Shown piece by piece: positions 1 through 46,235 of a DNA stretch of 46,235 nucleotides. The DNA is from Trichodesmium erythraeum GBRTRLIN201 (GTDB lineage: Bacteria; Cyanobacteriota; Cyanobacteriia; Cyanobacteriales; Microcoleaceae): the NCBI GenBank assembly GCA_018457135.1, contig JAGGDU010000060.1:1-46235 (forward strand), written 5' to 3'. A program made the position numbers and the translations under genes. The first letter of the stretch is position 1. Every line of letters starts with the position of its first letter. Below the pieces are notes generated by a model. The model was given only the letters and a program-made list of their open reading frames with translations. It was not told where the DNA came from and ran no database searches.

Positions 1-287
1 TTCTATAATAGGTTACTTCTAAAAGTGTAGCTTAAGTTTATGAAATTAGTATTAGTAGATTTGGTAGTTTTAGGTTTTTTGGTAGATAGCAAAGATAGAA
101 AATGATTAAAATAAAAAGCCATCAATAAAAAACCAAAGCCAAAATCAATGAACTTGGTAGTAAGGTGTTATCAATTTGTTAATTTTTCAAACTAACACCT
201 AACAACTAATATAGGAACGTTACATGCAAGCTCCCTCATTGCAGATGATCATAGTGCTCATATTGTATGCAACGCCAAAAAACTAAC
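1..287. other. AT-rich non-coding start of window
   Basis: I see no coding frame, RNA gene or clear terminator here. It lies downstream of the minus-strand gene that ends at 288, so any terminator of the phoH operon would be expected here, but no strong GC-rich hairpin with a T-run is visible. Confidence 0.5.
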
Positions 288-701
288 TCAAGACTCTAAA
301 CTTTCCACTGACACAGGTTCCCAAATCTCACCATATTTTTCCTTCAACCCTTGCCAAGCTTCCACCTGCCCAGGCTCATACTCTCCTGGTTTTCCCCACT
401 GCAAAAATGCACTCAAAGCCACTTCACCTTGACCATCTAAAAAACGAATTGCATAAGTAGTAAAATTTCCCCGTTTGGCTTCCCCAGTTTCAAACTTTAC
501 CCGTTTAATCTGATCCATATTCAGATGGAACTCAAAAATATCACTATGCATATTAGCATATTTACCCTTGGGAAGTTCAGCATAAAATAACTTTTGAATT
601 TTTCCCTTAACTTCCAATACCGCAGCATTACTTGTCACAATTAAACGTAAAGTTCCAAGTTGTTCACAAACTTCTAAAAAATCTTTCAAGTTAGTATTCA
701 T
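288..701 (-). CDS. ChuX/HutX-like heme-utilization family protein (putative)
   Basis: A complete 137-residue soluble protein with no signal peptide or membrane segment. The central part (FEFHLNMDQIKRV, then FLDGQGEVALSAFLQWGKPGE and a final W..L segment) follows the pattern of the HemS/ChuX/HutX heme-carrier fold: a short beta strand with His, an I..V strand, a D..G turn and a closing helix. This is a fold-level resemblance only; I cannot point to a proven heme ligand. It starts 23 bases after the stop of phoH on the same strand, so the two are probably co-transcribed. No heme uptake genes are nearby. A cyanobacterial conserved protein of unknown function is the alternative. Confidence 0.55.
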   Translation of the reverse strand: MNTNLKDFLEVCEQLGTLRLIVTSNAAVLEVKGKIQKLFYAELPKGKYANMHSDIFEFHLNMDQIKRVKFETGEAKRGNFTTYAIRFLDGQGEVALSAFLQWGKPGEYEPGQVEAWQGLKEKYGEIWEPVSVESLES

Positions 702-724
702 AGGTAGATACTTATTTTTATTAT

Positions 725-1678
725 TTATTTTTCATAGTCTTCATAAGCAGCAACTATTCTCTTTACTAAAGGATGTCTTACCACATCCCCTTGAGATAGT
801 TCACAAATCGAAATACCTTCGACATTCCGTAGAATCTTCATCGCAACAAGTAATCCTGACCTTTGAGTTAGAGGCAAATCTGTTTGAGTAATATCTCCTG
901 TCACTATCATTTTTGAACGGAAACCCAAGCGAGTTAATACCATTTTCATCTGAGCAGGAGTAGTATTTTGAGCTTCATCAAGAATCACAAAAGAGTTATT
1001 CAAAGTCCGACCTCTCATATAAGCTAGAGGTGCAACTTCAATAACTCCCTTTTCCATCAAAGTATTCACTTTTTCTGGTTCAATTAATTCATAAAGAGCA
1101 TCATACAAAGGTCGCAAATAGGGATTTATTTTTTGTTGCAAATCTCCTGGTAAAAACCCTAATTTTTCTCCGGCTTCCACCGCAGGTCTCGTTAAAATTA
1201 GGCGTTCATATTCATTGTCTAAAAGTGCTTTGACTGCTATAATAGCTCCTAAAAAAGTTTTCCCCGTTCCTGCCGGGCCCACACAAAAAGTCATATCGTG
1301 ACGGCGAATGGCCTGTACATATTTTCTTTGGCGAAAAGTTTTAGCCCTAATTTCTAGCCCACGACGAGTTTTTGCCAGAACATCTTGCTGAAGTTCTTCC
1401 AGGTCATCCTGACGGTTTGTCTCAATAGCATGGCGAGCAGTAAGAATTTCTACTCCAGTTATAGTTTTACCATGTTTCCAAAGTTTTTCTAAAGAACATA
1501 TAATCTTCTGGCATCTCTCAATTTGAGTTGCAGTGCCAGTTATTAATAATTCTTGTCCCCTTAGTACGACATTTGCCCCTGTGTGCTTTGCCAGAAATTT
1601 AATATTTTCTTCCTGATAACCAGAAAGAGCGATCGCACTATCAATATTAGGCAATTCTATTTTCAGTGCCTCTGTCAT
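725..1678 (-). CDS. phoH: PhoH family ATPase (PhoH-like, RNA-associated)
   Basis: A 317-residue protein with an N-terminal KH-like segment (about residues 1-70) followed by the PhoH P-loop domain. The Walker A motif GPAGTGKT is at residues 134-141 and the Walker B VILDEAQN is near residue 231, followed by MVLTRLG and VTGDITQTDLP, all diagnostic of PhoH. Known PhoH proteins bind and hydrolyse ATP and are linked to RNA metabolism and ribosome maturation; the exact substrate is unsettled. It lies downstream of ffh, rpsP and a KH protein on the same strand, a translation- and RNA-related neighbourhood. It has its own 348-base upstream gap, so a separate promoter is likely. Length and motifs are normal. 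Confidence 0.95.
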   Translation of the reverse strand: MTEALKIELPNIDSAIALSGYQEENIKFLAKHTGANVVLRGQELLITGTATQIERCQKIICSLEKLWKHGKTITGVEILTARHAIETNRQDDLEELQQDVLAKTRRGLEIRAKTFRQRKYVQAIRRHDMTFCVGPAGTGKTFLGAIIAVKALLDNEYERLILTRPAVEAGEKLGFLPGDLQQKINPYLRPLYDALYELIEPEKVNTLMEKGVIEVAPLAYMRGRTLNNSFVILDEAQNTTPAQMKMVLTRLGFRSKMIVTGDITQTDLPLTQRSGLLVAMKILRNVEGISICELSQGDVVRHPLVKRIVAAYEDYEK

Positions 1679-1975
1679 ACCAACATATTTCTTTGTCTCA
1701 TTCTCATTCTATAATTATAGGAATTAGCTAGTTTCTTCACCAAAAATTTGAAAAAATATACAAGTTATACATATCTGTTTAAGAAGTTTTTTCATGAGAA
1801 AAAATATATTTTTTTGAGCACTTAAGAGAACTTAAATAGTTTAACCTCCCTAGCCACCATAATCTTTCTCTCTTCTCCCCCACTTCCTCTCTCTCCCTCC
1901 AGCTTCGGGGTTAGTCTCCAGTTTTCAGAAGTTTCTGATCCCGAATAGTCTTGGGAAGTCCATACTAATAAATAA
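1679..1975. other. Intergenic region upstream of phoH
   Basis: AT-rich, with no coding frame. It probably contains the phoH promoter (minus strand), but I cannot pick out convincing -35/-10 boxes. A C-rich stretch around 1860-1905 (repeated ctctcc/ctccc) has no recognisable function. Confidence 0.4.
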
Positions 1976-2015
1976 AATGCCCCCACTATTCCTTATAAAG
2001 ATTAATGGTGGCATT
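1976..2015 (-). terminator. Probable Rho-independent terminator of the rpsP-KH operon
   Basis: The arms aatgcc...ggcatt, continued by cca/tgg after one mismatch, form a hairpin just past the stop of the KH gene. Read on the minus strand, the second arm runs into a T-rich stretch (cattttatttatt). It separates the rpsP-KH pair from phoH. Confidence 0.55.
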
Positions 2016-2026
2016 AGTTATGATTT

Positions 2027-2455
2027 TTATGTCATTCCATGTCCATCTCTTTTGTATCTAATTGGACTTGGAGTTGTACCACGATGACGAGATAGTCTGT
2101 GTCTGTTGTCATATAGGCGACTACTTGATATAGTCCTTCGGTTGTATACTCCCTCTTCTCGATGACTTGGATACTCAGAAGAATAAGACTGTTGTATCTC
2201 TGACTGGTCTTCGTATATTTCCAAATGTACAGATTGACCTGCTGCTTGAGCTACTGCTGCTAATACAGTACGAATTGCTTGGATATTACGTCCTCCACGA
2301 CCATATACTCGCCCTTTTTCCGGTTCATCAAAAGCCAGACGAATCCATGCTTTTGCTTGCCGGGGGTTCACTTCACAGTCCACTCGTAAAGACTCTGGTG
2401 ACTCTAGAAATGGCTCAATTAAAGATCTGACTATTTCAGCATAATCAGGATTCAC
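2027..2455 (-). CDS. KH-domain RNA-binding protein (KhpA/YlqC-like)
   Basis: The conserved part begins [16 protein letters not shown], contains the KH core with the GRGG loop ([16 protein letters not shown]) and ends in a basic, Arg/Ser/Tyr-rich tail likely to contact RNA. I place the start at the GTG at 2453-2455, which gives 142 residues and an 11-base overlap with the rpsP stop. This is typical translational coupling, with GAGGA about 14 bases upstream. The frame stays open to an ATG at 2647, but those 64 residues lie entirely over rpsP, are low-complexity and look like a shadow of the S16 tail. KhpA-type proteins are small RNA chaperones usually encoded beside rpsP, as here. The long C-terminal tail is a cyanobacterial elaboration. 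Confidence 0.85.
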
Positions 2456-2870
2456 TGATTGGCGGTTGTTCCTCAGACTCCCTAATTGTTGCTGTTGCAG
2501 TTGACTCACTGTCACTGACTTCGTTGCTTTCAGTATTGGCAGTTGCTTGGATCGGTTCAGCATTGGTAATGGCTTCGGTCGATTCTGCATGGGAAACTGA
2601 TACGTTTGCTTGGGTGTTAACTCCGGTTCTGGATAATTCAAGGACATTAGCTTTTTTCAATATGTCACGCACTGTATCTGTTGGCTGGGCACCTTGTTCA
2701 AGGCGTCTTGTAATTCCTGGCACATCTAATCTTGTTTCATCTGTTCTAGGATTATAAAAGCCGAGTTCTTCTAATGGACGGCCATCACGACGAGAATCGC
2801 TGTTCATTGCTACTATCCGGTAGCTACTTTCCCGTTTTTTTCCATATCGCTTTAATCGCAGTTTGATCAT
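2445..2870 (-). CDS. rpsP: 30S ribosomal protein S16
   Basis: The N-terminal 80 residues are classic S16: [20 protein letters not shown], then [15 protein letters not shown] and a D..R...W/L-type helix ending near KKANVLE. The protein is 141 residues, while bacterial S16 is usually about 80-90. The extra ~55 residues form an acidic, Ser/Thr/Glu/Ala-rich low-complexity tail of unknown role. AGGAG lies 14 bases before the ATG. It is the first gene of a coupled pair with the KH gene, in the widely conserved ffh-rpsP-KH order. Confidence 0.96.
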
Positions 2871-3322
2871 TTCGAGTAATTGTACTCCTGTTTAGAATTA
2901 TAAGCTATTATCTCATGGTAACCTAGATAGCGTTTTGATTTTTTTACTAACTGCTTTATAAAACTGATATAAAACCTCACATTTAGTGATATTTTAATGT
3001 TTACTTCCTGCTTCCCTTGGTCACTGTCGGCAGCACGACCTCCACAGGCATCAACGATGAAGCTAACCGCATCTGTTACTATCTCATACTTACATATCAT
3101 ACAAAGTCTATAGACAAACCTATTTAGTAATCAAAGATTCTCATACTTAATGACATACTTAAAAATCCCCAGTAACTCCACCTATTTTTTTTAAGACCTC
3201 ACTAGACTGGATAGAGCTTAGATAAAATGCTTCTTGAACATCTACCATAAGAAATTTTGAAAAAAGCATGTATGTTTTAAGCATATCTGGGTGATACTTC
3301 AGCTTTTGTTTTTGCTCCTCTT
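2871..3322. other. ffh-rpsP intergenic region
   Basis: This 452-base gap carries the presumed rpsP promoter on the minus strand. Embedded in it is a degenerate repeat (see 2964-3053). A 77-codon minus-strand frame across 2867-3100 abuts rpsP, but it is better explained by that relic than by a real gene. Confidence 0.45.
2964..3053 (-). repeat. Degenerate repeat, possible TnpB (IS200/IS605) C-terminal relic, copy A
   Basis: About 90 bases are clearly related to 16216-16303. Both share ctgatataaaac, a tttactt block, ggtcactgt and an acct(c)(c/t)acag block in the same order and spacing. Read on the minus strand, this copy encodes DACGGRAADSDQGKQEVN, which resembles the C-terminal tail of cyanobacterial IS605 OrfB/TnpB proteins. 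The TnpB assignment is from memory of the family and is uncertain; the repeat itself is seen directly. Confidence 0.45.
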
Positions 3323-4774
3323 TTAAAGCTGCCCAAAGCCTTTTTTCTTTTTCTGCTTCTTTTTCTTTTTACCGCTACCCGTACTTTGCTGGTTACGCCA
3401 ACCAGGAGGTGCTTTACCTCCTAGCATACCAGGCATTCCCATACCAGGCATTCCAGGCATCCCCATCCCTGATAGATCGCCTTGGCCCATTTTCTGCATC
3501 AGCGATCGCATTCTTTGGAAGTCACTCACTAGTTTACTCACATCTTTCTCAGCATAACCTGAACCACCAGCAATGCGTCGTCGTCGGGAAGGAGATTTCG
3601 CTAAAAGTTCGGGATTTTGGCGCTCTTGGCGCGTCATAGAATTAATCATAGACTCACAACGTTTTAGCTGAGTTTCTCCCTGCTGCAACTTATCATCACT
3701 TATTTTATTCATTCCTGGAATTAATTTCATAATTCCTCCCAAGGAACCCATATTCTTCATCAGTCGCGTTTGCTTGAGGAAGTCAGTAAAGTCAAACTTA
3801 GCTGAGAGGATTTTTTCCTGCATTTTTTCTGCATCAGCTATGTCAAACTCTTCCTGAGCCTTTTCTACCAGGGTAAGTACATCTCCCATTCCCAAAATCC
3901 TAGAAGCCATCCTTTCTGGGTAGAAAGGTTGTAGGGCTTCTACTTTTTCTCCCACCCCTATAAATTTTATCGGTTGACCAGAAATTCTACGGACTGATAA
4001 AGCTGCCCCTCCTCTTGTATCTCCGTCCATTTTAGTTAGGATCGCCCCTGTTATCCCAATTTGATCATTGAAGGTACGGGTCAATGTTGCAGCCTCTTGA
4101 CCTGTCATTGCATCTACTACTAGCAAGGTTTCTTGAGGCTTAACTGCTGCTTTAATTCTAGCAAGTTCTGCCATCATATCTTGGTCTATCTGTAGCCGAC
4201 CTGCTGTATCTATAATTACTATATCTATACCATCTGCCTTGGCCTTTTCCAACCCTTTCTGAGCAATTTCTACAGGGTCTATATCTGTACCTAATTCAAA
4301 TACGGGTACATCTATCTGTTTTCCTAAGGTAACTAACTGGTCAATAGCAGCCGGTCTATAGACATCAGTAGCTACCAGTAAAGCACTCCGGTTCTCTTTC
4401 CTTAAATGTAAGGCTAACTTAGCTGAGGCTGTGGTTTTTCCTGTTCCCTGTAAACCTGCCATCAGGACAATAGTTGGCGGTTGGTCGGCTTTCGCTAGGG
4501 GAGCATTACTTTCTCCCATTATCTGCGCTAGTTCATCATGGACGATTTTTATGAACTGTTGGTCTGGTCTTACTCCTGTTAATACATCTGCTCCTTTTGC
4601 CTTACTGCTGACTTCCGCTATAAAGCCTTTCACAACTTGTAAGTTGACGTCTGCCTCTAACAGGGCTCGACGTACTTCTCCCAGGGCTTGTTGGATATTA
4701 GAATCTGTTATTTTGTCTTGACCCCTTAGTTTTTTCCAGGCCACTTCTAAGCGGTCAGCAAGAGCTTCAAACAT
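3323..4774 (-). CDS. ffh: Signal recognition particle protein Ffh (SRP54)
   Basis: A 483-residue protein with the full N-G-M architecture: N domain (residues 1-90), G domain with G1 GLQGTGKTT near 108, DVYRPAA, DTAGRLQ and TKMDGDTRGG, then the M domain from about residue 320 (FTDFLKQTRLMKNMG). It ends in the Met/Gly-rich tail GMGMPGMPGMGMPGMLGG and a Lys-rich terminus. Ffh binds signal peptides and 4.5S RNA and delivers ribosomes to FtsY at the membrane. In phototrophs this includes targeting of membrane photosystem proteins. Length and motifs are normal. It stands 450 bases upstream of rpsP on the same strand. Confidence 0.97.
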   Translation of the reverse strand: MFEALADRLEVAWKKLRGQDKITDSNIQQALGEVRRALLEADVNLQVVKGFIAEVSSKAKGADVLTGVRPDQQFIKIVHDELAQIMGESNAPLAKADQPPTIVLMAGLQGTGKTTASAKLALHLRKENRSALLVATDVYRPAAIDQLVTLGKQIDVPVFELGTDIDPVEIAQKGLEKAKADGIDIVIIDTAGRLQIDQDMMAELARIKAAVKPQETLLVVDAMTGQEAATLTRTFNDQIGITGAILTKMDGDTRGGAALSVRRISGQPIKFIGVGEKVEALQPFYPERMASRILGMGDVLTLVEKAQEEFDIADAEKMQEKILSAKFDFTDFLKQTRLMKNMGSLGGIMKLIPGMNKISDDKLQQGETQLKRCESMINSMTRQERQNPELLAKSPSRRRRIAGGSGYAEKDVSKLVSDFQRMRSLMQKMGQGDLSGMGMPGMPGMGMPGMLGGKAPPGWRNQQSTGSGKKKKKQKKKKGFGQL

Positions 4775-6357
4775 AGAGCAATTTCAGCTAGCTAGTAGTA
4801 AATCTTTATTATATATCATTGGGAAAACTTTTTCTATGTTTTTTTCATATTATTTTTATTGTTTATCTTTGCATTTGACAATTACCTAGTTTTTTCTCTG
4901 GGTTAACTACCTTTGATTTTTTGTGTATTCTTGGTCTCAAACTTTAACAATATTTGTTTTTATTCATTTCTCTCTCTTGTTTCCCCATAGTTAATATCTA
5001 TCTGTGAACTTACATTTTTACATCTTCAATTTTGAGCCTTAAGTTTACAGTTGAAATTTTGAGCGGATATATATAGACTCTAGGTCAAGGCATACAACAA
5101 TAAATTTCACTACTTTTACTATATTAGTATCAACTTTAACACAATCAAAACAATTTTTCAACTTAAGTCTGCCATTTATCATGAATTAATATTAGCCCCG
5201 AGTTCAAGGCACTACCTGGGAAGGATATCAATATTATTTATTGCCTAGTTTCAAATATTGGCCTATATACAATGAATAACTATCCGTCAGGTGCTGTGAA
5301 CAAAAATCATTTCTAATCTTTAAAAATCCCCATACTGCCTAGGATGACCAATAATATCCACAAGTAATGTTGAAATACTCAGGGGCAAACAAACCGTACC
5401 GTTTGACTAGGATACTTGGACAATTTTCCTGAGCTCAGGTGACGATATTTTAATAGGATTCGTTTTGTGTATTCAAAAAAAACAACAAAAAGGCCACCCG
5501 ATGGGCAAGAATATGAATCTCTTAGCTTAATTCCACGTTTCTACTTAATTTCTTCAGTAATTCTTATCCCCAAATATTTTATACATACAGATAATAAGAA
5601 CTGCTATAAGTAAAGGGCAACATAAATTAAACACATTGATTAGCTTAAATCCAATCCTTGCGTAAATATCGCCCTTGGCAAATAATTTTGTGTCAGTACT
5701 TATCAGTAGGTACCCACAGAAATTGCTTAACTATATTAGATTTTGTAAAGTTAACTCTCAACTTCTCTAGACAGTAGATTTGATAGAAAATTTACATTTT
5801 TTTACAAGCGGGAAACACGCCTATCTACTTACTAAGGGCAGAATATACAGCAGACTCTGGACTAACATCCTACAACTGGCAGGATAAATATTTTTTGCTT
5901 TTGCGTGTCCTACTCGTCATATTCCTTAATACCTAACCCCTAAAACTATCAATATATGTATCTCATAACGAGCAGAAATCACTGTATAAACACATTAATA
6001 CAAATCAAAAAAGTGTTACCAGAATACAGGTGATTGAAATATTTTATATGAAATTTCCTTTTGAATAAACATAAAATATAAATATTAATAAATAGTATTT
6101 AAATAACTAACGGCCATGAAAAACAGTATAACTATTTTACCAAATATTAATTCAATTGTTATGATTTATATACTCTAATTCACTTGTAATATTTTATCAT
6201 AATTTAATTGATTTTCATACTAATTTACTCTTCAATTGCTAGTCTCAATTTTTTTTATCATAAAAATGTTTTTTTTGACAACAGATATTTTTGACTGTAG
6301 ATTAATCTATTACAAGTAATAATAGTCAACCTAAAAATATACTATATCTCACTACTA
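4775..6357. other. Long non-coding gap (1.58 kb)
   Basis: A divergent intergenic region between ffh (minus) and the sensor kinase (plus). Six-frame reading gives no protein-like frame. It should hold both promoters. I found no tRNA, no clear SRP RNA and no strong terminator. A stretch around 5490-5510 (ggccacccgatgggc) can form a short stem but has no recognisable identity. Confidence 0.5.
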
Positions 6358-7461
6358 ATGAAACTAGAAGAACATCAATTTATTCGCTATTTTGGGAAAG
6401 ATAAAGTTGCCAAAATTTCCCAATTTGCTATTATTAAAAAATTTAGTCCCCAGGATATTCTTGTTGACCAAGGCAATAATTCAGATGCCTTATTCTTAAT
6501 TCTCGAAGGTGAAGCTCTAGTCAGTAAAAAAAGTGAGGAATGTGATAATTATATTATAATTACATCAATTAAATCAAATGATTTTTTTGGCGAATTGGGA
6601 ATTATAGATAGACAGCCAAGGAGTTGTAGGGTAGTTGCACTTAGGGAAACAACTGTAGCTCAAATTTACTATGACCATATAATCGATATATTAGCTGAAA
6701 CACAAGGGGATGTTGTTTTAAAGATATTAAGTATTTTATCTCAAAGGCTGCGCAGCATAACAACGGAATATGTCAACCAATTAGCTTATAAAGAAAAAAT
6801 GACTTTAATTGGAGAGATGGTCAACACTATTATTCATGATTTTAGAAGCCCTTTTACTGGCATTCAACTATCAAGTTCCATGTTAAAAGAACTCCATCCA
6901 GATCAAGAAAGTCAAGAGTGGTGCGATTTAATTTCTATGCAAGTTCAGAGGATGTTAAATATGGCAGAAGAAGTGCTTGCTTTTTCTCAGGGAAATACAA
7001 AACTATACTCTCGGCAAGTTGACATAGCCAAGCTATTACAAAACTTTCAAAAATTAAACCAGGTTTATATTGATTCGACTTTTGTAGAGTTAATAGTTTC
7101 TTTTGAAGAGAGTTTGATCATAAATGCTGATGAAAACAAAATTAACCGTGCCCTACAAAATTTATTAGCTAATGCTGTAGAAGCTGTAAATAAAGATAAA
7201 GGCCAGATAGAAATTAAAGCTAAAAGAAAAGAGCCATGGGTTGAAATTACATTCTCGGATAATGGATCTGGTATTCCTGAGGAAATTAAGAATAGTTTAT
7301 TTAAACCTTTTGTAAGTTATGGAAAACAGGGTGGTATAGGATTAGGAACTGCTATTGTGAAAACAATTGTTGATGCCCACGGGGGAGAGATTTGTTTTGA
7401 ATCAATTATAGGCAAAGGTACAACTTTTTACCTTCGTTTTCCTGTAGCTAAAATAGATTAA
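6358..7461 (+). CDS. Sensor histidine kinase with N-terminal cyclic-nucleotide-binding-like domain
   Basis: A 367-residue soluble protein with no membrane segment. Residues 1-125 form a CAP/CRP-like effector domain (GNNSDALFLILEGEALV, then FFGELGIIDRQPRSCRVVAL), the usual cNMP-pocket pattern. A kinase core follows: the H-box NTIIHDFRSPFTG with phospho-acceptor His160, the N-box NRALQNLLANAVEA, the G1 box DNGSGIP and the G2 box GGIGLGTAIVKTIVDAHGG. It would sense a cytosolic ligand and phosphorylate a response regulator. No regulator is encoded nearby, so it is an orphan kinase. Only 53 bases separate it from the downstream helicase on the same strand. Whether the pocket binds cAMP, cGMP or c-di-GMP cannot be told. 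Confidence 0.9.
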   Translation: MKLEEHQFIRYFGKDKVAKISQFAIIKKFSPQDILVDQGNNSDALFLILEGEALVSKKSEECDNYIIITSIKSNDFFGELGIIDRQPRSCRVVALRETTVAQIYYDHIIDILAETQGDVVLKILSILSQRLRSITTEYVNQLAYKEKMTLIGEMVNTIIHDFRSPFTGIQLSSSMLKELHPDQESQEWCDLISMQVQRMLNMAEEVLAFSQGNTKLYSRQVDIAKLLQNFQKLNQVYIDSTFVELIVSFEESLIINADENKINRALQNLLANAVEAVNKDKGQIEIKAKRKEPWVEITFSDNGSGIPEEIKNSLFKPFVSYGKQGGIGLGTAIVKTIVDAHGGEICFESIIGKGTTFYLRFPVAKID

Positions 7462-7514
7462 ATTATAAAAAAAGAAACATTAATATTTATTGCTAAATTT
7501 CGATTGAGAATAAA

Positions 7515-9941
7515 GTGACTGACAATTTTAACGATAATTTTACACCTCCATCTGCTGATATTAAAACGAGTGCTACAAGCACAGAAAATGACTTATCTAT
7601 AGCAACTTTAAGAAAACAAGTAATTCCAAAAGTTTGTTCTTATTTGCGACCAGGACAACAACAAATGGCCAACTGGCAAGGGGGACCTTTGGCAGTATCG
7701 GCAGTTCCTGGATCCGGAAAATCCTATGGTATGGCAATAGCAGCAGCTTTAACGATCGCCCGTTATCAATTACATAGCCACCATCAATTAATTATTGTTA
7801 CTTTTACCCGTTCGGCAGCTACTAATATTAAAGCTCAAATTAACAAACAATGTTTAGAGGAATTATCTTTACCTAAAGGCAGTTTTGAAAGTAGTTTTAT
7901 TGTTCATACTTTGCACGGTTTAGCTTTAAGTATTGCCGTAGGTCATCCTGAATTATCTGAGTTAGATTTAGAAAATTATAATTTAATTATGCCTACTCCT
8001 AGCAATAAAATAACTCGTGCTTGTGTAGAAAATTGGATAGCCAATAATCCGAAACATTATCAACTTTTAATTAAAGGAATTAAATTTGATGGAGAAGAAA
8101 CGGAATGTTTAAGAAGGCAGTCAGTTTTACGTACTGAAGTTTTACCTCAATTAGCTTGGAAAGCAATTCAACAGGCTAAAAGTTCTGGTCTTAAACCTGA
8201 AGATTTATGGCAACTACAAAGCCAAAAGAATGATAATTATCAAGTTTTGACTATTGCTGCTAGTTTATATCAAACATATCAGAAAATATTAAAGGAACAT
8301 CAATTAATTGACTACGATGAAATGATTTTAGCAGCTTTACGAGTATTGCAAAATGAAAGTGCTAGAAAAATGTGGCAAAATAGAGTATTTGCCGTGTTTG
8401 AAGATGAAGCTCAAGATTCTACACCTTTGCAAACAAAATTATTAGAAATACTCGCTACATCTAGTGAATATAATGATAGTAACTTAAATTGTAATTTAAT
8501 TTCCCAATATCAAAGATTATCAAAATTAAGTCATCTAAATCTGATGCGTGTGGGAGATCCAAACCAAGCAATTAATTCGACATTTACCCCAGCAGATCCA
8601 ATATACTTTCGGCGATTTTGTGAAGACTGTGAACAGTTAAAAAAAATGGCAGTTATGGAACAAGCAGGCCGCAGTTGTAAAATTATTATAGATGCAGCTA
8701 ATTTTGTTTTGAAATGGGTAAATAATTTAAAATTAGCAGGAAATGAAAAACCATTTCGAGACCAAAATATTCAGCCTGTAGAAGAGAAAGAATCAGGAAA
8801 TAATAATAATAATAACCCTCCAGCTATTGGTGGTGGTTTAGAAATACATGAACCTGATAATATTTATCAAACACTTGAGTTGATGGGTAAACGTATAATT
8901 AGTTTGTTTAAAGAAAATCCTCAAGGTAAATTTGCTGTATTAGTACGGGAAAATAAACAAGGCAAATTTATCGCAGATACTTTTAGTAATCCTGGAAAAT
9001 ATGGAGTAGATATTGATTTAGGAAAATATGGTATTAAAATACATGATGTTTCTCAAGGGGCACGTCCCTCTCAAATTCCGGAAGAAATATTAGCATTAAT
9101 ACAATTTATTCACCGCCCCCATTCTCCAGATTATTTAAAGTCGGCTTTGAAAGTTTTGGGCAATCATAAGTTAATTCCTCAGCAAGATTATAATTCTTTT
9201 GCCTCTCAATTAGAAAAATTTCTTTATCCAGGTCCTCTCGACCCATATCAATCAGAAAAAGTACGTGAATGTCGTAATTTTTGTCGTAGTTTACTCAGAG
9301 CAAAATCTGAATTGCCTTTATATAATTTAATTTCTTTTCTAGCCTTAGTATTAAACTATGAACAGTCAGATTTGGCAACTGCAGATAAGTTAGCAGAAAG
9401 AGTTGCTAAACAAACTGCTGGTAATAGTTCGATGAATGCTATTTTAGAAGTGTTAAATGAAATTGTAAGTTCTGAGAGATTTGAATCTGTAGAAGTTGGG
9501 GAAAATGCAGATAAATATTATACTCGTTCTGAACAAATTACTATTATTACTATGCACAAAGCTAAGGGTTTAGATTGGGATTTTGTATTTTTACCTTTTT
9601 TGCATGAAAATATAATTCCTGGTAATTTACGAGTATTGCCTCAGGCTAAATTTTTGGGAGATTTTGACTTAACTGAAGTGGCAAGGGCACAAATTCGCGC
9701 AAGCTTGCAACAGGAAAATTTTCCAGATATTTCTAAAGCTTGGGAACAAGCAGGATATTTGAAAATGGCTGAGGAATTTCGGTTATTATATGTGGCAATG
9801 ACTAGAGCAAAACAGCTGTTGTGGATGTCTGCTGCCAAACAAGCACCTTTTACCTGGAACAAACCAGAAAATTTACAACAACAAAAACCTTGTTCAGTTT
9901 TACCTAACTTAAAGGCTGAGTTTCCAGATAGTGTTAGGTAA
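7515..9941 (+). CDS. UvrD/Rep/PcrA-type superfamily 1 DNA helicase
   Basis: An 808-residue protein starting at GTG 7515. Motifs in order: a Q-motif-like GQQQM near 47, Walker A AVPGSGKS (63-70), motif Ia TFTRSAA, motif II FEDEAQDS near 296, motif III VGDPNQAI, motif V TMHKAKGLDWDFVFLPF near 679 and motif VI RLLYVAMTRAK near 756. This is an ATP-dependent 3'-5' helicase of the UvrD family, probably in DNA repair or replication restart. The ~45-residue N-terminal extension and an Asn run near residue 433 (from an AAT repeat) are low complexity. It follows the sensor kinase by 53 bases. A group II intron lies antisense just after its stop codon but does not interrupt it. Confidence 0.92.
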   Translation: MTDNFNDNFTPPSADIKTSATSTENDLSIATLRKQVIPKVCSYLRPGQQQMANWQGGPLAVSAVPGSGKSYGMAIAAALTIARYQLHSHHQLIIVTFTRSAATNIKAQINKQCLEELSLPKGSFESSFIVHTLHGLALSIAVGHPELSELDLENYNLIMPTPSNKITRACVENWIANNPKHYQLLIKGIKFDGEETECLRRQSVLRTEVLPQLAWKAIQQAKSSGLKPEDLWQLQSQKNDNYQVLTIAASLYQTYQKILKEHQLIDYDEMILAALRVLQNESARKMWQNRVFAVFEDEAQDSTPLQTKLLEILATSSEYNDSNLNCNLISQYQRLSKLSHLNLMRVGDPNQAINSTFTPADPIYFRRFCEDCEQLKKMAVMEQAGRSCKIIIDAANFVLKWVNNLKLAGNEKPFRDQNIQPVEEKESGNNNNNNPPAIGGGLEIHEPDNIYQTLELMGKRIISLFKENPQGKFAVLVRENKQGKFIADTFSNPGKYGVDIDLGKYGIKIHDVSQGARPSQIPEEILALIQFIHRPHSPDYLKSALKVLGNHKLIPQQDYNSFASQLEKFLYPGPLDPYQSEKVRECRNFCRSLLRAKSELPLYNLISFLALVLNYEQSDLATADKLAERVAKQTAGNSSMNAILEVLNEIVSSERFESVEVGENADKYYTRSEQITIITMHKAKGLDWDFVFLPFLHENIIPGNLRVLPQAKFLGDFDLTEVARAQIRASLQQENFPDISKAWEQAGYLKMAEEFRLLYVAMTRAKQLLWMSAAKQAPFTWNKPENLQQQKPCSVLPNLKAEFPDSVR

Positions 9942-9954
9942 TAGTTAAACATTC

Positions 9955-10020
9955 GCCAGGTAAGTTACCTTACCCGGCTCGTCTTCAAAACCGGACGTGA
10001 GACTTTCACCTCATCCGGCT
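9955..10020 (-). ncRNA. Group II intron domains V and VI
   Basis: Domain V (9987-10020) is 34 bases long and begins with the catalytic AGC triad. It has a lower AGCCGGA/TCCGGTT helix, a CG bulge and a GAAA tetraloop. The GTAA-capped hairpin at 9955-9978 (GCCGGGTAAG/CTTACCTGGC) is domain VI. Both lie immediately downstream of the maturase stop, as expected for an IEP in domain IV. Confidence 0.8.
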
Positions 10021-11870
10021 CCTCTCTTAGACGTCCTTTTTCATAGGTACATCCCTGTTTTAGAATTAACATATCATTCACCCATAGGTATTCATCAGGT
10101 AAGTCCTGTAACTTAGGTCTTGTGTATGTTTTATTATCTAAAGCAGTTTTAGTATCATGGCAATGTCGGTGTAACAGTTGCTTGTTTTTAATTGAGTTAT
10201 CACCGTCTTCAGATCTTGGTTTTATATGGTCAACTTCCATGAGGTCGTTTGATCTGAAGGTTAACCCACAAAATGCGCATTTATTCTTTTGCCGTTTTAA
10301 CAGCGTTGTAACTTCTTTCCTAACACCTGGGTGTTTACCGATTCTACTGCTCCAATAAGTCCAATCGCCGTCTAATGGGGATTTATTACCTTTTACCTTG
10401 ATGTGTCTTTCTATGGCAACATCTGAGTGTTGGTTAAGTATATATTCGCCGTCGTTAAGTAACCAGTTTCTGGTGACTTTGTAGCGAGGAAAATACTTAT
10501 TTTTAACCCATTTGGCTGACTTGTTTGGATGCCGTCTACTTGCCCATTGACCTAGTCTTTTCCATAGGAGGCAATCTAATTTACTATATACCTCTTTACT
10601 GACTACGGTGGAAAAGTAATTGGCCCATCCTCTGATTACCGGATTAAGTTTAGCTATTAAAACTTTTGTAGGAGCGGTTTTGTATATGTCACATATATAC
10701 GCCAGCTTCCGGTAATGAGTTTTTATACTCTTAGAGGACGGCTTAATCAGTGTTTTGAACCCTTTTTTGGTTGTCTTAACCTTATATTGCCTAACATTAA
10801 ATCCTAAAAAGTCAAATCCAGGTTTATTCCCTTCATATTCCTCTAAGGTGTGGGCAATTTTGGTCTTTTCTGGTTTTAGTTCTAATCCTACCTGGTTTAA
10901 CCATTCCTGTATTACGGTTTTTGCTTGTAACAGTACTTTGATGTCTTTGTGTAAGATTACAAAGTCATCAGCATATCGTATTATGGATAATCCTCTTTTA
11001 TTATCGCGTTTTGTCCCTGGGAGGGTTTCAGCGTAATCTTCTAGGCATTTTTCTTTCCCCGTGTAGGGCGATGTTTGCTAGCAAAGGTGATATTACCCCT
11101 CCCTGTGGTGTACCTTCCACAGTGTTTGAGAATTGTTTATTGTCGAATACTCCAGATTTTAACCATTGTTTGATTAATCGTCTGTATGGAGATTTTCCAA
11201 TTTTTCCCATCAGTGCATCATGGTTAATTCGGTCAAAACATTTGGATATGTCAGCATCTAAAACATATTTTGTTTTTTGGTTAATGCTGACATAGATTGC
11301 TGCAATAGCATCATGTGTTGACCTCCGGAAAATACCATAACTATTAGGCTCAAAAAGTGCCTCCCATTCTGGTTCCATGCCTAACTTTACCAGTGCTTGA
11401 AGTGCTCTATCGTACATAGTGGGTATGCCTAATGGGCGTTTTTCTTCTCTACCTGGTTTTGGTATCCAGACTCTACGGGTTGGGCTTGCTTTAAGATGTC
11501 GTGACCTTAACATTTCTACCAAGTTAAATCTCTGCATTGGGGGAAGGCTTTTTATGCCATCTATACCAGCAGTTTTCTTTCCCTGGTTGTCCTGAGTCAC
11601 ACGCCTAACAGCTAGCAACCTTGCATAATAACTTTTGGTCAGAAGTTTTTGGTATTTACGCATTTTGCGGATTTCGCCACGGCTGGATGCTCTGTAAATT
11701 AACTTTTGCAACTTAAATACATATTTTTCTACCTTCTTCCAGTTAATGTCCTTCCATTTAAGATTAGGATTGACACTACATAGGTCCGGTATATCGTTTG
11801 TATCCCATGCTACGCTTAAAAATGGTTTAGGATTTTCTAAATTTCTTTTTAGGGTTTTAGCTTTGTTCAT
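9965..11870 (-). pseudogene. Group II intron reverse transcriptase/maturase/HNH endonuclease, frameshifted
   Basis: The N-terminal part (11870 down to about 11050) carries the RT fingers and GTPQGGVISPLLANIALHG. The frame then stops at 11028. A second frame continues with KCLEDYAETLPGTKR, the catalytic YADDFVIL, FDFLGFNVRQY, a domain X maturase segment (PVIRGWANYFSTVVSKEV) and an HNH domain (CAFCGLTF, then VDHIKPRSEDGDNS and H..CHD) ending at 9965. The two halves join if one G is removed from the GGGG run near 11055-11062; no other defect is visible. All catalytic motifs are intact, so it is a very recent pseudogene, a frameshifted-but-recoded protein, or a sequencing error. The intron RNA could still be mobilised in trans. 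Confidence 0.88.
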
Positions 11871-12461
11871 AGCTAGTCATTACTTTACATTACGTCTAAC
11901 AGTGAGTACGTCTGCATTAATATGCTTCTTACTCAATCCTATTCTCCTTAAGACCTACAACTTTTGTGTAGATTGACCTTGAATGGCTTCCTAAGCTTTC
12001 GACCTATTTACTTAGGTGTCTTAAAGAGGTTTCCTCGTTCCCTTATCCCTTTATTGCGATTGATTTAGTGGGGTAAATTCTCCCGGAGGGTTTGACATGG
12101 TTGTTGACATAAACAACGAAATATCTATGCCCATTAACCCTCTGACTTTCGTCCTACATCCCTTAGCTACCTTTGGAATGGTTGTTTGTCACGAGAGTTT
12201 GATTACCTTCCTGTTCGTCCACTTGTCAACCTTTGCTCGCGGTATCGTTCCTCGGTAACTGGTATTTTCCCGCTTTTAAACCAGCTTCAGGGATTGATGT
12301 TCAGTCGCTACCCTGTGGTCTACGCTGTCAACCTAACAACAAGGTGGATGGAATTTCACCATCAAGGTAATAAGAGTTATTCCAAATCGGGGTATCCCAT
12401 GTATTGATTTAAAACGGCCATTTATATCCTAATTAAAGGCTTAGTGGCCAACGAGTCGCAC

Positions 12462-13387
12462 TTCAATCTCAAAAGTCTTGCTGTATTTTCTTGAGAGCAG
12501 GTAGGGCATTCTACAAAAAGTTCTTAGATATGGTTGGTTTGACTAATGGAATTAGTAACGGTTGCTTTTGACAAACGAATCTTTAAAAAGATTACTCTTG
12601 TTTACCGGACTGAAGCCTTGAGGAGGGTCTTGCATTATTTTTGAGAATTAGTATAATTCTCAGCTTAATAAACATTTACTACAAAACCGAAAATAAAAAT
12701 TTTGATTATATATAATTTAAATTATTTTAAAAAAAGTTAATTTTCCTTGCTTTTGAGGGTAAACATCAAAACTTACCTCATCTTATTTATTTCAGAAAAA
12801 ATAGTCGATTCTTTGAATCATATATATAAAAAGAATAGCTTTAACGAAATGCTAAATAATATTAAAATCAATCGTATTTACTATGCACAGTAGTATAATC
12901 AACTATAAGGGTTAATGAGTTATATTGCACTAAAAAGAAAAACTATCTCCCCAAAATTAGGTTGACAAAACAGATATAATATGCAAAGATTATATAAAAT
13001 ATAAGAAATGAAGGGGATATACAAATTATTAATTTATATTAACTCTTTTAACTTGTTGAAATTAATTTTTTTTTCCGGATTAATTAGGTAATAACAGGTA
13101 GAAGTACCTATAAATTAACTTAAGCCTTTATAAATATATCTAAGTATGAATTAATTAATATCAAAAAAGGTCTATTGATTGTCCCTAAAAGTAATATCAT
13201 CAAAAAAAGTTATCTCCAAACCGACCCATAATTTTTAGAGTGATTTGAATCACATTAAAATCTTATAAGGGGTAACCTACTCTATAGGAAAAATAGAATA
13301 TTATTAAGAAAAGGTAAGGGAAGTCGAAGAAAAGGATAACTTCTGTATCAATGAAAAGAATTAACTCTAATTGGTTTTTGAAAGATT
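12462..13387. other. Non-coding gap after the intron 5' end
   Basis: A very AT-rich 0.9 kb with no supported gene on either strand. The first bases are the 5' exon of the intron on the minus strand. The 3' part should hold the promoter of the coiled-coil gene at 13388, but no convincing boxes can be assigned. Confidence 0.45.
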
Positions 13388-13822
13388 ATGTATAGTCCTC
13401 TAATTAAAAAAGTTATAGCAAAAGCTTGTAATGTTAGTATTAATGAATGTGTAGAAGTTCAGAGATTAAAATTAGAAGTTCAAAGATTAACTCAGGAAAA
13501 TCAAGAACTAACAGTGAAAGCACAAGAGTATCAACAAGAAAATCAAGAACTACAAAAAAAACTCACCCAACTAAGGATGCAGTTAGCAAATCTTTCAGAT
13601 TACTCTTCTAGTCTAACTTCTCCTGTACCTAACAACCTAACATCTCTAAATCAATCATCAAGCACTGTTGTTTTAGTTAATTCTCCCAACCAACAATTAG
13701 AAGCAGATCAAGGTAAACCTGTAGAATTACTAAATCAATTACCTAATGGTACGTGGCATATTAAAGTCAAATCAGGAGTTAAAGTTATTGTTAAACCAGA
13801 AGCTCTCAAAGTTTTAGCATAG
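13388..13822 (+). CDS. Small coiled-coil protein of unknown function
   Basis: A 144-residue soluble protein that I do not recognise as a named family. Residues 22-70 form a Gln/Glu/Leu-rich heptad coiled coil (VQRLKLEVQRLTQENQEL and onwards), followed by a Ser/Thr/Asn-rich linker (71-100) and a compact C-terminal segment (LPNGTWHIKVKSGVKVIVKP) that could be a small beta domain. There is no signal peptide. It stands alone between large gaps. Codon use and the clean, biased heptads argue that it is a real gene. It might be a regulator or scaffold; nothing in the context favours one. Confidence 0.7.
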   Translation: MYSPLIKKVIAKACNVSINECVEVQRLKLEVQRLTQENQELTVKAQEYQQENQELQKKLTQLRMQLANLSDYSSSLTSPVPNNLTSLNQSSSTVVLVNSPNQQLEADQGKPVELLNQLPNGTWHIKVKSGVKVIVKPEALKVLA

Positions 13823-14210
13823 TATTTCTTAGTTTCGATTAATTAATCTGATTATTTGTAAATTCAGTTAGTATAGGTCGCCATAAACAATTAAATTTCT
13901 CAGGACTTACACACCTAAACAAAAAAAAGGTTGATCGTCCTGATTATTATTATTAAAATCACGAAATTTTGTTGATAAATCAGATCTCTATCTAAATCCT
14001 ATTTATTAATTTATAATTTATTTGTGATTATCTGAGATATTCGCTACAAAAAATACAGTGGTGTTTTAAGGAACTCAGAACTCATAACTCAGAAGGCACC
14101 AAGTTATTTTAATGGTAACTTTAAAGAACCCTCCAAAATCAAAAAGCCTTATTATTGCCGCTGTTGCGCGACCCTATCCTAAATTGCTCAATTAAAACTA
14201 GGTAAATAAA
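13823..14210. other. Intergenic region between convergent genes
   Basis: About 390 bases with no gene. A caggactta motif near 13901 resembles the ends of short cyanobacterial repeats and also occurs near 31013, but only about ten bases match, so no element is called. Confidence 0.4.
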
Positions 14211-14241
14211 AAATGCTCGACTAAAATTAAGTCGAACATTT
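14211..14241 (-). terminator. Rho-independent terminator of ndhB
   Basis: aaatg-c-tcgact / agtcga-a-cattt form an 11-pair stem with one mismatch and a 7-base AT loop. On the minus strand it is followed by a T-run (cattttttattt). It lies 40 bases past the ndhB stop. Confidence 0.75.
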
Positions 14242-14281
14242 CTCGTTCTGAACTTAGTTTATTTACTCCAAACAACTTCAA

Positions 14282-15862
14282 CTAGTTCTTTGACGGCAAA
14301 GAAAAATCTAGTTGACTGGCTACTGAATTAGCTTCAACAGTCTTGACTAAAGCTGAATTTAACATAGGAGTTTTAGCAATAGAACTATTAGCTAAAGTAA
14401 ATAAAGGGTTAGATAAAATTCCAGCTAAAGATGTTGCTAGAACTGACAAAATTAATCCTACTTGTAAAGGACGCATACCAGGGAGTTTCCAGCTAATGGG
14501 AGGATAATTTTTAATTACATCAGACATTTCTTGTGGTTCTTTTACTACCATCATTTTAACCACACGAATGTAATAGTAAATAGAAGCCACACTGGTAATT
14601 AATCCTAATAAAACTAACCAATATAATCCAGCTTGCCAGCCTGCCCAAAACAGATAAATTTTACCAAAGAAACCTGCAAGTGGTGGTATACCACCTAAAG
14701 ACAACAAACAAAGACTTAATCCTAATGTTAACAGTGGGTCTTTTTGGTATAGACCTGCATATTCACTAATTTGGTCTGTACCTGTACGTAGAGAAAATAA
14801 AATCACACAGGTAAAACCACCCAAGTTCATAAATAAATAAACCAGCAGATAAAATATCATGCTAGCGTAACCTGCTTCCGTATTGGCCAAAAGACCGATC
14901 ATCACAAAACCAGCTTGTCCAATAGATGAGTAAGCAAGTAGACGTTTCATGCTGGTTTGGGCAAGAGCAACTACATTACCTAATACCATACTTAGAATAG
15001 CTAGGGCAGTAAATACAAAATGCCATTGTTCTGAAACTAATGGGAAAGCTGTTACTAAAAGACGAATGGCTAGGGCAAAACCTGCTGCTTTAGAACCCAC
15101 TGAAAGAAAGGCCACAACTGGAGTAGGAGAACCTTCGTAAACATCTGGAGTCCATTGATGAAAAGGAACAGCAGAAATTTTGAAAGAAATACCTGCAATA
15201 GCAAATACTAAGGCAATGACGAGGGCTAGTGAAATATTAGCACTACCAGCATTTGCCATACTAGAAGCGATCGCTGTTAACCTGGTTTCTCCACCGGATA
15301 AACCATAAAGCAGGGAAATGCCATAAAGAAAAATTGCGGAGCTAGCGGCTCCTATGAGTAAATATTTTAATGCTGCTTCATTAGAACGAGGATCACGTTT
15401 TGTATAACCGGTTAATAAATAAGAGGAGATACTTAGAGTTTCTAGAGAAATGAAAATCATTACCAACTCATCTGCTCCAGATAGGAACATTGCTCCCAAG
15501 GTAGCGGTTAGCAGAATACAGATAAATTCTCCTAGTGGAGTTCCAGTTTGTTCTATGTATGCTACTGACATTAATATAGTAGTAATCGCTGATATAGCAA
15601 TAATGCCTCTAAATGCTATACTCAGGGCATCGGCATTAAAGGCTCCTAAAAAACCTATGGTATTGCTACTATCCCATTGAGTATATAAGGCTACAATTGC
15701 TCCTAAGAGACCAACAATGGCGGCATAAGGAGTCCATTTAGTAGAACTACGCCCCAGTATTAGGTCTCCGACGAGAACTACCAGCAGGGTGATCACGACT
15801 ATTCCTTCTGGGAGAATGGTGCGGGCATTAAGTTGAGCTGCAATGGTAGATAAATCTATCAT
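14282..15862 (-). CDS. ndhB: NAD(P)H-quinone oxidoreductase subunit 2 (NdhB)
   Basis: A 526-residue, highly hydrophobic protein with about 14 predicted membrane helices. Characteristic segments include the loop [40 protein letters not shown] and [19 protein letters not shown], with the key Lys and Glu residues of the antiporter-like fold. It is a thylakoid-membrane proton-pumping subunit of the photosynthetic NDH-1 complex, used in respiration and in cyclic electron flow. The start ([20 protein letters not shown]) matches the family and the length is normal. It is monocistronic, with a clear terminator downstream. Confidence 0.97.
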
Positions 15863-16215
15863 GTTAAATAATTTGAAATTTTTTGTGTAATTAAGAATTT
15901 TGGATGATTCATAATCCTTTACAGTAGAGGATTTTACCCTGGATCTAGATATTTTTTGGTTTTTTATTAGCTAATTATCATTAATCATTCCCTGGCCAAT
16001 TTTATTTTCTGGAGAAAAGCTATTGAATTTAGTGTGGAGTTTCTCAGAATTTTTCGTAGGCTGGAAAATAATATAGGAATATCTATTTTTCAAACTGGGT
16101 AGACAAACCCAGAAACCAGGTTTTTTTGTAGATGTCTATGGTTAAAAACAAGAATTTATCCACTAGGTAGGCTCGCACCGGGGTTTGTTCTATATGTCTT
16201 TACCACTCTATGAAG

Positions 16216-16303
16216 CTGATATAAAACTTCATAAGTTTAAACATTTCAATTTTTACTTTGTGCTCCTACGGTCACTGTGGGGAGCAAAACCTCTACAGAC
16301 TCA
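16216..16303 (-). repeat. Degenerate repeat, copy B of 2964-3053
   Basis: It shares ctgatataaaac, the tttactt block, ggtcactgt and the acctctacag block with copy A. The minus-strand frame matching copy A gives CRGFAPHSDRRSTK and then a stop, so this copy is more decayed. It is interpreted as a dead TnpB-type C-terminal tail (uncertain). Confidence 0.4.
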
Positions 16304-16691
16304 GGAATTTTTCAAGTTTTAACTTGCATATCAGATGCGATCTATATTTCATGTTTATCACATTTATCATTGGTTAAAAGAATTCATGCCATATCCATTA
16401 CACGACTAAAAAATGGAAAAAATCTGTCTAATTTATTACTTTGAACAAGTAGGGCAGCCATAACCCTTTAGAGTATTGTATTGGACAAATGATACCAAAT
16501 CCGGTTATAAATGTATTGCATTTTTCCAGTTTCTCTCTTTACCTTCAGCATAAATGACTTACCTTTACAGTAAAGGCAATTCCGAAAAATTGTGTTTAAA
16601 GCCTTTCCTACTCCTCAGACGACTTTTTAACTGTTTTTTTTACATTGTGTTATTCATGCATTAATTAATTAATTAATCAATTAATTAGTTG

Positions 16692-16834
16692 TGGGGGGCA
16701 GTGACCAGACAAAACATAGACCCGGAGGACTCAGCGCTCTCTTTGTGCACTGTGTGTGAAGCCTCAACCAAAGTCGGTACTTCGTATCGGTAGAGTTCCT
16801 GCTGTCCCTAACAGAACAGCAGGGGAGGATGTCA
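16692..16834 (+). mobile_element. Possible IS200/IS605 right-end / omega-RNA relic without tnpB
   Basis: A GC-rich island in AT-rich surroundings. It contains gaagcctcaac, a six-pair hairpin CGGTAC-TTC-GTATCG (16775-16789), an eight-pair hairpin cctgctgt/acagcagg (16798-16823) and the closing gggaggatgtca. This order of hairpins before a ggaggatgtca end is what I associate with the 3' ends of cyanobacterial tnpB elements. No tnpB frame is adjacent, so it would be an orphan end. The hairpins are seen directly; the family call is from memory. Confidence 0.45.
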
Positions 16835-16976
16835 ATAGTTTTCTTAAAAAAAGAAGTAATTTTCCTAATTTTTAGAGGTCAATTATTTATTTAACGTCGC
16901 TTCAATATACCACTATTGACGAGAATAAAAATAGTAGTTCTAACTGGGGAGGCAGTTTTTCCTTGTTAAACAAGTC

Positions 16977-17077
16977 AGGAATGAGAATTAAATAAAATTC
17001 TGAATTTTTGTGAAAGAACTCATATCTAATGAAGTTTGGGGAATTTAATTTTTGTAAATAATAAAATTCTCATTCCT
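16977..17077. repeat. 101-bp element with 13-bp perfect terminal inverted repeats
   Basis: aggaatgagaatt at 16977-16989 is the exact reverse complement of 17065-17077. The interior is AT-rich and non-coding. It is shaped like a small MITE; no second copy was noticed in the window. Confidence 0.55.
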
Positions 17078-17221
17078 TACTAACTTTTTTGAACTTTTTT
17101 CCTTTCAAAGTTAACTAATTATATATTGGCAACTTGGAAAAGGTTTGCCAATAATTTTTAAACTTCGGTTGTTCTTCCTAGAGTTGATATGATTTTCTAG
17201 AGTCTGGCTCAATATTTTTTG

Positions 17222-17935
17222 TTAAGAAATTGTCCTAACTATTGGTTTTCCATTGTCAATTTCTCCTACTAAAATTACATCTGCAACCCCTACAAATAAG
17301 CCATTTTCCAAAACTCCAGGAATATTATTTAAACTTTTTTCTAGCTCCCCAGGGTTATCAATGGAATCAAACTTGACATCAATAACCAAATTACCTTGAT
17401 CTGTGACTATAGGTCCGGCCTTTTTCACTCCCATCCGTACTTCTGGTTGACCACCCAATTTTTCGATCGCCCGAATTACAGGATTCATTGCCATGGGTAT
17501 AACTTCTACGGGCAATAAAAAAGTAGAACCCAATTTATCTACTAGTTTAGAACTATCTACTACGACAACAAACTTTTCTGCTAAACAGTCTACAATTTTC
17601 TCACGAGTATGAGCGGCTCCACCACCTTTAATCAGATTTTTTTGTGGGTCAACTTCATCTGCCCCATCAATGGCAATATCCATATAATCAACTTCATCAA
17701 GGGTTGTTAATGGTACACCATACTTTTTAGCTAATACGGTTGACTGGAAGGAGGTAGGGATACCTTTGATATCTTTGAGTTCACCTCTTTGGAGGAGTTC
17801 TCCTAAAAATTGAATCATGTAGGCAGTAGTTGAACCTGTGCCTAAACCTACTATCATACCAGATTTTACTTCCTCAGCAGCAGCTTTGCCGACTTGCTGT
17901 TTCATTAACGTGGTCGGGTCTTGTTCTGTTACCAT
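17222..17935 (-). CDS. rpiA: Ribose-5-phosphate isomerase A
   Basis: A 237-residue protein with the RpiA signatures GLGTGSTT (residues 30-37), IDGADEVDP near 90, and the active-site loop [14 protein letters not shown] near 103. It interconverts ribose-5-phosphate and ribulose-5-phosphate in the pentose-phosphate and Calvin cycles. It is a cytosolic homodimer in known cases. Length and motifs are normal. It stands alone on the minus strand with large gaps on both sides. Confidence 0.96.
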
Positions 17936-18529
17936 AACTTTAATACTCCAGATCGAATTATCAGCACTACCTAATTTATCTAAGCTATTTTGCAGGTTAA
18001 AGTTAAGTATGCTTTTGGTCTATTACTATAAATATCATGATAATTGAATGGCTACAATTCAAAATTGAAGAGAGTTTAAAAGAAGAATTTATCTTCAGGG
18101 TACGATAAATTTGGACATCCTTCTTAGCCCGACAAATAGGTTTTTTCAAAAAAGAAGTCTGGCTTGATAGCTATAAAAGTAATGAAGTTATTATGTTTGT
18201 TTATTGGGAGATTTGGGAGCAATAGAAGTCTATTTTTCAAGTTTTATTGCAGGAAACTGAATCTCAGTTTAGGACATAATTTTGGATGGAAGATTACTCT
18301 TTGTTAGACTGTAGATAATATGCAGTTGACGCGACGTAAGCATATATCCTCCATTCGCTTTCAGTGTATAGTTTTGATGTTTATAAAATTAGAAAAACCA
18401 GCAAAAAAACATCCTAAACAAAAGCACTAATTACATTAGGTAATGCCCAAATAAATTTATTATAGTTGTCGCCAATAGTTAACAAAAAGTTAAGTGCAGT
18501 CTCAAGTATTATACCTATAAGGGTTAACC
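17936..18529. other. Divergent promoter region of rpiA and the TPR protein
   Basis: No gene is seen. It must carry the rpiA promoter (minus) and that of the TPR protein (plus). aaggg lies 8 bases before the ATG at 18530 and is a plausible ribosome-binding site. An imperfect inverted repeat (tagcccgac ... gtctggct) lies at about 18126-18167. Confidence 0.45.
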
Positions 18530-21500
18530 ATGAAAATGTTAGCTAAAAGTTATTTCAATACAGCAAATCAACTAAAAGATTCAGGACAACTTTATACAGC
18601 GATGATTGCTTATCAAAAAGCTTTGGCTATTAAACCAGATTATGTCGAAGCTTACAAGAAGCTAGCTGAAGTATACTTAATGCAAGGCAATTTTGATGCC
18701 GGGATTTCTGCTTGCAAAGAAGCAGTTAAAATTCAACCACATTTTGCTTCTGCTTATTTGACTTTAGGAAATATTTTTCAAAGTCAGAATTTACTTGAAA
18801 AAGCAATTAATACTTATTATGAGGCGTTAAGTATTGAACCAAATTTTGCACAAGTATATGCTAATATTGGTAGTGTTTATTATAAATTGGGCGAGTTTAA
18901 TTTAGCTATTTCTAATTATCAAAAAGCTTTAGAGATTAATTCAAATTTAGCATCTGTGCAGTTGATGTTAGGGAATGTATTTTCTTTGATAGGGGAATTT
19001 GAACAAGCAATTTATTGTTATCAAAAATTACTACAAATTAAGCCAAAGGATGCTCAAGCTTATTTTAAGTTAGCTGAGGTATTTGCTTTATATTCAAATA
19101 TTGAATTAGCTATTAATTATTATCAAAAATCTTTATCTATTAAACCAAATTATTGGGAAGCTTTTTTGAAATTATCTCAATTAATCAAACCTGAAATTAC
19201 TGATCAGGAATTGGATAAATTATTCACTCAATGGCAAAAATTTGCGCGGGAAAATAATCATAATATAAAGGAATATGTTGAGTCAGTAATTCAGAAACAA
19301 TCAACGAATTTTAAAGATCAGGAAAAATTGACAGTAAAACAATATAAAGAAGCTATTATTTCTGATGGGGAAAATGGAATTGAACTTGCTACTATCAATT
19401 TGATTTCAGAACAAAAATTAGATAATTTTGAGAATACTTATGATAATTTTTCTGTCCATGATGACGTAGAAGAAAACTTGAAAAAAAACGGTAAATTTAC
19501 GACTTTTGAATATCAAAAACTAGAGTCAGGGTTAACTTCACAAATATTAAAATTGCCAGCAGCAGAAGCTTATATAAATCAAGCTAATTTGGCTTTGAAA
19601 CAAGGAAATTTAGCATCAGCGATCGCCTCCTGTAAACAAGCTTTAAAAATTCAACCAGATCATTCTCCATCTTATGTAATTTTAGGGAATGCTTTTTACC
19701 AACAAAATAATTTAGAAGCTGCTTTGCATGCTTATCGTCAGGGGTTAGAAATTGACCCAGAATTGGCTGAAGTTCAGGGAAATATTGGTAGTGTCTATTT
19801 GCAGTTAGGTCAATATAAACAAGCACTTTTTCATTATCAAAAGGCTATTGACTTAAAACCTGGTTTGGCTGGTATTTATTGGAATATTGGCAAACTATTT
19901 CAATGTTTAGGAAAGGTTGATGAAGCTATTAATGCTTGGTCAAAAGCATTAGAAATTCAACCGGATATTGTGGAGGCTGACTTTCACTTTAAATTAGGTA
20001 ATACTCTTGTTAAATTGAGTAGAATTAATGATGCAATTAAGAGTTATGAGAGAGCAATTAATCTGAAGCAAGATTATACTGAAGCTTATAGTAATCTAGC
20101 TAATATTTTAGGTGAAAAAGGGGATAGAGAAGCAGCGGTTAATTATTATAATCAAGCACTGAAAATCAATCCAGAATTAAAATTTTTACATGAAAAGCTA
20201 GCTAATAATTTATTGCTGAAAGGTGACTATGATCAAGCAATAATTCATTATCAAGAAGCTATCAAATATAACCCTAAGTCTTATGATGCTTATGCTAACT
20301 TAGGAACAGCACTTTCTAATAAAGGATTATTAGCATTAGCACTAGAAAAATATTATAAAGCATTAGAACTTAAACCAAGCTGGGCAGAAGTATACTCTCG
20401 CATCGGACATATTATTAAACAAGAAAAAATGGAAGAGGCGATCGCTTTATTTGAAAAAGCAATTGAACTTAAACCACAGTTTGTTGAAGCTCATCAACAA
20501 TTATGTGATTTACTTAGTCATACAACTAAACTTGCTGTAGCTAGAAAAGCTGCAGATAATTTCTGTAATTCTTGTGGAGAAATAGCTCCTATTCTTTCAG
20601 GAACTGCCTTTTTATTTTCCTACTTTCAATCGGGAGTAAGTGAGGTAGCAAATGCTAAACTTTTAGAGGTCGAAAAAATCTGTTATCAGAGTTATAAAAA
20701 TTTCAGCGAACTAGAAATTAAGCTACTTTATGAAATTTTCTTGTTTGCCGTTTATCATCTTCGGGATGACTTAGAAAACAATTCAAATTTTTATAAGTTA
20801 ATCGCACAGCAATATTATCAAAATCGACCTAAAATTTATCAAACTACAAAAACTTATATTTCTAGTTCCCAATCATTAAAAATAGGATTCCTTTCTAAAC
20901 ATTTTCGCCGTCATTCTGTGGGTTGGTGTAGTGAGTATTTAATCAAAGAATTATCTCAAATTACACCAAACGTTTATCTTTATATTACAGGTCCGTTGAA
21001 GAGAGATGATGTTACTCAAAGATTTGAAAAAATGTCTGTTCAAACTTACTGGCCTAAAAAGTATCCTAATGGGTTTCCATGTTATACAGAAATTGTTGAA
21101 CAAATATTAGAGGATAAGTTAGATGTAGTGGTGGATTTAGATTCAACTACATTGCCAGTCAATGTTCATGTTCTCTATGAAAAACCTGCACCAGTTTGTG
21201 TTTCTTGGTTAGGTTTTGATGCGCCCTATATTTCTGAAAGTAATTACTTTTTATGTGACTGGCATACCCATCCTCAAGGAAGAGAAAAATATTATTTAGA
21301 AAAGTTAGTGAGATTACCAGAAACATCTGTAGCTGTGGGTGGGTTTAATAGTTGTTCGGTTGATAGAAATTCAACTAGAAATAGTCTCGGAATTGATTCA
21401 GATCAAATGGTTTATTTGTGTATAGCGCCCGGACGAAAAACTAATCCAAAAATGGTAAGGGCTCAACTGAAAATTTTGCAACATACCCCAAAAAGTATAT

Positions 21501-21994
21501 TAATTCGGAAAGGTCAGGGAGATGTAGATGTCATTTATCAAAGTTACCTTGAAGAATCTGAAAATTTAGGTATAGACTTTAATCGAATTATGTTTTTAGG
21601 GCAAACTCAAACAGAAGAAGAACATCGAGCAATTTATCAGATAGCTGATGTTTTGTTAGATTCTTATCCTTATAATGGTGGTACTCATAATTTAGAGGCT
21701 TTATGGTCAAATTTACCGATAATAACTAGAGCTGGTAAGCAATATTTATCTCGGATGGGTTATTCATTTTTGCAGAATGTAAATTTAGATGTAGGGGTTG
21801 CTTGGAGTTGGGAAGAATATACTGAATGGGGAATTAAATTGGGTCAAGATAATGGTTTAAGAAATTCGGTGCGGGAGCATTTGCAAAAGTCAAAAGATCT
21901 AGATAATTTAGCGCCTTTATGGAATCCTAAAAAATTGGCAAAAGAGATGTATCAGATATTTGCTGAACTTTTGGGTTCTCTTAGGGATATTTAA
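18530..21994 (+). CDS. TPR-repeat protein with SPINDLY/O-GlcNAc-transferase-like C-terminal domain
   Basis: A 1154-residue protein. TPR array 1 spans about residues 1-225 and is followed by a non-repeat acidic linker (225-345). TPR array 2 spans about 345-680 (repeats such as AIASCKQALKIQPDHSPSYVI). The C-terminal ~390 residues match GT41/SPINDLY: LKIGFLSKHFRRHSVGW near 785, LPVNVH, APVCVSWLGFDAP, LCIAPGRKTNPK and the closing ADVLLDSYPYNGGTHNLEALW. Family members transfer GlcNAc or another sugar to Ser/Thr of proteins or act in glycan assembly. The acceptor is unknown. The two TPR arrays resemble each other (both contain an NIGSVY repeat), which suggests an internal duplication. It is immediately upstream of the glycan gene region. 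Confidence 0.9.
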   Translation: MKMLAKSYFNTANQLKDSGQLYTAMIAYQKALAIKPDYVEAYKKLAEVYLMQGNFDAGISACKEAVKIQPHFASAYLTLGNIFQSQNLLEKAINTYYEALSIEPNFAQVYANIGSVYYKLGEFNLAISNYQKALEINSNLASVQLMLGNVFSLIGEFEQAIYCYQKLLQIKPKDAQAYFKLAEVFALYSNIELAINYYQKSLSIKPNYWEAFLKLSQLIKPEITDQELDKLFTQWQKFARENNHNIKEYVESVIQKQSTNFKDQEKLTVKQYKEAIISDGENGIELATINLISEQKLDNFENTYDNFSVHDDVEENLKKNGKFTTFEYQKLESGLTSQILKLPAAEAYINQANLALKQGNLASAIASCKQALKIQPDHSPSYVILGNAFYQQNNLEAALHAYRQGLEIDPELAEVQGNIGSVYLQLGQYKQALFHYQKAIDLKPGLAGIYWNIGKLFQCLGKVDEAINAWSKALEIQPDIVEADFHFKLGNTLVKLSRINDAIKSYERAINLKQDYTEAYSNLANILGEKGDREAAVNYYNQALKINPELKFLHEKLANNLLLKGDYDQAIIHYQEAIKYNPKSYDAYANLGTALSNKGLLALALEKYYKALELKPSWAEVYSRIGHIIKQEKMEEAIALFEKAIELKPQFVEAHQQLCDLLSHTTKLAVARKAADNFCNSCGEIAPILSGTAFLFSYFQSGVSEVANAKLLEVEKICYQSYKNFSELEIKLLYEIFLFAVYHLRDDLENNSNFYKLIAQQYYQNRPKIYQTTKTYISSSQSLKIGFLSKHFRRHSVGWCSEYLIKELSQITPNVYLYITGPLKRDDVTQRFEKMSVQTYWPKKYPNGFPCYTEIVEQILEDKLDVVVDLDSTTLPVNVHVLYEKPAPVCVSWLGFDAPYISESNYFLCDWHTHPQGREKYYLEKLVRLPETSVAVGGFNSCSVDRNSTRNSLGIDSDQMVYLCIAPGRKTNPKMVRAQLKILQHTPKSILIRKGQGDVDVIYQSYLEESENLGIDFNRIMFLGQTQTEEEHRAIYQIADVLLDSYPYNGGTHNLEALWSNLPIITRAGKQYLSRMGYSFLQNVNLDVGVAWSWEEYTEWGIKLGQDNGLRNSVREHLQKSKDLDNLAPLWNPKKLAKEMYQIFAELLGSLRDI

Positions 21995-22338
21995 TTCTAG
22001 TTTATGACTTTTTGTGGATTAATGAAAATATGCATTTTCAAATATTGGAGAGTTATATCAATTAATCTATAAAAGCTAGTCAAATATTCACTTGATTCTA
22101 GAATTAAATATCCTTAAGTTTCAGTGTAGTAAGATTTCTATAGGGGCCTAAGGTTAGATATACTGATTGAATTTGACTTGCATGAATATTTAATTTTTGA
22201 CTTTGAAGATATTCCTATTTTCTTAATTCTTTTTGGTTGGCTATTGTCATATACAAAACTGTCCTATAAAACCTGAAAATTTATACAGATAAATAATTTA
22301 CTAAATATTATTGAGACTTAACTACAACGTCTTAGTTA

Positions 22339-22477
22339 CTATAGCAATCCGAAATAGGTTGCCACAATTCAAAAACTAGAAAGAAACTCCGAAACTATTG
22401 CCCATTGACCACTACCCCAAATCCCCATACCAAAAAGCGACAAAATTTTTGACACAAATAAAATAGGATTGCTATAG
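22339..22477. repeat. MITE-like element, copy 1 (139 bp)
   Basis: The ends CTATAGCAATCC and GGATTGCTATAG are perfect 12-bp inverted repeats. The interior is related to copy 2 (shared caatt(c/g)aaaaactagaaa, aactccgaaa and tttttgaca..aataaaata). It is inserted in a ~60-bp sequence (ttaactacaac.tcttagtt ... gagcgatcgcc) that recurs without an insertion at 23963-24017. Confidence 0.75.
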
Positions 22478-22569
22478 ATTTTAGATACAGGCTTGAGCGA
22501 TCGCCTCCTGAGCAAATATCAATTGATTAACAGTTGAGCTCAATCACTTAATATTAATTGCTTTTTAAC

Positions 22570-22621
22570 ATTAAACTTACACTATTAATTAGGGCTTGCT
22601 GATTAATAGTGTAAGTTTAAT
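22570..22621. repeat. Perfect 20-bp inverted repeat with 12-base loop
   Basis: Arms 22570-22589 and 22602-22621 are exact reverse complements; the loop is tagggcttgctg. It lies between two convergent genes but has no T-run on either side. It is either a bidirectional termination/mRNA-stability hairpin or a small palindromic mobile repeat. Confidence 0.7.
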
Positions 22622-22815
22622 CTTTGTTCTACCCCAAATTGATTAGTAACTTAACTAATTATTATGACGTTTTACCAAAATATCTTTTAAATAGTAAATT
22701 TCTGATCATAGAGTTTGAAGGGGAGCTAAATTTCTATTTTCGTTTAAGTTACATAAAATAAGGTTCCCTTAGCAAAACGCGGCAAAAACTCAAATTTTCG
22801 GTTAACTTTGTTCCC

Positions 22816-23760
22816 TCAAAGCCAATATTTTGAAATAAAGTCATAGTGTCCAGCTTGCTCAAGTGGGTAGTATCCTGCCTCTATTTTTTCGATAATATTT
22901 GGCAAAGCTCCGATAAATTCTGCACTTCGGTCTTTAGGATGAATAGTCCACGCCCTGGGGGAACTCATAGTTGCTCGTACATAATTAGTTTTCTCTAATT
23001 GCATAGATACCATAACCTCCCAAGAATCCAGCTTGCCTTTGTCAGTATAGTAGTTTAAGAGGTTTTTTAGACTTAGTGGCAGTCGATTAAGAAATTTTTT
23101 CTTGTAAGAACGCCACAAAATAGGTAATGGTAGTAACTTGTCAAAGCGTTTATGGTTAATTAGATACACCCTACTGCTGAAAAATTTGAATTTGTAGAAT
23201 CCCCCTGGTTCTGTTTTTAGCGACTTATTTTGTTTGTACATAGTACCATCCTTAGTTGGTGGCCCAGTTAATGGTCTGATGGCCATTATTTCCGGATGTT
23301 CCTCCATTAGCTTGATACCTTCGTCTACCCAACTATAATCTTTTTGCTGATGTAGAAGCATATCACTATCATAATGCAACACATAATTTCCTGGTACAGA
23401 TTCTATGTGAAAAATTGACCCTAATATCGGATAACCTTTATAGTTATGGGTGGGCTTAATCGGAGTACCAAAATGCTTTAGGTACATTTGTTGTTGATAA
23501 GTTTGGTCATAGTTAATATCCACAACTCGATCTACAATACCTTCACTTTGGAGTGCACTGCAGCAATCTCTGAGTTCACTTAGACTACCAACACCAGGAC
23601 GCATAACTTTATCTCCAGATAGAGGTGCTGTATCCACAAACAACACTCTTTGAATAAAATTAAAATTACTCATTCTAACTAGATGAGGAATTGTATGCAT
23701 CATAAAAGGTATGTCTGTTCTTGCTACCAAAATTGAGAGTGAACAGGTGTTAGATAACAT
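22816..23760 (-). CDS. GT-A-fold glycosyltransferase-like protein, family unassigned
   Basis: A 314-residue soluble protein with an LSILVARTDIPFMMHTIPHLV start typical of nucleotide-sugar transferases and a DxD-type metal site in VLHYDSDMLLH (Asp131-Ser-Asp133). After it come a conserved-looking acceptor region and a final W.HP segment (AWTIHPKDR). It probably transfers a sugar from a nucleotide donor in surface glycan synthesis. I do not recognise a specific CAZy family. It is the first of the glycan genes after the TPR protein, convergent with it and 440 bases from the GT4 gene on the same strand. Confidence 0.7.
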   Translation of the reverse strand: MLSNTCSLSILVARTDIPFMMHTIPHLVRMSNFNFIQRVLFVDTAPLSGDKVMRPGVGSLSELRDCCSALQSEGIVDRVVDINYDQTYQQQMYLKHFGTPIKPTHNYKGYPILGSIFHIESVPGNYVLHYDSDMLLHQQKDYSWVDEGIKLMEEHPEIMAIRPLTGPPTKDGTMYKQNKSLKTEPGGFYKFKFFSSRVYLINHKRFDKLLPLPILWRSYKKKFLNRLPLSLKNLLNYYTDKGKLDSWEVMVSMQLEKTNYVRATMSSPRAWTIHPKDRSAEFIGALPNIIEKIEAGYYPLEQAGHYDFISKYWL

Positions 23761-24202
23761 TATGCTTTCTTATTAAAACTGCCATATAGAATTCACAGAG
23801 AACATCTCCTTATAAATATAGCAATCCTCCCATTAGGCTTAACAATTGAAAAACTAGAAATAAACTCCGAAAGTCTCAGCCATGTAACTAATACTCCAAA
23901 TCTATTCTCAAAAAGAGGCAAGATTTTTGACATGAATAAAATAGGATTGCTATATTATATTTGATTTAACTACAACTTCTTAGTTCTAAGATTATAGATA
24001 AAACTATGAGCGATCGCCTTTTGATATAACTCATTGCTTCAACCTAAAGTCTTAGTTAAATTTTGACCTAGCTAGAATCAGCAAAAATTGGCTGCATTTC
24101 AGTATTATAATAATTGTTATAGGCTATATTTTTTCGGTTTTATTTATACAGTTTAAACCTACTATTAAGAATACTTGAGCTTCAAAAATCTAATTTAAAT
24201 AT
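23761..24202. other. Gap between two minus-strand transferase genes
   Basis: No gene. It holds MITE copy 2 (23817-23954) followed directly by the empty flanking repeat (about 23960-24020, including a HIP1 site). The rest is AT-rich and featureless. Confidence 0.5.
23817..23954. repeat. MITE-like element, copy 2 (138 bp)
   Basis: The ends are TATAGCAATCCT and AGGATTGCTATA. The interior aligns along its length with copy 1 and is diverged mainly in the middle. Confidence 0.75.
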
Positions 24203-25381
24203 TTAACTTATAACAGAAGCATCATATTGTTCAAAATAATTTTTTACAACCTGACGAATACCAGTCATAAATCTACCAGTGGAAAAAATATCTTTTCTCT
24301 TAAGTAGAGATGCTTGAAGTTTTTCCTGTATTTCTGAATTTTGGAGAATATTAGTGATTTTTTCTACTGCTTCATCTTGATTCTCAAAAAATAACTCTTG
24401 ATTTTCTTCTCCAAGTATCTCCACTTGTCCTGCTGCTGAGTGTCCTCGTTTATTTCTGACAATAGGTATTGCACCTGCTTTCATCATTTCTGCTATTGAA
24501 ATGCCAAATGGTTCTGATTTGTAGTGAATACCATATCTACACTTGGCTAGAATGTTAACATATTCTTTATAAGGCAGATTTTCATACAATTTTACCCATT
24601 CACTATTTTCATTGGCCATTTTTGTTAATGTTCGTTTATATTTCCACCCATATATTCCGGCTCCCCCTCCTGTAATGTAAAGCTTAACATCAAATCCTTT
24701 TTGACGAACTTTTTTCAAGATTTGAATAGCTTTATGAGGAGCTTTAGCTTCTGTCAATCTTCCGCTGCAAATAAAAGCATTTTCTTTTTGTTCCCAAGAT
24801 ATATTTTGATCGTTAAGTAAAACAGGTGGATACACAACTTTAGCATCAATAGCATATGTATCTTTTAAAACTTTAGATACTGCAAAGGAATTTGTAATTG
24901 ATATATTAAGTTTGACATTCTCCAAGGAAGAGTTAGAAATTTTACCATACAATCCATCATTAGGAATCACATTAATCCAATGAACATATTGAATTCCGAC
25001 ACGACCAAAGTCTACAGCATTGTAACCTGATAATAATAAATCATATTCCTGATTATGAGCTTTCAGATGGCGCAGTAGAAGATGCATTACTAAGATTGCT
25101 AAATCTCTATTATTGGCAAATAAAAATCTTAACAAAGTTTTAGTTACTGTAGGAAAGATTGCTCTAATCTTTACCATTTCCTGGGAAATTTGAGTTCCAT
25201 ACATGGAATTGAGTTTGTCAAAATCTACATCAAATACAGTAAATAGTGTCAGATCATATGTTTCTTTTAAAGCTTCTAATATCCAAAGACAAACTGCTTC
25301 TGCACCTCCACCAGAAAACAAGGGATAAAAGACAGCAACTGACTTTTTTGTAGGATTTTTTTCTAAGCTCTCAATACTCAT
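24203..25381 (-). CDS. Glycosyltransferase family 4 (GT-B fold)
   Basis: A 392-residue protein. The N-terminal domain has the Gly-rich donor loop FYPLFSGGGAEAVCLWILEAL. The C-terminal domain has ICSGRLTEAKAPHKAIQILKK, a GGGAGIYGWKY loop and the EX7E-type segment SEPFGISIAEMMKAGAIPIV, with the two Glu residues that bind the nucleotide sugar. It is a retaining GT4 enzyme in lipopolysaccharide, exopolysaccharide or N-glycan-like assembly. The Alg11-like look of the C-terminal part (YKSEPFGISIAEMMKAG) is noted, but the acceptor is unknown. Length is normal and it is cytosolic, probably membrane-associated. Confidence 0.88.
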   Translation of the reverse strand: MSIESLEKNPTKKSVAVFYPLFSGGGAEAVCLWILEALKETYDLTLFTVFDVDFDKLNSMYGTQISQEMVKIRAIFPTVTKTLLRFLFANNRDLAILVMHLLLRHLKAHNQEYDLLLSGYNAVDFGRVGIQYVHWINVIPNDGLYGKISNSSLENVKLNISITNSFAVSKVLKDTYAIDAKVVYPPVLLNDQNISWEQKENAFICSGRLTEAKAPHKAIQILKKVRQKGFDVKLYITGGGAGIYGWKYKRTLTKMANENSEWVKLYENLPYKEYVNILAKCRYGIHYKSEPFGISIAEMMKAGAIPIVRNKRGHSAAGQVEILGEENQELFFENQDEAVEKITNILQNSEIQEKLQASLLKRKDIFSTGRFMTGIRQVVKNYFEQYDASVIS

Positions 25382-25457
25382 TAGTTTAATTATAATGCTT
25401 ACTTAATAATATGCTGATAAAGTATCATTTTTTTCGGTATTGTGTCAATATTTTTAA

Positions 25458-25596
25458 CTATAGCAATCTTATTTGAGCTGTGTAAGAAATATCTGAGCTT
25501 TTTAGGAAATCAGAAATGTGAATAGGGCATGAGAAAAAGTTGGGTACCTTTTTATTTATTACATGCATTTTGACGAATTATTTCATACTGCTATAG
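25458..25596. repeat. MITE-like element, diverged copy 3 (139 bp)
   Basis: It begins CTATAGCAATCT and ends ACTGCTATAG. The length is the same as copy 1, and a tttgacgaattatttca block near the end corresponds to tttttgacatgaataaaata in copy 2. The interior is otherwise strongly diverged. Confidence 0.5.
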
Positions 25597-25706
25597 AGCT
25601 TTTTCAGGTTTAATTTTTCCCAAGATAGATAAAATTTATCTAAATTAAAGTTGAAAAAAAAATATTACATATTAAAGTTCAGAAAAAATAATTTAATAGG
25701 CAAAAA

Positions 25707-26672
25707 ATGAGTGAAAAAATTGTGGGAATGCTGACAAGTTACCGAGGTTTAAATCAAAGTGACTGGCTATGGAAACAAACTCCCCATAGTTTTGGTAGGT
25801 GGGGAAATATAATTATGGATGCAAATCATCCCCAACCAGATTTCCTCCTAATGTATCAGTTTGATTTTCCCCGTAAAACAAAACAAGGATTATCATGGCG
25901 GGAATATATAAAGCATTTATATAAACCTCAAAAAACAGAACCAGATATTAGAGAAAAATTGCGTGGAGTCTCTAAGGAAAAAACTATTTATTCACTTAGA
26001 GAACCACCTCTAGATAAAGTAGTAGAATACAATAAATTCAATTATGAACAAGCAAAAATTTATTGTAGTTATGTTTCTGGACCAGATAATTTTGCACCAG
26101 TTCCAGATTATATGCCTGCTATTTGATATGTAGGTAATTCATTTCGAGAATTGAATGAGATGGGAGTGCCAGAAAAATTGAAAACTTGTAGTTTGATTAC
26201 TTCTGGTATTAGTCGTACAATTAACCATCGTCAACGTCTGGCATTTCTGAAATTTTTGCAGGAGAGTGGGTTTAAGTTTGATTTGTATGGTCGTGGTTTA
26301 CCAGACTGGGCTAAAGCTTCAGGAGAGGTTCAAAATAAATGGCACGCAATGGCCCCTTATTATTATAATCTCTCTATAGAAAATTATGCTGATAGTGATT
26401 TGTATGTCAGTGAGAAATTATGGGATGCTTTACTATCTTGGTGTTTGCCAATTTATTACGGTGGTTCAGCAGCAGATAAGTTATTGCCGCCTGGTAGTTT
26501 TTTGAGGCTACCAAGTATGGATGAAAAAGGACTATCATACATAAAAGATGTGACTTCTACTCCTGATGCTTGGCATGAGGCTAAACATGCAATTGCCGAG
26601 GCTAGGCAGATTATTCTTCACAAACTTAATCTACTCAATTGGTTATCTGAATTGGTCACAAAATTTTCCTAA
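25707..26672 (+). pseudogene. GT10 (fucosyltransferase-like) glycosyltransferase interrupted by one in-frame TGA
   Basis: A single open frame of 322 codons is broken only by TGA at 26124-26126. The upstream part (139 residues) ends in YMPAI. After the stop the same frame continues YVGNSFRELNEMGVPEKLK and includes NHRQRLAFLKFL and the GT10 signature NYADSDLYVSEKLWDALLSW followed by LPIYYGG. The two pieces together have the usual length and order of an alpha-1,3-fucosyltransferase-like enzyme. TGG (Trp) is the likely ancestral codon. A gene caller would report two small proteins, the second from ATG 26151. The catalytic C-terminal half is intact and could fold only if the stop is read through. 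Confidence 0.8.
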
Positions 26673-26727
26673 TGAAGTTATTCTTATTTAGTATAAACTT
26701 ACTTCAAACAAAGGAGTAACTGAAAAG

Positions 26728-27627
26728 ATGAGTCAGGGAAGTCAAAAGAATAACTCTTTTTGTTTTTGTACTGTAGCCTTTGGAAAAAATTATATACATT
26801 TGTCTAAACTACTGGCCGATGATTTACATAAATTTGCACTAGGTCGCAATTTTATTATCTTCACTGATAATCCATTGGAATTTAAGGATAAATCTAACGT
26901 TCAAGCAATTAAGCACTGGTGCAGAGGAGTCCTTCCATATAATGAAAGAAGATTTGCTATTTATTATAGTCTTTCGATTTTTAATTCTGTAATTTACTTG
27001 GATGCCGACGTGAGAATTTTTTCCCCTCTTACAGTTGAGTTAGATTTTTATCCAGGTTTAACTGCACGTAGCTGTGGAAGTATGGAGAAGCACTTAAAGA
27101 CGCAGTTTGATAGACCATTATTTTCAGCTTCTAAGGCCAAGAAAAAAGCTGTAATAGATAAAATGGCGGAGCAGGTGGGTGTAGACCTTTATTCTCAACA
27201 AGTGAAATTTATTAACGAATTTTTGTTTGTGGTTACAGCTTATGAAGGACGAGAACTTGATTTTTTGAAATTGTGGGGAGAACTTGCTATTTATGCTGGT
27301 ATCTTAGGAATGCATAAACACCCTACTTATGCTATGGCTCTAGCAGCGTTCAAAACAGGTTTCCCTATTTACTACAGTGAAATGAATGGTCTTGATTTCT
27401 TTGACGATAGAATAGAAAAAGTTAAAATCAGTAAAGGACAATCTGTACCAGAGGCTAGGCAAAAATACTTTGCTCAACAATATAACATAGAAAAAAAATC
27501 TCAAACAATTCTAGAACGTCTCATAAAACGGATTTTTAGTTGGTTATCTTTAAAATACAATTTCATCGGTGTTAGGCTTATATATTACCTTAATTCTTCT
27601 ATACTTAAAGATTATCCTAGTAGTTAA
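26728..27627 (+). CDS. GT-A-like glycosyltransferase, paralogue of the gene at 29978 (type A)
   Basis: A 299-residue protein with the start FCFCTVAFGKNYIHLSKLLA, then a nucleotide-binding-type beta-alpha fold and a metal-binding DAD (Asp92-Ala-Asp94) in VIYLDADVRIF. A later FINEFLFVVTA.EGRELDFLKLWGE block matches the gene at 29978 closely, including the following MH motif. There is no signal peptide; a hydrophobic amphipathic C-terminus (SWLSLKYNFIGVRLIYYL) may associate with the membrane. It is probably a retaining or inverting sugar transferase in glycan assembly, family not assigned. It starts 55 bases after the GT10 gene. Confidence 0.72.
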   Translation: MSQGSQKNNSFCFCTVAFGKNYIHLSKLLADDLHKFALGRNFIIFTDNPLEFKDKSNVQAIKHWCRGVLPYNERRFAIYYSLSIFNSVIYLDADVRIFSPLTVELDFYPGLTARSCGSMEKHLKTQFDRPLFSASKAKKKAVIDKMAEQVGVDLYSQQVKFINEFLFVVTAYEGRELDFLKLWGELAIYAGILGMHKHPTYAMALAAFKTGFPIYYSEMNGLDFFDDRIEKVKISKGQSVPEARQKYFAQQYNIEKKSQTILERLIKRIFSWLSLKYNFIGVRLIYYLNSSILKDYPSS

Positions 27628-27929
27628 ACAAGAGACTTTTGGCAATATGTCTGAGAACTTAAAAAGTAAGTTATAATTCAAAATTGACAAGATCCTTAAT
27701 TACTTACTTTTAATGAAAAATTTATTTCCCATCATAGTTTTTAATAGCTTGAGATTGGCGTATTGAAATGAGTTTTCTATTATTAATGAACAAAGAATAC
27801 CTAAACTCCATCAAAGAATTTACTTTTTGATTGTTAAAAATGAATCAAACAGATGGTATTAAGATTTAATATTGGAGTATAATTTAAGCATATCGTACCG
27901 AAAAAAATTATCTAGAATGAGTCAAAAAA
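27628..27929. other. Intergenic region with inverted repeat
   Basis: 302 bases, no gene. aaaagtaagt (27662-27671) and acttactttt (27702-27711) form a perfect 10-bp inverted repeat just past the upstream gene and may act as its terminator, although the 30-base loop is long. Confidence 0.4.
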
Positions 27930-28928
27930 ATGGATGGTATTTGTACTCTTGGAAATGATGTTGTTTATGACCAACTTGTGGCACTGCTAAACAGCATAGA
28001 AGCAATTCAAGGGCCTGAAGTACCAGTATGTGTTTATCCCTATAATGACAATACTGAAAAAATTAAGGCTGAAATTGCTAAGAGACCTAATGTAGAGTTG
28101 TATAGCGATCGCAAGTCAATTGAAAAGTGGGATAAATTTGTTCGTGATGTTTGGGACACTCATCCCACCGCTCGTCAACGTTGGAGTGAAGTAGGTAGTA
28201 GATCTTATCATCGAATTGGTACTCATCGTCGTTACGCTGCATTTGATGGACCTTTTGAGCGCTTCATTTATATGGATGCTGACACTATATTAATGTCTCC
28301 CTTAGATAGAATTTTTCAGCAACTTAATCAAAATGATTGGGTTATTTATGATTTTCAATATAAAGATTTAACTCATGTTTATGATGTCTCTTCTACTAAA
28401 ATGAAAAAATTATTTACTTCAGAACGTCTTGCATCTGAGGTATTTTGTTCTGGATTTTATGGTAGTAAAAAAGATATATTTGATGCAGAAAAAAGAGATT
28501 GGTTACTGAGTAAATTCCAAGATGGTGAGGCTGAAGTTTTATATCCAATGGCTCCTGACCAAACAATTCTCAATTATATGGTTATGCGGTTAAATTTGAA
28601 AGTAAATAATTTGGCTATTAGTCTGTCTCCAAATGAAAGAACAGGTAACAGTGTTACTTCAAAACATTTTGAAGAGCAAGACCATATTGTTTATGATCGT
28701 GGTAAGCGGTTAACATATCTCCACTATATTGGAGTTTCATCAAAAGCATTTGCAAAAATTTGTGCTGGGGAAAATATAGATATTCCTTATCGGGATATAT
28801 TTTTGCATTATCGATATCTCCATGAACCAGAAAAACGCCCAGTATTTACGACTAAACCAAAACCATATAAAACTACACCTAATCTTTTTCAGCGTGTTTT
28901 AAAGAAACTAAAATTAACTCACAAATAG
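27930..28928 (+). CDS. GT-A-like glycosyltransferase, type B (Npun_R2821/R2822-like)
   Basis: A 332-residue protein beginning MDGICTLGNDVVYDQLVALL, then YPYND, a metal-binding DAD (Asp116-Ala-Asp118) in FIYMDADTILMSPLDR, MAPDQTILNYM and LTYLHYIGVSS near the end. It resembles the cyanobacterial family known as Npun_R2821/R2822; this identification is from memory. The C-terminus is basic. The ATG at 27930 gives the natural family start. An ATG 13 bases upstream (27917) opens a different frame through an A7 run and is not used. There is no strong Shine-Dalgarno sequence. Confidence 0.7.
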   Translation: MDGICTLGNDVVYDQLVALLNSIEAIQGPEVPVCVYPYNDNTEKIKAEIAKRPNVELYSDRKSIEKWDKFVRDVWDTHPTARQRWSEVGSRSYHRIGTHRRYAAFDGPFERFIYMDADTILMSPLDRIFQQLNQNDWVIYDFQYKDLTHVYDVSSTKMKKLFTSERLASEVFCSGFYGSKKDIFDAEKRDWLLSKFQDGEAEVLYPMAPDQTILNYMVMRLNLKVNNLAISLSPNERTGNSVTSKHFEEQDHIVYDRGKRLTYLHYIGVSSKAFAKICAGENIDIPYRDIFLHYRYLHEPEKRPVFTTKPKPYKTTPNLFQRVLKKLKLTHK

Positions 28929-28939
28929 AGAAAAATCTG

Positions 28940-29866
28940 ATGAGTCGTGGCATATATATTACTGCAAATGACAAAGCCCTCGAACAGGGTATTGCCCTAT
29001 TAAATAGCATCCGTAAATATGATAGGGATACACCAATTATTTTGATTCCCTATGATGATAATTATCAAATAGTCGCAGAACTTTTTTCAAAAGATTATGG
29101 AGTTACAATTTATCAAGATTTAGAATTTATTGAGAGATTATCAAACAAACTACAACAAATTTTTGGAAATAAATTCTTTGCTCGACCAAATCAGTTTCGT
29201 AAGCAGGTTTGTTGGTTTGGAGAATTTGATGAGTTTTTATATATAGATACAGATATTGTAGTTTTTGATAGAATTATTGATAATCTTAACTATCTAAATG
29301 AGTATGATTTCTTGTGTTTTGATTATCAACATTTAGGAGGGATTAAGAATATCTTTACTCCAGAGATTTATCAAGTTTTTAGCAAAGAAGAACTTCTGGA
29401 AACTTTTAACGGAGGATGGTGGGCATCCAAAAAAAATTTGATTTCAGAACAAGATTTGTATGAGACGTTTACTGAATGTGCAGCTCATCCAGAATACTTT
29501 GATTTTTCTCAGAAAACTTCCGATCAACCAATTATTAATTATATGATATTGAAGCGAATTAAAAAGCGTTTCAATATTATTAATAGACCAGAAAAAGCAC
29601 CTGGAAGTTGGGCAGGTACATCGCATTTTTATCGAGAAGGTGATCGACTGATAGATTCAAATGTGAATCAACCTTTAGAATATCTACATTGGGCAGGAAT
29701 TCGGATTCAACCAGGTTGTCCTTATTGGGATATTTGGGAGTATTATAGATATTTGGGGGAAGCTAAACCTACTTACTATCCTCAGACAACTGAAAAGAAT
29801 AAAAGTCTAGGAGAAAAATTTATTGATAAACTCAAAAATATAGCTCGGCATATCAAGAGAAGTTAA
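28940..29866 (+). CDS. GT-A-like glycosyltransferase, type B' (paralogue of 27930)
   Basis: A 308-residue protein that shares the layout of its upstream neighbour: GIYITANDKALEQGIALLNS, PYDDN, a metal-binding DTD (Asp103-Thr-Asp105) in FLYIDTDIVVFDR, then TSDQPIINYMIL and LEYLHWAGIRI and a YRYLGEAKPT end. It starts 11 bases after that gene, so the pair is almost certainly co-translated. The catalytic Asp pair is intact. It is probably a sugar transferase acting on the same glycan; the divergence suggests a different donor or linkage. Confidence 0.72.
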   Translation: MSRGIYITANDKALEQGIALLNSIRKYDRDTPIILIPYDDNYQIVAELFSKDYGVTIYQDLEFIERLSNKLQQIFGNKFFARPNQFRKQVCWFGEFDEFLYIDTDIVVFDRIIDNLNYLNEYDFLCFDYQHLGGIKNIFTPEIYQVFSKEELLETFNGGWWASKKNLISEQDLYETFTECAAHPEYFDFSQKTSDQPIINYMILKRIKKRFNIINRPEKAPGSWAGTSHFYREGDRLIDSNVNQPLEYLHWAGIRIQPGCPYWDIWEYYRYLGEAKPTYYPQTTEKNKSLGEKFIDKLKNIARHIKRS

Positions 29867-29977
29867 GGTCATTTCAGTTATCAGTGTTATACTTAAAATT
29901 ACTTCCTAATTGTTCCACTTATTCAACCCAAATAACTTTAAGCATTTCTTGTTGTTATAAAATTTCCAGGTAAAAAT

Positions 29978-30757
29978 ATGACTCAGAAACAAAAAAACTT
30001 TTGTTTTTGTACTTTAGCACTAGGGCAAAGATATCGCGATATAACAAAGGAGTTAGTTAAAGATTTAGAAACAAATGCTCCAGGAATTTCACTGGTAATT
30101 TATACAGAGAAACCTAATGATTTTAGTAGCCATAAAAATGTAATAGCTTTTAAACATCATCAACAAGGTATTCTACATTGTTATAACGATAAAAGAGTTG
30201 TCTGCCAAAAAGCAATATCATTATTTCCAGTAGCTATATATATAGATGCTGATACTAGAATTTTAGAATCACTACCAGAAGATATTGAATGGAAACCAGG
30301 AATTACTGGACGGCATAAAAATTTAGTAGAACATGTTTCAAAATATCGTGCTTCTAGTTTACCAATATTGCAAAAGTTGGCAGATAAGCTAAATATTTAT
30401 GATGAGTCATTTAATAGTAGTAGATGGATAGGGGAAGCTTTATTTATTATCGTTAGAGATAATGGTAAAGAAATAGAATTTTTGGAAACTTGGGGGAAGA
30501 TTTCTAAGTATGCAGAATTGAGAGGAATGCACGCTGGAGAAGGTAGTTTAATGGGATTAGCTGCTACAAAAGTTGGATGGGTTATTAATAGTGAAGCATG
30601 GCAAAAAATTAGTAGGGTGACTCAGCACTGGGATGCTTCTCGTAGTAAACCAAAAGCAACTTATTGGGATAGGTTACAAAAAAGAATCGGTTATCATTAT
30701 CGTTTAAATAAATCTAGAATAATGGCTTTAAGAGATTTTGAATTTTATTATAAATGA
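29978..30757 (+). CDS. GT-A-like glycosyltransferase, type A' (paralogue of 26728)
   Basis: A 259-residue protein with FCFCTLALGQRYRDITKELV at the start, the DAD metal site (Asp90-Ala-Asp92) in AIYIDADTRILE, GITGRHKN, and WIGEALFIIVRDNGKEIEFL followed by RGMHAGEGSLMGLAA. It aligns along its whole length with 26728, but its C-terminus is ~40 residues shorter. It lies 111 bases after the type B' gene and closes the A-B-B'-A' cassette. Confidence 0.72.
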   Translation: MTQKQKNFCFCTLALGQRYRDITKELVKDLETNAPGISLVIYTEKPNDFSSHKNVIAFKHHQQGILHCYNDKRVVCQKAISLFPVAIYIDADTRILESLPEDIEWKPGITGRHKNLVEHVSKYRASSLPILQKLADKLNIYDESFNSSRWIGEALFIIVRDNGKEIEFLETWGKISKYAELRGMHAGEGSLMGLAATKVGWVINSEAWQKISRVTQHWDASRSKPKATYWDRLQKRIGYHYRLNKSRIMALRDFEFYYK

Positions 30758-31484
30758 GGATTTTTTGATTACTCATAGTTTAAATCCAGATTAGACTAAG
30801 GTAGGTTGTAAAATATATGCCCAAATAACTCTCTTCCCTTAATATTGATAGTTGTGTATATGACTTATAGTTATTTAAAATAAGAATGAAATACTTTTTC
30901 TTCTGAAACTCAGTTATAGCAATAAATATTTGTATCAACCTCAATAAAAAAAACTAGATTTAAAAAAGGCAATACTATTTTTACTTGTAGGTAATTATCA
31001 ATCTTACTCAAACAGGACTTATGCAAAGACACTATATATAGCGCATGACAATTTCGACGAACTTCACGCTTTGTCTCATGCTTTAGCCCAGCTTTGCGTT
31101 AGCAATCGCCTAACTATTTTATTCAAAAAACCAATAGTAATTCAAGTCAAATAACCTTCAATTAAAATGAAGGATGTTTCAATTGGTCGGTTAGATATTT
31201 TGACAATAATCCGTGCTTAACTTGATAAATACTTTGGTCTATTAATATCAGTGGAAATTAAAAATTTAGACTACTTAGGGCTAGTAGTTGGTAGAATCTA
31301 TGAAATTTAATTTTTATTTTTGTTAAAATTACAGATATAGTCGTTTCAATTAAAATTGAGACAAGTTTTTATTGCTCTGAAAGTCTTTCAGGGGAATAAT
31401 TGTTTTATTCTTAATTAAAACAACTATAAATAGTAATTTTGTATTGGAGAGAGAAATTTTTTCTAACTCCATCCTCAATTATTA
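30758..31484. other. Convergent intergenic region (0.73 kb)
   Basis: No gene. It contains small palindromes (ccttcaattaaaatgaagg near 31171; gtttcaattaaaattgagac near 31344; ctgaaagtctttcag near 31377), any of which could terminate either flanking gene, and a caggacttatgcaaag motif at 31013. None can be assigned with confidence. Confidence 0.4.
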
Positions 31485-32255
31485 TTATCCTTTAAGTTCA
31501 ACAATACCAACTCTTTCAATAGCAGCACTAGCTTTAACACGATCGCTAAGTGCAATAGTTTTCCAAGCATACTTCATATCTTCGGAAAAATAAATATCAT
31601 CTAATAAAACAATTCCATTAGGAGCTAGCCTAGCAACAACAATTTCAAACTGCGAAAAAACAAATTCACTGGTATGTATCGCGTCAATAAACGCCATATC
31701 TATTTGGCGATCGCTCCCCAGATAAGCATCTATATTATCTTCAAAAGTTCCATTAACTAACTGAAATCTATTGCTAATTCCAGATAAGTTTTTCCTAGCA
31801 ATTTCTGCCCAAACCTCATTAGGATCGAAACTCAGTAATTCTCCAAAATTATTACCTTCTAATCCTGAAAGCCAATACATTCCTGAAACACCAAATGCCG
31901 TACCAAATTCTACCACAACGGAAGGTTTTCTTTTTTGCACCAGGTGAGCATAAAAATCACCTACTTTGGCTTGAGTTCGCACTTGATTTGCTGTACGAGT
32001 TGCTTCTTTCACATCCCTGGGGTAATTTTGCAGATTTTCATATCCTTCCCAAAGCGGTTTAGGACCGAGTTGGTTAGCAAGATGTGCTAATTCTTCTATT
32101 TTTTCCCTCATCAAAGCTTTGGGAATGGGGACAATTGGTCCTTTGAAGTTATCTAAAAGCCAGCTATCTTCTTTCTTAATCCAATTTATCTCTAAAGACT
32201 GGGGGGAAATAGCTTTTTGTAATTGTTTGGTGTATTTATTTTTTATGTGTCTCAA
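31485..32255 (-). CDS. Class I SAM-dependent methyltransferase (Methyltransf_24-like)
   Basis: A 256-residue protein. The SAM-binding motif I is VVEFGTAFGVSGMYWL, followed by FDPNEVWAEIARKNLSG (motif II Asp), DMAFIDAIHT and the post-motif GIVLLDDIYFSEDMK. The fold matches O-methyltransferase-like enzymes of glycan and secondary-metabolite clusters; the substrate is unknown. The only available start is TTG at 32255. Just upstream, an A7 run lies in the frame break between a CTG and CGTGACTCTTTG, so an original N-terminus (KKRDSLRHIKNK...) may have been shifted by one A. The conserved core is intact. Confidence 0.8.
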   Translation of the reverse strand: MRHIKNKYTKQLQKAISPQSLEINWIKKEDSWLLDNFKGPIVPIPKALMREKIEELAHLANQLGPKPLWEGYENLQNYPRDVKEATRTANQVRTQAKVGDFYAHLVQKRKPSVVVEFGTAFGVSGMYWLSGLEGNNFGELLSFDPNEVWAEIARKNLSGISNRFQLVNGTFEDNIDAYLGSDRQIDMAFIDAIHTSEFVFSQFEIVVARLAPNGIVLLDDIYFSEDMKYAWKTIALSDRVKASAAIERVGIVELKG

Positions 32256-32321
32256 AGAGTCACGTTTTTTTCAGGAATAATTGTCTTAACAACTGATTTA
32301 AAAATATTCATTTTCTTGAGT

Positions 32322-32706
32322 TTATAACGACTTCATCCACTCCCACTCTTGCCTCAAACCTTCAGTCAAAGAAACCTGCGGTTGATAACCCAAAATTTTC
32401 CTATATGAAGAAATATCTGCACTAGTATGACGAGCATCTCCCCTAGCTTTTTCCACAAAATTTTTCTTAATTGGACGTCCTACTATTCCCTCCATTATAT
32501 TAATAACTTCTGCTAATACAACCCGACTACCCCCACCTATATTAAATATCTCACCTATTGCTGATGGTACTATAGCTGCTAATAAATTAGCTGCTACTGC
32601 ATCACCAATAAAGGTAAAGTCTCTAGTTTGCTGACCATCTCCATAAATAGAAATTGGTCTATCTTGTAAAATTCACTGAAAAAAAATTATGAAAGGCTAC
32701 ATCAAG
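32322..32706 (-). pseudogene. Truncated 3' copy of the NAD-dependent epimerase gene at 35342
   Basis: About 113 codons read DRPISIYGDGQQTRDFTFIG and so on to EWEWMKSL then a stop, closely matching the C-terminal third of the intact epimerase. At its 5' edge the homology continues with a one-base shift in a T8 run and a TGG-to-TGA change (tca at 32673-32675), then fades at about 32706. The first two-thirds of the gene are missing. It forms a direct repeat with 35342-35730, bracketing the asparagine-synthetase-like gene. Confidence 0.85.
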
Positions 32707-33396
32707 AGATAACTAATTATTCATCTATATCTATGGAAATTGAGCAAATAAATTTAAGTGATTTTTTAAATGCAAATGGGTTTATTGTGTTAGGAAGACA
32801 TAAGTTTGGAACTTCTTAATGGTACTTATACAAAAAAATAGTAAAAAATAGACTCAAATATAGATAGCCAGAGGCTTTTACGTCAAAAAGGTATGATTCC
32901 TTTATAACCGACATTCCGCAGATCTTCATACATCTTTATGTATATTTACATTTTCAAAGAAACTTATAGGAAAAACCTTCATTCTAGAACTGAATATCAA
33001 TAAAATTTATCAATAACTAATTTTCTCAGAAAAAATTAGTTACAATTCTTTATAATAGTTAAAATTAATGCCCATAGCTATAAGGCTTTCAGGGAGAGCA
33101 TTCAGGGCGATAGATTAATAAAACTTATAAATTCAATGTTAAGAAGTGGGGAATGTGGATTATACTCGTTCAAAATTATATTTAGGAATAAGGATCAAAT
33201 ATGATCCACAAATATTGGCCCTTGAGTATTTCACTAAAAGGTTCCTGTACAGGAAATCTGGAGGTTAATAAATCCTCGTTCCTTAGAGGAGTTTAAAGAA
33301 CAGGGAACGGGTTGAGGATGTTTTCTTTTTTTCTTTCTTTCTTGTCGCCCTTTCATCTGGGATCTTCACTGTTGTTTTTTTAAGTTCTAAAATACT
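32707..33396. other. Non-coding gap before the asparagine-synthetase-like gene
   Basis: No convincing gene. A 28-codon frame from ATG 32733 (MEIEQINLSDFLNANG then FIVLGRHKFGTS) reads like a protein start but is too short and isolated to call. No precursor-peptide motif of lasso type was recognised. Confidence 0.4.
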
Positions 33397-35238
33397 ATGC
33401 CAGGTTTAATTGGTTTTACTCGGTCTGATGCGCTTTACGATTTTTCTCCAACTTATTTAAAAAAAATGGTAGAGATGACCATCCATGGCTCTTTTTATCG
33501 GCAGGATGAGTTATTCTCTGATGAAGCAGTTTGTGCGACTCGTTCCCATGTGAATGTAATTCAAACAGATGACCAACCATACCAAGATGGAGAGGTTTTA
33601 GTCTGGTTGGATGGGGAGTTTTACAAGCAGGATAAGCTCTTTAGTCAGTATAACTTATCTCAACAAACAGATCCCGTTTTACTGGCATCTTTGTATCGAC
33701 AAACTGAGGGTTTAAACTTTTTGCGATAGGTTGAAGGGGTTTATGTCGCTTGTTTGTACGATCGCAGAAAACAAAAACTCTATTTAATAAGCGATCGCTA
33801 CGGGATGGGTCGTCTCTACTGGACAGTGTACCAAAATGCCCTTGTTTGGACGGGGGAACTGAAGTCCCTTTTGTCTCTTCCTAACTACCAACCCAAAATC
33901 GACCGCGCTCCGATGGAAGACTTTTTGGGGCTACGATATATGATTGGAGATCGCTCTTGGTTTGAAAATGTCGAACTCCTCCCTGCAGCAACCGTTTTTA
34001 CCTGGGACATCCCAGGAAAAACCCTCTCTCGAAATCGTTATTGGGGATGGGATGAACTTACTCCCCTCACTACTCCTCCCCCAGAAAGCGAAGCCGTGGA
34101 AACCCTCGGACATTTATTCGTTGATGCTGTACAAAGTCGGGTTTATCCTGGAGAAAGAGTAGGACTTACCCTTAGTGGAGGACTAGACTCCCGTGCTATT
34201 TTAGCGGCCATGCCCGATCATAGTCATCCCGTTAATACTATTACCCATGGTCGTAAAGACTGTGAAGATTATCGCATTGCTGCCCAAGTTGCTGCAATTG
34301 CAGGAGATAACAGTTATTTTGCCGAAATGAATGCTGAAAATTGGCTATTTTCTAGGGTAAAAACCATCTGGGAAACCGATGCCTACGGTAGCTTTATTCA
34401 TTTTCACTTTTTGTCATCATTAACCCAAATTAAAACTCAAGACTTATTTAACATAAATTTACATGGAGCATGGGGAGATGTAACTGCAATGAATATTTTT
34501 GATGGTCTAAAATTTCCTGATGTAGTTAACAAACGCTTAGGATTAGAAAAATTTGCTCTTTCTTTACAGCATAAAAATTCAGTTTTTGAGAGAATGAATA
34601 ATTATTTTAAATTGTGCCATTCTTCTCCTCATATTATTTGGATGGACCATCGCATTCGTCGCTTTATTTTCAAAGATATTAATGTTAGCTTAGTACAGGG
34701 TATAGAAACAAGAGCTCCTTTTATAGATTGCTCTTTACAGGACTTTTTATTTACTCTAAGTTCTACTTTTTCCGAAGATTCTAATCTTTATAAACCTATG
34801 CTTTGTCAGTTTTTTCCGAAATACTATCAAACCATTCCTTGGCAAAGTACTGGAGAACCGATTAGTCCCCCAAATTTCACACGTCAGGTTCAAAAAAAAT
34901 TAGTGCAATTCCAAACCAAAGTCACTGGCAAATTAAACCAATTTGGATTATCCTTCCCTCAAGCAAATTCCTCGAAAAAACGAAAACCTGACAAAGACTA
35001 TGCCAATTATGCGGAATGGATGCGTCAAAATCCCGCTTATTCCCTCTATCAAACAATTTTAGAAAATCCCAATGCCCTTTATCCTGAATATTTATCTCCT
35101 GAAGAAACCAAAAAAATCAAACAAAACTGGCAACGTCATTTAAACGGCGAAGACTTAGGCGATAGCGTCAGTCTGGCCTTAACACTTGAACTATGGCTGC
35201 AACAGGTTTTTAATCAAAAATATCGTACTGGGGAGTGA
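33397..35238 (+). pseudogene. Asparagine-synthetase-like protein interrupted by one in-frame TAG; glutaminase Cys absent
   Basis: A 613-codon frame is broken only by TAG at 33727-33729 (LNFLR, stop, VEGVYVACLYDRR). The codon fits a former CAG (Gln). The N-terminal Ntn-hydrolase domain starts MPGLIGFTR, with Pro where AsnB has the nucleophile Cys2. The C-terminal domain has the PP-loop SGGLDSR (about 260-266 of the joined frame) for ATP binding and RAPFIDCSLQDF. Lacking Cys2, it cannot hydrolyse glutamine as AsnB does, which is typical of ligase-type relatives (including lasso-peptide cyclases) and of degenerate copies. The first ~900 bases are visibly GC-richer than 34400-34830, suggesting mosaic origin. 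It lies inside a duplicated epimerase end. Confidence 0.82.
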
Positions 35239-35341
35239 TGATATTCTCCCTATCAAACTCTGAAAGTATCTGTGCAAGGAATTTTCGATTATGTTCGAGG
35301 ATGAGATGCCCTGCTTTTTGTTGTAGCAGTTGGCAATTTTT

Positions 35342-36292
35342 TTATGAATAAAGCGATCGTATCCACTCCCACTCTCGCTTCAAACCTTCGGCCAAAGAAA
35401 TCTGGGGTTGATAGCCCAAAATTTTCTGTGCTTTAGAAACATCGGCACTAGTATGACGAGCATCTCCCCTAGCTTTTTCTACAAAATTTTTTTTAATTGG
35501 ACGTCCTACTATTTGCTCCATGATATTAATAACTTCTGCTAATACTACCCGACTACCCCCACCTATATTAAATACCTCACCTACTGCTAATGGTACTGTA
35601 GCGGCTAATAAGTTAGCTGCGACTGCATCGCTGATAAAGGTAAAGTCTCTAGTTTGCTGAGCATCTCCATAAATAGAAATAGGTTCATCTTGTAAAATCC
35701 ACTTAAAAAATTTATGAAATGCCATGTCAGGTCTTTGCCGGGGACCATATACTGTAAAGTAGCGTAAATAGACGCAGGGCACACCAAAATTATGATGATA
35801 TAACTTGCCTAATTGTTCTGCTGCTAACTTAGTAATTCCATAAGGAGATACTGGTTGAGGACAAACAGTTTCTGGGGTGGGGAAAGTTTCAGCATTACCA
35901 TATACAGAAGAACTAGAAGCATAAACTAATCTTTTCAAATTAGGAGCATCTTTAGCAGCTTCTAAAATTATTTGAGTCGCATCTATATTACGTTCTGTAT
36001 AATCAAAAAAACCTCCACCCCAACTAGCACGAACTCCAGCTTGAGCAGCTTGATGATAAATTATGTCTACATCTACAAGTAATTCTGACCAATTTAAAGA
36101 CTGAATATCATTTTCTATTAATTGAAAAGCGGGATGGTCTTGAAATTGAGAAATATTCTGACGCTTCAAAGTAGGGTTATAGTAATTATTAAACTCATCT
36201 ATTCCTATTACTTTGTTATCTTGATTTAATAGAGTTTCTGCTAAATGAGATCCAATAAATCCACCTACTCCTGTAACTATAGTATTACTCAT
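35342..36292 (-). CDS. NAD-dependent sugar-nucleotide epimerase (UDP-glucuronate 4-epimerase-like)
   Basis: A 316-residue extended SDR protein with the NAD motif GVGGFIG (residues 8-14), the active-site YASSSSVYG segment, the catalytic Tyr151-x3-Lys155 in SPYGITK, the substrate loop YGPRQRPDMA and RDFTFISDAV. It is of normal length and likely cytosolic. It would convert one UDP-hexose or UDP-uronate to its 4-epimer for the surrounding glycan genes; the exact sugar is not determined. A decayed copy of its 3' end lies at 32322. Confidence 0.88.
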   Translation of the reverse strand: MSNTIVTGVGGFIGSHLAETLLNQDNKVIGIDEFNNYYNPTLKRQNISQFQDHPAFQLIENDIQSLNWSELLVDVDIIYHQAAQAGVRASWGGGFFDYTERNIDATQIILEAAKDAPNLKRLVYASSSSVYGNAETFPTPETVCPQPVSPYGITKLAAEQLGKLYHHNFGVPCVYLRYFTVYGPRQRPDMAFHKFFKWILQDEPISIYGDAQQTRDFTFISDAVAANLLAATVPLAVGEVFNIGGGSRVVLAEVINIMEQIVGRPIKKNFVEKARGDARHTSADVSKAQKILGYQPQISLAEGLKREWEWIRSLYS

Positions 36293-36473
36293 TTTTGTTT
36301 GGGTATATTATTATTTTTATTCACATTGAGATGGATCATAACTTATAATTAGGTACTAACAGAATTTTTTTAGTACATTTGAGCAAGGACTAAACTTAAG
36401 AGTGATAAGAATTTCCTAACCATTTTAGGGGTACTATATATGTTCAAAATATTCTAATGTTGATGGGAAAATT

Positions 36474-36827
36474 TCAATTCTTGTCGTTTATACCCTGTTC
36501 CATCTTATCTAAAATTTTAGTAAGTTGAATCCAAACAACTAACCCAGTTCCTATAGTTAAAGGTAAACAGATAGAATAAGCAACTAAATTAGTAAATCCA
36601 AATAACTGCAAGCTTGAGGATAAAAAAATTAATGCTCCACTAGCAATACCTAAATAAGGAATTTGTAATGTTAATCCTCTCATGGTAACTATATTGCAAG
36701 TAGCAGGATTTTCTGACCAATCTTGAACCAATTTCTTAATTAATCTAGCAAATACTACTCCTGAAGACAAGCTCATCAGCAAACCAACTGCAATTAAAAG
36801 ATAGGGAGGTTGAGGTAAATTGTACAC
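36474..36827 (-). CDS. Small membrane protein of unknown function
   Basis: A 117-residue protein with three predicted hydrophobic segments (about 10-28, 55-72 and 78-100) and a basic/acidic C-terminus. No catalytic motif is seen. The PYLLIAVGLLMSLSSGVVFARLIKK start suggests an insertion-type first helix. Likely a cyanobacterial conserved membrane protein; the role is unknown. Confidence 0.6.
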   Translation of the reverse strand: MYNLPQPPYLLIAVGLLMSLSSGVVFARLIKKLVQDWSENPATCNIVTMRGLTLQIPYLGIASGALIFLSSSLQLFGFTNLVAYSICLPLTIGTGLVVWIQLTKILDKMEQGINDKN

Positions 36828-37084
36828 TAATGTTTCCTTTGTTTCCTTGATTTATACTAATTATTTATGTAGTAATTAAGACTGCTGAATAAGAGAGTTA
36901 GTAGGTAGAAAAGTGTTTTATTGATTTTCTAGAGTTGACTACAAAAATAGCTAAATTAATATTTATCTGTAATATCAAACCCCTTTGTAAGTAGGATTTT
37001 ATCAGAAACTGGGTTTGTGAGATACAAATAAATATCGGTATGATAGAGTATCTAATACTTTCCCCAGTTTCTATGTTTTGAGTC

Positions 37085-38794
37085 CTAATTCTTTGCTTGA
37101 GAATTTGTTGTGGCCATGACAGAGGGTAAAATTGCCGCTGCTCTCTGTGTAGAAAACTCTGCTAGAGCGCCCAGGGCAAAATTAAACAAACGACTTGGTT
37201 GTAAATCATCTTGAATTAAATCCCACAAACGACTAACTTCTTCTGTGTGAATCCGATCATCTTCTATTATTGCTAGTATTAATTGTTTTCGGAGAAATTC
37301 ACCTTCTTCGCTCAAAAGATATTGTAAACCTAATTGGGCAGTAGGTAATATATCAAAATTTTGGTCTGTTCGAGCTATGCCAATCAAGTTTTCTAACCTT
37401 TGCCACTGAAACTTTCCATCTTTAAACAATACCTCAATCAAACGCCGACGTAAGCCAGGGGACTCACCTTTTAATAACCTTCTCGCTACATAAGGATAAG
37501 CGACATCTACAATTTTGAAATTTGGATTTAGGGAAAGAGCTAATCCCTCTTCAGTAACTAGAGAACGAATAATTAGAGCAAACTTAGCAGGTACCCGGAA
37601 AGGATATTCATACATTAACTCTGAGAACTTATCTGTAATTGTCTTAAAGTTAAAATCTTTAACTTTCTCACCCATAATATTGCCCAGCACCATTTCTAGA
37701 GCTGGTATAATTGGCTGAATATCTGCATCAGGTGCCAAAAAACCAAGCTTGACAAAATCTTTAGCCAACTCCTGATAGTCTTTATTGATTAAATGAATTA
37801 CTGAGTCAACCAAGGTTTCTTTAATATCTTGCTCCAATTGATCCATCATGCCAAAATCAATGTAGGCCATTCGACCATCTGTTAAGGCAAATAAGTTACC
37901 GGGATGGGGATCTGCATGAAAAAAGCCAAACTCTAGTAATTGACGTAAACCGCTAGTTACACCTGCTGTGATTAGGGTATCAGTATTAAGACCTGCTCCT
38001 TGAATTTGTTTTGTATCTAATAATTTTAGACCATCAATCCATTCTAGGGTCAAAACATTGGTAGTAGTATAATGCCAATATATTGATGGTACTTTGACAC
38101 TTGGGTCATCTGCGAAATAGGTAGCAAATCTTTCTGCGTTATGCCCTTCGTTTATATAGTCAATTTCTTCAAATAGTTTTGTGCCAAATTCATCTACAAT
38201 TAGGGATAAATCATGGCCGAGATTTAAAGGCAACCAGGGAGATAACCAACTTGCTCCCCACCGCATTAAGAATAAATCAAGAGTTATAATTGGCAGTAAG
38301 TTGGGTCGTTGAACTTTTATTGCTACACTTTCGCCGCTCTGAAGGCGTGCCTTATAAACTTGACCTAGACTAGCTGCTGCAACTGGTCTGGGAGAAACTT
38401 CTCTATATATATCGTTAATATTTTGGCCTAGTTCTGTCTCTATAATTGAGATGGCTATCTGATTATCAAAAGCTGGTAACTGATCTTGCAGTTTTGTTAG
38501 TTCTTCTAAGAAGTCCTTACGAATTAAATCTGGTCTTGTGGATAGTGCTTGACCTACTTTAATAAATGTTGGTCCTAAGTTGGTTAGTATTTTTCGCAGT
38601 TGAGTTGCTCTCTCAGGGGTATCTTCAACTTTTTTATATCGCCATTTGTCCCACAAAATTCCTAAAACAAAACTGGTAAAAGAAAAGAAGATAACCAGAA
38701 ATCTCCACATTACTAACCAAAGACGATAATAATAGTACTTAGCGATCGCTTCTGGATCGTACCGTCTTGTTGAACTAAGGTGATTTTGCCCCAC
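37085..38794 (-). CDS. AarF/UbiB/ABC1 family atypical kinase
   Basis: A 569-residue protein. The KxGQ motif is in FIKVGQALSTRPDLI, the Ala-rich loop is VAAASLGQVYKARLQSG, the phosphate-anchoring Lys is in VAIKVQRP, and the catalytic segment is FFHADPHPGNLF followed by MAYIDFGMMDQ. There is an N-terminal membrane-proximal segment (LWLVMWRFLVIFFSFTSFVLG). UbiB/ADCK proteins support prenyl-quinone synthesis or lipid homeostasis; in cyanobacteria several are thylakoid-associated and linked to plastoquinone and tocopherol pathways. All signature residues are present and length is normal. It is not obviously co-transcribed with its neighbours. Confidence 0.92.
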   Translation of the reverse strand: MGQNHLSSTRRYDPEAIAKYYYYRLWLVMWRFLVIFFSFTSFVLGILWDKWRYKKVEDTPERATQLRKILTNLGPTFIKVGQALSTRPDLIRKDFLEELTKLQDQLPAFDNQIAISIIETELGQNINDIYREVSPRPVAAASLGQVYKARLQSGESVAIKVQRPNLLPIITLDLFLMRWGASWLSPWLPLNLGHDLSLIVDEFGTKLFEEIDYINEGHNAERFATYFADDPSVKVPSIYWHYTTTNVLTLEWIDGLKLLDTKQIQGAGLNTDTLITAGVTSGLRQLLEFGFFHADPHPGNLFALTDGRMAYIDFGMMDQLEQDIKETLVDSVIHLINKDYQELAKDFVKLGFLAPDADIQPIIPALEMVLGNIMGEKVKDFNFKTITDKFSELMYEYPFRVPAKFALIIRSLVTEEGLALSLNPNFKIVDVAYPYVARRLLKGESPGLRRRLIEVLFKDGKFQWQRLENLIGIARTDQNFDILPTAQLGLQYLLSEEGEFLRKQLILAIIEDDRIHTEEVSRLWDLIQDDLQPSRLFNFALGALAEFSTQRAAAILPSVMATTNSQAKN

Positions 38795-39357
38795 TTTTAA
38801 TATTTTCCTCTTATAATTTTATATTTTTTTTAATGGTAAATTTTCAGTAATTCAGAAGGTATAGCCATTTGTAAAACTCAACACTGAAAACTCAAAGCTC
38901 AAAAGTTATATTTGAGCAAAAAATTAGGTCTCCTAAACTTTTTAAAGGCTTCAAAAAAATCTACTTCAATATTTAAAGCTTTTGACTTCACAGGCCGGCG
39001 CTAATTACTGAAATTACTAAGTTTTAGTTGCCAAAATTCTTCTTCTAACGCGATTTACCAATGTCGGCGCTTTTAATGGTTAGTTCTATATGTAAAAAAA
39101 TTTGATCCATTTTTCCTAAATTAACTTTTATTTATTTTTATTGAGTATAGTATACAAAACTACAAATTTCCCAAATAAATATTTATTTAAGTAGTTGTGC
39201 AAAATTAATTAAACATCTATACAAACTGATTTTTTTCCCTTAATCACAAGGGTGGATAATTTTTAAAGTAAAATAATTTTGTAATGGTACTCAAGTAAAT
39301 ATTAAATTTAAAACTATGATCACAAAAGTTGCTCAATATACACATAATAAAAACAAC
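38795..39357. other. Intergenic region
   Basis: About 560 AT-rich bases between two minus-strand genes, with no gene. A cggcgct motif occurs at about 38997 and 39065. Nothing else is supported. Confidence 0.4.
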
Positions 39358-40539
39358 TTATAATTTATGACTTCTTGGTGGATTCGGCATTAGTTCTTGC
39401 AAACAATCTTTCAAAGCATATATAACTTGCTCTTGTTGTGGAGTGGAAAGTTCAGGAAAAATAGGCAAGGACAAAACCTGATGGCACACTTGTTCTACTA
39501 CTGGCAATTGATAGTTTACCAAAGATTTGTAAACAGGTTGTAAATGTAAAGGTGTAGGATAGTAAACCGCTGAACCTATTCCCCTATTTTGTAAATTATC
39601 ATGAACTAAATCACGCAAATAATTAGAAAAATGAGATTTTGTCGTAGTTTCTAACTGTTTACTTTTAAGCATAATTGTGTATTGATTCCAAACACATCTA
39701 CTTCCAGATAACTCTTGAGGAGGAACTACAGCAGTTATAGTACTAAAAAATTTATGGTAATGATTTGCTAATTTACGACGTTGTTCGTTCCAACTATCTA
39801 ATAATGGTAATTTTATTTGCAGAATTGCAGCTTGTATGGTATCTAGACGACTGTTAATACCAATGTCTTGAGAAAAATATTTGGCAGACTGTCCATGATT
39901 TTTTAGTATTCGCGCTTGAGAAGCGATCGCTGCATTATTTGTGGTCAGAGCTCCCCCATCTCCAAAAGCTCCTAAATTTTTAGTAGGAAAAAAACTAAAA
40001 CAACCAACATCACCAAAACTCCCGACTTTTTTCTGGTGCCATTCTGCTCCTGTAGCTTGGGCACAGTCTTCAATAACTATTAAATTGTGGGCACGAGCGA
40101 TCGCCATTAACTGTGTCATATCTAAAGGTTGACCAAATAAATGTACTGGCAAAATAGCTTTTGTTTTTTCAGTTATCGCTAGCTCAAGTTTTTGAAGATC
40201 TAAGTTAAAAGTCTGGGGGTCAATGTCAATAAAAATTGGAGTTGCTCCTACTGCACTAATGACTTCAGCAGTAGCAAAAAAAGTGAAAGGAGTAGTAATT
40301 ACTTCATCCCCAAGCCCAATATTCATAGCTCGTAAAGCTAGAAACAGAGCATCAGTGCCAGAGTTACAGGATACACAATGAGATACATCTATGTATTTAG
40401 CAAATTCTTGTTCAAACTCATCAACAATAGAACCGCCAATATAACGACCAGAGCTAAGTACCTCTTGAACTCTAGTATTTACTTGTTCTTTGATTATTTC
40501 ATACTGTTGTGTTAAATCTAGGGGGGGAACATTAGCCAT
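39358..40539 (-). CDS. DegT/DnrJ/EryC1/StrS-family PLP aminotransferase (sugar aminotransferase)
   Basis: A 393-residue protein with GTDALFLALRAMNIGLGDEV, the PLP-aldimine region VIEDCAQATGAEW and the catalytic Lys187 in CFSFFPTKNLGAFGDGG, which is characteristic of the family. It transaminates a keto-sugar nucleotide to an amino sugar, for example in cell-surface or antibiotic sugars. The amine donor is usually Glu or Gln. It fits with the epimerase and the transferases as a supplier of modified sugars, though no sugar-nucleotide dehydratase partner is visible. Length is normal. Confidence 0.9.
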   Translation of the reverse strand: MANVPPLDLTQQYEIIKEQVNTRVQEVLSSGRYIGGSIVDEFEQEFAKYIDVSHCVSCNSGTDALFLALRAMNIGLGDEVITTPFTFFATAEVISAVGATPIFIDIDPQTFNLDLQKLELAITEKTKAILPVHLFGQPLDMTQLMAIARAHNLIVIEDCAQATGAEWHQKKVGSFGDVGCFSFFPTKNLGAFGDGGALTTNNAAIASQARILKNHGQSAKYFSQDIGINSRLDTIQAAILQIKLPLLDSWNEQRRKLANHYHKFFSTITAVVPPQELSGSRCVWNQYTIMLKSKQLETTTKSHFSNYLRDLVHDNLQNRGIGSAVYYPTPLHLQPVYKSLVNYQLPVVEQVCHQVLSLPIFPELSTPQQEQVIYALKDCLQELMPNPPRSHKL

Positions 40540-41083
40540 ATCAAAAGTAATGAATTATAGTATTAAATTATAGTAATAATTGGCGAAATTATCAATAATC
40601 TAAGTTTTAAATAAAGTAGTAACGGGGAAAGATAATTTTCGATTCAACCTTTATCTTAAAGGATCTAGAGGTTTTTCTCAAAAAAAACGTGGCATAAAAA
40701 TTTTCGTATTACTTTGGAGATACTCCCGAGTTTAGTCGATATTACTGTGCATTGTTAGTATTAATTAATAATTGAGTAAGTACACAAAATTAATTACACA
40801 TTTTTCAAACTTCATCCTCTATGTTACAAACCTCATACTAAAATCTGGATATAAAGCAGGCCTGTCCCATCGTCCTATACCTTATTGCAACAGGTATAAC
40901 TTTTGAAAATACTCTCTCAAATGGTGCGGATATTAATATCACATCTATGGAAGTGGAGTTTTTTTTGATCTGATTGTATCAGAATTTTGCTCAAGGTTAT
41001 TATAAGGGTAAGATATCAGACCCAAGTTTTTGGTAAAAGTTTTTGTTCAGTGATAGTTGATTTCAACTGTATGAAATTTTGTT
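40540..41083. other. Divergent promoter region of the aminotransferase and FetB-like gene
   Basis: No gene. It holds the promoters of the two flanking genes in opposite directions. A tatacc...ggtata palindrome lies at about 40880-40903. I found no convincing operator. Confidence 0.4.
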
Positions 41084-41860
41084 ATGGATATAATTAGATT
41101 AACACTTAGTGATGTAGCTATGGCTTTAGGACTTATTGCTATAACTATGGGTCTATCAGCTTGGCAAAAATTAGGATTAGAATGGCAACTATTAATAGCC
41201 ACAATTCGTACTATTGTACAATTAATATTTGTTGGCTATGTATTAACAATAGTATTTACAATTAAACAACCTTGGTTAATTCTTGCTGTTTTAATAGTTA
41301 TGTTAACAGTTGCTTCTGTAGTTTCTAGAAATAGAATTAGTCAAAAAATACCTCAATTATTACTTTTAGTTTGGAGTTCTATTTTAACGAGTACAACTTT
41401 AAGTATTAGCTATACAAATTTATTGGTAATTAAACCTGAAAATTGGTATGAACCTCAATATTTAATTCCTTTAGTGGGAATAGTATTAGGAAATGGGATG
41501 AATGCAGCAGCGATCGCTGGAGAAAGACTTGTCAGTACAATTAACTCTAATTCTGTAGAAATTGAAACTTATTTAAGCTTAGGATCAACCCCTGAACAAG
41601 CAATTGTTAAATACAGAAAAGATGCTATTCGTGCTGCATTAATACCTACTTTAAATTCAATGATGGTAATTGGAATTGTCACCCTTCCTGGTATTGTTAC
41701 TGGTCAGTTATTAAGTGGTATTAATCCTCTGGATGCTGTAGCATATCAAATGTTAATTATGTTTCTTTTGACTTTTGCAAATTTAGTTACAACTTTATTA
41801 GTTACTTACGGTTTATGTAGACAATTTTTTAATCAAGATGCCCAACTTAAAAATTTATAA
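41084..41860 (+). CDS. fetB: FetB-like (YbbM/UPF0014) iron-exporter permease
   Basis: A 258-residue protein with several membrane helices (about 7-25, 36-60, 65-82, 92-110, 125-145, 190-212 and 218-245). It has the family hallmarks ATIRTIVQLIFVGYVL and VGIVLGNGMNAAAIAGERL, and IVTLPGIVTGQLLSG near the end. FetAB exports iron in E. coli; the family is UPF0014. The matching ATPase (FetA) is not in the window, so the transporter would need a partner elsewhere. The function in cyanobacteria is inferred. Confidence 0.85.
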   Translation: MDIIRLTLSDVAMALGLIAITMGLSAWQKLGLEWQLLIATIRTIVQLIFVGYVLTIVFTIKQPWLILAVLIVMLTVASVVSRNRISQKIPQLLLLVWSSILTSTTLSISYTNLLVIKPENWYEPQYLIPLVGIVLGNGMNAAAIAGERLVSTINSNSVEIETYLSLGSTPEQAIVKYRKDAIRAALIPTLNSMMVIGIVTLPGIVTGQLLSGINPLDAVAYQMLIMFLLTFANLVTTLLVTYGLCRQFFNQDAQLKNL

Positions 41861-42524
41861 GTTTGAGGAATTATTAATAAGTATAAACAATGTATTGTTA
41901 ATATTTATTCAAATATTGACTCAGAATTAGGTCTTTCGGCCACCCCTGAGTTGAGGTTATATCTTTCATCTAAAACTGATAGCTAAAACCAGACAAGAGT
42001 CGCATCAAGTTCCTGAAAGTGACTTCAATTTTGAAACGCCAACTGTAAGCAATTCAAATTTCTGCTACAGATAAAGTGATATCAGTTAAAAGCAGAATTA
42101 TTTGTTTTCCCTCCAAATATACAATTAATACGAAGCGCACTGTTTGAATGGGATAGTCCTAATGTAAGTCTATATAGCTATATCTAAGAGATATAATTAT
42201 ACCGTAAACTGGTAAAGTGTCTGTAGTCTAGCAGTCTTTTTTGTCAAACAAGTTACCTAATTTAACTCAGATGGGGGAGATGGGAATTTTACCATGAGTA
42301 CATTTGAGCAGTGGTGGTGGTAAAGGAAATTTACCTACGATCATTTACCTACCCTACTCTAATATTAAGTGCAACTTGTGGATCCTAAACTCTTCAATTA
42401 AGTGTTTCGAGGGAAATTTTGCATCAAGGATAATTAAGGGACAAAAAGCTTGAAGAGTTCGTGATAATGGATAGCTTTTTAAGGATGGGTGTTCTAAAAC
42501 TGTACCTCATATATTAAAGAACTG
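41861..42524. other. Convergent intergenic region
   Basis: 664 AT-rich bases without a supported gene. A gtggtggtggt tract at 42311 and a repeated catttacctac near 42340 are present but have no assigned function. Confidence 0.4.
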
Positions 42525-43571
42525 CTATGACTTATTTTTGTAATAGGATAAATTTGGATAAAGTTGAAAAGCATTTTGATAATAAGTGGAAGCTTCATCT
42601 AATTTTCCTTGTTTCTCTAAAAGCACTGCTAAGTGATAGTGAGTCCAGGAAAAATCAGGTTTGATTTTGATAGCTTGATAGTAAGCTTCTACTGCTTCTT
42701 TGTAGAGATTATTTTCTGCAAAAATACTACCTAGGGTATGATAATAAGCCCAATATTTTTGAGGATTAATTCCAATTGCTTGAGCATAATTAATCAAAGC
42801 TCTATCTAATTTTCCTTGCTTTTGTAATAGATATCCTCTTTGATTATAATATTCTTCTGTATAATTTTCTGGTTGTTTTTTTGATTTGCCTACAACTGAA
42901 ATATTGTGATTATTTTGATTCTCATTGTTATAACCTAAGAAATCAATAATACTTGAGTTACATTCGCGGATAATTTCCATTTGTTCAGCGTTTAAAAACT
43001 CAGAATAAGGGCGTTGATTATCTCTGAAAAATATTTTGGCTTTTGGTAAATATCCATCGAATGGTATATTTAATTTATCACATATAAAAGTTAAATCTGA
43101 GAGAAGACTTTCATACTTACCAACAAAACCAACTACTGCTTTATCGTTGATTGTGTAAATGTGCCAGTTATTGTTTGTAGATGAATTAGGATAATAGTTA
43201 TTTTTCAGCCAGTTATCAAATTTAATAGGTTTGTTTTGTTTACTAAAATAGTAAACAGATATAGCTCTATCAAAAGGATTTCTTTCAAAACAAAACTTAT
43301 AGTAGGTATTCCAAATATAAGGTTCTATTTTTAGAACTTCTTGAGAAGTAATGTGATTAAAATATTTTTGATATACATTTCCCTGAGCATCAAAATCTAA
43401 ATGATTTTGTGGTTTTTTTCCGAGAAGTTTTCTGATAGCTTCATCTTGCAAACTAATAGGAGTTATTATGTCATCATTACCACAAAATCTAGATAAAGAT
43501 ATTTAAACTGATGTACCAGCAGTTTTTTTAGTTTTTAGGAAAATAAATTTATATTTGTGGGATATGATCAT
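42525..43571 (-). pseudogene. Sulfotransferase fused to C-terminal TPRs, interrupted by one in-frame TAA near its start
   Basis: The true start is ATG at 43571: MIISHKYKFIFLKTKKTAGT carries the P-loop-like PAPS-binding KTKKTAGTSV. Codon 23 is TAA (43503-43505), after which the same frame continues ISLSRFCGNDDIITPISLQD and FCFERNPFDRAISVYYF (the Sulfotransfer_2 3'-phosphate motif), then three TPRs (residues about 240-348; for example GYLLQKQGKLDRALINYAQA). GAA to TAA is a single-base change. A caller finds only the 308-residue remainder from a TTG at 43451 and loses the PAPS site. It would sulfate a glycan or protein if it were functional. Confidence 0.85.
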
Positions 43572-43753
43572 AATTACAAAATAAAATTAAAAAAGTTATA
43601 TAATTAAGCGATCGCTTTTTTGTCAAAGTCATTGTTAATAATCAAGTAGCATCAAAAGGAAGAGCTTGATATACTTTAAAACAACTGGCGAAATAATAAC
43701 TGGCCAAATGAAATTAAAGTTGTTTAAATATAAAAACACAAGCAAGTAGTACC

Positions 43754-44692
43754 ATGAATCTGCTTATAAACGTTCATGTAGTTGATGACACTAATGTAGG
43801 AGATTTATTCTCTTCTCCATTGAAATATTTCGAGTTTCCTCAATCTACCACAATCACTATTGATATTCGTTATCTTGATCAAGAATTAGCAAAAATTGCA
43901 CAACAGCTTCAGAATGGTAGTCTAGGAGACTACAATTGTCTTTGCTTTATTGTAGGTGGAGGTGGAGTCCTGTTCCCCCGTTTTGTCAACAATTTTGTGG
44001 CCTTGCAGCAATTTAAAGCCCAGTATCAAAATCAGATCCCTATTAAGATCATAACCTGGGGTATTGGCCAACAAATTTATCGCACAGGCCTTGATCGTCA
44101 GCATTACTATCAAGACTTTGACTACTCAGAATATTTGCAAGGGTTTGACCTGTGTGGAATACGTGATTTCGAGCATCCAAACCCTAATTATCATTGGGTT
44201 CCCTGTGCTAGTTGTATGAGTGATCAGTTTGATAAACCTCGTTCGGTGCAGCATGAATTTGTGATCTTTTCCCACAAAAAATTTGAGATTAAATTAGATA
44301 AGTTCCCTCGTATGACTAATGGCACCCATAAATTTAGTAAAGTTTTAGACTTTTTAGGATCAGGGGAAACTATTTTAACTAGTTCTTACCATGGAGCCTA
44401 CTGGGGCACCTTATTAGGTCGTAAAGTTCTGGCCTTTCCTTTCAGTAGCAAGTTTTATACTCTGAAGCATCCTGCTGTTAACTTTGTAATAGACAGTTGG
44501 CAGACATCCAGACGAGAACTAAAGGTTTTGGGTAAGCAACTCTACGACTTTGGCTATAGCAAGCACTTTAGCTGTAACACAAAAGGATGGCATGATGCAT
44601 TAGTGGGTTGTCAAGTCTATTCCAACTTGCTCCAAGCCTACCGTGATCGTAGTCAATGGTATTACCACGAAGTTGTAAGTCATTTGAGCTAG
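43754..44692 (+). CDS. Polysaccharide pyruvyl transferase-like protein
   Basis: A 312-residue protein with the family's N-terminal NVGDLFSSPLKYF, the central FIVGGGGVLFPRF and IITWGIGQQ, and the C-terminal donor-binding GETILTSSYHGAYWGTLLGR followed by KVLAFPFSSKFY. These are the hallmarks of PF04230-type transferases, which add ketal pyruvate (or sometimes a sugar) to polysaccharide units. There is no signal peptide. It is divergent to the sulfotransferase gene 180 bases away, and both would modify the outer glycan. Length and key residues look intact. Confidence 0.82.
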   Translation: MNLLINVHVVDDTNVGDLFSSPLKYFEFPQSTTITIDIRYLDQELAKIAQQLQNGSLGDYNCLCFIVGGGGVLFPRFVNNFVALQQFKAQYQNQIPIKIITWGIGQQIYRTGLDRQHYYQDFDYSEYLQGFDLCGIRDFEHPNPNYHWVPCASCMSDQFDKPRSVQHEFVIFSHKKFEIKLDKFPRMTNGTHKFSKVLDFLGSGETILTSSYHGAYWGTLLGRKVLAFPFSSKFYTLKHPAVNFVIDSWQTSRRELKVLGKQLYDFGYSKHFSCNTKGWHDALVGCQVYSNLLQAYRDRSQWYYHEVVSHLS

Positions 44693-45045
44693 GATCGTTA
44701 CATTGATGCCGATATATGAGTGCCTTCCAAATATTTAACAATGGACAGTAGAGGGTTATCTACCGAGGAAGTATCCTCTAATGTCTAGCTTGAAATATAT
44801 TACTCCTTTCCCGCTAGAAGATTACCTATTATGTAGTATAAATATTACAGAAGCTAATTAGAGCAGCAAAAGGATAAAACCTTTATCCAATAGAATGGTT
44901 CAATGATCGCGATCGCGATCTTAGATACTGAATTACGGCAAAAACTATAATACAAACCTCAAAAAGAATATTTATTAGAACAATTATTAGTAGTTATTTG
45001 TACTTTAATCTAGCTACGCTAAAGTACAAATATGCCGAATTATAT
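44693..45045. other. Intergenic region with two inverted repeats
   Basis: No gene. gacagtagagg (44744-44754) pairs with cctctaatgtc (44775-44785) with one mismatch and could terminate the upstream gene. A perfect 12-bp inverted repeat (atttgtacttta / taaagtacaaat, 44996-45031) precedes the IS630 remnant and might belong to its edge. Overlapping HIP1-type gatcgcgatcgcgatc occurs at 44905-44920. Confidence 0.5.
44996..45031. repeat. Perfect 12-bp inverted repeat
   Basis: The arms 44996-45007 and 45020-45031 are exact reverse complements and enclose a 12-base loop. It lies 44 bases beyond the 3' end of the IS630 remnant. Confidence 0.6.
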
Positions 45046-45074
45046 TTTTGATTTGTTCAGGTGTCTGAAGTTGA

Positions 45075-45960
45075 TTAAATTGGAATTTTTTTTCTAATAT
45101 ACCCTTGAATTTCTTGAATTTTTACATCCCAGGAAAGGTGATGCAACGGTTTAAGTCTTGAAAGATGAATAATATATTCAACTAAATTAAGTTTAGGAGA
45201 ATATATTGGAGTATGAATAAAATCTACAACAATTTGATCTGAATATTTGAGCATTAGTGAGATGAAATTTTAATTGAGATTTCATTTTCTTTTTATCTGT
45301 CGAGTCCTGATCTAAAATAATAGTCAACTTATCAAATCCTTCTGTTAAAAAATCTTAAGCTCATTGTAAAAAGTAATCCGAAACTTCCTCTATTTTAGAT
45401 TTTTATTTTAATTTTAAATACTCTTGAGCTGTAAAGGCATTAACTGAAATCATTCCATTCAATTTATTTCTACCTCTCTTCTCATTACTGGTTACTTCAG
45501 GACCTGTATTTTTTTTTGCCCATCCGTAAAAAATGCTTGGGCGCTCATAAACAGCAAATTCATCAAAAAATACTATTTTTTCCTTCTCTTTTTTAGATGC
45601 CAATTTTTTTAGACTTAAAATAAATTTAGCATAATTCCTATGGGCTTTTTGAGCTGATAAATTTAATTAATTTAAAATTTCATATATTCTTGTTGTTTTC
45701 AGTTTTACTACCCATCTTAATTCAATAACATTACTAATAATTTTACCAGCTCCATTTGTTTATATCTACCCCATAATCTCTGGGTAATTCTTTCAGTATC
45801 ATTGTTTTTAATTCCTGTTTCTGCTCTATATTTAATCTTGATGATATTTGGTGAATGATTGTTTCTACTAAATTCTTTAATCCTCCTTCTAAAAATTTAT
45901 CTATCCAAGTAGATAAAGTTTGATAATAACAATCTAAAGTTCTTAATTGGCAATACCCAG
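45075..45960 (-). pseudogene. IS630-family transposase remnant with several stops and frameshifts
   Basis: Reading frames joined across breaks give TLSTWIDKFLEGGLKNLVE (HTH region), SRLNIEQKQELKTMIL, LKTTRIYEILN, KEKIVFFDEFAVYERPSIFY followed by GWAKKNTGPEVTSNEKRGRN, IILDQDSTDKKKMKSQ, and TPIYSPKLNLVEYIIHLSRL near the end. The D-D-E triad can be followed (DEF, LDQD, NLVE), but the frame shifts near 45765 and 45240 and has in-frame stops near 45676, 45405 and 45360. This is typical of an old IS630 copy. A 66-codon frame at 45403-45603 is only a fragment. Confidence 0.82.
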
Positions 45961-46235
45961 GTTAGTTCGGTTTTTGCACCTATTCTATTTTTTTAGTAAG
46001 TTTTTTAGTAATATCTCTTAAGTTGCTTAAAAGTGGGTTGAAGAAAAAATCATGCAAATGCCCGAGTTACTCCACTCTAATTTTATGATATCAAAATTTT
46101 TGTGTGAATGCAAGGGAAAATGCCGCGGTTTTTTTTGAGCTTCAGAAAATGAAGGTGAGTGCTCAGGAATTCTCTGACTCATAACGGGACTTTAGCAAAT
46201 TTCAAGCCCAAACAAACCCTAAACTCTCTTTATGA
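45961..46235. other. End of window, non-coding
   Basis: No gene is seen. The upstream (5') part of the IS630 element probably extends to about 46010, but no clear terminal inverted repeat was identified. Confidence 0.4.

Follow-up and report, generated by a model that had tools for sequence, protein, structure and literature searches.

Does a frame that reads as a complete sulfotransferase-TPR gene, and is interrupted by a single stop codon directly behind its cofactor loop, still encode an enzyme? The question arises on the minus strand of the window, by which we mean the whole stretch of DNA analyzed here, namely one entire contig of 46235 bases from a genome of 7.2 Mb in 241 contigs, whose completeness is put at 99.97% by tool estimate. 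This genome is referred to as G000 and the other G numbers denote compared genomes. We conclude that the frame is very probably a unitary pseudogene, separately inactivated in most lineages of its clade. As a pseudogene it is of an ordinary kind; what the comparison adds is a loss that is specific to one gene and has occurred several times within one clade.

The frame around codon 23

The entire frame (42525..43571, minus strand), as delimited by translation, Pfam matches and comparison with an orthologue, comprises 348 codons plus its stop. It translates as MIISHKYKFIFLKTKKTAGTSV, the internal stop and then ISLSRFCG..., with 325 further codons following the stop before the final TAG. The sole internal stop is a TAA at codon 23 (43503..43505, minus strand), directly behind the stretch KTKKTAGTS. 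Based on the translation, the comparison with the G001 orthologue and the structural model of the latter, the 22 codons in front of the TAA (43506..43571, minus strand) encode a first strand and this P-loop-like stretch, which we take to be the 5'-PAPS-binding motif. Behind the TAA lies the remaining sulfotransferase domain (42927..43502, minus strand; codons 24-217 as numbered in the G001 gene), which includes RNPFDRAIS, presumably a 3'-PAPS-binding-like motif, followed by a linker and C-terminal TPR repeats (42528..42926, minus strand). The P-loop and the 3' motif are separated in G000 by the TAA and do not lie within one translated product. A mechanical ORF caller chose as its start the TTG of codon 41 (43449..43451, minus strand), and the ORF it lists at 42525-43451 on the minus strand, 308 aa in length, is missing the first 40 codons.

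The sequence-only reading of this locus had proposed that the TTG start conceals the true N-terminus, and comparison with relatives bears this out. The leading 22 residues are identical to those of the G001 orthologue at 21 positions, and the match between the two frames spans residues 1-337 with 77% identity. This match over the full length makes a chance origin of the leading motif implausible and, as judged from the sequence, the stretches before and after the TAA are one gene. The expectation of a single frame carrying one TAA, with Glu at the same position in homologues, likewise holds. Codon 23 is GAA (Glu) in all eight orthologues found, which shows the lesion to have been absent from the ancestor. 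In a broader alignment (A2) the position is E in 31 of 34 rows and D, A or Q in the others, these rows having been hand-picked from the open ones among 80 homologous loci, which are themselves the best 80 of at least 234 confirmed relatives. In 74 of the 80 loci the frame stays open over 205 codons or more, counted from the start of the match, and the six in which it does not (L052-L056 and L085) all belong to Okeania or Trichodesmium. Given the conserved Glu at codon 23 and the open frames in 74 of 80 loci, homologues align straight across the stop. A start at the internal TTG or after the stop was seen in none of the 80 loci, and codon 41 itself is not conserved, being TTT in G001 and G005 and TGG in G004; the TTG at 43451 is accordingly rejected as the true start.

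When the stop is replaced by X, the frame matches Sulfotransfer_2 (PF03567) over residues 2-186 with 37.6 bits against a cut-off of 22, and several TPR models in Pfam match between about residues 239 and 344. The model of the intact G001 protein (344 aa, mean pLDDT 79.6) places a strand at residues 9-11 and a helix at residues 19-27, with the P-loop-like stretch between them and codon 23 inside the helix. A Foldseek search of the PDB with this model gave no match at E <= 0.001 among the 393 returned at E up to 10; the top rows are sulfotransferases, with E from 3.7e-3 and TM scores to the query of 0.27-0.35 among the top ten. A sequence-profile search against solved structures returned three chains, the best at E 0.11. 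The short bacterial form of Sulfotransfer_2 proteins (about 230 aa) shares with the G000 gene the same domain, an above-cut-off Pfam score and the common start MIISHKxKFIFLKTxKTAGTSxEIxLS; unlike this form, the G000 gene has TPR repeats fused to the domain and a break at codon 23. Among the 74 open relatives, 73 have frames of 205-246 codons, and the remaining one is the G001 orthologue with 344.

We propose that the ancestor of the compared Trichodesmium and Okeania genomes carried, at this locus, the gene for a Sulfotransfer_2 enzyme that depended on PAPS and ended in a TPR tail, and that most lineages have probably inactivated the gene separately, the G000 lineage by the nonsense codon 23 immediately past the cofactor P-loop. 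In G000, a ribosome starting at the true ATG would make a peptide of 22 residues, and the product of a downstream restart would be without the first strand and the P-loop, and also without some or all of the next helix. To judge from the fold, a restart product without the P-loop should not bind PAPS, and we infer that no active enzyme arises from the G000 locus. The 308-aa sulfotransferase/TPR protein reported by the caller, which is without a cofactor loop, is better recorded as a pseudogene.

Lesions at the orthologous locus

A search of 59 genomes (G000 included) with the sulfotransferase part found the orthologue in eight others, the named loci being those of Trichodesmium MAG_R02 and MAG_R03 and of four Okeania, and a further search of 61 genomes of the family revealed no additional orthologue. 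Judged by these named loci, G000 itself is a member of the Trichodesmium/Okeania clade. According to an excerpt of PMC9189399, MAG R02 is T. thiebautii and R03 is T. nobis-like. Eight of the nine orthologous loci are broken, by stops at differing codons, by frameshifts and by an apparent MITE-like insertion, and only that of G001 (Trichodesmium MAG_R02) is fully open, over 344 codons. With codons numbered in the register of the G001 gene, the lesion of G000 is the TAA at codon 23. In G004 there are stops at codons 70 (TAA), 78 (TAA) and 138 (TAG), and G005 has lost 30 bases at codon 60 and, with a shift of frame, 5 bases at codon 100, in addition to having a TAG at codon 138. G012 has a TGA at codon 138 and a TAA at codon 198, and G030 the TAA at codon 198. 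G023 carries a TAA at codon 42, has its frame shifted by the loss of 34 bases at codon 244, and has a TGA at codon 311 and a one-base insertion; G027 carries a TAG at codon 88, has lost one base at codon 310 and has a TGA at codon 311. In total, one or more private lesions are present in each of seven lineages if G030 and G012 are taken together, subject to a possible exchange of lesions.

The sulfotransferase part of G003 is open, and its tail, which contains a TGA, is found on a separate contig. The two contig ends (L040 9230-9407 and L195 1-60) hold the flanks of a short element whose near-inverted ends are GTAAACATTCA and TGAATGCTTAC and which has a repeated CACAAAAT, the pattern expected from the insertion of a miniature element. 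From these sequence features, the break in G003 appears to be a miniature element inserted within the sulfotransferase-TPR gene, and a 23-base overlap indicates that the two contig ends are probably adjacent. Short end stretches of the element also match elsewhere in other loci. In G006, a genome that is 81% complete, the gene is reduced to remnants: the flanking genes lie approximately 0.5 kb apart at the locus, and the matches are confined to two pieces, one of 80 bases within the gene and one of 90 bases spanning its 3' end.

Certain lesions recur. Codon 138, a TGG for Trp, has become TAG in G004 and in G005 and TGA in G012; under a simple mutation model, and tested post hoc, three such stops among 10 events have a P of 0.013, and the TAG of G004 and that of G005 could be a single event. 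The TGA at codon 311 is common to G023 and G027 and absent from G030, which is the nearer relative of G027, and thus some lesions may have been exchanged. A second sulfotransferase-TPR copy, likewise broken, by a frameshift near codon 127, is present in Okeania SIO2B3 (G012:C195:572714-573335; L026, L036 and L085).

The inactivation hits the gene, not the region. On one side of the frame, the convergent gene for a UPF0014 membrane protein (41084..41860, plus strand) serves as a synteny marker and is open in the eight genomes where it was found; on the other, a divergent gene (43754..44692, plus strand) for a 312-aa protein with no Pfam match at E 0.001 adjoins the locus in G000, G001, G005 and G006. 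Across 11 neighbouring ORF groups, which were hand-picked and in which pairs without a match are not counted, all 67 gene-genome pairs are open, or 56 of 56 once the 11 self matches are set aside. The Pfam families among these neighbours are ABC1 kinase, DegT, UPF0014, GntR, dienelactone hydrolase, S1 and nitroreductase. Rows outside the picked set, whose matches are partial or interrupted, are G027 3667-4167 (coverage 0.66 in three pieces in G030, one stop in G012), the pair G030 16632-17546 / G027 169-972 (coverage 0.73 and 0.83) and the ORF at 31485-32255 of the window, whose coverage is 1.00 in G005 and 0.59 in G004, where the match reaches the end of the compared sequence. The open neighbours lead us to reject a general decay of the region and, since they stand on those same contigs, also poor assembly as the cause everywhere.

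Other genes of the same family give a second comparison. Twelve genomes contain 76 Sulfotransfer_2 matches at E <= 0.001, of which 8 are to this gene, 1 is to the G012 paralogue and 67 are to others. In-frame stops within the matched stretch occur in 4 of the 8 rows of this gene compared to 5 of the 67 other matches, a count that excludes frameshifts, in which the G012 and G030 matches end before the stop and G005 has no row; the G001 and G003 rows have no in-frame stop within the match. The eight other Sulfotransfer_2 matches in G000 are all without a stop, so this genome still encodes sulfotransferases of the family. These other genes are too distant for a search with the sulfotransferase part, which gives a single match in G000 at E <= 0.001; a second functional copy, for which no candidate was found by this search, is therefore rejected. 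The search of the genome with the full frame, which gave 143 matches dominated by TPR proteins, was used only for locating the window.

Broken frames have precedent in this clade. An excerpt of Larsson 2011 (PMC3141437) gives 252 of 1202 paralogs in T. erythraeum as pseudogenes, and excerpts of PMC3141437 and PMC3655545 describe pseudogenes and a large non-coding share in this species. The G000 gene resembles these pseudogenes in its broken frame; unlike the paralog pseudogenes as they appear in the excerpt of PMC3141437, it has no second copy that could be found in its genome, and its breaks differ across the clade. Within the titles and opening lines of abstracts in partial literature lists, we found nothing on this gene or its repeated loss. 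A gene lost repeatedly beside open neighbours represents a natural experiment on which sulfation step bloom-forming cyanobacteria can spare.

Selection on the two parts of the gene

Rates were estimated by maximum likelihood with a codon model in our own script, with stop and gapped codons masked, G003 codons after 236 dropped and G012 left out, this being identical to G030 in this gene bar its extra stop. On the G000 branch, codons 24-217 (the head) have an omega of 0.893 versus 0.262 elsewhere, which departs from a single ratio (2dlnL 7.86) and is indistinguishable from an omega of 1 (2dlnL 0.05). Parsimony places 20 nonsynonymous, 3 synonymous and 1 nonsense change in the head on this branch, with about 1.6 nonsense changes expected without constraint. 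The pairwise dN/dS between G000 and G005 is 0.73 for the entire gene and 1.05 for codons 61-217, as compared to 0.135-0.332 for six neighbours in the same pair of genomes. The head appears to have been unconstrained for much of the G000 branch, and this, in combination with the differing lesions in relatives, supports the pseudogene that the sequence-only reading had offered as one of its two explanations. Its qualifier "very recent" is not supported, as a head omega of 0.89, about neutral, means that the loss need not be so.

The TPR tail on the same branch still looks to be under constraint, with an omega of 0.24 (2dlnL 5.79 versus omega 1) and a nonsynonymous to synonymous ratio of 7:6 by parsimony. 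For the entire gene the G000 branch has an omega of 0.55 against a background of 0.28 (2dlnL 3.95 versus one ratio, 2.68 versus 1). When G000 and G005 are taken together, the entire gene has an omega of 0.53 and rejects 1 (2dlnL 5.9), and the head has an omega of 0.88 for which 1 is not rejected (2dlnL 0.13). The seven broken tips together reject an omega of 1 over the entire gene (2dlnL 46.5), as do G003 (4.8), G004 (15.7) and G023 (20.1) singly, which implies that these three copies were constrained for most of their history. The three come from Okeania-side genomes, where the gene was probably constrained until late and recombination is likely. Between G023 and G030 (L043, L041), synonymous divergence is 0.03 in the tail as against 0.44 and 0.34 in the head, and 0.13-0.21 in six neighbours. 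This suggests allele exchange at the sulfotransferase-TPR gene in Okeania, and the patchiness of the divergence means that the single-tree assumption of the rate tests is probably broken by recombination.

The repeated loss may itself have been selected, which is compatible with a pseudogene: dropping the sulfation step would sometimes be of advantage (phage, grazers, colony surface), and broken and intact alleles would coexist in populations. The many lesions specific to this gene beside open neighbours, the long constraint on the G003, G004 and G023 copies and the allele exchange suggested by the patchy synonymous divergence are all consistent with selection, but a simply relaxed need accounts for the same pattern, and we consider selected loss a tentative, on balance unlikely, addition. 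An extended form of this proposal, in which the gene would be a loss-of-function hotspot of the clade, its activity repeatedly selected against and its broken alleles recombining, and in which the TPR tail would have been kept as a protein of its own in the G000 lineage, strikes us as doubtful. It is improbable that, with the head dead, the tail persists as an independent protein started internally, for instance at the ATG of codon 200. The tail omega of 0.24 differs from 1, G000 has no stop after codon 23, and the ATG is present in all nine orthologues; against this, head and tail rates on the G000 branch differ only at 2dlnL 3.43, with a Fisher p of 0.046 for G000 as one tip among the 8 tested, the Met at codon 200 may be no more than a part of the domain, and lesions also break the TPR part of G003, G023 and G027.

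A sequencing or assembly error in an otherwise intact G000 gene would concern just one codon, and several of the relatives are metagenome-assembled, but the unconstrained head on the G000 branch is beyond what one miscalled base can cause and the relatives are broken too, with open neighbours on the same contigs, which leaves such an error very unlikely. Read-through of the TAA by a suppressor tRNA or programmed recoding to give the full-length enzyme, the other explanation in the sequence-only reading, is scarcely credible: the frame is otherwise open across 348 codons and its TPR part looks constrained on the G000 branch, but none of the eight orthologues has a stop at codon 23, the stops of relatives lie elsewhere and comprise TAA, TAG and TGA alongside frameshifts and an insertion, the sulfotransferase part is without visible constraint on the G000 branch, no anticodon tta, cta or tca occurs among 34 tRNA hits (150 of 562 candidates scored, tRNA-Ile missing too), and recoding at codon 23 is rejected because the stops are conserved neither in place nor in type.

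A possible glycan setting and other features of the window

The ancestral enzyme may have sulfated a surface or extracellular glycan. A Pfam scan of 21 of the 30 other window ORFs of at least 100 aa identified genes for a glycosyltransferase (24203-25381), a methyltransferase (31485-32255), an NDP-sugar epimerase/dehydratase type protein (35342-36292) and a DegT aminotransferase (39358-40539). These lie 3-19 kb from the locus, interspersed with or flanked by the UPF0014 and ABC1 kinase genes, and are compatible with a glycan setting. An excerpt of the synechan paper (PMC8205485) places sulfotransferase genes of the PF00685, PF03567 and PF13469 families mostly in exopolysaccharide clusters and describes sulfotransferases as abundant in Trichodesmium. 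XssA and XssE of synechan are, like the product of the ancestral gene, cyanobacterial sulfotransferases, a likeness drawn by description only from the excerpt (PMC8205485).

Three further ORFs of the window deserve mention. At 18530-21994 on the plus strand, a TPR protein of 1154 aa ends in a Glyco_transf_41 (OGT-like) match. A 494-aa ORF with a TTG start at 33754-35238 on the plus strand matches the 354-position Asn_synthase profile over no more than its first 93 positions. Lastly, a 280-aa ORF at 11028-11870 on the minus strand matches RVT_N as well as RVT_1, the latter over its first 135 of 205 positions, and represents a truncated reverse transcriptase, presumably of the group II intron type.
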